Source: Rhodovulum bhavnagarense
Lineage (GTDB): Bacteria; Pseudomonadota; Alphaproteobacteria; Rhodobacterales; Rhodobacteraceae
Direction of reading: 5' to 3'
DNA length: 64,000 nucleotides
Assembly (NCBI RefSeq): GCF_004343505.1
Contig: NZ_SLXU01000002.1
Coordinates: forward strand, 186,001-250,000
Of the stretch, positions 1 to 64,000 are shown one piece after another. The notes beneath the pieces are model-generated. The model saw only the letters and a list, made by a program, of their open reading frames with translations, was not told the DNA's origin and did no database searches. Position 1 is the first letter of the stretch. Each line of letters opens with the position of its first letter. A program made the translations under genes and the position numbers.

Positions 1-912
1 CTGTTCGAGGAAGGGGCTGAGGTTGCCCTGGGGGATGCGCTTTACCGGATAGACGCGGCCACCTACGAAGCCGGGGTTGCCGCCGCGCGCGCCGCCGTTG
101 CACAGGCACAGGCCACGCTGAACGCCGCCCGCAAAGAGGCCGATCGGTTACAAACGCTGATGGATCGCAACGTGACCAGCCAGCAGGCGCTGGATGACGC
201 GCTGGCCGCGCGCGAGGCGGCCGCCGCGGGGGTGCAGGTTGCCCAGGCGGGTCTTTTGGCCGCCGAGATCGACCTTGATCGCACAACGGTCAGGGCGCCG
301 CTATCGGGCCGCGTAGGCCGGTCGCTGACCACGCGCGGCGCGCTTGTGACCGCGGGCCAGGCCGAGCCATTGGCGGTGATACGCACGCTGGACCCGGTCT
401 ATGTGGACGTGACCATGTCGGCGGCGGAACTGGTAAGTTGGCGGCGCGGGCATATGGACGCCCAGTTGGGCGATGCCGACCGTAGCGTAACGTTGCGCCT
501 GCCTGATCGCGGTGGGTACGACCATACCGGCCTGTTGACCGCAGCCGAACCCCAGGTCGATCCGCTGACCGGGGTGGTGGTACTGCGCATGACCTTTCCC
601 AATCCCGACAAGTTCCTTTTGCCGGGGATGTATGTTCAGGTCGAACTGCCTCAGGGCGTGGCCGAGAACGTGATCCTGGCCCCGCAATCGGCGGTTAGCC
701 GCGACCGGCGCGGGCGGCCCACGGCGATGGTGGTTACGCCCCAGAACACGGTCGAGATGCGCGTGCTGGATGTCATCCGCGATCTCGGTAACGATTGGAT
801 CGTGCGTTCCGGCCTGGCCGATGGCGACCGGCTGATCGTCGAGGGGCTGCAAAAAGTCGCCCCCGGCGCCACGGTCGCCCCGCGGGAACGCGGCGCCGAG
901 CCGCAAAACTAA
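1..912 (+). CDS. RND efflux periplasmic adaptor (MFP/HlyD family), 5' end outside window
   Basis: Open from the first base, so only the last 303 residues are visible and the N-terminal signal or lipobox is missing. The visible part starts inside the lipoyl half-motif, runs through an Ala-rich coiled-coil hairpin (about residues 20-75, with the SQQALDDALAAREAA stretch), the second lipoyl half (TTVRAPLSGRVGR), a beta-barrel domain and a membrane-proximal domain. Adaptors of this family link an inner-membrane RND pump to a TolC-type outer-membrane channel. The pump gene follows 18 bp downstream in the same direction, so the two form an operon. Substrate cannot be told from sequence. Confidence 0.92.
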   Translation: MFEEGAEVALGDALYRIDAATYEAGVAAARAAVAQAQATLNAARKEADRLQTLMDRNVTSQQALDDALAAREAAAAGVQVAQAGLLAAEIDLDRTTVRAPLSGRVGRSLTTRGALVTAGQAEPLAVIRTLDPVYVDVTMSAAELVSWRRGHMDAQLGDADRSVTLRLPDRGGYDHTGLLTAAEPQVDPLTGVVVLRMTFPNPDKFLLPGMYVQVELPQGVAENVILAPQSAVSRDRRGRPTAMVVTPQNTVEMRVLDVIRDLGNDWIVRSGLADGDRLIVEGLQKVAPGATVAPRERGAEPQN

Positions 913-930
913 CCACCCGGAGCACCCGCC

Positions 931-3900
931 ATGGCCCGTTTCTTCATAGACCGTCCGGTTTTCGCTTGGGTGATCTCTATCCTGATCATGGGCGTGGGAT
1001 TGTTGTCCATCTTTACCCTGCCGGTGGCCCAATATCCCGAGATCGCGCCGCCCTCTGTCAGCGTGACCGCCAGCTATCCCGGTGCCTCGGCCGAGACAGT
1101 GGCCAATACCGTGACCCAGGTCATCGAACAGCAGATGACTGGCCTGGACGGGATGCGTTATATCTCGTCCTCGTCCACCTCGTCGGGGCGGGCACAGATC
1201 ACGCTGACTTTCGAGACCGGGACCGATCCCGATATCGCGCAGGTCCAGGTGCAGAACAAGCTGGCGCAGGCAACGCCACTTTTGCCCGAAACGGTACAGC
1301 GGCAGGGCGTGAGCGTGCGCAAGTCCTCTGCCGGGTTCCTGATGGTGATCGCGCTGATCTCGCGCGACGGCGCGCTGGAACAGGTGGACCTGTCCGACTA
1401 CATGGTCTCGAACCTGGTGGACGAGTTCAGCCGGATCGAGGGCGTCGGCGAGGTCCAGGTTTTCGGCGCGCAATATGCGATGCGCATCTGGCTTGATCCT
1501 GCGAAACTGGCCGCGTTCGAGTTGACGCCCTCGGATGTCGTGGCCGCGGTATCGGCCGAGAACGCGCAGATTTCCGCGGGCTCCTTCGGGGCGCTGCCTG
1601 CCCCCGATGGGCAGATGCTGAATGCTACGATCACGGCGCAATCGCTGCTTTCCACGCCGGAGGATTTCGAACAGATCGTGCTGCGGGCCGAAACCGATGG
1701 CGGGCTTGTCCTCTTGAAGGATGTCGCCCGCGTCGAGATCGGGGCCGAGAACTATTCCACCATAGCGCGGTTCAACCGCGACCCTGCCGCGGGCATGGCG
1801 ATCCGTCTGGCGCCGGGGGCCAATGCGCTGGATACGGCCACCCTGGTCAAGGAACGGTTGGAGGAAGTTTCCGCCTTCTTCCCCGAAAACGTCGATTACG
1901 TCATTCCCTACGACACCACCCCCTTCGTGGAAATCTCGATCAAGGAGGTGGTCAAGACCCTGTTCGAGGCGATCCTTCTGGTGTTCCTGGTGATGCTGCT
2001 GTTCCTGCAGAACCTGCGGGCAACCCTGATCCCGACCCTGGCGGTGCCGATCGTGCTGCTGGGCACCTTCGGGGTGATGGCGGCCCTGGGCTTTTCCATC
2101 AACACGCTGACCATGCTGGCCATGGTGCTGGCCATCGGCCTGCTGGTGGATGACGCCATCGTGGTGGTGGAAAACGTCGAACGCATCATGGAGGAAGAGG
2201 GCCTTTCCCCGCGCGAGGCAACGCGCAAGTCGATGGGCCAGATCACCGGGGCGCTGATCGGCATCGCGCTGGTGTTGTCGGCGGTGTTCGTGCCGATGGC
2301 GTTTTTCCCCGGTTCGACCGGCGTGATATATCAGCAGTTCTCGGTCACTATCGTTTCGGCCATGGCGCTATCGGTTCTGGTGGCGCTGACGCTGACGCCC
2401 GCGCTGTGCGCTACGCTGTTGCGCGCACGCGATGCGGTACATGTGCGACGTGGTCCGTTTGGTTGGTTCAACATCGCCTTTGACAAGCTGACGGGGGGCT
2501 ATGGCGCCTCGGTCGGGTGGATCGTGAAACGGCCGCTGCGGATCGGCATGATCTATGTGCTGATGGCTGTGGCGATGGGCTGGTTGTTCGTCAAGACGCC
2601 GACCGGGTTCCTGCCGGACGAAGACCAGGGCATCCTGTTCACCCTGATCCAGGCCCCCACCGGCGCCACCGCGGAACGCACGCTTGGGGTAGTTCAGCAG
2701 GTCGAGAACCATTTCCTCGAGAACGAACCCAACGTGAAATCAATGCTGGGCGTGGTAGGATTCAGTTTCGCCGGGCAGGGACAGAATATGGGCATCGCCT
2801 TTGTCCAGCTCAAGGACTGGGACGAGCGCGCCGAGCCGGGCCAAGACGTGCAGGCGGTTGCGGGCAGGGCCTTTGGCGCGTTCAGCCAGATCGAGGATGC
2901 GATGGTTTTCCCCATCGTGCCGCCCTCTGTGATATCGCTTGGCAACGTGTCGGGTTTCGATTTCTATCTTCAGGCAAGGGCCGGGCAGAACCACGAGGAC
3001 CTGCTTGCCGCGCGCAACCAGTTACTGGGTATGGCCGCGCAAAGCCCGCTGATCGCGTCGATCCGGCCCAACGGTCTTGAGGATGCCGCGCAGTTCAATC
3101 TTGACCTCGATTGGCGGGCGGCGGGTGCCATGGGGCTCTCGGCCACCGATATAGGTCAGCTCTTGTCCATCGCCTGGGCAGGTCGTTACGTGAACGATTT
3201 CGTGGACCGCGGCCGGATCAAGCGCGTCTATGTCCAGGGCGAGGCAGAGGCCCGCGCCACCCCCGAGGATATCGAGCTGTGGCGGGTGCGCAATGCCAGT
3301 GGCGGGATGGTGCCGTTTTCCAACTTTGCCAGCGCAAGCTGGCAATTCGGTCCGCAGGGCTTGACCCGCTATAACGGTGTGCCGGCAATGCAGTTGCAGG
3401 GCAGCCCTGCGGCGGGTGTATCCACCGGCGAGGCCATGGCCGAGATCGAGCGGCTTGCCGGGCAGTTGCCGCCGGGTTTCGACGTCAGTTGGACCGGCCT
3501 GTCACTGGAAGAACGCGATTCGGGCAACCAGGCGCCCTTGCTTTACGCGCTGTCTCTGGCGGCGGTGTTCCTGTGTCTGGCCGCTCTTTACGAAAGCTGG
3601 GCAATCCCCTTCGCGGTGATGCTCGCGATGCCGATCGGCGTGCTCGGGGCCTTGCTGGGCGCGTGGCTGGGGCAGTTCGAGAACGGCGTTTTCTTCCAGG
3701 TGGCGATCCTGACAGTGATCGGCCTGACCGGCAAGAACGCGATCCTGATCGTCGAATTCGCCCGTGATCGGCAAGAGGCCGGCGACAGCCTTTATGATGC
3801 GGTCCGCACCGCTGCTCGGCAACGGTTCCGCCCGATCATCATGACCTCGATGGCGTTTTCCCTCGGTGTTCTGCCGCTGGTGCTGAGCTCGGGTGCGGGG

Positions 3901-4032
3901 GCGGGGGGGCGTACCGCGATCGGCTCTGGCGTGCTGGGCGGGACGCTGGCCGCGACCATCCTGGGTGTTCTGTTCGTACCGCTGTTCTACGTGGCGATCC
4001 GGCGGATTGGCCGGGGAGGGCTGGCGCGCTAG
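931..4032 (+). CDS. RND multidrug efflux permease, AcrB/HAE1 family
   Basis: 1033 residues, close to the 1049 of E. coli AcrB, and complete. The N-terminus ([13 protein letters not shown]) is the HAE1 signature with transmembrane helix 1. The proton-relay aspartates lie in helix 4 as D407-D408 ([14 protein letters not shown]), the same numbers as in AcrB, and the relay lysine is in [13 protein letters not shown] near the C-terminus. Two large periplasmic porter loops separate helices 1-2 and 7-8. Works as a proton-driven trimer exporting hydrophobic compounds with the adaptor encoded just upstream. Its TAG stop shares the CTAG sequence with the stop of the convergent cyclase gene. No outer-membrane channel gene is in view. 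Confidence 0.97.
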
Positions 4033-5030
4033 CGTGCCAGGCTGACCCGCGCCCGCCCGCCGCGCTTCGACGAATAGAGCGCAAGATCGGCCTCATGCAG
4101 AAGCCGGACAGGATCTGGCTGGGTGTATGCGTTTGACAGTGCGATACCCACGCTGGCCGAGATACGGCAAGTGGTCGCGCCCACGCGGATCGGTTCTTCC
4201 AGCCGTTCTATCAGACGCTGACCGATGCGGCGCAGCATCCGCGGATCAAGCAAGTCGTCAAAGACCATCACGAACTCGTCCCCGCCGACGCGCGCCACCA
4301 TGTCCCGTGCCCGGCATTGCCCGCGCAGAACCGCGGCGGCCTCGCATAGAACCGCGTCGCCGGCAGCATGGCCATGGGTGTCGTTGACCGCCTTGAAGTG
4401 GTCCAGGTCTATATGCATCAGCGCGAAGGGTCGGCCAGAATCGACCTGTCGGGCCAGCATTGCATCCAGCCCGCGTCGGTTTGCCAGACCTGTCAGCGTA
4501 TCGGTGGCCGCGCGCGCCTCGGCGCTGGCGCGGGCGCCGTTCAAGCGGTTGGCAAGGCGCGTCAATTCACCGGTCACCGCCGCCTTGGCCTCAAGCAGGT
4601 AAAGCTGTTCTGCGGCAAGGTCGGTCGCGGCGAAATCCCCCAGCGTCAGGTCAAAGCGGTTCACCGCCTCGACCAGCGAAACCCCGGCCGAGAGGTTGAC
4701 GAAGGCTCCGCCGCCGCCGGGCAGGGCCACCGCCATGCCCTTGAGCGACAGATCGGGGGCGGCGTCGAGGCACAGCTTGAGAGGTACGCCATGCAGGCGT
4801 AACAACTGGTCAAGCGTCTTGACCCGGCTGGGGTGGCGCACGTTGATAACCTGGTCAAGCCTCTTTCCGGCGGGGTCGCCCCCGGCCATGTGCATCAGCG
4901 TCGGGCCCGCCCGCACGATCATGCCCCCCGCGCCGACCCAAAGGTGCATCGGCATCAGACGGTCCAGCGCGGACCCAGACAGGCCTATCACGCGGTCGCG
5001 CAGCCTCATGGTTTCGGGCTCGGTCATCAT
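4029..5030 (-). CDS. HNOBA-domain diguanylate cyclase (GGDEF), partner of the H-NOX gene
   Basis: 333 residues. Roughly residues 10-165 match the H-NOX-associated (HNOBA, PAS-like) domain: [12 protein letters not shown], then [22 protein letters not shown] leading through a signalling helix into a GGDEF domain. The active-site GGDEF is intact ([11 protein letters not shown]), and an RxxD inhibitory site (RARD) lies five residues before it, so it should make c-di-GMP with product feedback. The chosen start ATG at 5030 overlaps the TGA of the H-NOX gene (ATGA), which implies translational coupling; a longer reading frame upstream runs inside the H-NOX gene and is not credible as coding. Cytoplasmic; no membrane helix. 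Known H-NOX partners include such cyclases, where H-NOX controls activity by direct contact. Confidence 0.93.
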
Positions 5031-5611
5031 GCCGACCCGCGAAGCGAAAATCGCCGCCCCTCTGCGAAACGCATATCCAGAAGTCGAACCCTGAGCGTGG
5101 GCGCCTGGCCGGTCCCGGGGCTGGATTCCAGCATCACCAGTGCGCCGTAATCGTCGGCCATGGCCCGCAGGATACCCAGCATCATGCAACAAAATCCTGG
5201 CCATCCGTCGTTGCATCGCAACAGAAACCTGTTGCGCCCGTCCTCGACCAGTTCAAGTCGGGGCAGGGCAAGATCCGGCACGGCCAGCCGGATACGATCG
5301 GGCAGGTCGTCCAGAGAATAGAGAAATTCCAGAAAGGTCGCGCCGCCAAAACGCAACAGTCGGCGCAAGGCCTCCATCCCCGGGTCAGAGACGAGATAGG
5401 TTCCCAGGTCCTCGAGAATCATCGTGGGCGGCGTGGTCAGATGCGCAGCAGCGGCCGCGATCACCCGATCGGTAACGTCCTCTGGATAGGGCAGCATGGC
5501 CTCGAATCCGCCGCCCTCGACCTGTGCGGCGGCGGCAATGGTGGCCCAGCTATCGGACCCGTAAGTGTCGCGCAGGAAATTTTGTAGCGCGCGGTTGATC
5601 AGCCCGTGCAT
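5027..5611 (-). CDS. H-NOX-fold protein lacking the haem-ligand residues
   Basis: 194 residues, normal H-NOX length, starting with the typical MHGLIN. The fold aligns without gaps with H-NOX/soluble guanylate cyclase through the region of the proximal histidine: the usual LHDHL is LPDRI here (P104 replaces the haem-ligand His), and the YxSxR motif that holds the haem propionates is C133-x-D135-x-W137. Thus all four classical haem contacts are gone while the flanking hydrophobic pattern (NFLRDTYG, TFLEFLYSLDDL, MLGILRAMADDYG) is kept. Upstream of and coupled by ATGA to the HNOBA-GGDEF gene. Likely still a regulator of that cyclase, but sensing something other than NO through haem; C133, C141 and C142 are candidate sensing residues (inference). 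Confidence 0.85.
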   Translation of the reverse strand: MHGLINRALQNFLRDTYGSDSWATIAAAAQVEGGGFEAMLPYPEDVTDRVIAAAAAHLTTPPTMILEDLGTYLVSDPGMEALRRLLRFGGATFLEFLYSLDDLPDRIRLAVPDLALPRLELVEDGRNRFLLRCNDGWPGFCCMMLGILRAMADDYGALVMLESSPGTGQAPTLRVRLLDMRFAEGRRFSLRGSA

Positions 5612-5682
5612 GGGCCCTCCAAGGTGTTTGGCCACTGGTTGACCATCACCCTAGGCGCAAGATCCCTAACAGATCGCAAATC

Positions 5683-7470
5683 TCAGCGGCCAAAGAAAAG
5701 CCGCCGCCCCTCCACCTCCAGTGCGTTCAACTGCATCGGTCGGATCGCGAAAGCCCCCGAGCGCAACGCGTCTATTGCATTGTCGGCATCGCGGTGAAAA
5801 TCGCCGCCCTCGATGTAATCGGGGCTGCGCATGGTATAGCCCTGCCCCCCGGCGTCGAGAAAATAGGCCCTGACCAGCGCGCCGCCGGTCGCGCCGTGGG
5901 CCATGATCAAGACCTCGTCGCCCGGCCGTGCGCCGGACAGGTCAGCCAGCATCGCCACGCAGCCGGGATAGCCCGCGGCGGTTTTGTAATCGCAGGCCCG
6001 GCTGATCTGTTGCAATTCCCAAAGCCGCAGGCTGTCGAGCAATCCCGCCGGCAGCACGGCGCCCTCTGGCAGCACCGGCAGCCGCCGGGCGAGATCCGAC
6101 TTCAACATGGCAGCATCGTCGGGGGCGCCCTGGAATTCAAAGGTATGGCGGCTGTCGGCGCTCTCCAGCGCGTTCAGTCGTCTTGTCATGGCCTCTGCCT
6201 CGGGGTGCGAGCGCATCGTCGCCAAACGCGCGATGGCCGCCTGTCCGGGCTTGCCCCATTCATGCGCCAGCGACCATAGATCCATCGCCTCGGGGCCGAC
6301 CTGGCCGCTGGCAAAGCGCGCGACCTGGCTGTTCGCGGCCATGGCCTGGGGATTCAAAACCGGCGTGAAAAAGGCCGCCGCGATTGCCATTGCAAAGACG
6401 GCCATACCGATATTGGCCCGGCGGATGCGTTCCGCCCAGCCTTGCCCGGCCAGAACCGCCCCAGCATAGGCAAGCCCGTAGCCCAGCACGACCACCCCGA
6501 CCGCCATGGCGATCACCCTGTCCGGCGACAGCCCGTATTGTCCTACCCGTTCCCGGACGGCAATGCCGGCCAGTATGGCAAGCGCCGGCAAAAGCACCGC
6601 CATCGCCCGACAGGCCCAGCACATCGTTCCGCCTTGCACGCGGCGCGACTCATCCGAGTCCAGCACGACTGAGACCAGGCCTGCCGCGCCGATGGCGATC
6701 GACATCAGGATCGCCGCGGCGGAGAAATCGCCAAAGAGGTTCGACAGCCCCTGGAACGGCAGCGCGGCCAGGAACACGCCCACCACCACCAGAACCACCG
6801 GCAACACCAACCGAAGAAGCCGCAGCACGAGGTAGGGCGAAACGTAATCCGACAACTCGCCCACCACGGCCAGGGCAACTCCCAGCGTCAGACCGCTCAG
6901 CAGAAAGGGCGCCTCTTGCCGTTCGATCAATCGTTCGATGACGTCCAGCCCGACCAATTCCAGAAGGGCGTTTGACAGGAAGAGCACCCCCCAGACCAGA
7001 CCCACGAACAGCCACGCGGCGGCAAAGCGGACCACGATCATCCATGACTGGTTAAAGAGGATGTCGTAATCGCTCCAGCGCCGCGATGGTCCAAGCCGCG
7101 AGATCACGAAGGGCAGCGGGACGAACCATAACAGGGCAAACGCAACCTGTGGATGCCCGCTTTCAAGATATTCCCCGACCTCGCCAAAGCGCAGGCTTGC
7201 CCATGTCATCAGCCCTGATAGCGGCAATGCCAGCACGAAAGAGGCGACTAGCGCGCGCGCCGATGACAGCGGGCCTGTCAGCGCCAGCGCGGCCGTGAAA
7301 AAGGCGGCCGCCAGGCTGGCAAGAAAGAGATAAAACCGGGGCGCATCGGCCATCCGGTCAGGCAGAACCTCGATCACGAGCCACGCCGCGATTCCCGCCG
7401 AAAGCCCCATGAGACCTAGCGCGATCCGCCCTTTCAGCGCGGTTTCCCGGTCTGTCATCCTCTCGTTCAT
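5683..7470 (-). CDS. DUF4153 polytopic membrane protein
   Basis: 595 residues with about twelve hydrophobic helices through the first 400 residues, followed by a soluble C-terminal part of roughly 190 residues with the FEFQGAPDDAAMLKSDLA segment. Pattern and length fit the DUF4153 family of alphaproteobacterial inner-membrane proteins, whose role is unknown. Two starts are possible (ATG 7470 or in-frame ATG 7458). It follows yciB by 21 bp on the same strand and may be co-transcribed with it. Nothing in the sequence suggests an enzyme active site. Confidence 0.8.
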   Translation of the reverse strand: MNERMTDRETALKGRIALGLMGLSAGIAAWLVIEVLPDRMADAPRFYLFLASLAAAFFTAALALTGPLSSARALVASFVLALPLSGLMTWASLRFGEVGEYLESGHPQVAFALLWFVPLPFVISRLGPSRRWSDYDILFNQSWMIVVRFAAAWLFVGLVWGVLFLSNALLELVGLDVIERLIERQEAPFLLSGLTLGVALAVVGELSDYVSPYLVLRLLRLVLPVVLVVVGVFLAALPFQGLSNLFGDFSAAAILMSIAIGAAGLVSVVLDSDESRRVQGGTMCWACRAMAVLLPALAILAGIAVRERVGQYGLSPDRVIAMAVGVVVLGYGLAYAGAVLAGQGWAERIRRANIGMAVFAMAIAAAFFTPVLNPQAMAANSQVARFASGQVGPEAMDLWSLAHEWGKPGQAAIARLATMRSHPEAEAMTRRLNALESADSRHTFEFQGAPDDAAMLKSDLARRLPVLPEGAVLPAGLLDSLRLWELQQISRACDYKTAAGYPGCVAMLADLSGARPGDEVLIMAHGATGGALVRAYFLDAGGQGYTMRSPDYIEGGDFHRDADNAIDALRSGAFAIRPMQLNALEVEGRRLFFGR

Positions 7471-7491
7471 GCCCGTCCCCCGACGGCCGGT

Positions 7492-8100
7492 TCAGTCGTC
7501 GGTCTCTTGTTCCGCGCCGTATGTTCGAAACAGGGCGCCTTGCGCCATGAAGAATCCAAAAATCGCGATGGTCAGGCCGAAGGTCTTGAAATTGACCCAC
7601 ATGTCGGTAGACATGGTCCGCCAGATCACCTCGTTCAGAACGGCAAGCCCGGCAAAGAAGATCGCCAGCCGCCGGGTCAGGATCATCCAGCCCTCGCGCG
7701 CCAGCGGTACCATTTCTTCCATGACGTATTGCAGGTAGGACCGCCCCCGCAAAAGCCCTGCGCCAAGGATGCCAGCAAAAAGAACGTAGATCACCGTGGG
7801 CTTCATCTTGAAGAAGCGTTCGTCGTTCAGCCAGACGGTCAGCCCGCCGAACACCACCACCAGCACCGCCGTTGCGATCTGCATCTTCGAGACATGCCGC
7901 GTTAGCGCCCATAGAATACCGGTCGTCAGCAGGATCAGGGGAATGAAGCCCGCCGTGGCGAGAACGAATCCATCGTATTGCGTGCCCGCGATGGTGAAAC
8001 TCTGCTCGCGCAGCCGGATATAGGCGATGAAAAAGGCCAAGATAGGCCCCAGTTCGAGCGCCGATTTGAGCGCAGGATTGATCTTGCGACGCTCTGCCAT
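7492..8100 (-). CDS. yciB: Inner-membrane-spanning protein YciB (septation protein A family)
   Basis: 202 residues, five to six membrane helices, with the family hallmarks LELGPILAFFIAY near the N-terminus and FFAGLAVLNEVIWR in the C-terminal third. YciB/IspZ proteins are inner-membrane proteins tied to envelope maintenance and the divisome; the exact activity is unknown. I take ATG 8100 as start because the upstream EamA gene stops at 8102 and a GGGAGG ribosome-binding site lies inside its last codons; an in-frame start at 8121 would overlap that gene. Order ftsY-eamA-yciB on one strand suggests an operon. Confidence 0.92.
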   Translation of the reverse strand: MAERRKINPALKSALELGPILAFFIAYIRLREQSFTIAGTQYDGFVLATAGFIPLILLTTGILWALTRHVSKMQIATAVLVVVFGGLTVWLNDERFFKMKPTVIYVLFAGILGAGLLRGRSYLQYVMEEMVPLAREGWMILTRRLAIFFAGLAVLNEVIWRTMSTDMWVNFKTFGLTIAIFGFFMAQGALFRTYGAEQETDD

Positions 8101-8101
8101 C

Positions 8102-9010
8102 CTACCGGCCTCCCATTTCAACGATTACAGCACCGGCCGCGATCAAGGCCATCAGCGCAAGCCGCCTAGGCCCAACTTTTTCACGCAGCACCAGCCAGCC
8201 GATCAGCGCGGCAAAGACGGTCGATGTCTCGCGCAACACGGCGGCCTCGCCGACCTTGTCCAGACGGGTGGCCATCATCACCGCGCCAAAACTGAAATAG
8301 GCCACGATCCCACCGGCAAGCCCCCTCAGCATCAATGGTCCGGGAGCCGGACGATGCGCCATGTTCGCCCAGCGGGCAAGCGCGATCCAGGGCATGACCG
8401 TCAGCCCGTCGATGAAGAAGAACCAGGCAAGGAAGGTAAAAGGGTTTGCCGTGGCGCGAATGCCATAGGCGTCGTAGGTGGTATAAAGCGCGACGAACCC
8501 GCCTGTCAGAACCGCCAGTGCCAGGGCCGGTTTCAGCGTGTCGCGGTCAAGCTGCCAGTGGACCAGGTTGTACGCAGCCAGCCCGAAGATCCCGGCCAAC
8601 AACACGCCGACCCCCAGCAACTGGACCGGGGTGAAGGTTTCGCCGAACAGCAGGTAGGCGCCGATCACCGTGAACAAGGGCCCGGTGCCGCGCACAACCG
8701 GGTAGACGACCGTATAGGCCCCCTTGGTATAGGTATAGCCTTGCGCGATCTTGTATCCGAGATGGATCACGAAAACGACGCCAAAGATCGGCCACATATG
8801 CGGTTCGGGCCAGGGAACCACGAAAAGGGCGATCGGCGCGGCCATCGCGCCATAGGAAAAGTCGATCGCGCCGCGGCTCAACCACGGGTCGTGCCGTCCC
8901 TTTTGCAGCGCCCCGAAAACGGCGTGCAGAAAGGCGGCCGCCAGGGCCAGCATCATTGCCAACCGGTGGCCTGCCTCGGTGCCTTCGATTCCGGTCAGCC
9001 ATTCAACCAT
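8102..9010 (-). CDS. EamA/DMT-family transporter
   Basis: 302 residues with ten predicted membrane helices arranged as two five-helix EamA repeats, the usual DMT architecture. Conserved-looking stretches are VVRGTGPLFTVIGAYLLFGE at the end of repeat 1 and LRETSTVFAALIGWLVLREK in repeat 2. Such carriers export metabolites or amino acids across the inner membrane; the substrate is not predictable. It lies 14 bp after ftsY and 1 bp before yciB, all on the minus strand. Confidence 0.9.
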   Translation of the reverse strand: MVEWLTGIEGTEAGHRLAMMLALAAAFLHAVFGALQKGRHDPWLSRGAIDFSYGAMAAPIALFVVPWPEPHMWPIFGVVFVIHLGYKIAQGYTYTKGAYTVVYPVVRGTGPLFTVIGAYLLFGETFTPVQLLGVGVLLAGIFGLAAYNLVHWQLDRDTLKPALALAVLTGGFVALYTTYDAYGIRATANPFTFLAWFFFIDGLTVMPWIALARWANMAHRPAPGPLMLRGLAGGIVAYFSFGAVMMATRLDKVGEAAVLRETSTVFAALIGWLVLREKVGPRRLALMALIAAGAVIVEMGGR

Positions 9011-9024
9011 CTGCGCAGATCCGT

Positions 9025-10803
9025 TTATGCATCGATGCCTGCCAGCGCCCTTGCGAAATCTTCGGGGTCGAAGGGGGCAAGATCCTCGATCCTTTCACCC
9101 ACGCCGATGGCATGGATCGGCAGGCCGAAGCGGTCGGCCAGTGCAACCAGAACGCCGCCCTTGGCAGTACCGTCAAGCTTGGTCATCACCAAGCCGGACA
9201 CGTCGGACATCTTCTGGAACGTCTCGACCTGAGACAGCGCGTTCTGTCCGGTTGTCGCGTCCAGAACCAAAAGCGTGTTATGCGGCGCGCTCTCGTCGCG
9301 CTTGCGGATCACGCGCACGATCTTTTCCAGCTCTGCCATGAGGTCGGCGCGGTTCTGCAACCGCCCTGCCGTGTCGATCATCAACAGGTCGGTGCCCTCG
9401 GCCTCGGCCCGGGCCATCGCATCAAAGGCAAGGCTGGCCGGATCGGACCCCTCGGGCGCGGTCATCACCGGCACGCCGGCGCGATCTCCCCAGACCTGCA
9501 ATTGTTCCACGGCAGCGGCGCGAAAGGTATCGCCAGCAGCGATAATCACCGATTTCCCGGCATCGCGGAACTGGCTGGCCAGTTTGCCGATCGTGGTGGT
9601 CTTGCCCGAACCGTTCACCCCCACCACCAGCACCACCTGGGGTTTGCGAGGATAAAGCGGCATCGGACGCGCGACAGGTTCCATGATCTGCGCGATCTCG
9701 TGGGCCAGGATATCCTTGATCTCGTCGACCGACAGCCGCTTGCCGAACCTGCCCTCGGCCATGTTGGCGGTCACGCGCATGGCGGTATCGACGCCCATAT
9801 CGGCAGTGATCAAAAGCTCTTCGAGGCTTTCGAGCATGTCGTCATCCAATTCGCGGCGTATGACGGTGCGCTTGCCCCCGCCCAGCACGCGCGACAACAA
9901 CCCCCCGCGTTGATCTGCGCCGGTTTCCTGCATCCCGGCACTTGCCTTGATCGCATCAAGAGGGCCTTCGGCACGCTCAATCGACAGGGGCGCCGGACTG
10001 GCCGGTTCCACGGATGCTGATTGTTCGGGTAAAGAGGCCGGCCCGGCATCGGCAGAAGTCGGCGCGGACAGGTCATCAGGTGCGAACGCGGCCGGCGCAC
10101 GCGGTTCTGCCCTGGTGTCCGGCTTGGGGTCGGTGCGGCCCAGCATTCGGCCTAAAAGTCCCTTGCGCGGCATATCGGGGCCGCGTTCGTTCTTGTCTAG
10201 ACCGGTCAGGGTCTCGATCGGGACGGATGGCGTAGGCAGTTCCGCCGGGCCAGAAGGCGGGATTTCTGTCGGTGGCTCTTCCGGGGTCCATGCGGGGGCG
10301 GGTGGCTGTTCTGTGGGCGCAGGGCCGGGCAGGGGCTCGGGGGTCGGGGCCGGGCCTGGCTCTGGCGCAGGCTGGGGCTCTGGCTCGGGTTCTGGCGTTG
10401 GCTCGGGTTCGGGCAAGGGCTCGGGGTGGGGCACCGGTTCCGGTTCCGCGGGTGGAACGGGCGTGGGTTCCGGTGCTGGGCAAGGGTCACTCGGCGCGGG
10501 CAGATCTGGCAAGGGCTCTTGCGTGACTACCGGTGCGGGATCGATCCCGGCGGGTCTGTCGTCATCGGCCAGCGGGGCCGGGGGCGCCGGCATCCTGTCG
10601 GGCACTGCATCGGCCGCGCCCAGCACCAGGGTTTCGGCGCCGGGGCTCGGCGCGAGGTCCGGGGTTGGTTCACTTGCGGGTTCTGGCGCGGCGCCATCGA
10701 TATCTTCTTGGGTGCCGCCCTCGTTCACGATGGCCTCTAGCCCCTCCTCGATCTTCGACGAGGACTTGCGCAATTTGTTCCTGAGCTTGCTGAAAAACGC
10801 CAT
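9025..10803 (-). CDS. ftsY: Signal recognition particle receptor FtsY with long Pro/Glu linker
   Basis: 592 residues. Residues 1-22 form a basic amphipathic start (KLRNKLRKSSSK) suited to membrane contact; about 30-190 is a very Pro/Glu-rich linker with PEP repeats; the NG GTPase domain fills about 310-592. GTPase motifs: G1 GVNGSGKTT (about 395-403), DTFRAAA, G3 DTAGR, G4 TKLDGTAKGG. Docks SRP-ribosome complexes to the SecYEG translocon at the inner membrane. Alphaproteobacterial FtsY proteins carry variable acidic N-terminal regions, so the linker is family-like, though unusually proline-rich. First gene of a four-gene minus-strand run. Confidence 0.96.
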   Translation of the reverse strand: MAFFSKLRNKLRKSSSKIEEGLEAIVNEGGTQEDIDGAAPEPASEPTPDLAPSPGAETLVLGAADAVPDRMPAPPAPLADDDRPAGIDPAPVVTQEPLPDLPAPSDPCPAPEPTPVPPAEPEPVPHPEPLPEPEPTPEPEPEPQPAPEPGPAPTPEPLPGPAPTEQPPAPAWTPEEPPTEIPPSGPAELPTPSVPIETLTGLDKNERGPDMPRKGLLGRMLGRTDPKPDTRAEPRAPAAFAPDDLSAPTSADAGPASLPEQSASVEPASPAPLSIERAEGPLDAIKASAGMQETGADQRGGLLSRVLGGGKRTVIRRELDDDMLESLEELLITADMGVDTAMRVTANMAEGRFGKRLSVDEIKDILAHEIAQIMEPVARPMPLYPRKPQVVLVVGVNGSGKTTTIGKLASQFRDAGKSVIIAAGDTFRAAAVEQLQVWGDRAGVPVMTAPEGSDPASLAFDAMARAEAEGTDLLMIDTAGRLQNRADLMAELEKIVRVIRKRDESAPHNTLLVLDATTGQNALSQVETFQKMSDVSGLVMTKLDGTAKGGVLVALADRFGLPIHAIGVGERIEDLAPFDPEDFARALAGIDA

Positions 10804-11029
10804 GTCGCCTCCTGCCGGGCCACGGCCCTGACCCTGTCCTGACCTATGCGCAATCGCGCCGATATGGAAGGGGCCGGTGCCGCGCCGTTAAACCCATATC
10901 TTGCTGGCAGCATGATGATGGGGCGCGGCGGTGCGCGCCATGCCGCCCCGCGCCGCAGCCGCGCAGGCGACTGGCCAAGACGCGCCCGGTCTGGCAGACT
11001 CGGGGCCGCGTTTCCGACCCGGAGTCTCC

Positions 11030-11428
11030 ATGCGCCCGATCCTTTTCGTCCTCACATTGATGGCCGCGCTGCCCGCGTCCGCCGCCGAACCGATGAGCGC
11101 GGCCCAGTTCGATGCCTATGTCACCGGAAAGACGCTGCTCTACGCCACCGGTGGACAAGCCTATGGGGCCGAGCAATATCTCGACGGGCGGCGGGTGATC
11201 TGGACTTTCCTCGACGGCGAATGCGTCGAGGGCACATGGTACGAGGCGGCGGGGCTGATCTGTTTTCGCTATGACCACGACCCGCAAAACCCCCAGTGCT
11301 GGAGCTTTTACCAGGACGCCTCTGGCCTGACGGCGCGCTATGAGAACGACCCGGTTTCGACCGAGTTGATCGAGGTCGAACAAAGCCGCGAGCCGCTGGT
11401 CTGCACCGGCCCCGAGGTCGGGGTCTGA
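11030..11428 (+). CDS. Small secreted protein, unknown function
   Basis: 132 residues with a clear Sec signal peptide (MRPILFVLTLMAALPASAAEP, cleavage after ASA-A), so the mature protein of about 113 residues is periplasmic. It contains four cysteines (ECVEG, LICFRY, PQCWSF, LVCTGP), consistent with two disulfides. No catalytic motif is recognised. Start ATG 11030 is preceded by GGAG at 11021; an in-frame start about 100 bp upstream would bury the signal peptide and is unlikely. Divergent from ftsY with a 226-bp shared upstream region, convergent with the MORN gene (7 bp apart). Confidence 0.75.
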   Translation: MRPILFVLTLMAALPASAAEPMSAAQFDAYVTGKTLLYATGGQAYGAEQYLDGRRVIWTFLDGECVEGTWYEAAGLICFRYDHDPQNPQCWSFYQDASGLTARYENDPVSTELIEVEQSREPLVCTGPEVGV

Positions 11429-11435
11429 GCAGGGC

Positions 11436-12881
11436 CTACTGCGCCGGGGCGGCGGTATCCTCGACCGCGTCGGCGGCGCCGGTGGTCAGCACGCCGTTCT
11501 TCCAGGTTCCGCTTTCTTCATCGCCGGTGGCATAGCGCATCACGCCGTCGCCTTCGCGTGTGCCCATGGCAAAGCTGCCTTCGTAGACGTCGCCATTGGC
11601 ATAGGTCGCGCGGCCATGGCCATCGAACTTGCCGGCCTTCCAGCCGCCAGCATAGGAAAACCCGTCTGGCATGGTGATGGTGCCCTGTCCCTCGCGCTGG
11701 CCCTTGACGAAACCGCCCGTGTAGACCGACCCGTCGGCATAGGTCGCGGTCCCCTCGCCATGGCGCATTCCCCCTTGCCAGTCGCCGGTGTAGGAATAAC
11801 CGCTCTGGTAGGTCATCGTCCCCTGTCCGTCATAGGCGGCATCCCTGAAACTGCCCTCGTAGACCAGGCCATCGGGGAATGTGGCGCGCCCTTCGCCCTC
11901 GATCACGCCGGCGACCCATCCGCCCTCGTAGGTCGAGCCGTCGGGATAGACGACCTTGCCTGCGCCTTCGGGCAGGTCGTTGACGAAACTCCCGACATAG
12001 ACGGTGCCGTCGGGATAGGTCAGGGTGCCGTCGCCCTCGATCTTGCCAGCGACCCACTCGCCCTCGTAGCGATAGCCGTCCGCGCCGATGAAGGTGCCGA
12101 TGCCGTGGCGCTTGTCGGCATCGTAGCTGCCGTCGTAGACATCGCCGTTGGCATAGGTGACCCGGCCCTTGCCCTGGCGTTCGCCATCCACGAAATCGCC
12201 CTCGTAGATATCGCCATTGGGCTGGGTCAGGCGCCCTTGGCCGTTCATCTCGCCATCGGCCCAGTCGCCGACATAGATCAGCCCCTCGGGTGTGGTCAGC
12301 GTGCCGGTGCCCGCGCGCTGGCCGTTCTTCATGGTGCCCTCGTAGACGCGGCCGCCGGGATAGGTGATGGTGCCCTTGCCCTCTTTCACGCCGCTGACCC
12401 AGGTGCCGTCATAGACATAGCCGTTGGGGCTGGTCATGGTGCCGACGCCGTGATGGATGGCGTTGCGGAACTCGCCTTCATATCTCACCCCGTTGGCATA
12501 GACCGCGACCCCGGTGCCGGTGATCTTGCCGTCCTCCCACTCGCCCTCGTAGGTGCCGCCATCGGCAAAGGTGATCTTGCCAAGGCCATGTGGCTTGCCG
12601 TCAAGGAATTCGCCCTCGTAGACCGAGCCGTTGACCAGCCGGGCCATGCCCTCGCCCTCGATGCGCCCGTCGACCCACTGGCCGGTATACTCATACCCGT
12701 TGGGCAGCCGGTAGGTGCCGGTGCCGTGTTGCTTGCCATCCTTGAAGGTGCCCTCGTAGATGCCGCCATCATCGTATTGACGCGTTATCACCCCGTTCGC
12801 ATCCTGGGCCTGCGCGCCCCCCCCGAGCACGAGCAGCGCAACCAGCGCCGCGCGTGATGCTGCCTTGCCTGCCTTGTGCAA
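11436..12881 (-). CDS. Secreted MORN-repeat protein (18 full repeats)
   Basis: 481 residues: a signal peptide (about residues 1-25, ending GGGAQAQ), then eighteen 23-residue MORN units plus one degenerate unit (about residues 36-465), and a short acidic tail. Each unit follows YxGxF/W-x-DGxxxGxGxxxxxxG, for example VYEGEFLDGKPHGLG. The aromatic after the second glycine alternates Phe and Trp from unit to unit, with a parity slip around units 9-11. MORN arrays form long beta-hairpin rods that bind lipid or protein; in bacteria the function is mostly unknown. Predicted periplasmic or outer-surface. Stands alone, divergent from nadE. Confidence 0.9.
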   Translation of the reverse strand: MHKAGKAASRAALVALLVLGGGAQAQDANGVITRQYDDGGIYEGTFKDGKQHGTGTYRLPNGYEYTGQWVDGRIEGEGMARLVNGSVYEGEFLDGKPHGLGKITFADGGTYEGEWEDGKITGTGVAVYANGVRYEGEFRNAIHHGVGTMTSPNGYVYDGTWVSGVKEGKGTITYPGGRVYEGTMKNGQRAGTGTLTTPEGLIYVGDWADGEMNGQGRLTQPNGDIYEGDFVDGERQGKGRVTYANGDVYDGSYDADKRHGIGTFIGADGYRYEGEWVAGKIEGDGTLTYPDGTVYVGSFVNDLPEGAGKVVYPDGSTYEGGWVAGVIEGEGRATFPDGLVYEGSFRDAAYDGQGTMTYQSGYSYTGDWQGGMRHGEGTATYADGSVYTGGFVKGQREGQGTITMPDGFSYAGGWKAGKFDGHGRATYANGDVYEGSFAMGTREGDGVMRYATGDEESGTWKNGVLTTGAADAVEDTAAPAQ

Positions 12882-13032
12882 TTCTGCCCCCCTGGCTCTG
12901 CCCTAGCGGTCTGTCCGAAAGCGTGAAGACCCTAGTTGAGGCTCCGGGCGCTGACAACGCTTTTTGCCGCCAATCGGCTTTCACTTGCCTGTCAGTCTGC
13001 TAAGAGGCGCGGGAACACAAACGGGTGCGCGC

Positions 13033-14691
13033 ATGGCACAGAGTTTTCGCCTGACACTGGCCCAGTTGAACCCCGTCGCCGGGGCGCTGGGCACGAACGC
13101 CGCCAAGGCCCGAGCCGCCTGGCAAGAGGCGCGGCGCGCGGGGGCCGATATGATCGCCTTTCCCGAGATGTTCCTCACAGGCTACCAGGTGCAGGATCTC
13201 GTGCGAAAGCCCGCCTTCCTGGCGGATGCGATGGCGCATGTGGAACAGCTTGCGCGCGACTGCGCGCAGGGGCCGGCGCTGGGGATCGGGGCGCCGTTTG
13301 CCGCGCATGGAAAGCTTTATAACGCCTATTACATCTGCCAGAACGGCGAGGTTACGGCCCGCATCTTCAAGCATCGTCTGCCCAATTCCGAGGTCTTTGA
13401 CGAGATGCGTGTTTATGACGGCGGGCCGATCAGCGGTCCGTTTTCCGTGGGGCCGCTGCGCATTGGTGCCCCGATCTGCGAGGATGCTTGGGCCGAGGAC
13501 GTGCCCGAGGCGCTGGCCGAGACCGGGGCCGAGATCCTGCTTGTGCCCAACGGGTCGCCCTATCACCGGGGCAAGCAGGATCTGCGTATCGCGCAAATGG
13601 TCTCGCGCGTGGTCGAGACGGGCCTGCCGCTGGTCTATCTCAACCTTGTTGGCGGACAGGATGACCAGGTGTTCGACGGGGCCTCTTTCGTGCTGAATCC
13701 GGGCGGGGTTCTGGCGGTGCAGATGCCGGGCTTTGACGAGGGGTTGGCGCATGTCGATTTTGCCCACACCTCCGAAGGCTGGCGCGCGCAAGACGGCCTG
13801 CGCGCCGTTCATCCCGACGAATGGGAGCAGGATTACCGCGTAATGGTGACTGCCCTTGGCGATTACCTGGCGAAAAGCGGCTTTTCGCGCGTTCTGCTGG
13901 GGCTGTCGGGTGGGATCGACAGCGCGCTGGTGGCCGCCATCGCCGCCGACGCGATCGGGCCGGAGAACGTGCGCTGCGTGATGCTGCCCTCGGAATACAC
14001 CTCGCCTGCCTCGCTGGAGGATGCCGCCGCGGTGGCCCGCGCGCTGGGCTGCCGTCTGGACGAGGTGCCGATCGACGGGCCGCGCGCCGCCGTCACGCAG
14101 GCGCTGGCGCCGCTTTTCGCGGGAACGCAGCCCGATCTTACCGAGGAGAACGTCCAGTCCCGACTGCGCGGGCTGATCCTTATGGCGCTGTCCAACAAGT
14201 TCGGCGAGATGCTCTTGACGACCGGCAACAAGTCCGAGGTGGCCGTTGGCTACGCCACGATCTACGGCGACATGGCGGGCGGCTACAACCCGATCAAGGA
14301 TCTCTACAAGACCCGCGTGTTCCAGACCTGCCGCTGGCGCAACGAAAACCACCGCGACTGGATGAAGGGTCCCGCGGGCGAGGTCATTCCCCCCCGCGTG
14401 ATCGACAAGCCCCCAAGTGCTGAATTGCGTGCGGATCAGAAGGACGAGGACAGCCTGCCGCCCTATCCGGTGCTTGACGCGATCCTGACGGGGCTGATCG
14501 ACGACGAGAAATCGGTGGCAGACCTGGTGGCGCAGGGCCTTGATCGCGAGACCGTGCAGCGGGTCGAGCATCTGGTCTATCTGAGCGAATACAAGCGTTT
14601 TCAATCCGCGCCCGGCGCGCGGCTGACCCGGCGCGCGTTCTGGCTGGACCGCCGCTATCCGATCGTGAACCGCTGGCGCGATCCCTCCTAG
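13033..14691 (+). CDS. nadE: Glutamine-dependent NAD+ synthetase
   Basis: 552 residues, two domains. The N-terminal nitrilase-type glutaminase (about 1-255) shows the catalytic triad E45 (FPEMFLTGY), K113 (FKHRLPNSE) and C149 (GAPICEDAW). The C-terminal NAD synthetase has the ATP-pyrophosphatase loop SGGIDS at 292-297 and the downstream TTGNKSEVAVGYATIYGDMAGG segment. Amidates deamido-NAD with ammonia channelled from glutamine, the last step of NAD synthesis. Start ATG 13033 begins the usual family N-terminus (FRLTLAQLNPVAG); earlier in-frame codons are not typical. Confidence 0.96.
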   Translation: MAQSFRLTLAQLNPVAGALGTNAAKARAAWQEARRAGADMIAFPEMFLTGYQVQDLVRKPAFLADAMAHVEQLARDCAQGPALGIGAPFAAHGKLYNAYYICQNGEVTARIFKHRLPNSEVFDEMRVYDGGPISGPFSVGPLRIGAPICEDAWAEDVPEALAETGAEILLVPNGSPYHRGKQDLRIAQMVSRVVETGLPLVYLNLVGGQDDQVFDGASFVLNPGGVLAVQMPGFDEGLAHVDFAHTSEGWRAQDGLRAVHPDEWEQDYRVMVTALGDYLAKSGFSRVLLGLSGGIDSALVAAIAADAIGPENVRCVMLPSEYTSPASLEDAAAVARALGCRLDEVPIDGPRAAVTQALAPLFAGTQPDLTEENVQSRLRGLILMALSNKFGEMLLTTGNKSEVAVGYATIYGDMAGGYNPIKDLYKTRVFQTCRWRNENHRDWMKGPAGEVIPPRVIDKPPSAELRADQKDEDSLPPYPVLDAILTGLIDDEKSVADLVAQGLDRETVQRVEHLVYLSEYKRFQSAPGARLTRRAFWLDRRYPIVNRWRDPS

Positions 14692-15038
14692 GGCAGGGCG
14701 TGGCACCCTGCGCGGGGCTGGCCGAGCGCAGATGAAACCTTGTCCCACCCGGAAAATACGCGCTGAAATTTTGTGCAAACGCGGTGCCGCGCGGCCCGTT
14801 GGGCGACTTGTTTCTGGTCAAGCGGGGATGACCTGCGTTTTCGTCCATCCTGCGAAGATGTAGGGGTTTATTGGGCTTTGCTATTGAAAAGTAATCAAAA
14901 AAATCGGCTTCAGGCTGTAGAAACTTCTACGTTGCAACTCTCGTTTCACATGCTACCGTCAAACGAAAGGGCCCAAAGGGTCGACAACAACGACACCGGG
15001 CGCGCCGACAGGCGCGGCGATGCAACAGGGGGTATCGC
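14692..15038 (+). promoter_or_regulatory. Upstream region of the polyamine-type ABC operon with 6+2+6 palindrome
   Basis: 347 bp without a convincing gene. Just after nadE lies a weak hairpin (GCAGGG at 14693-14698 with CCCTGC at 14706-14711). The right half is AT-richer than its surroundings. It holds a palindrome GTAGAAACTTCTAC (14917-14930) next to a candidate sigma-70 promoter, -35 TTGCAA (14932-14937) and -10 TACCGT (14954-14959), 16 bp apart. The palindrome touching the -35 box is a plausible operator for the transporter genes; the regulator is unknown. Confidence 0.4.
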
Positions 15039-16139
15039 TTGAATTCTGCTGCGAACGATGCGTTCGTGGTCTTTGACCGCGTTCAGAAAAGTTACGATGG
15101 CGAAACGCTTGTCGTGAAGGATCTCAACCTGTCGATCGGCAAGGGCGAGTTCTTGACGATGCTCGGCCCCTCAGGCTCGGGCAAGACGACCTGCCTGATG
15201 ATGCTGGCGGGGTTCGAGACAGCCACCCACGGTGACATCCTGCTTGACGGCGAGCCGATCAACAACATCCCACCGCACAAGCGTGGCATCGGGATGGTGT
15301 TCCAGAATTACGCGCTGTTCCCGCACATGACGGTGGCAGAGAACCTGGCTTTTCCCCTTGAGGTTCGCAATATCGGCAAATCGGCCCGCGAGGAAAAGGT
15401 CAGACGCGCGCTTGAAATGGTACAGATGGGGGCATTTGGCGGGCGCCGTCCGGCACAGCTTTCGGGTGGCCAGCAACAGCGTATTGCGCTGGCCCGCGCA
15501 TTGGTCTTCGAACCGGAACTCGTGCTGATGGACGAACCGCTGGGCGCGCTGGACAAGCAGTTGCGCGAGCACATGCAGTTCGAGATCACGAGGCTTGCCC
15601 ATAACCTGGGCATCACCACGGTCTACGTCACCCATGACCAGACCGAGGCGCTGACCATGTCCGACCGCGTCGCGGTGTTCGACGACGGGCGTATTCAGCA
15701 GCTTGCCGCGCCCGATATCCTTTACGAACAGCCCGAGAACAGCTTCGTCGCCCAGTTTATCGGTGAAAACAATACGTTGCTGGGCACCGTGAAAGAGATC
15801 AAGGATGATGTTGCCCTGGTCGAACTTGATGATGGCGAGCTGATCGACGCGAAGCCGGTGAACGTTTCCAAGCCCGGTGACCGCACGCTTGTCTCGATAC
15901 GCCCGGAGCGGGTTGAGATCAGCAAGGACAGGCTGTCGCCCGATGCGCATCTGGTGCACGCCGAGGTTCTGGAGTTCATCTATATGGGCGACATCTACCG
16001 CACCCGACTACGCGTGGCGGGAAATGAGGATTTCGTCATAAAGACCCGTAATGCCCCGGATCAGCGGCGGCTTAAACCGGGCGAACATATCGAGATCGGC
16101 TGGATGCCGCAGGATTGTCGGGCGCTCGACGCGCCATGA
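15039..16139 (+). CDS. ABC transporter ATPase, spermidine/putrescine (PotA) type
   Basis: 366 residues. Walker A GPSGSGKTT (about 46-54), Q-loop VFQNYALFPHM, signature LSGGQQQRIALARAL, Walker B LVLMDEPLGALD, His switch VTHDQ, followed by a C-terminal TOBE domain (about 240-360). Energises import by the two permeases encoded downstream. The start is a TTG at 15039; no in-frame ATG fits the family N-terminus (VFDRVQKSYDGETLVVKDLN), and a purine run AACAGGGGG precedes it. First gene of a four-gene operon with binding protein and two permeases. Confidence 0.92.
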   Translation: MNSAANDAFVVFDRVQKSYDGETLVVKDLNLSIGKGEFLTMLGPSGSGKTTCLMMLAGFETATHGDILLDGEPINNIPPHKRGIGMVFQNYALFPHMTVAENLAFPLEVRNIGKSAREEKVRRALEMVQMGAFGGRRPAQLSGGQQQRIALARALVFEPELVLMDEPLGALDKQLREHMQFEITRLAHNLGITTVYVTHDQTEALTMSDRVAVFDDGRIQQLAAPDILYEQPENSFVAQFIGENNTLLGTVKEIKDDVALVELDDGELIDAKPVNVSKPGDRTLVSIRPERVEISKDRLSPDAHLVHAEVLEFIYMGDIYRTRLRVAGNEDFVIKTRNAPDQRRLKPGEHIEIGWMPQDCRALDAP

Positions 16140-16222
16140 CATGCAACGGGCCTTGCCGCGCCCGGGGTGTGCGGGGCCTTCGTCCAAGAAACCCGGGACC
16201 AACCAACTGGGAGACTGACAGG

Positions 16223-17347
16223 ATGATGAAACGACTGCTTTCCGCGACCGCGCTTGTCGCGCTGCCGGCCGGAACCCTGTTTGCGCAGGATCTGCCGCCT
16301 TGCGAGAACTGTGCCGACAGCCTGACCGTGGTATCCTGGGGGGGCGCCTACCAGAACAGCCAGATCAAGGCCTATGCCGAGCCCTATGCCGCAGTCACGG
16401 GTGTGACTTTTACCTGGGATGAAAGCTCGGGCGAGGCGGTGGCCAAGCTGCGGGCTCAGAACGAGGCGGGCAACCTGACCTGGGATTTGGTCGACGTGAC
16501 TGCGGCCGACTCCATGCGGCTATGTGACGAGGGCCTCGCGATGGAGGTCGAGCATGACGAAATGCTGGCCGCTGCGCCTGACGGCACGCCCGCCAGCGAC
16601 GATTTCGGCGAGATGATCGTCAGCGACTGTTTCATCCCTCAGATCGTCTATTCCTACACCTTCGGCTATCGCAACGACGTGGAGGCGTGGAACGGCAACA
16701 CCCCCGACGATATTTGCGACGTGTTCGACCTGGAGGCATTCCCCGGCAAGCGCAGCCTGGAACGCCGTCCGCATAACAACATGGAATGGGCTCTGTTGTG
16801 TGACGGTGTAGCGATCGACGATGTCTACGACGCCCTCGAAACCCCCGAGGGCCAAGACCGCGCGCTGGCCAAGCTCGATACGATCAAGGATCAGACGATC
16901 TGGTGGACCGCGGGTGCGGACACGCCCCAGCTTTTGGCCGATGGCGAGGTCGCATTCGGCTCGACCTATAACGGCCGGCTGTTCAGCGTGATCGTCGAAC
17001 AGAACCAGCCGGTCTCGATGATGTGGGACACCCAGTCCTTCGACATCGACGGCTGGATCGTGCCCGCCGGTCTCGCCGAGGACAAGCTGAACCGGGTGAT
17101 GCATTTCCTGCATTTTGCCACCGATACCCAGCGTCTGGCCGATCAGGCGAAATACATTTCTTACGGTCCTGCACGCGACTCGTCGCAGCCGCTGGTTTCG
17201 ACCCATGCCGAACTGGGTATCGAGATGGGGCCGCATATGCCGACCAACCCCGAGAACTCGAAAAACGCCTTTGTGCAGAACTTCGAATGGTGGGCCGATT
17301 ATCGCGATGACCTGGACGCGAAGTTCCAGGCCTGGCTCGCGCAGTAA
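16223..17347 (+). CDS. Periplasmic substrate-binding protein, polyamine ABC transporter (PotD-like)
   Basis: 374 residues with a Sec signal peptide (LLSATALVALPAGTLFAQ) and a bilobed SBP_bac_8-type body; SLTVVSWGGAYQNSQIKAY is the typical first strand of the family. Captures the ligand in the periplasm and hands it to the membrane complex. Start ATG 16223, directly followed by a second ATG, has CTGGGAGA upstream; longer in-frame readings would destroy the signal peptide. Polyamine is inferred from family and operon order, not from visible ligand residues; a related cation or opine is possible. Confidence 0.9.
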   Translation: MMKRLLSATALVALPAGTLFAQDLPPCENCADSLTVVSWGGAYQNSQIKAYAEPYAAVTGVTFTWDESSGEAVAKLRAQNEAGNLTWDLVDVTAADSMRLCDEGLAMEVEHDEMLAAAPDGTPASDDFGEMIVSDCFIPQIVYSYTFGYRNDVEAWNGNTPDDICDVFDLEAFPGKRSLERRPHNNMEWALLCDGVAIDDVYDALETPEGQDRALAKLDTIKDQTIWWTAGADTPQLLADGEVAFGSTYNGRLFSVIVEQNQPVSMMWDTQSFDIDGWIVPAGLAEDKLNRVMHFLHFATDTQRLADQAKYISYGPARDSSQPLVSTHAELGIEMGPHMPTNPENSKNAFVQNFEWWADYRDDLDAKFQAWLAQ

Positions 17348-17390
17348 GCCCATCTTTCGTGCGCCGGACCCGGCGCGCGGCTTGAGGGCC

Positions 17391-17422
17391 GGGGCGGCGG
17401 CGGCACACCGCGCCGCCGCCCC
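17391..17422 (+). other. Perfect 12-bp GC hairpin in the binding-protein/permease gap
   Basis: GGGGCGGCGGCG (17391-17402) and its exact complement CGCCGCCGCCCC (17411-17422) flank an 8-nt loop, 44 bp after the binding-protein stop and about 160 bp before the permease. No T-run follows, so it is not a standard terminator. Intercistronic hairpins in this position commonly protect the upstream message and let the binding protein be made in excess over the permeases. Confidence 0.5.
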
Positions 17423-17583
17423 GATGACCGATCACGGAGATGCAGGATGCCCAAGGGCCTGATCGCGGCGTGCATGACGGAAACGGTCTTGATGGCCTTT
17501 CGGTGCGATGCCCGGAGCCATGTCCCCGACCCGGATGGTCGGGATGCAGGCATCACCCTTAAAGGCAGGAAAACGGGGACGCG

Positions 17584-19233
17584 ATGAGCGAGGCAACCGA
17601 TACAGGCCCGATGCTGGCCGCCGACGGCCGGCCGCTGAAACAAAGCCTCAAGCGGGCGCTGCGGGCACAGAAACTGCGCGCGCTTATGCTGATCGCGCCG
17701 CTTTTGCTTTTTGTCCTGATCACCTTCATCGCGCCGATTGCGGACATGCTGTTCCGCTCGGTTGAGAACCAGATCGTTTCCCAAACGCTGCCGCGAACGG
17801 CGCAGGCGCTGGAAGATTGGGACAGCACGGGGGGCGACATGCCGCCCGACGATATTCTCGCGGCCTTTACCTACGACCTTGTGGCCGCCGCGGAACGCAA
17901 GGATCATACCCGTCTCGGCACCCGTCTGAATTACGAGATGACCGGCATTTCGTCGCTGTTTCGCAAGACCGGTCGCCGGGTCGACGATTTCGGAGAAATC
18001 TACCGCGACCAGTTTGTCGACCTCGACCCCGCCTGGGAGAAGGGCGAAACCTGGGTGACGCTGCTGGGCGATCCCGAATGGATCGACGAGTATGCGGCGT
18101 GGAAAGCCGCTGGCGGCGACAATGAGGCCGGGGCGCCGCTTTTCCGACTGAAAGACGGCATCGCCCAAGTGCTGCCGGAAACCTCGGATGCCTACGCCCA
18201 ATTTGCCCGGATCGCGCAGGTCGAAAACAATGACGACCCCTCCGGGGAAGAGCCCTGGGCGCCTGTTTACCTGGCGCTATATCGCGACCTGGCGCAAGGT
18301 GGGGGGATCGATGTCGCCTCTCTCGGCCTGGCAGAGAGTGCCCTCGTGGAGACGACCGCCAAAGAGGTGACGCGTTTCGAAGCGGTGCCGCTGCGCAGCC
18401 TTTATACCGATGTCGAGGATGACTGGGCCGATCCCGAGGTCTGGAAAACGGTCAAGACGTTCTTGCCCGAATATACGCCGGGCTATTTCCTCAGCGCGGT
18501 CGACCTGCAAAAAACCCCCGACGGCATCAGCGCGAAACCCGAGAACCAGCAACTCTATATCCTGCTGTTCGAACGCACGCTTTTCATGAGTCTCGTGATC
18601 ATGGGATCTTGTGTCCTGCTGGGCTATCCGATTGCCTACCTGCTGTCGAACTTGCCGATGCGCACCTCGAACGTGCTGCTGATCCTTGTTCTGTTGCCGT
18701 TCTGGACATCCTTGTTGGTGCGCACCTCGGCGTGGAAGGTGTTGCTGCAACAACAAGGGGTTATCAACGATGTTCTGGTCTGGGCGGGTATCGTGGCCGA
18801 TGACGCGCGCCTGGTGATGATCAACAACCAGTTCGGCACCATCGTTGCGATGACGCATATCCTTTTGCCGTTCATGATCTTGCCGCTTTACTCGGTGATG
18901 AAGACAATCCCGCCCTCCTATGTGCGCGCGGCGAAATCGCTGGGGGCGTCAAACTGGACGGCCTTCTGGCGGGTCTATTTCCCGCAATCTGTGCCGGGTA
19001 TCGGCGCGGGCTGCATCCTCGTCTTCATCCTCGCAATCGGCTATTACATCACGCCGGAACTGGTGGGGGGGACGACGGGCACCTTCATCTCGAACCGGAT
19101 CGCCTACCACATCTCCAGCTCGCTCAACTGGGGTCTCGCGGCCGCGCTTGGCACGATCCTGCTGGCGGTGGTGCTGATCCTCTACTGGCTCTACGATCGG
19201 CTCGTGGGCATAGACAACGTGAGCCTGGGGTAA
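17584..19233 (+). CDS. ABC transporter permease (PotB-like) with large periplasmic insertion
   Basis: 549 residues, roughly twice the length of ordinary PotB permeases. Helix 1 lies at about 33-57; a hydrophilic stretch of about 265 residues (about 60-325) follows before the five core helices. The cytoplasmic EAA loop is present (VRAAKSLGASNWTAFWRVYFPQ reads as A-x3-G-x9-P). The insertion sits where MalF carries its P2 loop and should lie in the periplasm, where it could touch the binding protein. Codon use matches the neighbours, so this is not a recent fusion. Second-to-last gene of the importer operon, 4 bp before the next permease gene. Confidence 0.88.
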   Translation: MSEATDTGPMLAADGRPLKQSLKRALRAQKLRALMLIAPLLLFVLITFIAPIADMLFRSVENQIVSQTLPRTAQALEDWDSTGGDMPPDDILAAFTYDLVAAAERKDHTRLGTRLNYEMTGISSLFRKTGRRVDDFGEIYRDQFVDLDPAWEKGETWVTLLGDPEWIDEYAAWKAAGGDNEAGAPLFRLKDGIAQVLPETSDAYAQFARIAQVENNDDPSGEEPWAPVYLALYRDLAQGGGIDVASLGLAESALVETTAKEVTRFEAVPLRSLYTDVEDDWADPEVWKTVKTFLPEYTPGYFLSAVDLQKTPDGISAKPENQQLYILLFERTLFMSLVIMGSCVLLGYPIAYLLSNLPMRTSNVLLILVLLPFWTSLLVRTSAWKVLLQQQGVINDVLVWAGIVADDARLVMINNQFGTIVAMTHILLPFMILPLYSVMKTIPPSYVRAAKSLGASNWTAFWRVYFPQSVPGIGAGCILVFILAIGYYITPELVGGTTGTFISNRIAYHISSSLNWGLAAALGTILLAVVLILYWLYDRLVGIDNVSLG

Positions 19234-19237
19234 AAAC

Positions 19238-20098
19238 ATGTCACAGATGGACCTCCCTCCCTATGCCACGCTGGGCCAGAAGGTTTGGCATTATGCCTTC
19301 TTCGTGATCTGCGGGCTGATCTTCTTTTTCCTGATCGCGCCGATCCTTGTGATCATCCCGCTCAGCTTCAACGCAGAGAACTTCTTTACCTTCACGCCGG
19401 GAATGCTTGCTTTCGAGGCGGATGCCTACTCGCTGAAACATTACCGCGACTTCTTTACCAATCCGTCCTGGCAGCAGGCCCTGGCGAACTCGGTCAAGAT
19501 CGCACCGGCGGCCACGCTGATCTCGGTGTCCCTGGGCACCCTGGCAGCAATCGGCCTCAGCCAGGATCACGTCCCGTTCCGCCGCGCGATCATGGCGATC
19601 CTGATTTCGCCGATGATCGTGCCGCTGATCATCTCGGCCGCGGGGATGTATTTCTTTTACTCGCGCATCGGGTTGCAGGGCACCTACCTGGGGGTCGTGC
19701 TGGCCCATGCCGCGCTGGGCATTCCCTTTGTCATCATCACGGTGACGGCGACATTGGTGGGATTTGACCGGTCGCTGACCCGCGCCTCGGCCAGTCTTGG
19801 GGCAAATCCGGTGACGACCTTTTTCAAGGTGCAGATGCCGCTGATCCTGCCGGGTGTGATCTCGGGAGGGCTTTTCGCCTTCATCACCTCGTTTGACGAG
19901 GTGGTGGTGGTGCTGTTCGTGGGCTCGGCCAACCAGCAGACGCTGCCCTGGCAGATGTTTACCGGCCTGCGCGAACAGATCAGCCCGACGATCCTGGCGG
20001 TGGCCACTATCCTGGTGGTGATTTCGATTGCGCTGTTGACCACGGTCGAGATCCTGCGCCGCCGCTCCGAGCGGCTGCGCGGGATGAGCCCCGGCTGA
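19238..20098 (+). CDS. ABC transporter permease (PotC-like)
   Basis: 286 residues, six membrane helices, with the EAA loop ASASLGANPVTTFFKVQMP. It begins 5 bp after the PotB-like gene and closes the operon ATPase-binding protein-permease-permease. Together with the longer permease it forms the transmembrane channel of the importer. Of ordinary PotC length, unlike its partner. Confidence 0.92.
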   Translation: MSQMDLPPYATLGQKVWHYAFFVICGLIFFFLIAPILVIIPLSFNAENFFTFTPGMLAFEADAYSLKHYRDFFTNPSWQQALANSVKIAPAATLISVSLGTLAAIGLSQDHVPFRRAIMAILISPMIVPLIISAAGMYFFYSRIGLQGTYLGVVLAHAALGIPFVIITVTATLVGFDRSLTRASASLGANPVTTFFKVQMPLILPGVISGGLFAFITSFDEVVVVLFVGSANQQTLPWQMFTGLREQISPTILAVATILVVISIALLTTVEILRRRSERLRGMSPG

Positions 20099-20140
20099 GC
20101 AAGGTTGCCGCGAAAGACCGATCCCGGTGTTTCGTGCCCG

Positions 20141-21070
20141 TCAGGGCAGCACGGCAAGCCAAAGCCAGGCGGTCAGGATCGATAGCGCCGTCCCGATCAA
20201 CACCGAAGATGCCGCGACCCGGCGCGCTGCGCCATACATGTTGGCAAAGATATAGGCGTTCACGCCTGGGGCCATCGCGGCTGTCACGACGGCCGAACGG
20301 AACTGGCCGGTTTCGACCGCCAGCCCTTTGCCCATCAGCCAGACCACCGTGGGATGCACCACCAGGGAGAGCGTGACCGCAAAGGCGATCGTGCGCAGGT
20401 CGCCCTCGGGCCGGTAGCGGAACAGGACGCCCCCCAACCCGAACAGCGCCGCAGGCAGGGCGGCGCGTACCATCAGGTCAAGCGCCTCTGTCACGGGCCC
20501 CGGCAGGATCAGGCCCGACAGGTTCACGGCCAGCCCCAGCATGATGCCGATCACCAGTGCGTTACGAAACATCGCCCGCCCAATCGCGGCGGCGGTACGC
20601 CTGATACCGCCGCCGCGGTTGCGCGCGATTTCCATCGCCGTCAGCCCGACACCGTAGCAAAAGGGCGAGTGCATCGCGATGATGGCGTAATTGGCTTGCA
20701 GTGCATCCGCGCCATAGGCGCGCTCGGTGATCGGCAGGCCCAGCAGCAGCGAATTGGAAAACAGCCCGACAAAACCGATGGCGACGCTGTCTTCCCAGCT
20801 ACGCTTGAACAGCAGGCGGGCCCCCAACAGGCCGATGCCAAACCCTGCCAGCGCCCCGGTATAAAAGCTCAGGAGCATCCGCCATTCAAAGCTTTGTCCC
20901 AGGTCGAGTGTCGAAACCGCCCTGAACAGCAGGCAGGGGATGGCGAAATTCTGGGTGAATTTCATCAACCCATCCACGCCCGCATCGGAAAACAACCCGC
21001 GCCAGACCGCGACATAGCCAAAGCCGAGGACCAGAAAGACCGGCAGGATGACCTCGATCAGCGCCTGCAT
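20141..21070 (-). CDS. AEC (auxin efflux carrier) family transporter
   Basis: 309 residues, about ten membrane helices in two five-helix halves. Family-like stretches are the N-terminal PVFLVLGFGYVAVWRGLF and the half-site FTQNFAIPCLLF, and MAPGVNAYIFANMYG in the second half. Such carriers move small organic anions (malate, malonate, auxin-like acids) across the inner membrane. Start: GTGATG at 21073-21068 overlaps the TGA of the MBL gene, so either GTG 21073 or ATG 21070 is used; I give the ATG. Last gene of a long minus-strand run. Confidence 0.88.
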   Translation of the reverse strand: MQALIEVILPVFLVLGFGYVAVWRGLFSDAGVDGLMKFTQNFAIPCLLFRAVSTLDLGQSFEWRMLLSFYTGALAGFGIGLLGARLLFKRSWEDSVAIGFVGLFSNSLLLGLPITERAYGADALQANYAIIAMHSPFCYGVGLTAMEIARNRGGGIRRTAAAIGRAMFRNALVIGIMLGLAVNLSGLILPGPVTEALDLMVRAALPAALFGLGGVLFRYRPEGDLRTIAFAVTLSLVVHPTVVWLMGKGLAVETGQFRSAVVTAAMAPGVNAYIFANMYGAARRVAASSVLIGTALSILTAWLWLAVLP

Positions 21071-21870
21071 CACAGTGGCAGGCTCAGAACCATCCCGTCA
21101 TGGGCGGGGGTGACGTGATCGGGGGTTTCGGCCGCGACGGTGTCATAGTCGAGGTCGATATGCATGTTGGTCAGCACCGCGCGCCGGGGTGCCAGCCGCG
21201 CGATCCACTCCAGCGATTTTTCAAGGTGCAGGTGGGTGGGGTGCGGGCTATAGCGCAGCGCGTCGATCACCAGGATCTCAAGCCCCTCAAGAGCGGGCCA
21301 GCTTTCTTCGTATATCTCGGCGACATCGGGCATGTAGGCCAGGCCCGCGATGCGGAACCCCAAGGCGTCTATCGCGCCGTGGTTGACGCGAAACGGCATC
21401 GCGGTGATACGCCCGCCCGGCCCGTCGACCGAAACAGGCCCGTCGATCGTGTGCATTTCCAGGATCGGTGGATAGGGGGAGCCCTCTGGTTGTGTAAAGG
21501 CATAGCCAAAACGGGAATATAGCGCGTCCTGCGTGGCCCCGTCGGCCCAGACAGGCAAGCGGGTTCTGGTGTTGAACACGATCTGGCGCAGGTCGTCGAT
21601 GCCATGCACATGATCCGCGTGGGAATGGGTGTAGATCACCGCGTCGACCTCTCCGACGCGGGCCGTCAGCAGTTGCGCGCGCAAATCCGGGGTCGTGTCG
21701 ATCAATAGCCGCGTCGTGCCTTCCGGCCCTTCGCGTTCGACCAGCATCGAACAGCGCAGGCGGGTATTCTTGGGGTTGTCGGGGTCGCAATTGCCCCAGT
21801 GCCCGCCCAGTCGCGGCACACCGCCGGACGACCCGCACCCCAAGATGGTAAAGCGGATCGCGCTGGTCAC
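21070..21870 (-). CDS. MBL-fold metallo-hydrolase
   Basis: 266 residues. The N-terminus shows GCGSSGGVPRLGG, and the zinc-binding signature HSHADH (HxHxDH) is in YTHSHADHVHGIDDL, with later histidines in RVNHGAIDALGF and LTNMHIDLDY. This belongs to the PhnP/tRNase Z-like phosphodiesterase branch; a cyclic-phosphate or similar diester is the likely substrate type, but the exact one is unknown. Start is GTG 21870, overlapping the TGA of tatD (GTGA); no ATG in the neighbourhood gives the family N-terminus. Consistently placed with tatD and holB in related genomes, which hints at nucleic-acid metabolism. Confidence 0.88.
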   Translation of the reverse strand: MTSAIRFTILGCGSSGGVPRLGGHWGNCDPDNPKNTRLRCSMLVEREGPEGTTRLLIDTTPDLRAQLLTARVGEVDAVIYTHSHADHVHGIDDLRQIVFNTRTRLPVWADGATQDALYSRFGYAFTQPEGSPYPPILEMHTIDGPVSVDGPGGRITAMPFRVNHGAIDALGFRIAGLAYMPDVAEIYEESWPALEGLEILVIDALRYSPHPTHLHLEKSLEWIARLAPRRAVLTNMHIDLDYDTVAAETPDHVTPAHDGMVLSLPL

Positions 21871-22676
21871 GCGGCCTCCTGCCAGTGGGCGGCTTTCCAG
21901 AATAGCCGGTCGAAATTGGCCTGGGTCTGCGCAGCAAAGGCGGCATAGTCCATGCCATGAATCTCGGCGCCTGCACGGGCGGTATGGACGGCATAGGCAG
22001 GCTCGTTCCGCTTGCCGCGATGGGGGGGCGGAGCGAGGTAGGGCGCATCGGTTTCCACGAGAATCCGCTCTATGGGGGCCGCGGCGAAGATCGCGCGCAG
22101 CTCTTTCGATTTCGGAAAGGCCGCGATACCCGACATGGACAGGTAAAACCCCAGGTCGAGCGCGACCTTGGCCAGTTTCGCACCCGAACTGAAACAATGC
22201 ATGACACAGCTATAGGCCCCGGCGCGATATTCCTCGGTCAGGATGCGCGCCATGTCCTCGTCGGCGGCGCGGGAATGGATGATCAGCGGTAGGCCGGTTT
22301 CGCGCGCTGCGGCGATGTGGATACGCAGGCTTTCGGCCTGCAACTGCGCCGTGTCTGCGGTGTAGTGATAGTCAAGCCCGGTTTCGCCGATGCCCACGAA
22401 TTTGGGATGGCGGGCCAGGGCGATCAGCTCTGCGGCCGAGGTAAGGGGGGCCTCGGCGGCGCTCATCGGATGGGTGCCCGCCGCCCAGAAAACCGGCGCG
22501 TAAGTCTCGGCGATGTCGCGCACCTGTTGCGCTTGTCCCAAGCGGGTGCAGATCGTTACCATTCGCGTCACGCCCGCCCGCAGGGCACGATCGACGACCT
22601 GGTCCAGCCCGGTGGCAAAATCGGGAAAGTCGAGGTGGCAGTGGCTGTCGGTGATCTGGGGCGTGGTGTCGGTCAT
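21867..22676 (-). CDS. tatD: TatD-family metal-dependent deoxyribonuclease
   Basis: 269 residues, TIM-barrel amidohydrolase fold. Metal ligands appear in DSHCHLDF (HxH), GETGLDYHY (Glu), PLIIHSRAADEDM (His), CVMHCFSSG (His) and VETDAPYLAP (Asp). TatD enzymes are Mg2+-dependent 3'-5' exonucleases on DNA/RNA with a part in repair and quality control. Start ATG 22676 gives the expected MTDTTPQITDSHCH beginning; it lies 10 bp after the holB stop. Downstream MBL gene overlaps by 4 bp. Confidence 0.94.
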   Translation of the reverse strand: MTDTTPQITDSHCHLDFPDFATGLDQVVDRALRAGVTRMVTICTRLGQAQQVRDIAETYAPVFWAAGTHPMSAAEAPLTSAAELIALARHPKFVGIGETGLDYHYTADTAQLQAESLRIHIAAARETGLPLIIHSRAADEDMARILTEEYRAGAYSCVMHCFSSGAKLAKVALDLGFYLSMSGIAAFPKSKELRAIFAAAPIERILVETDAPYLAPPPHRGKRNEPAYAVHTARAGAEIHGMDYAAFAAQTQANFDRLFWKAAHWQEAA

Positions 22677-22686
22677 GGCGGCGTGC

Positions 22687-23838
22687 TCAAGCGGCCAGAC
22701 GGCCGGCGATTTCATCAATCCTGAGCACGGTATCAAGGATGAGGCTGGCCGGGTCAAGATTGACTGCCTTGCCCTGCCTGGCACGCGCTGTCAGTTCCTG
22801 TGCGGCCTGCGCCCAGCCTAGCGCGGCATGGGGACCAGGAGACAAACGGGACAGCATCGCCGCCTCGCCCTCTGCCGCCTCGGTCGGGGGCTGGCCGGTA
22901 GCGCCCGTGCGGGCCAGCCGGGCCAGCAAAAGCTCGATCAGCCGCAGCGCGAGGTCCAACCGTGCCTCGCCCCCGCCCTTGCCAGCCCCGCCCTTGCCGG
23001 TGACCGATTGGGCCAGGGCGATGACGCGGGGTCGGTCCATCCGCGGCAAACCTGCCATCAGCCCCACGAGTTCGCTGTAAAGCGCCAGCCCATCAAGCTG
23101 GATCAGCCGGACTGCCTCGCCCACCGATCCGCCTGAAAGTTCCGTCAGCGCAGCCGCCCCGGCACCGGGTGCATGACCGGCCTGTTCCAGCGCCTGTGCC
23201 ATGGCCCGGGGGGCCAGCGCGCCCAACCGTAACTCGCGGCAGCGCGAGCGTATGGTCGGCAAGAGTCGCGCGGGCTGGTGGCTGATCAGCAACAGGGTCG
23301 CGCGGGCGGGCGGTTCCTCCAGCAGTTTGAGCAGGGCGTTGGCCGCGTTCGGGTTCATCTCGTCGACGGCATCCACGATCACCACGCGCCGACCACCCTC
23401 TATCGCGGACAGGTTGAAAAAAACATGCAGCTTGCGCACCTCGTCCACGGTGATCACGGTCTTTAGCCGCTTTTTCTCGTCGTCCCAGGCCCTGCGCAGC
23501 AGGAAAAGGCCAGGATCTGATAACGCGGCAAGACGCCGGGCGACGGGATGTTCGGGGGCGATATCCAGCCGGTCGAGGGGCGGGGGAATGTCGCGCAACA
23601 GCTCCGTCACCTCTGGCGCGGCGGGCCGTGACAGCAAGAAGCGCGCGATTTCCCAAGCCAATGTCGCCTTGCCGACCCCGCGCGGCCCGGTCAAGAGCCA
23701 TCCGTGATGCATCCGCCCGCCTGTAAAAGCATCCAGAAACGCGGCCTCTGCCGCCTCTTGCCCGATCAGCCGGGGCGTTTCGCGCGGGTGCGGGGCACCC
23801 TCGACCCGGTCGGGTTCGGGCAGGTCGGTATCCATCAT
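22687..23838 (-). CDS. holB: DNA polymerase III subunit delta'
   Basis: 383 residues. AAA+ clamp-loader fold with P-loop GPRGVGKATLA (about 51-61), where GKA replaces GKT/S as is common in delta' subunits that do not hydrolyse ATP, the sensor-like VIVDAVDEMNPNAANALLKLLEEPP and the arginine-finger SRC motif (TIRSRCRELRL). Part of the DnaX clamp loader placing the beta clamp on DNA. Start is a double ATG at 23838. One base separates it from tmk upstream; the tmk-holB pairing is the standard bacterial arrangement. Confidence 0.95.
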   Translation of the reverse strand: MMDTDLPEPDRVEGAPHPRETPRLIGQEAAEAAFLDAFTGGRMHHGWLLTGPRGVGKATLAWEIARFLLSRPAAPEVTELLRDIPPPLDRLDIAPEHPVARRLAALSDPGLFLLRRAWDDEKKRLKTVITVDEVRKLHVFFNLSAIEGGRRVVIVDAVDEMNPNAANALLKLLEEPPARATLLLISHQPARLLPTIRSRCRELRLGALAPRAMAQALEQAGHAPGAGAAALTELSGGSVGEAVRLIQLDGLALYSELVGLMAGLPRMDRPRVIALAQSVTGKGGAGKGGGEARLDLALRLIELLLARLARTGATGQPPTEAAEGEAAMLSRLSPGPHAALGWAQAAQELTARARQGKAVNLDPASLILDTVLRIDEIAGRLAA

Positions 23839-23839
23839 C

Positions 23840-24460
23840 TTAGCACCCCTCGATCAGGGCGGCGATGTCGGCGGCGATGGTGTCGGGGGGGCGCATGGCA
23901 TCGACCACCCGGCAGCGCTGGGGGAATTCATCGACCAGCGCCAGAAAGCCCGCGCGCATCCGCACCTGCATGTCCTCGCCGAAATCTTCGAACCGTTCTT
24001 CCGTGCCGCCTCGGCCCTTGGCGCGGGCAAGCCCGATTGCCGGGTCCATGTCCAGGATCACGGTAAGGTCCGGTTCGCACCCGATCATCAGGCTGTGCAA
24101 CTGGTCGACCTTGGCGCGCAGCCGGCCGCGGGTAATCCCCTGGTAGACGCGGGTAGAGTCGGCAAAGCGGTCACAGATCACGATCTTGTCCGCGGCAAGC
24201 GCCGGCTGGATGGTTTTTTCGAGGTGATCGCGGCGCGCGGCGGTAAACAACAAAAGCTCGGTCTCCGCCGACCAGCGGTCAGGGTCACCCTCCAGCACCA
24301 GGCGACGAATATCCTCGGCACCGGGGCTGCCGCCCGGTTCGCGCGTCAAGACGACGTCATGGCCCGCGCGGCGCAAACTGTCCGCCAATCGGCGGGCCTG
24401 GGTGGATTTGCCCGAGCCGTCGATGCCCTCGAAGGTGATGAACCGTGCGGGCCTTGCCAT
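23840..24460 (-). CDS. tmk: Thymidylate kinase
   Basis: 206 residues, standard length. P-loop FEGIDGSGKSTQ at about 9-20, the DRY-type motif as CDRFADSTRVYQG, and the TREPGG motif of dTMP kinases. Phosphorylates dTMP to dTDP for dTTP synthesis. It begins 1 bp after the stop of the carboxypeptidase gene and ends 1 bp before holB, so the three are translated from one message. Confidence 0.97.
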   Translation of the reverse strand: MARPARFITFEGIDGSGKSTQARRLADSLRRAGHDVVLTREPGGSPGAEDIRRLVLEGDPDRWSAETELLLFTAARRDHLEKTIQPALAADKIVICDRFADSTRVYQGITRGRLRAKVDQLHSLMIGCEPDLTVILDMDPAIGLARAKGRGGTEERFEDFGEDMQVRMRAGFLALVDEFPQRCRVVDAMRPPDTIAADIAALIEGC

Positions 24461-24461
24461 G

Positions 24462-25622
24462 TCAGAGGCCGACGCCCTCGGGTCCGAAGCGGCGGATCAG
24501 GACTTGTGCAGCCGTGCGTAGCCGCGGCACGAACCCGCCGCGAGCCACCGTGCGTTCGGCCACCAGCGGCACGCGGATCGGCGCAAGATCGGGGCGCCGG
24601 ATGATCAGTTCGCCCAGTTCTTGTCCCTCGGAAATCGGGGCAATGACGGGTGAGTGAAAGGAAAGCTCGGCCTCGACGTCCTCTTGCACGACGGCAGGTA
24701 TCAGCATCTCGACTGACTCGGGGACCACGAGTCCCACCTGCTCGATCTCGCCCAGCCAGACATCGGCCTCGGCCAGCCGGTCGCCCTTGCGCAAGACCTC
24801 GCGCTGTACGAACTGGCGGAAGGCCCAATTGATGATCCTTTCGCCCTCTTCGGTACGCTGATCCTCGCTGTCTAGCCCGGAGATCACGAATGTCACGCGG
24901 CGTCCGCCCTGACGCGCAGACCCGACAAGCCCGTAGCCCGCCTCGGCCGTGTGGCCCGTTTTCAGCCCGTCCGCACCGATCCCGAGGCCCAGCAGGGGGT
25001 TGCGGTTGAACCGGTTTTGCGGCGCACGCCCGTCAAAGGCGAATTCCTTTTCACTGAAATAGCCGTAATATTCGGGGAATTCGTCGATCAAGCGCTGGGC
25101 GAGCAGAGCCAGGTCGCGCATGCTCATCCGCTGGTTGGGGTGCGGCCAGCCGCTGGCATTGGCGAAGGTGGAGTTTTCCATGCCCAGGGCCTGTGCGCGT
25201 TCGGTCATCAGGCGGGCAAAGGCCTCCTCGGTGCCCGCCAGCCCCTCGGCCACAACCACGCAGGCGTCATTGCCCGACATCACGATGATGCCCTGGATCA
25301 ATTCCTCGACCGTGGGGCGGTCGCGCTCGTTCAGGAACATGGTCGAGCCGCCCATCGCCTTGGCGCGCGCCGAGACCGAGAACCGCGTCTCGAGTGTTAC
25401 CCGCCCGTCGCGCAAGGCCTCGAACAGCATGTTCAGAGTCATCAGCTTGGACATCGAGGCAGGGGGCATCGGCTGTTCGGCGTTCTTTTCCAAAAGCACC
25501 GTGCCGGTCGTGTGATCGAACACATAGGCCGACCCGGCGCGGGTCTCGAACGCGGCACAGGCGGGCAGTGACAGCGCGAACACGGTCAGCGCGGCACTGG
25601 CCAGGCGGATGGGGTAACGCAT
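24462..25622 (-). CDS. D-alanyl-D-alanine carboxypeptidase (PBP5/6 type, DacA/DacC family)
   Basis: 386 residues. Signal peptide about 1-23 (TVFALSLPACAAF), peptidase S11 domain with SxxK S56-M-S-K59, SxN S116-G-N118 and KTG K221-T-G223, then a PBP5-type C-terminal beta domain (about 270-355) and a terminal stretch LRTAAQVLIRRFG that may be the amphipathic membrane anchor. Removes the terminal D-Ala from peptidoglycan stem peptides in the periplasm. Preceded by an SPOR lipoprotein gene and followed by tmk. Confidence 0.95.
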   Translation of the reverse strand: MRYPIRLASAALTVFALSLPACAAFETRAGSAYVFDHTTGTVLLEKNAEQPMPPASMSKLMTLNMLFEALRDGRVTLETRFSVSARAKAMGGSTMFLNERDRPTVEELIQGIIVMSGNDACVVVAEGLAGTEEAFARLMTERAQALGMENSTFANASGWPHPNQRMSMRDLALLAQRLIDEFPEYYGYFSEKEFAFDGRAPQNRFNRNPLLGLGIGADGLKTGHTAEAGYGLVGSARQGGRRVTFVISGLDSEDQRTEEGERIINWAFRQFVQREVLRKGDRLAEADVWLGEIEQVGLVVPESVEMLIPAVVQEDVEAELSFHSPVIAPISEGQELGELIIRRPDLAPIRVPLVAERTVARGGFVPRLRTAAQVLIRRFGPEGVGL

Positions 25623-25654
25623 CTATGCCTCCTGTCTGTGGGCGGCGGAACGGT

Positions 25655-26521
25655 TCAGTTGGTCACGAAATAGGCGTCGGAATAGCCCAGGCCCTTGAGC
25701 TTGTCCAAAAGCTGGGCCCGGTCACTCGATGCGGAGGCCGGCCCGGCCACGACCCGCCAGAACCGTTTTCCACTGCTTTCCTGATCATAGATCGTCGGAA
25801 CGATCCCGGCCTTGCGCAGCGTCTCGGCGGTGCGGTTCGCATTCGCCTCGACGCTGAAAATGCCGATCTGGATATAGGGTTTGTCAAGTGTCTTGGACTG
25901 GGTCTGCGGCGTCGCAGGGGGCGAGACCGGGGCAGGGGGGGGCGCAGCGGCCTGTCGGGCCTCGGCCTTGTCGATCGCGGCGGCGGCCGCGGCCAACGGT
26001 TCGCTGTTGATCTCGTTGGTGGGGGCGGCGGTCTTGATGTCCCCGGCCGGGGTGGGCGGCATGTCCTGGCCGGGCTCGGGAATTTCCTCGCGGCGCAAGG
26101 CGGTCACGTTCAACTCTGTCGGGGCGCCAGCCAGCATCCCCAGCGCCGCCGCGGCATCGGACGAGACCTGAAGCCGGGGACCGGGATTGTCCCGCTCTCG
26201 CCGGAACAGCGCGCCGATCACGAATTTGCCGTTCTTGCTGTTACGGATGATCACCCGCTCGGGGTCGGTCACGTCGGGAAAGGCGATCCAGACGCCGCCC
26301 AGCGAGGGTCGCCCGTCCCAAAGCCCCGACTCGGTCACCTGAAAGACCTCGGGAGCCTCGATGTCGCGTTCCACCAGCCGCGTGGCCGTGCTTGGGCGCG
26401 GGGCGGTTTCCTCGGATTGCGGCCGTTTTAGAAAGGCGAAGCCCTCGCTGTCCTGGCAGGCCGTCAAGAGCGATATGCACCCAAGCAATATCGCAAGATG
26501 TCCGTACCGGTTTCCGTGCAT
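25655..26521 (-). CDS. SPOR-domain lipoprotein
   Basis: 288 residues. N-terminal lipobox LLTACQ (Cys about 22) with a preceding hydrophobic stretch predicts a lipidated periplasmic protein; a Pro/Ala linker leads to a C-terminal SPOR domain (about 215-288: YIQIGIFSVEANANRTAETL ... FWRVVAGP). SPOR domains bind denuded septal glycan, so the protein should gather at the division site. It lies 32 bp upstream of the carboxypeptidase gene, on the same strand, fitting a wall-remodelling role. Confidence 0.9.
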   Translation of the reverse strand: MHGNRYGHLAILLGCISLLTACQDSEGFAFLKRPQSEETAPRPSTATRLVERDIEAPEVFQVTESGLWDGRPSLGGVWIAFPDVTDPERVIIRNSKNGKFVIGALFRRERDNPGPRLQVSSDAAAALGMLAGAPTELNVTALRREEIPEPGQDMPPTPAGDIKTAAPTNEINSEPLAAAAAAIDKAEARQAAAPPPAPVSPPATPQTQSKTLDKPYIQIGIFSVEANANRTAETLRKAGIVPTIYDQESSGKRFWRVVAGPASASSDRAQLLDKLKGLGYSDAYFVTN

Positions 26522-26757
26522 GCCTTGCCCCCTTGCCGCGCGGCTGGTCCCGCGTCGCTATCCGTGTCTGGCCGTGCCTCAGGCCGCACGCCGCATCATG
26601 ATAGCGACAGGCCATCGCCAAGAAAAGCCTGCCCCCGGTCAACGCGGCAAAAATCGGCGTAGTCCGGCTTTCAGAATCGAATGCATTCGCCTATGCCTGA
26701 AGCCCCGCAGGTAAGGGGGCAAGGCGGCCGACCGCGCCGCCCCGGAATTCCTGTCTC

Positions 26758-26845
26758 GGAAGGGTGGCAGAGTGGTCGATTGCAGCGGTCTTGAAAACCG
26801 CCGATGTGCAAGCATCCGTGGGTTCGAATCCCACCCCTTCCGCCA
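26758..26845 (+). tRNA. tRNA-Ser (anticodon UGA)
   Basis: 88 nt with CCA encoded (26843-26845). Acceptor GGAAGGG (26758-26764) pairs with CCCTTCC (26835-26841), discriminator G. Anticodon stem GCGGT/ACCGC closes the loop CTTGAAA, with anticodon TGA at 26792-26794 reading UCN serine codons. T arm GTGGGTTCGAATCCCAC is perfect, and the long variable arm expected of a class II tRNA is present (GATGTGCAAGCATC). Confidence 0.97.
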
Positions 26846-27283
26846 AGCTTTTTAAAGTTATGTTATCTTATCAATTGTTTGAGTTGTATGTGCGAGGGCG
26901 CCCCTTCGCCCCTACCGCCAAGGTGCAGGGCGCTTCGAACATCTGGTGCATGGTCGAACATTGCTCCGATATGCGGCTCGATCCTGCCAGGTAGGTTACC
27001 CATTCAGCACAAGGGCGCACGCGTCTTTGTCGACGCACTTGACCTGCGCTGCGACGAGGGCGATGCGAACAGCGCCCGCGACATGGGGTGCCAGCGGTAG
27101 GGCGGTGACCGAGCGTGAGGCCTGCGCGAAATATGTTGATGAGTGCCGCGATAACGGGATGCGAGGCTGCGCAATCGATCAAGCGCGTCTCGTTCCCATC
27201 CCGCGGGGGCATCCTGGCAAGTGGTCTTTGCAAGGCGCTTGACCGCCGGCTGGCGTGCTTGCCGGCGGCATGTGCAAGCGCGG
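26846..27283. other. Gene-free stretch between tRNA-Ser and carB
   Basis: 438 bp. Directly after the tRNA the sequence is AT-rich (about 26846-26890), then a small hairpin GGGCG (26896-26900)/CGCCC (26907-26911) that may end the tRNA transcript. No reading frame looks coding. Near carB is the hairpin described separately at 27243-27268. I see no integrase remnant or direct repeat of the tRNA 3' end. Confidence 0.5.
27243..27268 (-). terminator. carB: Hairpin 16 bp after carB stop (possible terminator)
   Basis: CCGCCGGC (27243-27250) and GCCGGCGG (27261-27268) form a perfect 8-bp stem with a 10-nt loop, just beyond the carB stop at 27284 on the minus strand. There is no T-run, so it may act as a message-end stabiliser or weak terminator rather than a classical one. 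Confidence 0.4.
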
Positions 27284-30511
<3,228 letters not shown>

Positions 30512-30543
30512 GGTCCGCCCCCCGGATTGGCAAATTGTTGGGC

Positions 30544-30571
30544 GTTATAGACAAGCACGGTTCAGGTGCAA
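30544..30571 (-). promoter_or_regulatory. Sigma-70-type promoter of carB
   Basis: On the minus strand -35 TTGCAC (30571-30566) and -10 TATAAC (30549-30544) are 16 bp apart, 32 bp before the carB ATG. It is one of the best -10 matches seen among the intergenic regions here. Confidence 0.6.
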
Positions 30572-30645
30572 GGGCCTGCGCGAAGGCGGTGGGCGGTTTC
30601 GCGGTTTGCCTGACCGGCCGATCCGTTCAAGAACCTGACACCGAT

Positions 30646-30659
30646 TTGACATGTGTCAA
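30646..30659 (+). promoter_or_regulatory. FNR/FnrL-like palindrome upstream of bchE
   Basis: TTGACATGTGTCAA has the FNR-family layout TTGAC-N4-GTCAA (classical TTGAT-N4-ATCAA). Half-site variants at the fifth base are known in this family. It lies 56 bp before bchE, an oxygen-sensitive enzyme expected to be switched on at low oxygen. It shares the TGTCAA half with the PpsR-like site next to it. Confidence 0.5.
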
Positions 30660-30671
30660 TTCAGATTGACA
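30654..30671 (+). promoter_or_regulatory. PpsR/CrtJ-type operator upstream of bchE
   Basis: TGTCAATTCAGATTGACA is an exact TGT-N12-ACA site with perfect inner arms TGTCAA/TTGACA, the recognition pattern of the aerobic photosynthesis-gene repressor PpsR (CrtJ). It ends 43 bp before the bchE ATG. Further TGACA/TGTCA half-sites lie at 30636-30640, 30646-30651 and 30679-30683, giving five half-sites in 48 bp. Confidence 0.75.
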
Positions 30672-30714
30672 GGCGATATGTCATGGTCCGCGACGAAACA
30701 CGGGGAGTCGATCC

Positions 30715-32373
30715 ATGCGAATTTGCTTCATCCATCCCAACTACAAGTCTGGCGGCGCCGAGATCGCGGGCAACTGGCCGCCGGCATGGGTGGCCTACCT
30801 GACCGGGTCGTTGCGTCTGGCCGGATATGACGACATCACGTTCATCGACGCGATGACGCACAACCTGACCGAGGATGACGTGCGCGCGAAGCTGAAAGAG
30901 CTTCAGCCCGACGTGGTCGCCACCACCTCGATCACGCCGTCGATCTATGCCGCCGAACGCCTGCTGGAAATCGCCAGGGAAGAAGTGCCGAACGCGGTGC
31001 GGGTTCTCGGCGGCATCCACGCGACCTTCATGTTCAAGCAGGTCCTTTCCGAGGCGCCCTGGGTTGACGTGATCGTGCGCGGCGAAGGCGAAGAGATCGT
31101 CGTCGAGCTGATGAACGCGATCCGTGACAAGCGCTGGCCGGAATGCCGCCGCGACATCAAGGGGCTGGCCTTCCTGGATGGCGAGGAAATCGTTGCCACC
31201 GCGGCCGCGCCGACGATCAAGAACATCGACGCGCTCAAGCCCGACTGGACGATCCTCGACTGGGAAAAATACATCTACATCCCGTTGAACTGCAAGGTGG
31301 CCATCCCCAACATGGCCCGCGGCTGCCCGTTCACCTGCTCGTTCTGCTCGCAGTGGAAATTTTGGCGCGACTACCGCATCCGCGACCCGAAGCTGGTCGT
31401 CGACGAGATCGAGGACCTGGTGAACAACCATGGCGTCGGCTTCTTCATCCTCGCCGACGAGGAACCGACCATCAACCGCAAGAAGTTCATCGCCTTCTGC
31501 CAGGAACTGATCGACCGCGGCCTGCCCGACAAGGTGAAATGGGGCATCAACACCCGCGTGACCGACATCCTGCGCGACGAGGAATACCTCTCGTTCTACC
31601 GCAAGGCGGGCCTGGTCCACATCTCGCTCGGCACCGAGGCCGCGGCGCAGTTGAAGCTCGACCAGTTCAACAAGGAAACCCGCGTCGAGGACAACAAGCG
31701 GGCGATCCAGCTTCTGCGCGAGGCCGACATCCTGACCGAGGCGCAGTTCATCGTGGGGCTCGATAACGAAACCCCCGAGACGCTGGAAGAGACCTTCCAG
31801 CTCTGCTGGGACTGGCAGCCGGATCTGGCCAACTGGGCGATGTATACCCCCTGGCCGTTCACGCCGCTCTTCCAGGAGCTGCACAACAAGGTCGAGGTGT
31901 TCGACTACAGCCGCTACAACTTCGTGAACCCGATCATGAAGCCCGAGGCGATGGACCGTGCCGAGCTTCTGGACCGGGTGATGAACAACTACCGCCGGTT
32001 CTACATGCGCAAGGCGCTGTTCCACTACCCGTGGCGCGGTACCGGGTTCCGCCGGCGCTACCTGCTGGGCTGCCTCAAGGCGTTCCTCAAGGCCGGCGTG
32101 CAGCGCTCGTTCTACGATCTGGGCAAGAACAATTACTGGGGGCCGCAATCCAAGGACAAGGTCAAGTTCGATTTCGACATGACCCGCCAGCCTGCCCAGG
32201 CACAGATCGACGATTGGGTGTCGAATGCCGACAAGGCCGCACAGGCCGCGGCCAAGCGGCAGTCCAAGGATAACAGCTTCAAGATGCCGGCCGACGCTGA
32301 CAATAACGCAGCCAAGCAGGCGGCCGCGGCCAAGGTTTGCGGCGGTGGCGATCAGCAGATGGAAGATGCCTGA
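30715..32373 (+). CDS. bchE: Anaerobic Mg-protoporphyrin IX monomethyl ester cyclase
   Basis: 552 residues. N-terminal cobalamin-binding-type domain (about 1-150; [20 protein letters not shown] is diagnostic of BchE), then a radical-SAM TIM barrel whose cluster cysteines are C204-x3-C208-x2-C211 (GCPFTCSFC), and a DUF4070-like C-terminal part. Closes the isocyclic ring E of bacteriochlorophyll using water as oxygen source, so it is the oxygen-independent form (the aerobic one is AcsF). bchJ follows in a TGATG overlap. Very uniform G/C third positions mark it as a well-expressed, resident gene. Upstream lies the FNR-like/PpsR-like control region; carB is divergent. Confidence 0.97.
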
Positions 32374-32969
32374 TGAAAGACACCCTTTCCGGCCATGCGG
32401 GCCGGATCGGACCGAATGCCGTTCTCCAGCTTCTCCCTGTGCTGGAGGCGGCGGGCGGAGCGGCGTTGCGCGATGATCTGATGCAGGCGGCGGGGCTGAA
32501 CGAACCCCCGTCGGACGCTGGCCTTATGGACGAGGGACCAGCCGCTGCCATGCACCGTGCCCTGCGCGCCCGCCTGCCCGGCCGCGCGCCCGACCTTCTG
32601 CGGGAAGCGGGCGCGCGGACCGGGGACTACATCCTTGCCCACCGTATCCCAGCGCTCGCGCAGCGGGTGCTGAAGCTGTTGCCGTCCGCGATGGCGGCCC
32701 CCATCCTGGCCAAGGCCATCGAAAAGAATAGTTGGACCTTTGCCGGATCGGGTGCGTTTCGCGTCGTGTCGACGCGCCCTCTTGTCTTCGAATTGACGGA
32801 TAATCCATTGATTCGGGGCGAAAGCGCCCCCCATCCGATTTGCGGCTGGCATGAGGCGGTGTTCGATCGACTGTTCCAGACGTTGGTCGACAAGCGGCTG
32901 CGCACGCGCGAAACCTGTTGCACGGCCAGCGGCGGGGGGCTCTGCCGGTTTGAAATCGGTCGCGATTAG
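32373..32969 (+). CDS. bchJ: BchJ, 4-vinyl reductase (V4R) domain bacteriochlorophyll protein
   Basis: 198 residues. The C-terminal half carries a V4R domain with the paired cysteines RETCCTASGGGLCRFEI. BchJ was once called the divinyl (C8-vinyl) reductase, but later work assigns that reaction to BciA/BciB; BchJ may instead help carry or deliver porphyrin intermediates. Start ATG 32373 overlaps the bchE TGA (TGATG), so bchE and bchJ are translationally coupled, the same order as in other purple bacteria. No bchG follows. Confidence 0.93.
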   Translation: MKDTLSGHAGRIGPNAVLQLLPVLEAAGGAALRDDLMQAAGLNEPPSDAGLMDEGPAAAMHRALRARLPGRAPDLLREAGARTGDYILAHRIPALAQRVLKLLPSAMAAPILAKAIEKNSWTFAGSGAFRVVSTRPLVFELTDNPLIRGESAPHPICGWHEAVFDRLFQTLVDKRLRTRETCCTASGGGLCRFEIGRD

Positions 32970-33201
32970 CGTTTCGCGTCGCGAGGCGGGCGGTTGGTTC
33001 GATGGTTGTGGATGTGGTTTGGCATCCGCATCCATCTGCCGCGTCGCACCCATGGTTGCCCGCCGTTTAACCCGAGAGGATCGCGCGCACCGGGCCGTGC
33101 CATGACGCGGTAACCGGGCGCCTTGGTGTATTGGCGTGGCCTGAGCCGTGGCAGAATAACCGGGAATCGGGATTCTCTCGAATTCGTCCAGAGCCCCTCC
33201 C

Positions 33202-33230
33202 TTGACACCGGGGCGCATCAAGGGTGTATC
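33202..33230 (+). promoter_or_regulatory. Candidate promoter of aspS
   Basis: -35 TTGACA (33202-33207, full consensus) and -10 TGTATC (33225-33230) with 17-bp spacing, 38 bp before the aspS ATG. Strong -35 with a weak -10 is common in Rhodobacterales. Confidence 0.5.
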
Positions 33231-33267
33231 GGCGCGGACCCATCCCAAGCGCCAGAGGACCGCCCCG

Positions 33268-35046
33268 ATGCACGCCTTTCGCAGCCATACCTGCGCCGAG
33301 CTGAACAAATCCCATGTTGGCGAAACCGTCCGCCTGTCGGGCTGGGTGCATCGCGTGCGCGATCACGGCGGCATCCTGTTCATCGACCTGCGCGACCATT
33401 ACGGCATGACGCAGGTTCTGGCCGATCCAGACAGCCCCGCCTTTGCCGAGGTCGAAAAGGTGCGAAGCGAATGGTGCATCCGCATCGACGGCGAGGTGAA
33501 GGCGCGCGATGAAAGCCTGATCAACCCGAAACTCCCCACCGGCGAGATCGAGGTGTTCGTGCGCGAGATCGAGGTTCTGGGCGCGGCCGAGGAACTGCCG
33601 CTGATGGTCTTCGGCGACCAGGAATACCCCGAGGAAACGCGCCTGCGCTATCGCTATCTCGACCTGCGCCGCGAGGCGATGCAGGACAACATGAAACTGC
33701 GCTCCGACGTGGTGTCCAGCATCCGCCGCCGGATGTGGGACAAGGGGTTCCGCGAATACCAGACCCCGATCATCACCGCCTCGTCGCCCGAGGGCGCGCG
33801 CGACTTCCTCGTGCCCTCGCGCCTGCATCCGGGCCGCTTCTACGCGCTGCCCCAGGCCCCCCAGATCTTCAAGCAGCTGATCATGGTTTCTGGCTTTGAC
33901 CGGTACTTCCAGATCGCGCCCTGCTTCCGCGACGAAGACCCCCGCGCCGACCGCTCGCCCACCGATTTCTACCAGCTCGACATGGAGATGAGCTTTGCCA
34001 CCCAGCAGGACGTGTTCGACACGATCCAGCCGGTGATCGAAGGCGTGTTCGAGGAATTCGGCGGCGGCCACAAGGTCGACAAGCACTGGCCGCAGATCAA
34101 ATACGCCGACGCGATGCGCTGGTATGGCACCGACAAGCCGGACCTGCGCAACCCGATCAAGATGCAGGACGTGTCCGACCATTTCCGCGGCTCGGGCTTC
34201 GCCATCTTCGCCAAGCTCCTGGAACAGGACGGCACCGAGATCCGCGCCATTCCCGCCCCCACCGGCGGCTCGCGCAAGTTCTGCGACCGGATGAACAGCT
34301 TCGCCCAGAAAGAGGGGCTGCCGGGCATGGGCTACATCTTCTGGCGCGACGGCGAAAACGGGATGGAGGCCGCCGGCCCGCTCGCGAAAAACATCGGCCC
34401 CGAACGGACCGAGGCGATCCGCCAGCAACTTGGCCTTGGCAAGGGCGACGCCGCGTTCTTCCTCGGCGGCAAGCCTGCCGCCTTCGAATCCGTCGCGGGG
34501 CGTGCCCGCAACGTCATCGGCGAGGAACTGGGCCTGACCGAAAAGGACCGCTTCGCCTTTTGCTGGATCGTCGATTTCCCGATGTACGAAAAGGACGACG
34601 AAACTGGCGCCATCGACTTCAGCCACAACCCGTTCTCGATGCCCCAGGGCGGCATGGAGGCGCTGGAGGGCGATCCCCTTCAGGTGCTGGGCTACCAGTA
34701 TGACCTGGCCTGCAACGGCTATGAACTGATCTCGGGCGCGATCCGCAACCACCGGCTGGATACCATGTTCAAGGCATTCAGTCTGGCGGGCTACACCGAG
34801 GACGAGGTGCGCGCCCGTTTTCCCAGCCTGGTCAACGCCTTCCGCTTCGGCGCGCCGCCCCACGGCGGTTGCGCGGCGGGCATCGACCGCATCGTGATGC
34901 TGCTGGCCGACCAGGTGAACATCCGCGAGGTCATCATGTTCCCGATGAACCAGCGCGCCGAAGACCTGATGATGGGCGCCCCCACGCTGCCGACCAACGA
35001 CCAGCTGCGCGAGTTGCGGCTGAGGGTGGTCCCGCAAGAGGATTGA
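33268..35046 (+). CDS. aspS: Aspartyl-tRNA synthetase
   Basis: 592 residues, bacterial-type AspRS. N-terminal OB-fold anticodon-binding domain (about 1-105: [21 protein letters not shown]), class II catalytic core with motif 2 ([20 protein letters not shown]) and motif 3 ([15 protein letters not shown]), and the GAD insertion (about 290-420) typical of bacterial enzymes. Charges tRNA-Asp in the cytoplasm. Start ATG 33268 gives the family N-terminus ([13 protein letters not shown]); an upstream in-frame codon would overlap the promoter. Confidence 0.98.
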
Positions 35047-35169
35047 GGTGCGGGGGGCAGTCCCCCGCGCCACCATGTGTCAGAGCGTGCCACCCCGGTC
35101 CGCGCCGGGGGTTGCGCCGCATCGCGGCAGGCCCGATAACCGCTGGATCATATGCCAAGGGAGATTGCC

Positions 35170-35574
35170 ATGATCGGCCGCCTGAACCATGTCGCCATCG
35201 CCGTTCCGGACCTTGACGCCGCCGCGGCGCAATATGCCACCACCCTGGGTGCCAAGGTCGGCGCTCCGCAGGACGAGCCCGATCACGGCGTCACCGTGAT
35301 TTTCATCGAATTGCCGAATACCAAGATCGAGCTTCTTTATCCGCTGGGCGAGGATAGCCCGATCAAGGGTTTCCTCGACAAGAACCCCTCGGGTGGCATT
35401 CACCATCTATGCTACGAGGTGGACGATATCCTTGCAGCCCGCGACCGGCTGAAAGATCAGGGCGCGCGCGTGCTGGGCACAGGCGAGCCGAAGATCGGCG
35501 CGCATGGAAAGCCGGTGCTGTTCCTGCACCCCAAGGATTTCAACGGCTGCCTGATCGAACTGGAACAGGTCTGA
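35170..35574 (+). CDS. mce: Methylmalonyl-CoA epimerase
   Basis: 134 residues, VOC/glyoxalase fold. LNHVAIAVPDLDAA opens the first module (His metal ligand), GGIHHLCYEVDD gives the second ligand region and NGCLIELEQV the terminal Glu. Interconverts the R and S forms of methylmalonyl-CoA in propionate, odd-chain and branched-chain degradation or in the ethylmalonyl-CoA route. ATG 35170 is preceded by GGGAGA; an in-frame start 18 bp upstream lacks one. Located 123 bp after aspS. Confidence 0.92.
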   Translation: MIGRLNHVAIAVPDLDAAAAQYATTLGAKVGAPQDEPDHGVTVIFIELPNTKIELLYPLGEDSPIKGFLDKNPSGGIHHLCYEVDDILAARDRLKDQGARVLGTGEPKIGAHGKPVLFLHPKDFNGCLIELEQV

Positions 35575-35581
35575 GTCGCCG

Positions 35582-36286
35582 TCAGCTTGTCGCGCTCTCG
35601 CGCGCGGCAAGCGCGTGGTAGAGATGGGTAAAGACCGCCGCGCCCAGGATCGGGATAACCAGATTCACCAGCGGTAGAGAGAGTGGCACCGCCATCAGCG
35701 CTCCGGCCACGAAGACAGTCAGCCTGTGGCGCCTGCGCAGTGCCGTGGCCTGCTTGCGTCCCACCCGCCGCATCGCGGCCATCTGGAAGTATTCCCGTCC
35801 CAGCAAGGCCCCGTTCACTGCCCAGAACAGGAGCGGCGCAAAGGGTCCGACGATGAAATACAAAACCAGCGTCACGAGGTTCACGCCGATCACGACCGCG
35901 AGAAACCCGGCCGCATCGCGGAGCTGGTCGAGAACCGGAACCGGCGCCACGCGAGGCAGGCCGGGATAGTGCCGCCTTTCGACCGCCTCGGCCACGTCAT
36001 CCAGAAAGATACCGATAAACGCAGATGCCACGGGCACCATGAGGAAGACCGACAGCACCATCATCAACAGCAACGAGGCCCCGGACAAAAGCTCGTCCAC
36101 CCAGGTGACCTGCCCGATCCATGGCAATGACAACGTGTCGGGCAAGAGCCAGCCCACAAGGAAAAAGACGAGCGCATAGACCAGTGCCAGTAACAGCGCC
36201 GTCAGCCCCAGCCCGACGAAAAGAACACGCCGGAATGCACGGTCGCCGATCTGACCCAGCGTTTTACGAAAAGCCGACAGGATCAT
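35582..36286 (-). CDS. EI24-domain (CysZ-like) membrane protein
   Basis: 234 residues with six or so hydrophobic stretches, including VLFVGLGLTALLLALVYAL and LIPILGAAVFTHLYHAL-like C-terminal helix. Matches the EI24/CysZ family; CysZ is a sulfate permease in enterobacteria, but the alphaproteobacterial members are uncharacterised and a sulfate role is not supported by neighbours. Start ATG 36286 overlaps the nitroreductase stop (ATGA); an in-frame ATG 12 bp upstream is possible. Confidence 0.82.
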   Translation of the reverse strand: MILSAFRKTLGQIGDRAFRRVLFVGLGLTALLLALVYALVFFLVGWLLPDTLSLPWIGQVTWVDELLSGASLLLMMVLSVFLMVPVASAFIGIFLDDVAEAVERRHYPGLPRVAPVPVLDQLRDAAGFLAVVIGVNLVTLVLYFIVGPFAPLLFWAVNGALLGREYFQMAAMRRVGRKQATALRRRHRLTVFVAGALMAVPLSLPLVNLVIPILGAAVFTHLYHALAARESATS

Positions 36287-36867
36287 TCCGTTCTCCATTG
36301 CGTGATCGCCTCGATATCGGGGCGCGGGCGTTCGGGCGGGGCGGTGGTTGCGGTGCCGATATGGATGATGCCCGCAACCTGTTCATGCGCGCCCAGGGCC
36401 AGCCCCCGATCGACGAAATCCCGGTCATGGACGGCCCAGCCCGACAACCATACGGCGCCCCAGCCAGAGGCCAGCGCGGCATTGACCAGTGCAAGGCAGA
36501 CCGCGCCAGCGGAATAAAGCTGTTCGACCGGTGGGACCTTGTCATTGGGTTTTGCCACCGCGATGACCACAACGGCCAAGGGACTGTCTGCAAAGGCTTG
36601 TGCGGCCTTGTCGATGGCGGCCGCGTCCTTGCCAAGGGCCGCCCCCCTGACCCGCACCAGCCCCGCCAGCCGATCAAGGGCCGCGCGTTCCAACACCACG
36701 AAACGCCACGGTTCCAGTTTGCCGTGATCGGGGCTGCGCGCGGCGGCGATCAGCAATTCCCGCAGCATGTCGTGGCCGGGGGCAGGGGCGGCAAGCGTGC
36801 GCACCGGGCATGACCGGCGCGTCCGCAGAAAGTCGATAACCGCCGGGCGTTTCGTGGGTAGGGGCAA
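36283..36867 (-). CDS. Nitroreductase-family flavoprotein (YdjA-like)
   Basis: 194 residues, FMN-dependent nitroreductase fold: RRSCPVRTLAAPAPG at the N-terminus, AARSPDHGKLEPWRFVV, and GAVWLSGWAVHD in the dimer core. Physiological substrate unknown. The start is TTG at 36867, set by an AAAAGGAG box 8 nt upstream; the nearby ATG is in another frame. Followed in a 4-bp overlap by the EI24 gene. Confidence 0.88.
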   Translation of the reverse strand: MPLPTKRPAVIDFLRTRRSCPVRTLAAPAPGHDMLRELLIAAARSPDHGKLEPWRFVVLERAALDRLAGLVRVRGAALGKDAAAIDKAAQAFADSPLAVVVIAVAKPNDKVPPVEQLYSAGAVCLALVNAALASGWGAVWLSGWAVHDRDFVDRGLALGAHEQVAGIIHIGTATTAPPERPRPDIEAITQWRTE

Positions 36868-36956
36868 GGGGGCATCTCCTTTTGGTGTGATCTTGGTGCG
36901 GGGCGCTTGGGGGTCAAGTCTTGACGCGCGCGCACGGATCGCACAGCACCTGTGCC

Positions 36957-37208
36957 ATGACCGAGCTATCGCACCTTTCCGCCCCCGGCACCGAGATCGC
37001 GGTGCGCGTCACCCCCAAGGCCTCGCGCAACCGCGTGGTGGCCGAGGATGGCCGGATTCGCGTCTATGTCACGATCGTGCCCGAAGCTGGCAAGGCCAAT
37101 GCCGCGGTTGCCAAGCTGTTGGCCAAGGCGATTGGTGTGCCAAAATCGCGCCTGGCGCTGATCCGTGGGCAAACAGCGCGCGACAAGGTTTTTCGCGTCT
37201 GCCCCTAG
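36957..37208 (+). CDS. DUF167 (YggU-family) protein
   Basis: 83 residues. VRVTPKASRNRVVAEDG and EAGKANAAVAKLLAKAIGVPKS are typical of the DUF167 alpha/beta fold. Small cytoplasmic protein of unknown role, usually near yggT-like or wall genes. Here it is divergent from the nitroreductase with a 90-bp gap; ATG 36957 is chosen over an upstream in-frame codon because it opens the conserved part. Confidence 0.85.
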   Translation: MTELSHLSAPGTEIAVRVTPKASRNRVVAEDGRIRVYVTIVPEAGKANAAVAKLLAKAIGVPKSRLALIRGQTARDKVFRVCP

Positions 37209-37254
37209 TGCGGGTCACACGAGGGGAGCGAGGGTTGCGCCAAGCTCCCGCGCG

Positions 37255-37494
37255 TTACTCGATTGGCGGGCGGATACGATACACACCCTCGGGCAGGTCC
37301 AGCGCCGCGGCCAATTCGTGCAGTTGCGCCAGTGACAGGGTAATCTTTTGCACCTGCTCGGTGCGTGGGTCGAACTGTTCGACGGTCACGCAATCCTCGA
37401 AGGCCGTGACGGTCACGTCCTCCTGCAAATGGTTCGGGCCCTCGTCCACGAGGGTAATCACGGTGGCGTCAAACTCGTGCTCGATGCTGAACAT
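37255..37494 (-). CDS. Small acidic cytoplasmic protein, unknown function
   Basis: 79 residues, acidic, no signal or membrane segment. Contains HEFDATVITLVDEG, LQEDVTVTAFEDCVTVEQFD and a C-terminal LPEGVYRIRPP, suggesting a small beta-rich fold. Coding is supported by a full-length frame with biased third positions in a 400-bp space that is otherwise empty. I do not recognise a family function. Confidence 0.6.
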   Translation of the reverse strand: MFSIEHEFDATVITLVDEGPNHLQEDVTVTAFEDCVTVEQFDPRTEQVQKITLSLAQLHELAAALDLPEGVYRIRPPIE

Positions 37495-37626
37495 GCGATC
37501 AGGCTAACCGCCTGCGCCGCGCTTGTGAAGCGCCCGCGCTGAGGTCTGAAGCGATTTGATACGCATCAAGGCAGGCGCGGTGCCGCCGCTGCTAAATGTC
37601 CATAACGCAGGATAGGGAGAAACGCT

Positions 37627-37899
37627 ATGTCTGGCCGTAACCGGTATGACGAGCATGCCAGCCTGGTCGAACAGATGGCCGAGGTTCTGGGCGTCGACCT
37701 GACCGAAGAGACGATGGCCGGCCGCTGGACGCCCGAGGACATGCAGGCAACCGTGAACCGCTGCCTGGGCTGTACCGACCCCGACCACTGCAAGGGCTGG
37801 TTGCAGGGCAACAGGCCCGGTGAAAGTGACACAACACCCGGTTACTGCCGCAACAAGGAGCTTCTGGAGGCGATGCGCGCGCGCCTGGCCTCTGCCTGA
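37627..37899 (+). CDS. DUF6455 family protein, copy 1
   Basis: 90 residues. HASLVEQMAEVLGVDL, RWTPEDMQATVNRCLGCTD and PGYCRNKELLEAM match the DUF6455 pattern common in Rhodobacterales. Four cysteines are arranged C-x2-C-x5-C with a distant fourth (RCLGCTDPDHCKGW ... GYCRN), a possible metal or redox site. Function unknown. A second family member starts 5 bp downstream. Confidence 0.8.
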   Translation: MSGRNRYDEHASLVEQMAEVLGVDLTEETMAGRWTPEDMQATVNRCLGCTDPDHCKGWLQGNRPGESDTTPGYCRNKELLEAMRARLASA

Positions 37900-37904
37900 G
37901 ACAG

Positions 37905-38165
37905 ATGGAAGATCACGGCAAACTCTCACACCATTTCTGGCTGACCCAGGGTATGGCGCGCACCATAGGGGTCAACGTCAACGACGCCCTGCGCGATGGG
38001 CGCATGGGGCGCGGCGAATATGCCGAGATGGTGGCGAAATGCTGTCATTGCGACCGATCCGAACAATGCATGGCCTGGATGGGGAAACAGACCGCGGGGG
38101 CCGAGAGGGCGCCGGGGTGGTGTGCGATCAAGCCCGGCCTGGAACGGCTGAAGGAACCGGCATGA
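37905..38165 (+). CDS. DUF6455 family protein, copy 2
   Basis: 86 residues, paralogous to the preceding gene: HHFWLTQGMARTIGVNVNDAL, then KCCHCDRSEQCMAW and APGWCAIKPGLERL, with the same C-x2-C-x5-C ... C layout. Starts at ATG 37905, 5 bp after the first copy's stop, so the two are co-translated and were probably produced by tandem duplication, although they share only the key positions. Function unknown. Confidence 0.8.
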   Translation: MEDHGKLSHHFWLTQGMARTIGVNVNDALRDGRMGRGEYAEMVAKCCHCDRSEQCMAWMGKQTAGAERAPGWCAIKPGLERLKEPA

Positions 38166-38293
38166 ATCCCGCGCGCGGGCGATCCGGGTCGTCGATGGTG
38201 GTGGGCTCACGGCAAGTGACCGGGTAATCGGCCCGGTCCCGCGTCGGGGGAGGGTGGGTATCCGGCCCCGGCGTTGCCCGTGTCTGTGGTGCC

Positions 38294-38599
38294 TTAGCCG
38301 GTTTCCTCGCCCAGCCAGGCGGCAGCATCCTCTGTGGTTTCGACCTCTTCCCAGGTTATGACAGGCAGGTCGTAGGGGTGTTCCGATTCGATCAACGCGA
38401 TCAGATCGGCGCGGCAGGCCTCGGTGGTCTTGAAGGTGATCTGCACCTCGTCCGCTTCCTCTATGCCACTTTTCCAGTGAAACAGGCTGATCACGCCCGG
38501 CAGGATATTCACGCAGGCGGCCAGGCGCATGTTCAGCGCGGCATGGGCCAAGCGCCGCGCGGCATCGATGTCGGGACAGGTAGTGGTGAGATGAAGCAT
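38294..38599 (-). CDS. cutA: CutA divalent-cation tolerance protein
   Basis: 101 residues, ferredoxin-like trimeric fold. HLTTTCPDIDAARRLAHAAL, the CutA motif RLAACVNILPGVISLFHWKSGIEE (split here as RLAACVNILPGV and FHWKSG) and EHPYDLPVITW are diagnostic. Linked to copper tolerance in E. coli; molecular role unclear. Start ATG 38599 begins the family N-terminus; an upstream frame extension is not typical. Confidence 0.93.
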   Translation of the reverse strand: MLHLTTTCPDIDAARRLAHAALNMRLAACVNILPGVISLFHWKSGIEEADEVQITFKTTEACRADLIALIESEHPYDLPVITWEEVETTEDAAAWLGEETG

Positions 38600-38835
38600 C
38601 GGCGCCTCCTGTGATCGGATCTTGTCGCCCGCGGATCCGGGCGCATCGCACCAGCCTAGCGTGTCCTGCTCCGATATGCGATTGCCTGTGTCGCAGGCGG
38701 CGGCGCCCAATCTCGCGCCGCTTTCGGTCGGTGAGTTGGCGCAGGCGGCGATGTCGAGAACGCAGGCTTGCGCGCATGGCAGAACCGGCGCAGGTCGGAT
38801 CGAGGACAAGCATACCCTTTTCGCAAGGAGACCGG

Positions 38836-39078
38836 ATGCCGATCTATGCCTATAAATGCCTTTCCTGCGAGGCCGGTTTCGAGGTTCTCGCCGGGATGAA
38901 CGAGGCCGCGCCCCTTTGCCCTGAATGCGGCGCGACCGACCCCCTGCGCCAGCTTTCGCGCGTGGCCGCCACCGGCAAGATAGAAACGCTATTTGCCTCT
39001 GCCCGCAAACAGGCGGCGGCAGAGGGGCATTTCAGCAATTATTCAAAGGCCGAGAAGGACAGGATCAAGAGAACCTGA
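38836..39078 (+). CDS. FmdB-family zinc-ribbon protein
   Basis: 80 residues. MPIYAYKCLSCEAGFEV is the FmdB start; paired Cys-x2-Cys knuckles (CLSC and CPEC) form a zinc ribbon in the first 40 residues, and a charged tail ends in SKAEKDRIKRT. Role unknown, often annotated as a regulator. Strong ribosome-binding site AAGGAG 5 nt before ATG 38836. Confidence 0.88.
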   Translation: MPIYAYKCLSCEAGFEVLAGMNEAAPLCPECGATDPLRQLSRVAATGKIETLFASARKQAAAEGHFSNYSKAEKDRIKRT

Positions 39079-39239
39079 ACCTGTGGCATGGCCTCGCGCG
39101 ATGACGGTTCCGCGTGCCTGCAATAGGCGGTTGCAACAACCATGGGCGGCTGTGCCGGAATGCCGCGCAAGTTTGCACGTCATAAGTGCGGCTTGTGTTT
39201 TATATATCGCTTTGGTTGTTATATGTCGGTTCAGTAAAG

Positions 39240-39491
39240 ATGCAGAAAATCAATTCGGTCGTGAGGGTCAGTTTCTCGGGTGGGCTCATCGGGCTATTGT
39301 TCGGCAGCGCGCGCGGAAAGGTCGAAACGACGGTCCAGAAATACAACAGCGAAGGATGGAATGTCGCCGAGGTCATCCCCGACAATCCAAACCTTGCCAT
39401 AATCATCCTGCGGATGATCATTCTTGTGTTGACGCTGGGTCTTTGGACGATTTCGACAGGCTATCTTTTTATCATGGAAAAGCCTCGCTAG
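39240..39491 (+). CDS. Small single-span membrane protein in an AT-rich patch, unknown
   Basis: 83 residues: a soluble N-terminal part (VVRVSFSGGLIGLLFGSARGK, KVETTVQKYNSEGWNVAEV) and one C-terminal membrane helix (LAIIILRMIILVLTLGLWTI). The gene and its upstream flank (about 39180-39490) are clearly AT-richer than the neighbouring genes and use A/T third positions, a sign of transfer or of an unusual local origin. A GTG at 39186 would give an 18-residue extension with an extra hydrophobic stretch. I do not recognise the family. Confidence 0.55.
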   Translation: MQKINSVVRVSFSGGLIGLLFGSARGKVETTVQKYNSEGWNVAEVIPDNPNLAIIILRMIILVLTLGLWTISTGYLFIMEKPR

Positions 39492-39530
39492 GCAGGGCCA
39501 CCCGTCCAGGGGGCAGGCGGGGCCGCCAAG

Positions 39531-40907
39531 TCACGCCTTAAGCGCGCCCCACAGATCGTATTCCCCCGCCTCGTCCACCTCGACCGTCACGATATCACCG
39601 GGCGCCAGTCCCCCCGCGCCCGCGTCGATGAACAGGCAGCCGTCGATTTCGGGCGCGTCGGCCTTCGTCCGGCAGGTGGCCACGCCGTCTTCGTCCACCT
39701 CGTCGACGATCACCTGCATCCGCTGGCCCACCTTGGCTGCCAGCTTCGCCTCGGAAATGGCCTGCGCCTTTTCCATGAACCGGTCCCAGCGGTCCTGTTT
39801 CACGTCGTCCGGCACATGGTCGGGCAGAGCGTTCGACCGGGCACCGGCGACGTTTTCATATTGAAAACACCCCACCCGGTCCAATTGCGCCTCGTCCAGC
39901 CAGTCCAGCAGGGTCTGGAATTCCGCTTCCGTCTCGCCCGGATAGCCCACGATAAAGGTCGAGCGCAGCGCGATCTCGGGGCACAGCGCCCGCCACGCCG
40001 CGATCTCGTCCAGCGTTTTCGCCGCCGCCGCGGGCCGCGCCATCCGTTTCAACGTCTCGGGGTGGGCATGCTGGAACGGGATGTCCAGGTAGGGCAGGAT
40101 CAGCCCCTCGGCCATCAGCGGGATCAGCTCGCGCACATGCGGGTAGGGATAGACGTAATGCAGCCGCACCCACGCCCCCAGACCCCCCAGGTCGCGCGCC
40201 AGGTCCGTTATATGCGCCCGGTGCCCCCGGTCCTCGGCATGTTTCAGGTCGACGCCATAGGCCGAGGTATCCTGGCTGATCACCAGCAATTCCCGCACCC
40301 CCGCCTCGACCAGCCGCTCGGCCTCGCGCAGCACGGCATGGGCGGGGCGCGAGGCCAGCCGCCCGCGCATGTCGGGAATGATGCAGAACCGGCACTTGTG
40401 GTTACAGCCCTCGGAAATCTTGAGGTAGCTGTAATGGCGCGGTGTCAGCTTCACCCCCGAGGCGGGCAGCAAATCCACGAACGGGTCGGGGTCGGGCGGC
40501 ACGGCGGCATGCACCGCGTCCAGCACCTGTTCGTATTGATGCGGCCCCGTGACGGCCAGAACCGTGGGATGCGCCCCGGTGATATAGCCCGGCTCCGCCC
40601 CCAGGCAGCCCGTCACGATCACCCGCCCGTTTTCGGCCAGCGCCTCGCCGATCGCCTCCAGGCTTTCGGCCTTGGCGGAATCGAGGAACCCGCAGGTGTT
40701 CACGATCACCGCGTCGGCGCCCGCGTAATCGGGGCTGATCGCGTAACCCTCGGCGCGCAGCCGCGTCAGGATGCGTTCGCTGTCGACCAGCGCCTTGGGA
40801 CAGCCAAGGGACACCATGCCGATGGTCGGCTGGCCGGGGCGGGCGGCACCTTCGATCCGGGGGCGTGGGGCGATATCGGGGCGCAGGTCGGGCGGGTTCG
40901 TTGTCAT
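39531..40907 (-). CDS. rimO: Ribosomal protein S12 methylthiotransferase RimO
   Basis: 458 residues. UPF0004 domain with the three extra-cluster cysteines ([30 protein letters not shown]), radical-SAM cluster motif CxxxCxxC in [16 protein letters not shown], and a C-terminal TRAM domain. Adds a methylthio group to Asp88 (E. coli number) of ribosomal protein S12. Start ATG 40907 sits before the low-complexity leader; a longer frame to 40973 is unlikely. Confidence 0.97.
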
Positions 40908-41049
40908 GCCGTTCCATATAGGGCGCGCGTCGCGCAGGCGAAAGAACAAGCCGCCATGGCCATTGCAGGTCACGCGGCACCGCCGGGTCGACCGACCGAA
41001 AAGATCGGATCACCCGTTTCGCAAGCTCGTGGGCCGATCGCCCGCAGGG

Positions 41050-41643
41050 CTAGCGTTTGCGGTCTCGCCTCGCGCTCATCGGCTGGAAGGCGACGCTGAC
41101 ATGAGTTTCGCAATAGGGCTTGCCCTGCTGTGTCGGCAGGCCGCAGAACCAGAAATCCTCGGTCGCTGGGTCGCCGATGGGCCATTTGCAGGTCCGTTCG
41201 GTCAGTTCCATCAAGGTCAGTTTCTTGGCGTTCTTTTCAACCTCGCGGGCCGATGCCAGCGTCTCGGGGCTGATTTCATTGGCCGAGGGCTGGGGCGGCA
41301 GGGGCTGGCCCGCGGGAACCACGGGTTTGCGCAGCGCGGGGGCAGGTGCGGGCTCGCGCCTGATTTCGGAGGGTTCGGTTGCCGCCTCGGGCGCGGGTGT
41401 GGCACGATGCTGTGCGGCCTCTGGCGCTGGACGGGCCGCGGGTTCGGGCTTGGCGGCGGGTTTTTCCTTGGCCGCGGGTTTGGCTGCCGCGCTGCCCGCG
41501 CGGTTAGACAGGCCCAGCCGGTGAACCTTGCCGATCACCGCGTTTCGGGTCACACCGCCCAGTTCCTTGGCGATCTGGCTGGCCGACTGGCCTTCTGCCC
41601 ACATTTTTTTCAGCGTTTCAACGCGTTCTTCGGTCCAGGACAT
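41050..41643 (-). CDS. gcrA: Cell-cycle regulator GcrA
   Basis: 197 residues. N-terminal DNA-binding part (SWTEERVETLKKMWAEG, ASQIAKELGGVTRNAVIGKV), a long Ala/Pro/Glu linker and a C-terminal conserved segment TCKWPIGDPATEDFWFCG ... KPYCETH that binds sigma-70. GcrA acts with RNA polymerase at promoters bearing methylated GANTC and controls division genes in alphaproteobacteria. Transcribed divergently from the ABC-2 permease gene. Confidence 0.97.
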   Translation of the reverse strand: MSWTEERVETLKKMWAEGQSASQIAKELGGVTRNAVIGKVHRLGLSNRAGSAAAKPAAKEKPAAKPEPAARPAPEAAQHRATPAPEAATEPSEIRREPAPAPALRKPVVPAGQPLPPQPSANEISPETLASAREVEKNAKKLTLMELTERTCKWPIGDPATEDFWFCGLPTQQGKPYCETHVSVAFQPMSARRDRKR

Positions 41644-41791
41644 GGATGTTTCCTTGGCTGTCGGCGGGGCGGGTGAGGGCGGCTGCGGTGGCCGCCCGGA
41701 CCCGCCGGATTGGAGAATTCCTTTGTCGGCCTATTCTAATCCGGGGTGTTTCCGGGTTACAAGCCGAAGGCCGAAGATGGGGGCGTTAACA

Positions 41792-42592
41792 ATGAATGCA
41801 AGCGTGATGGGCCGACGCCGTTTCGGCCGGGTCAACTGGCTGGGTCTTTACACGCTGAGCATGCGCGAGATCCAGCGCTTCATGGCGGTGTGGACCCAGA
41901 CATTGGCCGCGCCGCTGGTCACGGCGGGCCTGTTTCTCGGCGTGTTCGCGCTGGCCATCGGACCTGCGCGGGGCGAGGTGATGGGGGTGCCGTTCATCCA
42001 GTTCCTTGCTCCGGGTATCCTGATGATGACGGTGATCCAGAACGCTTTTGCCAATACATCGTCCTCGATCCTGATTTCCAAGATCCAGGGAAATATCGTG
42101 GATACGCTGATGCCGCCGCTTTCGGCGGCAGAGCTGCTTGTGGGTTATACCATTGGCGGGGTGGTGCGCGGCCTATTGGTGGCGCTGGCCATTGGCGTGC
42201 TGATGGTGGCGATCCTGGGAATGGGCGTGGCGCATCCGCTTTGGGCGCTGCTTTTCGTGCTGCTCGGCTCGACCTTCCTGTCGGGCCTTGGAATTCTGGC
42301 CGCGATCCTGGCCAACAAGTTCGACCAGATGGCGGCGATCACCAATTTCATCGTCACGCCCCTGAGCTTTCTGTCAGGCACGTTCTATTCCATCGAGCGG
42401 CTGCCGATCGCCATGCAGGTCGTCACGCATGTGAACCCGGTCTTTTACCTGATCGACGGTATGCGCTATGGCGTGATCGGGCGATCCGATAGTTCGCCCT
42501 GGCTTGGGCTGGCGGTCTGCACGGCCAGCACCGGGGTTGTGCTGGCGCTGTGCTGGCGCTGGCTGCGAACCGGCTATCGCCTCAAGGCGTGA
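41792..42592 (+). CDS. ABC-2 type transporter permease
   Basis: 266 residues with six membrane helices of the ABC2_membrane family ([20 protein letters not shown] at the start; [15 protein letters not shown] before the last helices is the typical ABC-2 signature). No ATPase gene is adjacent, so the nucleotide-binding partner must be encoded elsewhere. Start either ATG 41792 (GGGGG upstream) or ATG 41777. Its 3' end overlaps the convergent trpA gene by 11 bp. Confidence 0.9.
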
Positions 42593-43388
42593 CCGCCTGG
42601 GCGCGGTGCGCGCCCTCTGCAAGCCCGCGAACATGTGCGAGGATATCGGGCACGGGACGGCCCTCCTCGATCAGCTTGACGATGGCAGAGCCGACCACGG
42701 CCCCGTCTGCCACGCCCGCGATGGCCTCGGCCGCCTCGGGTGTCTTGATGCCAAAGCCCACGATCACCGGTAGATCGGTCTGTGCCTTGATCCGCGCGAC
42801 CTCGGGGGCGACATCCGCTGCGCTGGCCTCGGCTGCGCCGGTGATGCCGGTGATCGAGACATAGTAGACAAATCCGCTGGTATTCTGAAGCACCTTGGGC
42901 AGGCGTGCATCGTCGGTCGTGGGTGTGGCTAGGCGGATAAAGTTCAGCCCGGCCTTTTGCGCGGGGATGCACAATTCGTCATCCTCTTCGGGGGGCAGGT
43001 CCACCACGATCAGCCCGTCGATGCCGGCCTCTTGCGCGTCGGCAAGGAACCGGTCCACACCCCGGTTATAGATCGGGTTGTAATAGCCCATCATCACGAT
43101 GGGCGTGGTGTCGTCGGTTTCGCGAAAAGCACGCGCCATGGCCAGGGTCTTTTCCAGGGTCTGGCCCGCCTCCAGCGCGCGCTGCCCGGCCAGCTGGATT
43201 GTCAGGCCGTCAGCCATGGGGTCGGTGAAGGGAATGCCCAGTTCGATGATGTCCACGCCTGCGCCGGGCAGGCCCTTCACCACCTCAAGCGAGGTCTCGT
43301 AATCGGGATCGCCGGCCATGACATAAGCCACGAAGGCCTTGCGATTGGCTGCTTTCAGCTCTGCGAACTTGGCATCGATGCGCGTCAT
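42582..43388 (-). CDS. trpA: Tryptophan synthase alpha chain
   Basis: 268 residues, TIM barrel. Catalytic Glu in [16 protein letters not shown] and the following Asp, plus the loop-6-type [19 protein letters not shown] and phosphate-binding [11 protein letters not shown]. Cleaves indoleglycerol phosphate to indole, passed to TrpB. trpB is not adjacent here. ATG 43388 chosen: it opens the typical [11 protein letters not shown] start; the longer frame lacks family residues. Confidence 0.96.
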
Positions 43389-43469
43389 GACGACCTCCCG
43401 GCTGTGGTTCATGGCGGTTTGCGGCAGCGGGGCGGGAAAATCAATGGGCGGTTTGCGCACTGCCCTGCC

Positions 43470-43499
43470 TTGACGCCGCGCCCGCCCGCCCCCTACATG
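43470..43499 (+). promoter_or_regulatory. Candidate promoter of ychF
   Basis: -35 TTGACG (43470-43475) and -10 TACATG (43494-43499), 18 bp apart, 27 bp before the ychF ATG. Spacing is one base long of ideal. Confidence 0.45.
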
Positions 43500-43525
43500 C
43501 GCGCGGACCAGCCAAGGAGAGGGAC

Positions 43526-44623
43526 ATGGGTTTCAAGACCGGCATCGTCGGCCTGCCGAACGTGGGCAAATCGACGCTTTTCAATGCGCTGACCCGTACC
43601 GCGGCGGCGCAGGCGGCGAACTTCCCTTTCTGCACGATCGAGCCCAACGTGGGCGAGGTGGCTGTTCCCGACCCGCGGCTGGACAAGCTGGCCGAGATCG
43701 CCGGGTCCAAGGCGATCATCCCCACGCGGATGACCTTCGTCGATATCGCGGGGCTGGTGAAGGGCGCGTCCAAGGGTGAGGGGCTGGGCAACCAGTTCCT
43801 GGCCAATATCCGCGAATGCGACGCCATCGCCCACGTCCTGCGCTGTTTCGAAGATGGCGACGTCACCCATGTGGAGGGGCGCGTCGACCCTGTCGCGGAT
43901 GCCGAGGTGATCGAGACCGAGCTGATGCTGGCTGACATGGAAAGCATCGAGAAGCGCCTGCAAGGGTTGGTCCGCAAGGTGCGCGGCGGCGACAAGGAGG
44001 CCATCCAGCAGGAACGCCTGTTGAAGGCTGCACTGACCGCCCTGGAAAACAGTCAGCCTGCCCGCACCGTCGAGGTGGACGAGGACGACGCCAAGGCCTG
44101 GGCGATGCTGCAACTCTTGACGGCCAAGCGCGTGCTCTATGTCTGCAACGTGGCCGAGGACGAGGCGGCGCAGGGCAACGCGCTGTCGGCTGCGGTTGCC
44201 GAGATGGCGGCGGCGCAGGGCGCTGCAAGCGTCGTGATTTCCGCCAAGATCGAGGAAGAGATCAGCCAGCTCGATGCCGAAGAGGCCGAGATGTTCCTGT
44301 CCGAACTCGGGCTGGAAGAGGCGGGCCTGGATCGCCTCATCAAGGCGGGGCACAAGCTGTTGGGGTTGCAGACCTATTTTACCGTTGGCCCGAAAGAGGC
44401 GCGTGCCTGGACCATTCCCGAGGGCACATCCGCGCCAAAGGCCGCCGGCGTCATCCATGGCGATTTCGAACGCGGCTTCATCCGGGCCGAAACCATCGCC
44501 TATGATGATTTCATCGCCTGCGGAGGCGAGCAGGGGGCCAAGGACGCGGGCAAGATGCGCGCCGAGGGCAAGGGATACGTGGTGCAGGACGGTGATGTGA
44601 TGCATTTCCTGTTCAACACCTGA
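43526..44623 (+). CDS. ychF: Obg-like ATPase YchF (OLA1 family)
   Basis: 365 residues. G1 [16 protein letters not shown]3 [20 protein letters not shown] and the altered G4 (YVCNVAED in place of NKxD), which makes the family prefer ATP, followed by a helical region and a C-terminal TGS domain (about 280-365). Ribosome-associated ATPase regulated by redox state in E. coli. Good AAGGAGAGG box before ATG 43526. Confidence 0.97.
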
Positions 44624-44769
44624 ACAGGACGGCCCAAGCCCGAACCGCCCCCGGACCGGACTTGGTCAGGACATTGGTGCCCCGATTTTGCGAATCGGGG
44701 CATTTTGTCGTGCCCGTCGCTGCCTTGCGAGGGCCGGGCCTGACAAGACCTGTGTGCATTTCTGAAAAT

Positions 44770-44844
44770 TGGAGCGGGCGATGAGATTCGAACTCACGAC
44801 CCTTACCTTGGCAAGGTAATGCTCTACCCCTGAGCTACGCCCGC
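44770..44844 (-). tRNA. tRNA-Gly (anticodon GCC), copy 1
   Basis: 75 nt with encoded CCA (44772-44770). Acceptor GCGGGCG pairs with CGCCCGC; anticodon loop reads TTGCCAA within CCTTGCCAAGG, anticodon GCC; T arm GTGAGTTCGAATCTCAT. Its promoter is part of the repeated unit: -10 TATACA at 44870-44865, -35 TTGCAG at 44891-44886. Confidence 0.98.
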
Positions 44845-44991
44845 GTCCATTGGGTGAGGCGTGATGTATAAACTCGGGCCGGGGGCTGCAAGCGGAAAAT
44901 TGCACGCGGGGCCCACAGTTGCGCCTGGGGGAGGATTGGCGCGCGACACCATGCCGAAACAAGAGGAAAAAGAATGATTTATGTGATTTTT

Positions 44992-45066
44992 TGGAGCGGG
45001 CGATGAGATTCGAACTCACGACCCTTACCTTGGCAAGGTAATGCTCTACCCCTGAGCTACGCCCGC
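44992..45066 (-). tRNA. tRNA-Gly (anticodon GCC), copy 2
   Basis: Identical over all 75 nt to copy 1, 222 bp away, same strand. It carries its own copy of the promoter (-10 TATACA at 45092-45087). Confidence 0.98.
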
Positions 45067-45136
45067 ATCCATTGGGTGAGGCGTGATGTATAAACTCGGG
45101 CCGGGGGCTGCAAGCGGAAAATTGCGCGTCGGGCAG

Positions 45137-45200
45137 AAAAAAACACCCCTATCCCGCCCGGCCGCAGCATGGGGCGGCGGGCGAGGAGAGGGGTATTTTT
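45137..45200 (-). terminator. Rho-independent terminator after the MAPEG gene
   Basis: On the minus strand nested arms ACCCCT (45194-45189)/AGGGGT (45150-45145) with inner CCCGCC/GGCGGG, followed by seven T (45143-45137). It lies just after the MAPEG stop at 45223; A-run on one side and T-run on the other make it potentially bidirectional. Confidence 0.75.
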
Positions 45201-45222
45201 ACCAAGAAGAAGGAGGGGCGGT

Positions 45223-45609
45223 TCAGAGCGCCGCATGCCCCACCAGGCCTGCTGCGGTCAGACCGATCATTGCCCAGCTCAGCGCGGTTCCGCCGCCCCG
45301 GCCGATGGGGGACTGGGGCGTGCGCGACATTCCCCAGGCATGACCCAGCCGCCCCAGCAGCAGCATGGCGCCGAGGAGGTGAAGCGCCCAAACCGGCGCG
45401 CCCTGCAATTCGGCCAGCAGCAACAGCACGAGCGCGAGAGGCGCGTATTCGTTAAGGTTGGCATGGACCCGTATCCGCCTCGAGAGCTCGACATCGCCGC
45501 CATCGCCAATGAATATCCTTGTCGATCCCCGGCGCTGGATCACGCGCAGTGACAGGTAGAGGTAGAGCAGGGCGATCAGACCGGCATAGAGGGCGGTGAC
45601 GCTGGCCAT
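45223..45609 (-). CDS. MAPEG-family membrane protein
   Basis: 128 residues, four membrane helices (TALYAGLIALLYLYLSL, YAPLALVLLLLAELQGA, HLLGAMLLLGRLGHAWG, WAMIGLTAAGLVGHAAL). NLNEYAPLALVLL and GRLGHAWGMS match the MAPEG pattern (glutathione/eicosanoid metabolism enzymes in eukaryotes; unknown substrates in bacteria). Ends in a strong terminator; stands alone between pyc and the tRNA pair. Confidence 0.88.
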   Translation of the reverse strand: MASVTALYAGLIALLYLYLSLRVIQRRGSTRIFIGDGGDVELSRRIRVHANLNEYAPLALVLLLLAELQGAPVWALHLLGAMLLLGRLGHAWGMSRTPQSPIGRGGGTALSWAMIGLTAAGLVGHAAL

Positions 45610-45660
45610 GGCGGCTCCCGGTGAAGGGGCGGGACGGCGCGAGAGCCGCCCGCGCGGGGG

Positions 45661-48600
45661 TTACTCGAATTCGACAAGGAGGTCCTTGGCGTCGATCTGG
45701 GCGCCGGGCGTGACATGCACGGCCTTGACGGTACCGGCGCGTTCGGCATGCAGGCCCGTTTCCATTTTCATGGCCTCGATGGTCAAGAGAAGGTCGCCCT
45801 CCTGGACGGTCTGGCCGGCGGTTATCGCAACCGAGGCCACGGCGCCGGGCATGGGGGCACCAACATGGGAGGGGTTGCCCAGTTCTGCCTTGGGCCGCCT
45901 TGCGACCGTTGCCTTGGCCTTGCGGTCGGGCACGCGGATCACGCGGGGCTGGCCGTTCAGCTCGAAGAAGACCTTGGCCTCGCCATCCTCGGTGGTTTCG
46001 CCCAAGGCTTGCAGGCGGATTTCCAGCGTCTTGCCGGGGTCGATTTCCGCCGTGATCTCCTCGCCTGGTTCCATCCCGTAGAAGAAGGTGCGCGTGGGCA
46101 GGGTGCGCACGGGGCCGTATTGCTGGTGGCGCGCGGTGTAGTCGGTAAAGACCTTTGGATACATCAGGTATCCGTTCAGATCCTCGTTGTCGAATTTCAG
46201 GTCCTCGAACTGCGCCGACAACTCGGCGCGCAGCTTGTCCAGGTCGGCGGGCGGCACCTTGGCGCCGGGCCGCTCGATCAGGGGCTTTTCATCTTTCAGC
46301 ACCTTGCGCACGATGGCCTCGGGGAAGCCGCCGGGCGGCTGGCCGAGATTGCCGCGCAGCATGTCGATGACGGAATCGGGGAAGGCCACGTCGCGCGCCG
46401 GGTTCTCGACATCGGCCCGCGTCAGGCCTTGGCTGACCATCATCAGGGCCATGTCGCCCACGACCTTGGAGCTGGGCGTCACCTTGACGATGTCGCCGAA
46501 CATCTGGTTCACATCGGCATAGGTCTTGGCGACCTCGGGCCAGCGGTCTTCCAGCCCCAGGGACCGCGCCTGCGCCTTGAGGTTGGTGAACTGGCCGCCC
46601 GGCATCTCGTGCAGGTAGACCTCGGAGGCGGGCGCCATGAGGCCGGATTCGAAGGCGGCGTATTGCGTGCGCACCTGTCCCCAGTAGTCCGAGATCTCGC
46701 GCACCGCCTCGATGTCGAGCCCGGTATCGCGCGGTGTGTTGCGCAAGGCCTCGACGATGGACCCCAGGCAGGGCTGCGAGGTGCCGCCCGAGAAGGCGTC
46801 CATCGCGGCATCGACGGCGTCCACCCCGGCCTCGGCCGCGGCCAGGATCGTGGCGCCCGAAATCCCGCTGGTGTCATGGGTGTGGAAGTGGATCGGCAAG
46901 CCGACCTCTTCCTTCAGGGCCTTGAACAGCATGCTGGCCGAGGCGGGTTTCAACAGCCCCGCCATGTCCTTGAGCCCCAGGATATGGGCGCCCGCGTCCC
47001 GCAGCGCCTTGCCCATCTCGACATAGTATTTCAGGTCGTATTTCGCGCGGTCGGGGTCCAGGATGTCGCCGGTATAGCAGATCGCGCCCTCACAGACCTT
47101 GCCGGTCTCGATCACCGCGTCCATCGCCACGCGCATGTTCTCGACCCAGTTCAGGCTGTCGAACACGCGGAACAGGTCGACGCCGGTTTCGGCGGCCTGA
47201 CGCACGAAGCCCTGCACCACGTTGTCGGGATAGTTGGTATAGCCCACCCCGTTCGACCCGCGCAGCAGCATCTGCGTCATCAGGTTGGGCATCCGCGCGC
47301 GGATGTCGCGCAGGCGTTGCCAGGGGCATTCCTGCAGGAACCGGTAGGCCACGTCGAAGGTCGCGCCGCCCCAGCATTCGACCGAGAAGAGCTGCGGCAG
47401 GTTATGGGCATAGGCGGGTGCCACCCGGATCATGTCGATGGACCGCATCCGCGTGGCCAAGAGCGACTGGTGCCCGTCGCGCATCGTGGTGTCGGTCAGC
47501 AGAAGCTGTTTCTGGTCCGCCAGCCAGTCGGCCACCGCCTGCGGGCCGAATTCATCCAGGATCTGGCGGGTGCCGGGGACGAAGGACTCGCGCCGGGTTT
47601 CGGGCGGGCGGGGCGTTTTCAGGTCGGCGGGCGGGCGGGTGCGGCCCTCGGTCTCGGGGTGGCCGTTGACGGTGACATCGGCGATATAGGTCAGCAGGCG
47701 GGTCGCCCGGTCGCGCCGCTTGGCGAACTGGAACAGTTCCGGCGTCTGGTCGATGAACTTGGTGTGGTACTCGTTCTTCAGGAAGGTCGGGTGCTTGAGC
47801 AGGTTCTCGACGAAGGCGATATTCGTGCTGACGCCCCGGATGCGGAATTCGCGCAAGGCCCGGTCCATCCGGGCGATCGCGGCCTCGGGCGTGGGCGCCC
47901 AGGCGGTGACCTTTTCCAGGAGCGAATCGTAGTAGCGGGTGATGACCGCGCCGGAATAGGCGGTGCCGCCGTCCAGCCGGATGCCCATGCCCGTCGCGCC
48001 CCGATAGGCGGTGATCCGGCCGTAATCGGGGATGAAGTTGTTCAGCGGATCCTCGGTCGTGATCCGGCATTGCAGGGCGTGGCCGCGCAATTCCACGTCA
48101 TACTGGCTGGCGACGCCCGTGGCCTCGACCAGCGATTTGCCCTCGGCCACCAGGATCTGCGCGCGCACGATGTCGATGCCGGTCACCTCTTCGGTGACGG
48201 TGTGTTCCACCTGCACCCGGGGGTTCACCTCGATGAAGTAGAACTCGCCCGTCTCCATATCCATCAGGAACTCGACGGTGCCCGCGCATTCGTAGTTCAC
48301 CTCTTCGGCGATCTTCTTGCCGAGATTGCACAGGTGTTCGCGCTGGGCGGGCGAGAGGTAGGGGGCGGGGGCGCGTTCCACGACCTTCTGGTTGCGGCGC
48401 TGCACCGAACAGTCGCGTTCCCACAGGTGATAGATGTTGCCCTGCTGGTCGCCGAGGATCTGCACCTCGACGTGACGGGCGCGCAGGATCATCTTTTCGA
48501 GATAGCCTTCGCCGTTGCCGAAGGCGGCCTCGGCCTCGCGCCGGCCCTCGCGCACCTTGTCTTCCAGCTCGTCAGGGCCGTTGATCGGGCGCATGCCGCG

Positions 48601-49104
48601 CCCGCCGCCGCCCCAGGACGCCTTGAGCATCAGCGGATAGCCGATCTCTGCGGCCTCCCTGGCGATGGCCTCCATGTCGTCGCCCAGCACCTCGGTGGCG
48701 GGGATGACGGGCACGCCGGCGGCGATCGCGACCTTGCGGGCCGACGCCTTGTCGCCAAGGGCGCGCATGGTTTCCGCCTTCGGCCCGATAAAGGCGATGC
48801 CGGCCGCTTCGCAGGCCTCGACGAATTCGGGGTTTTCCGACAGCAGGCCATAGCCCGGGTGCACCGCGTCCGCGCCGGACATCTTGGCGACGCGAATGAT
48901 CTCCTCGATCGAGAGATAGGCCTGCACCGGGCCCAGCCCCTCGCCGATCTTGTAGGCCTCGTCCGCCTTGAAGCGGTGCAGGCCCAGCTTGTCCTCTTCG
49001 GCGTAGACGGCGACGGTGCGTTTGCCCAGTTCATTGGCCGCACGCATGATGCGGATGGCGATTTCTCCGCGGTTGGCGATGAGGATCTTCTTGAATTCGG
49101 TCAA
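45661..49104 (-). CDS. pyc: Pyruvate carboxylase
   Basis: 1147 residues, full-length three-domain enzyme. Biotin carboxylase (about 1-450: KILIANRGEIAIRIMRAAN, the ATP-grasp loop WGGGGRGM, EVNPRVQVEHTVTEEVTG), carboxyltransferase (about 535-1000: LTDTTMRDGHQSLLATRMR, zinc His in HFHTHDT) and biotin carrier with K1113 in EAMKMET. Makes oxaloacetate from pyruvate (anaplerosis). Start: TTG 49104, with AAGGAGGG 7 nt upstream; the frame extends to an ATG 63 bp earlier but that leader is not family-like. Confidence 0.97.
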   Translation of the reverse strand: MTEFKKILIANRGEIAIRIMRAANELGKRTVAVYAEEDKLGLHRFKADEAYKIGEGLGPVQAYLSIEEIIRVAKMSGADAVHPGYGLLSENPEFVEACEAAGIAFIGPKAETMRALGDKASARKVAIAAGVPVIPATEVLGDDMEAIAREAAEIGYPLMLKASWGGGGRGMRPINGPDELEDKVREGRREAEAAFGNGEGYLEKMILRARHVEVQILGDQQGNIYHLWERDCSVQRRNQKVVERAPAPYLSPAQREHLCNLGKKIAEEVNYECAGTVEFLMDMETGEFYFIEVNPRVQVEHTVTEEVTGIDIVRAQILVAEGKSLVEATGVASQYDVELRGHALQCRITTEDPLNNFIPDYGRITAYRGATGMGIRLDGGTAYSGAVITRYYDSLLEKVTAWAPTPEAAIARMDRALREFRIRGVSTNIAFVENLLKHPTFLKNEYHTKFIDQTPELFQFAKRRDRATRLLTYIADVTVNGHPETEGRTRPPADLKTPRPPETRRESFVPGTRQILDEFGPQAVADWLADQKQLLLTDTTMRDGHQSLLATRMRSIDMIRVAPAYAHNLPQLFSVECWGGATFDVAYRFLQECPWQRLRDIRARMPNLMTQMLLRGSNGVGYTNYPDNVVQGFVRQAAETGVDLFRVFDSLNWVENMRVAMDAVIETGKVCEGAICYTGDILDPDRAKYDLKYYVEMGKALRDAGAHILGLKDMAGLLKPASASMLFKALKEEVGLPIHFHTHDTSGISGATILAAAEAGVDAVDAAMDAFSGGTSQPCLGSIVEALRNTPRDTGLDIEAVREISDYWGQVRTQYAAFESGLMAPASEVYLHEMPGGQFTNLKAQARSLGLEDRWPEVAKTYADVNQMFGDIVKVTPSSKVVGDMALMMVSQGLTRADVENPARDVAFPDSVIDMLRGNLGQPPGGFPEAIVRKVLKDEKPLIERPGAKVPPADLDKLRAELSAQFEDLKFDNEDLNGYLMYPKVFTDYTARHQQYGPVRTLPTRTFFYGMEPGEEITAEIDPGKTLEIRLQALGETTEDGEAKVFFELNGQPRVIRVPDRKAKATVARRPKAELGNPSHVGAPMPGAVASVAITAGQTVQEGDLLLTIEAMKMETGLHAERAGTVKAVHVTPGAQIDAKDLLVEFE

Positions 49105-49360
49105 GGGCTGGCCCTCCTTGGGGTCTGTCCGGCGAGGCCTGCGCGGGGCGGCGCTCGTGTCGTTCAAGGTTCACACAGGTATACGAGCGCCCTCGCGGGG
49201 TGCAAGTGGCCGATGGCAGAAGGCGCACAAGGCCGGGGGCGCCGCCCCCGGACCCCCGGGGTATTTGGGCCAAGAAGAAGGGGACGGCAGGGTAGAGTCT
49301 TTTGGAACATTTTGCGAACAATTCTTTAACTCAGCGCCGCGCCGCGCTAGGATGCGTGTC
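49105..49360. other. pyc/uvrD divergent region with GC hairpin and repeat element
   Basis: 256 bp. Contains hairpin CCGGGGGC (49233-49240)/GCCCCCGG (49244-49251) followed by GGGGTATTT-GGG-CCAAGAAGAAGG (49258-49281), which matches 21 of 24 positions of the element at 45190-45213. Promoters for pyc and uvrD must be here, but I cannot place them firmly. Confidence 0.6.
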
Positions 49361-51724
49361 ATGAGTCCGATCGACGACACCGATGCCTTCGAGGCTGCCG
49401 CCCGGCTGCCGCTCTCTGCCCGCGCCATGGCCGCGCGGCCCGCGCCCTATCTTGATGGGTTGAACCCGGCACAGCGTCAGGCGGTAGAGGCGCTGGAGGG
49501 GCCCGTTCTGATGCTGGCGGGTGCGGGCACCGGCAAGACCCGCGCCGTGACCGCACGGATTGCGCATCTTTTGAACACCGGCGCCGCCCGGCCGAACGAG
49601 ATCCTGGCCGTCACCTTTACCAACAAGGCGGCGCGCGAGATGAAAGACCGCGTGGGCGCGTCGATGGGCCATGCGGTGGAGGGGATGCCCTGGCTGGGCA
49701 CCTTCCATGCGATCTGCGTGAAGTTGTTGCGCCGGCATGCGGAACTGGCCGGGCTGAAGTCGAATTTCACCATCCTGGATACGGACGACCAGATCCGGCT
49801 GTTGAAACAGTTGATCGTGGCGGCGCAGATCGACGAGAAGCGCTGGCCCGCGCGGCAATTGGCCGGGATCATCGACCACTGGAAGAACCGGGCCTGGACG
49901 CCCGGGAACGTGCCCGCGGCCGAGGCGTCCGCGTTCAACAACCGGGGCGTCGAGCTGTATGCGGCCTATCAGGAGCGGCTGAAGACCCTGAACGCCGTCG
50001 ATTTCGGCGATCTGCTGCTGCACATGGTCACGATCTTTCAGGCCCACGGGGACGTGCTGGACCAGTATCGCCGCTGGTTCCGCTATATCCTGGTCGACGA
50101 GTACCAGGATACCAACGTGGCCCAGTACCTGTGGCTGCGGCTGCTGGCCGGGGGGCATCACAATATCTGCTGCGTGGGCGATGACGATCAGTCGATCTAT
50201 GGCTGGCGCGGCGCCGAGGTGGGCAACATCCTGCGTTTTGAAAAGGATTTCCCGGGCGCGCAGGTGATCCGGCTGGAACAGAACTACCGATCAACCCCAC
50301 ATATCCTGGCTGCGGCCTCGGGGGTGATCGCGGCCAACAAGGGCCGGCTGGGCAAGACGCTGTGGACCGAGGCGGAGGAGGGCGAAAAGGTTCGCCTGAT
50401 CGGCCATTGGGACGGCGAGGAAGAGGCGCGCTGGATCGGCGAGGAGGCCGAGGCGATGGCGCGCGGCAGCCGAGGTCTGCGGCCCTACAGCCTGGACGAC
50501 ATGGCGATTCTGGTGCGTGCGTCGCACCAGATGCGCGCCTTCGAGGACCGGTTCCTGACCATCGGGTTGCCGTATCGCGTGATCGGCGGGCCGCGGTTTT
50601 ACGAGCGGATGGAGATTCGCGACGCGATGGCTTATTTCCGCCTCGCCGTCAGCCCCGATGACGATCTCGCCTTCGAGCGGATCGTGAACACGCCCAAGCG
50701 GGGGCTGGGCGACAAGGCGCAGCAGAAGATCCAGACCATGGCGCGCACGAACGGCGTGCCGCTGGTCGAGGGCGCGCGTTTGCTGCTGGAGAGCAAGGGA
50801 TTGACCGGCAAGGGCGCGACCGAGCTGCGCCGGTTGCTGGAGGGGCTGGGCCGCTGGCACGGCGCGGTTCTGGAGGCGCGCCAGAGCCATGTCGAACTGG
50901 CCGAGATCATCCTCGACGAGTCGGGCTATACCGCCCATTGGCAGAACGACAAGACGCCTGAGGCCCCCGGGCGGCTGGAGAACCTCAAGGAATTGGTCAA
51001 GGCACTGGAAGAATTCGAGAACCTGCAAGGGTTTCTCGAACATGTCGCCCTGATTATGGACAACGAGACCGAGGAGTGTGGCGCCAAGATCACCATAATG
51101 ACGCTGCACGCCGCCAAGGGGCTGGAATTTCCCGTCGTCTTCCTGCCCGGGTGGGAGGACGGGCTGTTCCCCAGCCAGCGGGCGATGGATGAAAGCGGGC
51201 TCAAGGGGGTGGAGGAGGAGCGCAGGCTGGCCTATGTCGGCCTGACCCGGGCCGAGGAGGTCTGCACCATCTCCTTTGCCGCCAACCGCCGCGTCTACGG
51301 GCAATGGCAGTCGCAACTTCCCTCGCGCTTCATCGACGAACTGCCCGAGGCCCATGTCGAGGTGCTGACGCCGCCGGGGCTTTATGGTGGCGGTTACGGG
51401 GCGGCGGCGCCCGCGCGGGGCGGTATCGAAGAGGCTGCGACAGGGGCGGATGTCTACAATTCCCCGGGGTGGAAGCGGTTGCAGGCGCACAATACCACGC
51501 GCCCCATGGCGCAGCCACGCGAGAGCCGGCACATGGTCATCGATGCCGAGGCTGTGGCGGCCTTCGAGACCGGGGCGCGGGTTTTTCACCAGAAATTCGG
51601 TTATGGCACGGTGACCGGTATCGAGGGGGACAAGCTGGATATCTCTTTTGACAAGGCGGGTGCAAAAAAGGTGGTCGCGCGGTTCATCGTGGCCGCCGAG
51701 CGGGCGGACGACGTGCCGTTCTGA
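49361..51724 (+). CDS. uvrD: UvrD/PcrA-family DNA helicase
   Basis: 787 residues, superfamily 1 helicase. Motif I AGAGTGKTRAVTARI, II VDEYQDTN, III GDDDQSIYGWRGAE, IV LEQNYRST, V TLHAAKGLEFPVVFLPGWEDG, VI RRLAYVGLTRAEE, and a C-terminal Tudor-like tail (HQKFGYGTVTGIEGDKLDISF) that contacts RNA polymerase in PcrA. 3'-5' helicase for nucleotide excision repair and replication restart. Start ATG 49361; an in-frame ATG 9 bp upstream is an alternative. Confidence 0.96.
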   Translation: MSPIDDTDAFEAAARLPLSARAMAARPAPYLDGLNPAQRQAVEALEGPVLMLAGAGTGKTRAVTARIAHLLNTGAARPNEILAVTFTNKAAREMKDRVGASMGHAVEGMPWLGTFHAICVKLLRRHAELAGLKSNFTILDTDDQIRLLKQLIVAAQIDEKRWPARQLAGIIDHWKNRAWTPGNVPAAEASAFNNRGVELYAAYQERLKTLNAVDFGDLLLHMVTIFQAHGDVLDQYRRWFRYILVDEYQDTNVAQYLWLRLLAGGHHNICCVGDDDQSIYGWRGAEVGNILRFEKDFPGAQVIRLEQNYRSTPHILAAASGVIAANKGRLGKTLWTEAEEGEKVRLIGHWDGEEEARWIGEEAEAMARGSRGLRPYSLDDMAILVRASHQMRAFEDRFLTIGLPYRVIGGPRFYERMEIRDAMAYFRLAVSPDDDLAFERIVNTPKRGLGDKAQQKIQTMARTNGVPLVEGARLLLESKGLTGKGATELRRLLEGLGRWHGAVLEARQSHVELAEIILDESGYTAHWQNDKTPEAPGRLENLKELVKALEEFENLQGFLEHVALIMDNETEECGAKITIMTLHAAKGLEFPVVFLPGWEDGLFPSQRAMDESGLKGVEEERRLAYVGLTRAEEVCTISFAANRRVYGQWQSQLPSRFIDELPEAHVEVLTPPGLYGGGYGAAAPARGGIEEAATGADVYNSPGWKRLQAHNTTRPMAQPRESRHMVIDAEAVAAFETGARVFHQKFGYGTVTGIEGDKLDISFDKAGAKKVVARFIVAAERADDVPF

Positions 51725-51818
51725 ACGTGCCCCGGCAGAGCGGGCCACGACGCCTGGGCCGTATGAGGTTGCGAAGAATTTTCTGAACATGAGGGGCGAG
51801 GCGCTGGCCGCGCTTAAC

Positions 51819-51861
51819 CTCCTCTTTGGCACACGGCTTGCAAGAGATGGGCAAAGAGGAG
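51819..51861 (+). promoter_or_regulatory. Hairpin sequestering the ribosome-binding site of the Hint gene
   Basis: CTCCTCTTTG (51819-51828) is exactly complementary to CAAAGAGGAG (51852-51861), which holds the Shine-Dalgarno GAGGAG for the ATG at 51869. Ten perfect pairs, 23-nt loop. The ribosome-binding site would be closed unless the stem opens. Confidence 0.6.
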
Positions 51862-51868
51862 AATCTCA

Positions 51869-52900
51869 ATGTCCGTTGCCTTCCAGGCTGTCGATAATGA
51901 ATTTGCCGCCTCGACCGGGGCGAATGTTGGCAGCGATATCGGCGGGTCTGGCACGTCGACCGTCGATTATCCGCCTGACGCCACCAAGGATCTGCTGATC
52001 ACCGCCAACGAGGGGGATAGCGACCCGTTCCTGTTCGATGTCGGTGATCGTTATGACCTGTCCTATGGCGGTATGGAGGGTGGGGTCACGCTGGCGGATG
52101 CGGTGGTGGTGCGATCGGATGCGTTGTCGGACGGCGGGCATGCGGTGGTGTTCGAGGGGCAGGATGAAAGCGGCACCGCGGTGCAGGTCGTCTGGACGCC
52201 CGGTTTTGACCTGGAACAGTGGTATTGGGACAATTTCAATTCCGGGAAAAGCTCTGCCTTTTACACATATGATACCGATGTGACGACGGCCTATGCCGCC
52301 CCGATCATCTGTTTCGAGGGCGAGACGAGGATCGACACGCCGCGTGGCCCGGTTCGTGCGGCCAGCCTGACGCCGGGCACTATGGTCGACACACTGGATC
52401 ATGGGCCTCAGATGGTTCTTTGGGTGGGGCAGGCCGTGATGCGCGGTGTTGGGCGCATGGCCCCGGTGGTGTTTCCGGCTGGCGCGCTGGGCAATGATCG
52501 GCCGCTTGTGCTGTCTCAGCAACATCGCGTCATGCATCGTTCGTCCGGGGCCGAGTTGATGTTTGCCGCGGAGGAGGTTCTGATTCCCGCCCGCGCCTAT
52601 GCCATGGCGGGGCATTCGGGCGCGCGCATTTGCGAAAGGCCGGTGGTCCGATATGTTCACATCCTGTTCGAACGGCACGAAATCGTCATGGCCGAAGGTG
52701 TGCCGTGCGAAAGCCTGTTGCTGGGCGATGTTGCCCGGCGCGCGCTGAATGCCGAAGCGTGGAACGAGATTCTTGCCCATTTCCCCGAGATTGACCTCGG
52801 GCCGGGCAGCGACATGCCGTCAGAGGCCGCCCGCCCGATCCTGCGGGTCTGCGAGGCGCGGATGCTCCTGGCGCCACGGCAGGTGGCGGTGGCGGTCTGA
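51869..52900 (+). CDS. Hint (Hedgehog/intein) domain protein
   Basis: 343 residues, no signal peptide. Residues 1-145 are an acidic, beta-rich segment; the Hint domain begins at C148 (ICFEGETRIDTPRGPVRAAS, block A-like Cys plus TxxG/P strand) and continues to the block-B-like LSQQHRVMH near 218-225, ending about 300. Such proteins are frequent in Rhodobacterales, usually linked to secreted or RTX-like proteins; a self-cleavage role is not certain as the C-terminal His-Asn of inteins is absent. Strong GAGGAG box, buried in a hairpin. Divergent from the small-RNA array region. Confidence 0.85.
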   Translation: MSVAFQAVDNEFAASTGANVGSDIGGSGTSTVDYPPDATKDLLITANEGDSDPFLFDVGDRYDLSYGGMEGGVTLADAVVVRSDALSDGGHAVVFEGQDESGTAVQVVWTPGFDLEQWYWDNFNSGKSSAFYTYDTDVTTAYAAPIICFEGETRIDTPRGPVRAASLTPGTMVDTLDHGPQMVLWVGQAVMRGVGRMAPVVFPAGALGNDRPLVLSQQHRVMHRSSGAELMFAAEEVLIPARAYAMAGHSGARICERPVVRYVHILFERHEIVMAEGVPCESLLLGDVARRALNAEAWNEILAHFPEIDLGPGSDMPSEAARPILRVCEARMLLAPRQVAVAV

Positions 52901-52942
52901 GGCAGCCCTGGTCGCGCTCTGAAAAAATCCACGCAGTCCGAA

Positions 52943-53024
52943 CGAAAAGAGCGGCGTTACCCGGGAGGAGGCAACGCCGCTCTTGCTGTCGGTGACCTGA
53001 GGGAGGAGGTCGGTCACCGATCGG
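52943..53024 (-). ncRNA. Probable CcsR/cuckoo-type small RNA, promoter-distal unit
   Basis: On the minus strand two hairpins: TCGGTGACC arms (53020-53012 with 52997-52989, 9 bp) and AAGAGCGGCGTT arms (52984-52973 with 52958-52947, 12 bp). Each loop contains CCTCCTCCC (53009-53001 and 52971-52963), and TTTTCG follows the second. A loop-borne CCUCCUCCC in paired hairpins is the hallmark of the stress-induced CcsR RNAs of Rhodobacter sphaeroides. Ends of the RNA are estimates. Confidence 0.75.
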
Positions 53025-53050
53025 AAAAGGGACGGTGGTCGCCCCGTGAC

Positions 53051-53130
53051 AAAAAAGCGGCGGCACCTGGGAGGAGGTAGGTGCCGCCGCGAGATGAGGA
53101 AACCCAGGGAGGAGGAGGGGTTTCCAAACC
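53051..53130 (-). ncRNA. Probable CcsR/cuckoo-type small RNA, promoter-proximal unit
   Basis: On the minus strand two hairpins: GGAAACCC arms (53125-53118 with 53105-53098, 8 bp) and GCGGCGGCACCT arms (53090-53079 with 53068-53057, 12 bp), loops with CCTCCTCCC (53115-53107 and 53077-53069), then six T (53056-53051). Same two-hairpin plan as the next unit: short stem, long stem, T-run. Ends are estimates. Confidence 0.75.
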
Positions 53131-53184
53131 TCAAACCGAAGCGGACCATTCATCTGTCGGATGCGTTGCCCGCCTGTTGAACCC

Positions 53185-53212
53185 AACATAACGCGATGCT
53201 GCGCATGCACAA
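53185..53212 (-). promoter_or_regulatory. Candidate promoter of the small-RNA pair
   Basis: Minus strand -35 TTGTGC (53212-53207) and -10 TATGTT (53190-53185), 16 bp apart, about 60 bp before the first hairpin. The TTG plus TT-rich -10 is compatible with heat-shock (RpoH) type promoters that drive such RNAs in Rhodobacter, but the match is not decisive. Confidence 0.35.
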
Positions 53213-53382
53213 TGGTTTGGGGGTGAAATGCCGCCATGCAGAAAATGCATAAGTTATCCTGACATAAAATTCGGCATTTACGGATTAACTGCCGCACATC
53301 CGGGCAAAGGTGAATCATGCTTGCCCTTTTTTCCATGTCGCCCAAGTAAATGAGAGCCGCAACAGACCGACAGGAGGTCCCC

Positions 53383-54456
53383 ATGCCCGTCACCCGCGAT
53401 TCCGTTCTTGCCGCTCTCCGCCGAATCAATCTGCCCGATGGAGGCGACCTGGTTTCGCGTGACATGGTGCGCGCGCTCAATGTCGAGGGTGGCACGGTGC
53501 GTTTCGTGATCGAGGCGGCCAATGCCGGGCAAGCCGCCGCTCTGGAACCGGTGCGCGCCGCCGCGCAGTCAGCGGTCGAGGCTCTTGAGGGGGTGGTGGC
53601 GGTGTCGGTCGTCCTGACAGCCCATGGCCCCGCGCCCCGCACAGCCCCGGCCAAGGGTCTCAAGATAGGTCAGCATCCGACGCCGCAGAAAGGCCCGGAA
53701 AATCCCGCCGGTATTGACCGCATCCTTGCCGTGGCCTCTGGCAAGGGCGGGGTCGGCAAATCAACGGTGGCCAGCAATCTTGCCGTTGCCCTGGCACGGC
53801 AGGGGCGCCGGGTGGGCCTGCTGGATGCCGATATTTATGGCCCGTCGCAGCCGCGGATGATGGGGGTGACACGCCGTGCGGCATCGCCCGATGGCAAGCG
53901 GCTTGATCCGGTCATTGCCCACGGGGTCAAGATGATCTCGATCGGGCTGATGATGGACGAGGGTCAGGCGGTGATTTGGCGCGGACCGATGTTGATGGGC
54001 GCACTTCAACAATTGCTGGGGCAGGTGAACTGGGGCGAACTGGATGTGCTGATCGTCGATCTGCCGCCTGGCACGGGTGATATCCAGTTGACCTTGTGCC
54101 AGCGCACCCACCTGACCGGGGCCATCGTCGTGTCGACCCCGCAGGACGTGGCGCTGCTGGATGCGCGCAAGGCGATCGACATGTTCGACAAGCTCAAGAC
54201 GCCGCTATTGGGTCTGATCGAGAACATGTCCACTTATGTCTGCCCCAATTGCGGTCATGAGGCGCATATTTTTGGTCATGGCGGCGTTGCCGCCGAGGCC
54301 GAAAAGCTGGGGGTGCCTTTCCTTGGGGCGTTGCCTCTGGCGCTTGAGGTGCGGCGGGCGGGGGATGCGGGCCGTCCGGTTGCCCTGGACGAGGGGCCGG
54401 TGGCCGTGGCCTATGACCAGCTTGCCACGCGCCTGGTGGGCGGCGGGATGGCTTGA
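53383..54456 (+). CDS. mrp: Mrp/NBP35 (ApbC) iron-sulfur cluster carrier ATPase
   Basis: 357 residues. N-terminal DUF59/MIP18-type segment (about 1-95), deviant Walker A SGKGGVGKST, switch I LLDADIYGPSQPRMMG, LPPGTGD motif and the CxxC near the end (YVCPNCGHEAHIFG), which binds the bridging cluster. Builds and delivers [4Fe-4S] clusters. AGGAGG 7 nt before ATG 53383; an in-frame upstream ATG lacks a site. Confidence 0.95.
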   Translation: MPVTRDSVLAALRRINLPDGGDLVSRDMVRALNVEGGTVRFVIEAANAGQAAALEPVRAAAQSAVEALEGVVAVSVVLTAHGPAPRTAPAKGLKIGQHPTPQKGPENPAGIDRILAVASGKGGVGKSTVASNLAVALARQGRRVGLLDADIYGPSQPRMMGVTRRAASPDGKRLDPVIAHGVKMISIGLMMDEGQAVIWRGPMLMGALQQLLGQVNWGELDVLIVDLPPGTGDIQLTLCQRTHLTGAIVVSTPQDVALLDARKAIDMFDKLKTPLLGLIENMSTYVCPNCGHEAHIFGHGGVAAEAEKLGVPFLGALPLALEVRRAGDAGRPVALDEGPVAVAYDQLATRLVGGGMA

Positions 54457-55056
54457 GGATCTTACGGGAATTCATGGGTCGGGCCGTTATGGCGGCTCGT
54501 GCCCTGCGAATCACCCTGCTGCGAACAAGCGGGTTTTTGCTGGAAAGACCGCGAAAATCGCCCTGCTGACCTCGTGATACATGCCCGTTGATGTCGGATT
54601 CAGGTAGTGTCCGGGAATTCGAGGGACTTCACTTTTGCGCTCTTGTTGTTGCTACATGTTGTGGAAGATGCCCTAGACGCGTCAATTTAAAGTGTTTGGC
54701 TGCGGTAAATTCGATAGGAATCTGATCTTTGCGATCCATCCTCCACGGCGCCTTATGGCTCGTGTCCTTGAAAATCAGTTGATTTCCATGAATTCCCATG
54801 TCATCCCTTATCCATCCGATGAGGACGGGCAGACGGCAGGGGCGCCAAGACCCCGATAGGCAAAGTCAGGTTTCATACAGGCACCCGCTTTCATCGACAC
54901 AAGAGAGATCCGGCGCGTGGGCGAGCAGACATCCCCCCAGGTGGCACGCGCAGCCGGACACCCCAGAGTGGGACGAGGGCGGCGGATTGGGCAGTGGCAG
55001 CAGCTCAATCCGCCGTTTTCGCAAGCGGCGGGCGAAACGAAGGAGCATCGGGGCAG
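54457..55056 (+). promoter_or_regulatory. Leader of the dcw cluster with MraZ-box-like repeats
   Basis: 600 bp without a gene. On the minus strand four near-repeats lie at exact 10-bp intervals: TGGAA (54788-54784), TGGGA (54798-54794), AGGGA (54808-54804) and CGGAT (54818-54814). MraZ binds TGGG-type 5-mers spaced by 5 nt in other bacteria. A similar pair CGGGA (54465-54469)/TGGGT (54475-54479) stands in the opposite orientation; with it the 12-mer GGGAATTCATGG (54466-54477) and CCATGAATTCCC (54786-54797) form a perfect inverted repeat. Two GANTC sites (54597-54601, 54718-54722) are also present, which is near chance frequency. Confidence 0.5.
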
Positions 55057-55560
55057 GTGGCGCGCAGGTTCAGAGGCGAAAGCCGCCACAAGGTGGATGG
55101 CAAGGGGCGGGTTTCGATCCCGGCCAACTTCCGCCGCGTGCTGGAAGCGTGCGATCCAGACTGGACCGATGGCTTGCGCCCGCAATTGGTGATCGTTTAC
55201 GGCGACCACCGTCGGAAATACCTTGAATGCTACACGATCGAGGCCATCGACGAGGTCGATGGCAAGATTGCCGGCTTGCCGCGCGGTTCGATCGAGCGGC
55301 GGATGCTGGAACGGCTATTTCATGGCCAGTCCTTTCCGACCGAGGTCGATAATGACGGTCGCCTGGTCCTGCCGCAAAAATTGCGTGAAAAGATCGGGTT
55401 GGACGATTGGGCCTTTTTCATCGCCTCGGGCGACACGTTCCAGATCTGGAGCCCCGAGACCTACGAGGCCGAAGAAGTGGCCAAGACCGAGGCCTGGTTG
55501 GAGTCTCAGCCCGAGGATTTCGATCCCCTCTCGCTGCTTGACCAGCCAAGGGGGGCCTGA
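55057..55560 (+). CDS. mraZ: Transcriptional regulator MraZ
   Basis: 167 residues. Two AbrB-like halves, each with the MraZ DxxxR motif: VDGKGRVSIPANFRR (about 13-27) and VDNDGRLVLPQKLREK. MraZ forms a ring of subunits and binds upstream repeats to control the dcw operon. Start GTG 55057 opens the family N-terminus (ARRFRGESRHKVDG), with AAGGAG 11 nt upstream; an ATG 63 bp earlier starts atypical sequence. Candidate binding repeats lie about 240 bp upstream. Confidence 0.9.
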   Translation: MARRFRGESRHKVDGKGRVSIPANFRRVLEACDPDWTDGLRPQLVIVYGDHRRKYLECYTIEAIDEVDGKIAGLPRGSIERRMLERLFHGQSFPTEVDNDGRLVLPQKLREKIGLDDWAFFIASGDTFQIWSPETYEAEEVAKTEAWLESQPEDFDPLSLLDQPRGA

Positions 55561-55563
55561 TCC

Positions 55564-56565
55564 ATGATCGCCGCGGACCGCCAAGGGCCCGACGATCCGC
55601 CCCACATTCCGGTTCTGCTGCGCCCCCTGCTTGAGGCGGTTTCGCCCGTTACTGGGGTTTGGCTGGATGGCACTTTCGGGGCGGGTGGGTATGCGCGTGG
55701 CCTTTTGCAGGCTGGTGCCCAGCGGGTGATCGGGGTCGATCGCGATCCTAGCGTGTTCCGGCTTGCCCAGGATTGGGCGGCAGAGTTCGGCGAGCGGCTG
55801 ACATTGGTCGAGGGTACGTTCTCGCAGCTTGATCGTTATGCCGATCAGCCGCTCGACGGGATCGTGCTTGATCTTGGCGTGTCCTCGATGCAGCTTGACC
55901 AGGCCGAACGCGGCTTTTCCTTTCTGCGTGACGGTCCACTGGACATGCGCATGGGCCAAGAGGGGCCCTCGGCCGCTGATCTGGTGAACAATGCCAGCGA
56001 TGCCCGGATCGCGGATATCCTCTATCACTATGGCGAGGAACGGGCCGCGCGCCGTATCTCACGCGCCATCGTGGCCGCCCGCGAAGTCGCCCCCATCGTG
56101 ACCACCGGACAGTTGGCGGAAATCGTCGCCCGCTGCCTGCCCCGTCCAAAGCCTGGCCAATCTCATCCGGCAACCCGCAGCTTCCAGGCGCTGCGTATAG
56201 CGGTGAACGACGAATTGGGCGAGTTGGTGGCCGGGCTTGAGGCGGCAGAGAGGGCGCTGAAACCCGGTGGCCGCCTGGCGGTGGTGACCTTCCATTCCCT
56301 GGAAGATCGGATCGTCAAGAAATTCCTGCAAGAACGCAGCGGCGCGGGCGGAGGCGGTAGCCGTTATGCCCCCGAGATTGAACAGGACGCGCCGCGTTTC
56401 CGCCTTGTCACCCGTCGCGCCGTGGGCCCCGACGCGCCCGAACTGGCCGCCAATCCGCGCGCCCGTTCGGCCAAGCTGCGCGTGGCGGAAAGAACCGATG
56501 CCCCGGCCGGTCCGGTCGACCGCGCGAGGCTGGGCCTGCCCGCGATCATGGAAGGAGCATGCTGA
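55564..56565 (+). CDS. rsmH: 16S rRNA (cytosine1402-N4)-methyltransferase
   Basis: 333 residues (MraW family). [12 protein letters not shown] near the N-terminus, SAM motif [33 protein letters not shown], and the C-terminal [14 protein letters not shown]. Methylates C1402 of 16S rRNA in the 30S P site. Begins 3 bp after mraZ and ends 1 bp before ftsL, so the first three genes are one message. Confidence 0.97.
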
Positions 56566-56566
56566 G

Positions 56567-56932
56567 ATGCGCAGCCTGGTTTATATCGTCACCTCTCTCG
56601 CGGTGATGGGGCTCGCATTCTGGGCTTATCGTGAAAACTACGCGACCCAGCAGGCGCTCGACGAGGTTGCGGGGCTGAACCGCGAGATCGGGCATTTGCG
56701 TGAACGTCTTGCGGTGCTGAACGCGGAATGGGCCTATCTCAATCGGCCCGACCGTCTTAGCGATCTGGCCGCGATGAATTTCGATCGCCTTGGGCTTGTT
56801 CCGATCGAGGCCGCGCGCTTTGGCGCCATAGACCAGGTCGCTTATCCGGCTCCCGAACTGCCCGTCCTGTCGCAACCGATTGCGTTGCGTGGCGTGCTTG
56901 CCGTCCCGGCCTCGGCGGAGGGCGCGCAATGA
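56567..56932 (+). CDS. ftsL: Cell-division protein FtsL
   Basis: 121 residues. One N-terminal membrane helix (about 5-22) followed by a coiled-coil periplasmic domain (about 25-75: QQALDEVAGLNREIGHLRER). Bitopic divisome component that, with FtsB and FtsQ, activates FtsW-FtsI. Gene identity also rests on position between rsmH and ftsI. Start 2 bp after the rsmH stop. Confidence 0.9.
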   Translation: MRSLVYIVTSLAVMGLAFWAYRENYATQQALDEVAGLNREIGHLRERLAVLNAEWAYLNRPDRLSDLAAMNFDRLGLVPIEAARFGAIDQVAYPAPELPVLSQPIALRGVLAVPASAEGAQ

Positions 56933-58710
56933 TCCGTACCCCGCTGCGCCCGCTTGCCCGTATCCTCGATGCCCGCGCAAGGGGTGAAAGTCCCGACGCG
57001 ATCGAACGTGAAAACCTGCGCCTGCGCCATGAACAGATGCGCGACCGTGACCGGGCACGGGCCGAGGGGCGGCTGCTGGTGCTGGGGGTCATTTTCATCG
57101 CGGCTTTCGCAACTGTCGGGGTCAGGATGGGCAGTCTCGCCGCCTCCGATCCCGCAGAGCCGCGCGTCGCCCTTGCCGAGGGGCCGGCCATCTTGGCCCA
57201 GCGTGCCGACATCACCGATCGCAATGGCAACATCCTGGCCACCAACATGGTGACCCATTCGCTTTATGCGCAGCCGCCGATCATGGTCGATCCTGCCCGC
57301 GCTGCCCGCGAACTGGCCGCGATCTTTCCCGATCTGGACGGTGAAGAGTTGCTGGAGGATTTTACCGGCAGCCGCAAATTCCTGTGGATCAAAAAGAAGA
57401 TCAGCCCCGAACAAATGCAACAGGTGCATGATATCGGCGATCCGGGGCTGATGTTTGGCCCCCGCGAGATGCGGCTTTATCCAAACGGACCGCTGGCCGC
57501 CCATGTTCTGGGGGGGGCCAGCTTCGGGCGCGAGGGCGTGCGCTCGGCCGAGGTGGTCGGGGTCGCGGGCGTCGAAAGGACATTCGACGCATGGTTGCGC
57601 GACCCGGCCAATGGCGGCGCGCCGCTGCGCCTGTCACTCGACCTGTCCGTGCAGGCCGTGGTCGAACAGGTGCTATCGGGCGGTATGAAGATCATGAACG
57701 CCAAGGGTGCCGCTGCGATTTTGATGGAGGCCGGGACGGGCGAGGTGGTCTCGCTGGTATCTTTGCCAGATTTCGACCCGAACGACCGGCCTGCCCCGCT
57801 GGTTCAGGGCGATGCGTCTGACAGCCCGCTTTTCAACCGAGCGGTGCAGGGCGTTTATGAACTGGGCTCGACCTTCAAGACCCTGACGCTGGCCCAGGCG
57901 TTGGAAGAGGGGCTGGTCAGCCCCGAGACCATCATCGACACCAAGGGGCCCCTGGTGTGGGGCAAGTTCCGCATCCGCGATTTCCACGATTACGGCCCAC
58001 AGCTTTCCGTTACCGATATTCTTGTCAAGAGTTCCAATATCGGCACCGCGCGGATCGCCATGCAGATCGGTGCAGAACGTCAGCGCGTCTTTCTCGACCG
58101 GCTCGGGTTTCTTGAACACACGCCGCTTGAGATGGTCGAGGCGAGCGGCGGCAAGCCGCTGATCCCGGCGAACTGGTCCGAATTGTCGACGATGACGATC
58201 TCTTATGGTCATGGCCTGTCGGCCACGCCCCTGCACCTCGCCGTGGCCTATGCCGCGATCGCAAATGGCGGGCGCAAGGTGTCGCCGACCCTGCTGGCGG
58301 GGGCGGGCACGCCCGGTGAAAGGGTTCTTTCCGAACGTACCGCCGAGCGGATGCGCGATATGTTGCGCGCGGTCGTGACCGAGGGAACCGCCAGTTTCGC
58401 CCGTGTCGATGGGTATCCCGTGGGCGGCAAGACCGGAACAGCGGACAAGCCAAAGCCCACAGGCGGCTATTACAATGACCGCGTGATCGCGACATTTGCC
58501 AGCATCTTTCCCGCCGAGGATCCGAAATACGTCCTGATCGTTACCCTAGACGAACCCGAAGATCGGATGGGTCCCGAACCGCGACGCACCGCGGGATGGA
58601 CCGCGGTGCCGGTTGCCGCCGAAATCGTGAGGCGCGCCGCGCCGCTATTGGGGTTGCAGCCCGAGATTGAACCAGCCCCCGGCTTCGGGGTAACACTGAC
58701 CGCGAACTAG
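56929..58710 (+). CDS. ftsI: Septal peptidoglycan transpeptidase FtsI (PBP3)
   Basis: 593 residues. N-terminal cytoplasmic basic tail and one membrane anchor (about 48-68), PBP dimerisation domain, then the transpeptidase with SxxK S314-T-F-K317, SxN S368-S-N370 and KTG K501-T-G503. Cross-links septal peptidoglycan. ATG overlaps the ftsL stop by 4 bp (ATGA). Confidence 0.97.
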   Translation: MIRTPLRPLARILDARARGESPDAIERENLRLRHEQMRDRDRARAEGRLLVLGVIFIAAFATVGVRMGSLAASDPAEPRVALAEGPAILAQRADITDRNGNILATNMVTHSLYAQPPIMVDPARAARELAAIFPDLDGEELLEDFTGSRKFLWIKKKISPEQMQQVHDIGDPGLMFGPREMRLYPNGPLAAHVLGGASFGREGVRSAEVVGVAGVERTFDAWLRDPANGGAPLRLSLDLSVQAVVEQVLSGGMKIMNAKGAAAILMEAGTGEVVSLVSLPDFDPNDRPAPLVQGDASDSPLFNRAVQGVYELGSTFKTLTLAQALEEGLVSPETIIDTKGPLVWGKFRIRDFHDYGPQLSVTDILVKSSNIGTARIAMQIGAERQRVFLDRLGFLEHTPLEMVEASGGKPLIPANWSELSTMTISYGHGLSATPLHLAVAYAAIANGGRKVSPTLLAGAGTPGERVLSERTAERMRDMLRAVVTEGTASFARVDGYPVGGKTGTADKPKPTGGYYNDRVIATFASIFPAEDPKYVLIVTLDEPEDRMGPEPRRTAGWTAVPVAAEIVRRAAPLLGLQPEIEPAPGFGVTLTAN

Positions 58711-58725
58711 GCGGGGCAGGGTGGA

Positions 58726-60210
58726 ATGACGGATCAGGCAAAGACGCTTTCGGCCCTTGGTTTGACGGCCGGTGGCGGCGCGGACCCCGTGATTACCGGC
58801 CTTTCGGTGGACAGCCGCATGGTTAAACCGGGTCACCTTTTCGCGGCCCTTCCGGGCAGCCAGGTTCACGGGGCCGACTTTGTCGGTCATGCGCTGAGGT
58901 TGGGGGCCGCCGCCATTCTGACGGATCGCAAAGGGGCCCGTCAGGCCGCCGGCGCGCTGGCGCAGTCCGGTGCCGCGCTGGTGGTGACCGAGGACCCGCG
59001 CCAGGCCCTGGCTGGCGCCGCGGCGCTGTTTTTCGGGGCTCAACCCGAAACCGTGGTCGCTGTCACTGGCACGTCGGGAAAGACATCGGTGGCCAGCTTT
59101 ACCCGCCAAATATGGGATATGCTGGGCTTTTCGGCGTGCAGCCTGGGAACGATGGGCGTTCAGGGGGCGTGGTCCGCCCCGCTGGCCCACACCACGCCCG
59201 AGCCAGTGACGCTGCACCGCATGCTGTCCGAGATGGCAGCGGCAGGCGTCAGCCACGCGGCGATGGAGGCTTCCAGTCACGGGCTGGACCAGCGGCGGCT
59301 GGACGGGGTGACGCTGAAGGCTGCGGCCTTTACCAATTTCAGCCAGGATCACCTGGATTACCATGCGGATTTCGAGGCATATTTCGCCGCCAAAGCAGCG
59401 CTTTTCGAGCGGGTTCTGCCGCCTGACGGGGTGGCGGTAATCAATATCGACGAGGCGCGGGGCGTGCAGATGCGTGCGCTGGCAGAAGCGCGGGGTCAAG
59501 AGGTTCTGACCGTTGGTCGGGCCCCCGGCGCCGATCTTCGCATTCTCGATCAACGTTATGACGCGACCGGCCAGATGCTGCGTTTCGCCTGGGGCGAGGC
59601 GGTACACCTGACCCGGCTTGACCTGATCGGCGGTTTCCAGGCCGAAAACGTGCTGGCCGCGGCGGGCCTGGTGATCGCGTCGGGCGAGCCGCCCGATCAG
59701 GTCTTTCCCTTGTTCTGCGGCCTGAAAACGGTACGCGGCCGGATGGAACTGGCCGCAACCCGCGACAATGGCGCGACGGTTTTTGTCGATTACTCGCACA
59801 AACCCGGCGCGCTGGCCTCGGCACTGGCCTCGTTGCGGCCCCATGTGATGGGGCGGATCGTGGTTGTGTTCGGGGCGGGTGGTGATCGCGATCGGGGCAA
59901 GCGCCCGCTGATGGGGCAGGCGGCCGCCCAACATGCCGATGTTGTATATGTGACAGACGATAACCCAAGATCCGAGAAACCGGCCATGATCCGTGCAGAA
60001 ATCCTGCAAGGTTGTCCTTCTGCGATAGAGGTCGGTGACCGGGCCGAGGCCATCTTGAGGGCGGTCGACACCCTGTCGGCGGGCGATGCGCTGCTCATTG
60101 CGGGCAAGGGGCACGAGACCGGCCAGATCGTGGGCGATGACGTGTTTCCCTTTGATGACCGTGAACAGGCCAGCGTTGCGGTGGCCGCGCTGGACGGGCG
60201 AATGACATGA
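58726..60210 (+). CDS. murE: UDP-MurNAc-tripeptide ligase MurE
   Basis: 494 residues. P-loop GTSGKT (115-120), EASSHGLDQRRLDG and the DNPR motif (TDDNPRSEKP), which indicates meso-diaminopimelate as the added residue. Adds the third amino acid of the stem peptide in the cytoplasm. 15 bp after ftsI; overlaps murF by 4 bp. Confidence 0.96.
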   Translation: MTDQAKTLSALGLTAGGGADPVITGLSVDSRMVKPGHLFAALPGSQVHGADFVGHALRLGAAAILTDRKGARQAAGALAQSGAALVVTEDPRQALAGAAALFFGAQPETVVAVTGTSGKTSVASFTRQIWDMLGFSACSLGTMGVQGAWSAPLAHTTPEPVTLHRMLSEMAAAGVSHAAMEASSHGLDQRRLDGVTLKAAAFTNFSQDHLDYHADFEAYFAAKAALFERVLPPDGVAVINIDEARGVQMRALAEARGQEVLTVGRAPGADLRILDQRYDATGQMLRFAWGEAVHLTRLDLIGGFQAENVLAAAGLVIASGEPPDQVFPLFCGLKTVRGRMELAATRDNGATVFVDYSHKPGALASALASLRPHVMGRIVVVFGAGGDRDRGKRPLMGQAAAQHADVVYVTDDNPRSEKPAMIRAEILQGCPSAIEVGDRAEAILRAVDTLSAGDALLIAGKGHETGQIVGDDVFPFDDREQASVAVAALDGRMT

Positions 60211-61655
60211 GCGCGCTCTGGACCGCGGCAGAGGCTGCCGCCGCCACCGGGGGGCGCGTCACCTGCGACTGGCAAGCAGACGGTGTTTCCATCGATACGC
60301 GCGCCTTGGCGCCGGGGGATCTGTTCGTCGCGCTGACAGATCGCCGCGACGGACATGATTTCGTCGCCGAGGCGCTTGGCAAGGGCGCGGCGGCGGCGCT
60401 TGTCTCGCATGTTCCCGGCGGGGTGGCACCCGATGCCCCGCTCTTGATCGTCGCGGATGTTCTGGATGCCTTGCAGGCTCTTGGCCGGGCCGGGCGGGAA
60501 CGCTCACGGGCAAAAGTGGTGGCGGTCACCGGGTCGGCGGGCAAGACATCGACCAAGGAAATGCTGCGCCACGTACTGGCCGGGCAGGGCCGCGTGCATG
60601 CCGCCGAGGCCAGTTTCAACAACCATTGGGGCGTGCCCCTGACGCTGGCCCGCCTACCGCGCGATGCCGCCTTCGCGGTGGTCGAGATCGGCATGAACCA
60701 TCCCGGCGAGATTGCGCCCTTGGCCCGGTTGGTGCGCCCCGACGTGGCACTCATTACCACGATTGCGCCCGCACACCTGGCGGCCTTTGACGACTTGGCG
60801 GGCATCGCGCGCGAGAAAGGCGCGATTTTTACCGGGTTGGTGCCGGGGGGGACGGCGATCTATCCCGGTGATCTGGATGTCAGCCCGATCCTGGCCGAGG
60901 CGGCCCGGGCAGAGGCCGGTGATATCTTGACCTTTGGTCATGCAAAAGAATGCACCTTCAGGCTGAAAGGTGTTGAATTTCATGAAAATTCCATGGTCGT
61001 TCAAGCCCGCGGCCCGGTGCGGGAGCTGTTATTCAAGATCCAGAGTGCCGGGCGCCATTTCGCGATGAACGCCCTGGGCGTGCTGGCCGTGGCCGAAAGC
61101 CTGGGCATGGATGGTGCGGTGGCCGCCTGTGACCTGGCCGCCTGGGTGCCGCCGGCAGGCCGGGGAGAGCGGCTGCGCATCGCGCTGGACATGGTCGAGG
61201 ACCAGCTTGCGGTCGAGGTGATCGACGATGCCTTCAACGCCAATCCAGCCTCGATCGCTTGTGCGCTGGAGGTGCTGGCCGCCGCCCGTCCACAGGACGG
61301 GGTCGGGCGTATCGCGCGCGGCAGGCGCATTGCCATCCTGGGCGACATGTTGGAACTCGGTCCCCAGGAACAGGCATTGCATGCCGGGCTGGCCGACTTG
61401 CCCGCGATGACAAAGGTCGATCTCGTCCATTGCGTCGGGCCCCGGATGCGTGCGCTTTATTTTGCCTTGCCGTTGAAAAAGCGCGGCCAGTGGTTCGACG
61501 AGGCCGAGCCGCTGGCGCGCAAGATTCATCACATGATCGATGCTGGCGACGTGGTCCTGGTCAAGGGATCAAAGGGCAGCCGGGTCTCGATGGTGGTTGA
61601 CGCTCTTCGGAAATTGGGACAAGCGGTCCCCGCACCGCAGGAGGAGCCCGAATAA
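60207..61655 (+). CDS. murF: UDP-MurNAc-pentapeptide synthetase MurF
   Basis: 482 residues. P-loop [23 protein letters not shown], and [10 protein letters not shown] typical of Mur ligases. Adds D-Ala-D-Ala to complete the stem peptide. ATG in ATGA overlap with murE; its TAA overlaps the mraY ATG (TAATG), so the three are translationally linked. Confidence 0.96.
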
Positions 61656-62740
61656 TGCTGTACTGGCTGGCCGACCTTTCTGATGGGGGCGGGGCGTTCA
61701 ATCTGTTCCGCTATATCACCTTCCGGGCGGGTGGCGCCTTTCTGACGGCGCTGATCTTTAGTTTCTTGTTCGGTCGACCTCTGATCAACCTTCTGAAGAA
61801 AAAACAGAAAAATGGTCAGCCCATTCGCGAGGACGGACCGCAGAGCCACCTTGAGACCAAGACGGGCACACCCACGATGGGGGGGGTGCTGATCTTGGGG
61901 GCGCTGATCTTTTCCACGCTGCTCTGGGCGCGGCTGGATACCGCCTATATCTGGATGCTGCTTTTCGTTACGCTCTCGTTTGGCGCCATCGGCTTTGCCG
62001 ATGATTATGCCAAGGTGTCGCGCAACAATGCAAAGGGCGTGCCCGGTCGCTTGCGGTTCGGCCTTGGCCTGCTGATCGCGGCGATTGCCGGGGTCTGGGC
62101 GGCGCAGCTCCACCCAGATGGCCTGAGCTATCAACTGGCTTTGCCGGTTTTCAAGGACACGCTGATCAATCTGGGTTTCTTCTTCGTGCCCTTTGCCATG
62201 CTGGTGATCGTGGGATCGGCCAACGCGGTGAACCTGACCGACGGGCTTGACGGGCTGGCGATCATGCCGGTGATGATCGCCGCGGGTGCGCTGGGCGTGA
62301 TTGCCTACGCGGTGGGCCGGGTGGATTTCACCGAGTATCTCGACGTGCATTACGTGCCGGGAACTGGCGAAATCCTGATCTTTACCGCCGCGCTGATCGG
62401 CGGCGGGCTGGGATTCCTGTGGTATAACGCCCCGCCTGCGGCTGTGTTCATGGGCGACACGGGGTCGCTTGCGCTGGGCGGTGCGCTGGGCGCGATCGCG
62501 GTGGCGACCAAGCATGAAATCGTCCTGGCGATCGTCGGCGGCCTTTTCGTGGTCGAGGCTCTGTCGGTCATCATCCAGGTTGCATATTACAAAGCGACAA
62601 AAAAACGCGTGTTCCTCATGGCTCCGATCCATCACCATTTCGAGAAGAAAGGATGGGCCGAAGCCCAGATCGTGATTCGGTTCTGGATCATCAGTCTCAT
62701 CCTCGCCCTGATCGGACTGGCAACGCTCAAGGTCCGTTGA
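61655..62740 (+). CDS. mraY: Phospho-MurNAc-pentapeptide transferase MraY
   Basis: 361 residues, ten membrane helices. Catalytic residues in [19 protein letters not shown] and [11 protein letters not shown], and the HHH loop [12 protein letters not shown]. Makes lipid I by moving phospho-MurNAc-pentapeptide onto undecaprenyl phosphate at the inner membrane. Ordinary length and motifs. Confidence 0.97.
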
Positions 62741-62762
62741 CGGGAAACCGGAGACAAAGGAC

Positions 62763-63173
62763 ATGCAGATGAAACTTGTCAGCGACAGTGCAAACGGGCC
62801 AGAGGCGCCGCGCCGCGAGGCATCGTCCTGGGGGACGCCGGATCTTCACGCGGTTACCCCGCAGGTCAGGTTGAACCACTGGAACGGTATACCGCCTTAC
62901 GCCATCTGGGCCTTTGCCGCCTTCCTCATGCTGGAGGCGGTGATGTTTTCCGGTCAGATCGTTCCCTATTGCGAGGCGAACTTTGCCCAGCCGCAGAATT
63001 GCGCGCCGATCTTTACCAAGATATTCCCGCTCGCGATTTCACTTGTCCTGCTCTACCCGGTCGTGACCGGGGCAGCGCGTCGTATGGGCGGCAATCGTAT
63101 CACGGCACAGGTCTTTGTCTTTCTTGCGGCCTTCGTGCCCCTGATGATGCTGAGCTGGCACTACATGCTGTAA
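62763..63173 (+). CDS. Small membrane protein between mraY and murD, unknown
   Basis: 136 residues: a soluble N-terminal 40 residues, then three hydrophobic helices (IWAFAAFLMLEAVMFSG, FPLAISLVLLYPVVTGA, VFVFLAAFVPLMMLSWHYM). Two cysteines (PYCEANFAQPQNCAP) lie between helices 1 and 2 and may be periplasmic. It is in the same direction as the dcw genes, 22 bp after mraY and 87 bp before murD, so it is likely co-transcribed. I do not recognise a family; codon use resembles its neighbours. An accessory role in envelope synthesis is only a guess from position. Confidence 0.65.
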   Translation: MQMKLVSDSANGPEAPRREASSWGTPDLHAVTPQVRLNHWNGIPPYAIWAFAAFLMLEAVMFSGQIVPYCEANFAQPQNCAPIFTKIFPLAISLVLLYPVVTGAARRMGGNRITAQVFVFLAAFVPLMMLSWHYML

Positions 63174-63260
63174 GCGCCCGGCCCGCGCCCCTGCGCGGGC
63201 CGGCTTGCATCGCACGTGCCCCGCGTCCATCGTCGTCGCTATCCATCGAGAGGGGCGGGC

Positions 63261-64000
63261 ATGATTCAGGTATGCGGATTTGACGGGGCCTGCGTGGCGG
63301 TTCTGGGGTTGGGGCGGTCTGGTCTTTCAGCCGCGCGAAGCCTGCGTGCAGGCGGTGCCGAGGTCTGGGCTTGGGACGACAACGCAGACGCGCGCGAGCG
63401 TGCCACGGCCGAGGGTTTCACGGTTCGCGACCTGTCCGCCCCGGGTGCGCTTGACCAGGTCGCGATGCTGGTCGTCAGCCCCGGCATTCCCCATCTTTAT
63501 CCCGCGCCCAACCCGATCATCGCGGCCGCCTGGGCCGCCGGGGTGCCGGTGGACAACGATATCGGCCTGTTCTTCCGTTCTCTGGCGACGCGGGATTGGG
63601 ACCGGTTCGACAGTCTGCCCCGCGTGATCGCGGTCACAGGGTCTAACGGCAAGTCCACCACCGCCGCGCTGATCGCGCATGTGATCGGTGTCTCGGGGCG
63701 GGCGGTGCAGCTGGCCGGCAATATCGGGCGCGGCGTTCTCGATATCGACCCGCCGGGCGATGGCGCGGTGGTGGTGCTGGAACTTTCCAGCTATCAGACC
63801 GAGCTTGCCCGCGCGCTGACCCCCGATATCGCGGTCCTGACCAACCTTTCGCCCGACCACCTGGACCGGCATGGAGGGCAGGGGGGATATTTCGCGGCAA
63901 AGCGCCGGCTGTTCGCCGAGGGTGGCCCGGATCGCGCGATCATCGGCGTGGACGAGGACGAGGGCCGTTTCCTGGCGAACCAGATGGCCGAAAGCCCTGC
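63261..64000 (+). CDS. murD: UDP-MurNAc-L-alanine:D-glutamate ligase MurD (3' end outside window)
   Basis: First 246 residues visible; the gene continues beyond the window. N-terminal Rossmann-like domain with [14 protein letters not shown], then P-loop [13 protein letters not shown] and [20 protein letters not shown]. Adds D-Glu to UDP-MurNAc-L-Ala. ATG 63261 has GAGAGGGG just upstream. Next genes would be expected to be ftsW, murG and murC. Confidence 0.95.

Follow-up and report, generated by a model that had tools for sequence, protein, structure and literature searches.

Tandem CcsR/cuckoo-type small RNAs behind a predicted PhaR operator in Rhodovulum bhavnagarense

We analysed a 64,000-nucleotide stretch of the Rhodovulum bhavnagarense genome (contig NZ_SLXU01000002.1, positions 186,001 to 250,000), hereafter called the window. 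On its minus strand, between 52947 and 53125, lie four hairpins, each with CCUCCUCCC in its loop and arranged as two like units. Unit 1 (53052..53129) comprises hairpin 1 (53098..53125), with an 8-bp stem and the loop CTCCTCCTCCCT, and hairpin 2 (53057..53090), with a 12-bp stem and the loop ACCTCCTCCC; the six-T run TTTTTT at 53051-53056 follows hairpin 2 and is terminator-like. Unit 2 (52946..53029) comprises hairpin 3 (52989..53020), which carries CCTCCTCCC in the loop of a 9-bp stem, and hairpin 4 (52947..52984), whose perfect stem of 13 bp extends to 16 bp in the predicted fold and is followed by a T-rich, terminator-like end. A simple terminator scan, covering loops of 3-8 only, listed no terminator at the array. 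The gaps measure 7 nt between hairpins 1 and 2, 4 nt between hairpins 3 and 4, and 36 nt from unit to unit, and these coordinates agree with the two like units, 4-7 bp gaps and 36-bp separation given in a preliminary description of this DNA.

The array is flanked by two protein-coding genes on the plus strand. The divergent neighbour (53350..54456, with a start that may be 53383) encodes an Mrp/ApbC-type P-loop NTPase (Pfam PF10609 and PF01883), and an Mrp-type neighbour with a match of at least 110 residues is found in 43 of the 54 loci compared. The convergent neighbour (51869..52900) encodes a Hint-domain protein (Pfam PF13403); within the sequence stretches compared, such a gene stands beside the array in 8 of 16 loci of the genus and in 0 of 38 others. 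Elsewhere in the window, two tRNA genes on the minus strand (44773-44844 and 44995-45066) have identical Rfam scores and are perhaps a duplicated pair.

We next consider how far the hairpins depart from chance. CCTCCTCCC occurs exactly four times in the window, always on the minus strand (52963, 53001, 53069 and 53107), compared with a mean of 0.78 copies in shuffled sequence, where four copies were reached in 1 of 100 shuffles. Perfect stems of 8, 12, 9 and 13 bp surround these copies (hairpins 1 to 4), while the best stem reached at least 8 bp at 1.3% and at least 12 bp at 0.05% of 60,000 random positions on the same strand. The array folds on the minus strand at -99.8 kcal/mol (z = -10.5), an energy that 0 of 200 shuffles reached; the plus-strand fold is weaker (z = -5.7), likewise with 0 of 200 shuffles this low. 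The exact motif copies, the stems relative to random positions and the z-score of the fold all bear out the four CCUCCUCCC-loop hairpins first proposed for the minus strand. The extent originally claimed, 52943-53130, holds for the hairpins, but the relevant stretch reaches further, to a promoter at about 53243. Similarly, the statement that all stem sequences differ stands in general, except that the 5' arms of hairpins 2 and 4 share GCGGCG and that the hairpin 1 stem is nearly invariant in the genus. Genome-wide, the CCTCCTCCC 9-mer has 12 copies. None of the eight outside the array has a perfect stem longer than 6 bp, but one of them, 3' of the phasin gene, has an 8-bp stem with a one-base bulge.

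Two other readings of the hairpins bear on these data. They could be REP-like palindromic repeats or plain terminators without a regulatory role, and two of the four do end T-rich; yet four long perfect hairpins stand at one genomic place, and both promoter and array are shared between genera, the loop being conserved and the stems covarying, which leaves this reading scarcely credible. The other reading takes the plus strand, on which the loops read GGGAGGAGG, as a sponge of the CsrA/Rsm type. GGA-bearing hairpin loops are typical of CsrB and RsmZ RNAs, and the plus-strand loops do bear GGA. However, it is the minus strand that has the T-runs, folds better and carries the conserved promoter, and this very improbable reading was rejected when the CsrA family (PF02599) gave 0 matches in the genome.

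The array locus is kept in all 16 genomes compared from the genus. The double motif is exact in 14 of them, the genome of the window included, and in the remaining two (G009 and G011) the locus is present with altered loops. In the alignment of the 14 genomes, 95.5% of cells pair, as opposed to 35-60% when the partners are slid. Changes on both sides were found in 18 of 48 pairs, relative to a shuffled mean of 7.6, and 0 of 500 shuffles gave as many; the consensus structure was taken from the same alignment, which favours the structure somewhat. Both the conserved structure in related genomes and the compensatory stem changes on which the preliminary description had staked its case were therefore found. 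The four hairpins contribute unequally. Both sides changed in 8 of 11 consensus pairs of hairpin 3, in 4 of 13 consensus pairs of hairpin 4 and in 3 of 12 pairs of hairpin 2, and 7 of the 8 stem pairs of hairpin 1 never vary in these genomes. Because this stem is almost invariant in the genus, unlike that of hairpin 3, hairpin 1 is likely to be under a further, second constraint. Between the units, at about 53029-53046 on the minus strand, most of the 14 genus members have a small extra hairpin, with 83.9% of cells paired.

To place the array in a family, we searched it with covariance models, as had been proposed. The CcsR1 model of Rfam (RF02791) spans each unit over its full length, with 53.8 bits (E 1.4e-12) for unit 1 and 44.8 bits (E 6.3e-10) for unit 2; the E-values are significant, but both scores fall under the curated cut-off of 65.3 bits. 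The alpha-r14 model (RF02344) gives 48.6 and 32 bits against the array, both below its curated cut-off of 58.8. These CcsR1 and alpha-r14 matches appear under an E-value cut, and at curated cut-offs Rfam reports only tRNAs over the window. None of four related loci searched with the CcsR1 model reaches its cut-off, five units of one relative (L021) scoring 56-59.4 bits against the required 65.3; the alpha-r14 cut-off is reached in three of these four loci (L113, L021 and L148). Cuckoo RNAs have been described more loosely, as two to four hairpins with a conserved loop and helices without sequence conservation (PMC4504443). The array consists of two units of two hairpins, with all four CCUCCUCCC loops exact, and its helices keep their structure while their sequence changes (18 of 48 pairs on both sides), hairpin 1 being the exception. 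Since the scores lie under the cut-off and the looser cuckoo description fits, we use the label cuckoo/CcsR-type, and judged from its sequence the array is a pair of putative sRNAs of this type and not a curated CcsR1 member. The loop motif, the two-hairpin units of about 80 nt, the significant CcsR1 matches and the conservation in the genus together uphold the initial assignment to the CcsR/cuckoo type.

The preliminary description had also remarked that no DUF1127-type ORF lies upstream of the array, and this is indeed so: 14 of the 16 genus genomes, that of the window among them, have none at the locus. The exceptions are G002 and G010, where Pfam confirms the gene (E 1.4e-9 and 2.2e-11). 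Outside the genus, by comparison, such a gene (ccaF1) stands directly upstream in 32 of the 36 family genomes with the array, ending 18-98 nt before the first loop, and was not found there in G061, G070, G075 and G299. Two Paracoccus loci (L201 and L221) represent a related locus with DUF1127. The genome of the window has one DUF1127 match, at another place, beside a LysR-family gene (Pfam). By this distribution the absence of ccaF1 is a real, lineage-specific loss, once or more often, from the locus in most of the genus. As a consequence, the RNAs would start almost directly at the promoter. The genus thus offers a natural experiment, in that 14 of its 16 genomes retain the RNAs but have no ccaF1 beside them, and raises the question of what the protein was needed for; in Rhodobacter sphaeroides, no viable ccaF1 deletion was reported to be obtained (PMC10253847). 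As a separate observation, one family genome (G028) has three cuckoo-motif loci (L115, L042 and L116), of which L115 lacks both DUF1127 and the promoter boxes described below.

The sequence preceding the array on the minus strand contains three putative promoter elements. Box 1, TTCTGCATGGCGGCA (53229..53243), is a PhaR-like palindrome that departs from the phasin box TGCTGCnnnGCAGCA at 2 of 12 specified positions. It stands 31 bp upstream of box 2, TTGTGCATGCGCAGCA (53197..53212), in which TTGTGC forms a -35-like element and a GCAGCA half-site falls in the spacer. The putative -10 element TATGTT (53185..53190) begins 16 nt after TTGTGC, and a similar hexamer occupies this place in the aligned array promoters of relatives; a sigma-70 scan reported no promoter at the array. 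Across genera, the promoter block consists of CTGCATRGCRGCA, followed at a distance of 30-31 bp by TTGTGCAnnnGCAGCA and, after that, by a C/TATnTT hexamer.

These boxes, which like the promoter itself and the phasin hairpin treated below are absent from the preliminary description, resemble PhaR operators. The PhaR site of R. sphaeroides is given as CTGCNNNGCAG (PMC12542648), and the window has CTGCATGGCGG, one position off. PhaR is present in the genome of the window, whose phasin promoter carries TGCTGCGGTGCAGCA twice. All 19 phasin promoters found by pattern in 30 phaR loci have a TGCTGCnnnGCAGCA box within one mismatch and a second box (at most two mismatches) 26-29 bp away; in the other 11 loci the pattern matched nothing phasin-like, and three matches inside L101, L103 and L104 were set aside as spurious. 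Of 16 loci examined that contain exact TGCTGCnnnGCAGCA, five have it before a phasin-like ORF and three before a DUF1127-cuckoo locus, and it occurs in the array promoters of 8 of 46 PhaR-positive loci. Box 2 of the window deviates from the PhaR site in its 4-nt rather than 3-nt spacer and its imperfect left half. Box 1 in the window is not significant alone, being 2 of 12 positions off, a degree of likeness that we estimate to arise a few times by chance in 64 kb, so the case for PhaR rests on the comparison across genera.

Exact matches to box 2 TTGTGCATGCGCAGCA occur in the genome only at this locus. A wider box 2 regulon was considered and rejected: nine sites lie within one mismatch in the genome, compared with nine for a reversed control pattern, which is no excess. 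Control of the divergent Mrp gene by the boxes was also considered, and is made less likely by seven boxed loci (G020, G028, G065, G066, G068, G073 and G078) that show no Mrp match within the stretch compared. We also scanned genome contigs with the two-box pattern and obtained at least 80 loci with 81 sites (80 of at least 117 matching stretches); the titles of the matches listed give either a Rhodobacteraceae genus or a bin classified less finely. Among the matches listed, 67 of the 81 sites are followed by DUF1127 and the array, nine by DUF1127 alone (four of them with fewer than 450 bases left) and four by the array alone (one with 120 bases left), and one ends after 16 bases. In other words, 80 of the 81 sites in the matches listed precede DUF1127, the array or both, and within these matches the two-box promoter is nearly diagnostic of the locus.

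If the boxes are PhaR operators, they should be found only where PhaR is present, and this is the distribution that we observed. In a first search of 37 family genomes, G018 alone had no PhaR; its array promoter (L022) is without boxes, and its genome has no exact TGCTGCnnnGCAGCA. A larger search found 9 of 395 family genomes without PhaR. Six of these nine carry the array, as do 18 of 20 PhaR-positive genomes taken alongside. When at most 3 of 12 positions off in box 1 and at most 2 of 13 off in box 2 were allowed, 43 of the 46 PhaR-positive loci had both boxes and none of the 6 PhaR-negative ones did; in the latter, the closest approach to box 1 is off at 4 or more of 12 positions and that to box 2 at 4 or more of 13. 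The corresponding Fisher p of 4e-6 overstates the significance, since it counts related genomes as independent. Box 2 with at most one mismatch separates the two groups to the same degree (43 of 46 versus 0 of 6), and stricter limits (box 1 at most two off, box 2 at most one) give 38 of 46 versus 0 of 6. The two boxes keep a spacing of 30-31 bp in 39 of the 46 PhaR-positive loci, and in 23 of the 30 outside the genus. In 1080 shuffled regions, which keep base composition only, box 2 appeared within one mismatch twice and box 1 never. The PhaR-positive exceptions are G022, G070 and G077, which fail the two-box test, and a second DUF1127-less motif pair in G028, which is without boxes; four more PhaR-positive genomes (G061, G069, G072 and G074) pass it only at odd spacing.

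The comparison excluded genomes without a pattern match (G016, G019, G023, G029, G030, G032, G034, G035, G067 and G080, and among the PhaR-negative ones G118, G153 and G272), an other-class match taken as chance (G045), and all but the first locus of G028. Although G024, G009 and G011 have no exact pattern match, they were kept. On a tree of the neighbouring Mrp protein, which holds five of the six PhaR-negative loci (G341 has no Mrp in its locus), PhaR presence changes three times, two of them forced; the tree is rooted at its midpoint, and the three changes can also be read as a gain and losses. The tree suggests that PhaR was lost two or three separate times and that the boxes were lost along with it.

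An alternative is that the array encodes ordinary CcsR stress RNAs read by an RpoH-type sigma factor only, the TGC boxes being core promoter or belonging to another, co-lost regulator. The ccaF1-CcsR promoter of R. sphaeroides has been described as RpoHI/RpoHII-dependent (PMC10253847), TTGTGC with the C/TATnTT element does read as a promoter, and part of box 1, GCATRGCGG, persists in five of the six promoters from genomes without PhaR. On the other hand, box 1 is exactly the phasin box in 8 loci, the PhaR-negative promoters of G018, G372, G164 and G430 retain TTGTG while GCAGCA is gone, and the losses are two or three separate events. On balance we regard a purely RpoH-driven array as unlikely and prefer PhaR control, with the reservation that the GCATRGCGG stretch may have another role, unexplained by PhaR alone.

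Additionally, the 3' end of the phasin mRNA has a hairpin with the same loop motif, directly before a terminator-like hairpin. In the genome of the window it lies upstream of phaR at G000:C1:249170-249205 (L001 about 1490-1520) and reads CCCGCGAC-TCCTCCTCCCT-GTCG(A)CGGG. In 13 of 20 genomes, comprising 10 of the 16 inside the genus and 3 of the 4 outside it, the 62 nt that follow the phasin stop codon contain UCCUCCC as a hairpin loop, and 9 of the 20 have the full CCUCCUCCC. In a control that tested motif and loop together, 0 of 4000 shuffles, which keep base composition only, reproduced this. The hairpin is missing from the predicted fold in the other seven (G001, G002, G005, G010, G014, G015 and G021). 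The 20 phasin loci derive from 30 phaR loci, nine of which had no phasin found and one of which (G029) gave a match that is not a phasin. We named the phasin of the window's genome from a Pfam Phasin_2 match (E 4.5e-5, 24.0 bits relative to a cut-off of 24.9) and its place before phaR, and those of the other genomes from sequence likeness. By these predicted folds, the mRNA of phasin, the classic target of PhaR, carries its own cuckoo-type hairpin, a second link to PhaR.

Taken together, our data make it probable that the former ccaF1-CcsR locus encodes sRNAs whose anti-Shine-Dalgarno (aSD) loops block ribosome sites and which are repressed by PhaR and released on polyhydroxybutyrate (PHB). 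The minus strand would yield two tandem CcsR/cuckoo-type sRNAs, and their aSD CCUCCUCCC loops would most probably base-pair with ribosome-binding sites resembling GGGAGGAGG and so prevent translation. Such blocking, already suggested in the preliminary description, agrees with what is described for the sRNA NfeR1, whose CCUCCUCCC loops silence ntrB, an effect lost when all three are mutated (PMC10746234). PhaR, the sensor of PHB granules, would repress the array by binding across the -35 element and the spacer, and the accumulation of PHB would relieve this repression and release the RNAs. PhaR is described as repressing the sRNA MmgR (PMC12542648), which provides a precedent for PhaR control of an sRNA.

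Alternatively, the hairpins could serve as a sponge that titrates a protein, for instance Hfq or a DUF1127-type RNA-binding protein, instead of acting as antisense RNAs. Identical loops repeated on variable stems would suit such a sponge, and in R. sphaeroides CcaF1 is described as acting on CcsR maturation and the CcsR RNAs as interacting with Hfq (PMC10253847, PMC8307010). However, 14 of the 16 genus genomes have the array but no DUF1127 gene at the locus, the loop complements strong ribosome-binding sites, and the motif mutations of NfeR1 abolish silencing of ntrB (PMC10746234). We consider titration of a protein improbable and retain Shine-Dalgarno blocking.

A genome search for exact GGGAGGAGG before ATG gave L003 1501 (minus) and L011 1473 (plus), at distances of 5 and 8 nt. 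The genes so preceded are an acyl-CoA dehydrogenase (Pfam) and, where a contig ends, a fragment of 31 residues that is GlmS-like in our reading and has no Pfam match; both are possible candidate targets. A third exact GGGAGGAGG lies 9 nt before a 57-codon ORF, and GAGGAGG precedes the likely start of phaR, itself a candidate. With the array and the phasin 3' UTR considered jointly, it is somewhat better than an even guess that in Rhodobacteraceae PhaR governs aSD RNAs by two routes, the paired boxes of the array and the hairpin of the phasin mRNA, such that a full carbon store would take PhaR off the DNA and free blocking loops that turn many mRNAs down in translation.

Part of the literature on R. 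sphaeroides does not obviously fit induction by PHB, namely the RpoHI/RpoHII-dependent promoter noted above and a CcsR1 level described as lower in stationary phase (PMC8307010). Among the papers searched we found none that joins cuckoo, CcsR or ccaF1 with PhaR or phasins, a search that could miss a statement in the original cuckoo, CcsR and CcaF1 papers. Two things appear new here: the form of the locus without ccaF1 in this genus and, more importantly, the predicted control by PhaR together with a sister hairpin downstream of the phasin gene. The inputs reported for CcsR are stress sigma factors and those for NfeR1 nitrogen regulators, and the passages concerned do not mention a carbon-store signal. 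If true, a PhaR operator before the array would constitute a new input, the state of the carbon store.

Several known systems resemble the array in part. MmgR of Sinorhizobium meliloti is an sRNA under PhaR repression and connected with PHB storage (PMC12542648, PMC9049629), but it is a 77-nt RNA of the sRNA subfamily r8s1 (PMC9049629), for which the passages in these sources do not describe CCUCCUCCC loops. NfeR1, the alpha-r14 RNA (RF02344), shares the CCUCCUCCC aSD loops and gives the sub-threshold matches of 48.6 and 32 bits; unlike the window array, it is described as three hairpins in one RNA transcribed under LsrB and NtrC (PMC10746234). For the cuckoo family of Reinkensmeier and Giegerich two to four hairpins are stated, whereas the relatives found here across the family have up to 15 clustered motif copies in one locus. 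The CcsR1-4/ccaF1 locus of R. sphaeroides has the same CCUCCUCCC loops, tandem two-hairpin units of about 80 nt and a promoter upstream. It differs in having four units, as compared with two in the window, and in having ccaF1, which the window array lacks; furthermore, the window has PhaR-like boxes, whereas the passages on R. sphaeroides CcsR make no mention of such boxes. The two loci can also be compared by position. In the window, mraZ lies at 54994-55560. We take the R. sphaeroides sRNA RS0680a to be a CcsR RNA. RS0680a is described with two aSD stem loops (PMC3927594), and the sRNA RSs0682 as sitting upstream of mraZ (PMC5089854). Going by these sRNA names, the window array and the R. 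sphaeroides CcsR locus possibly occupy the same chromosomal place, near the mraZ cluster.
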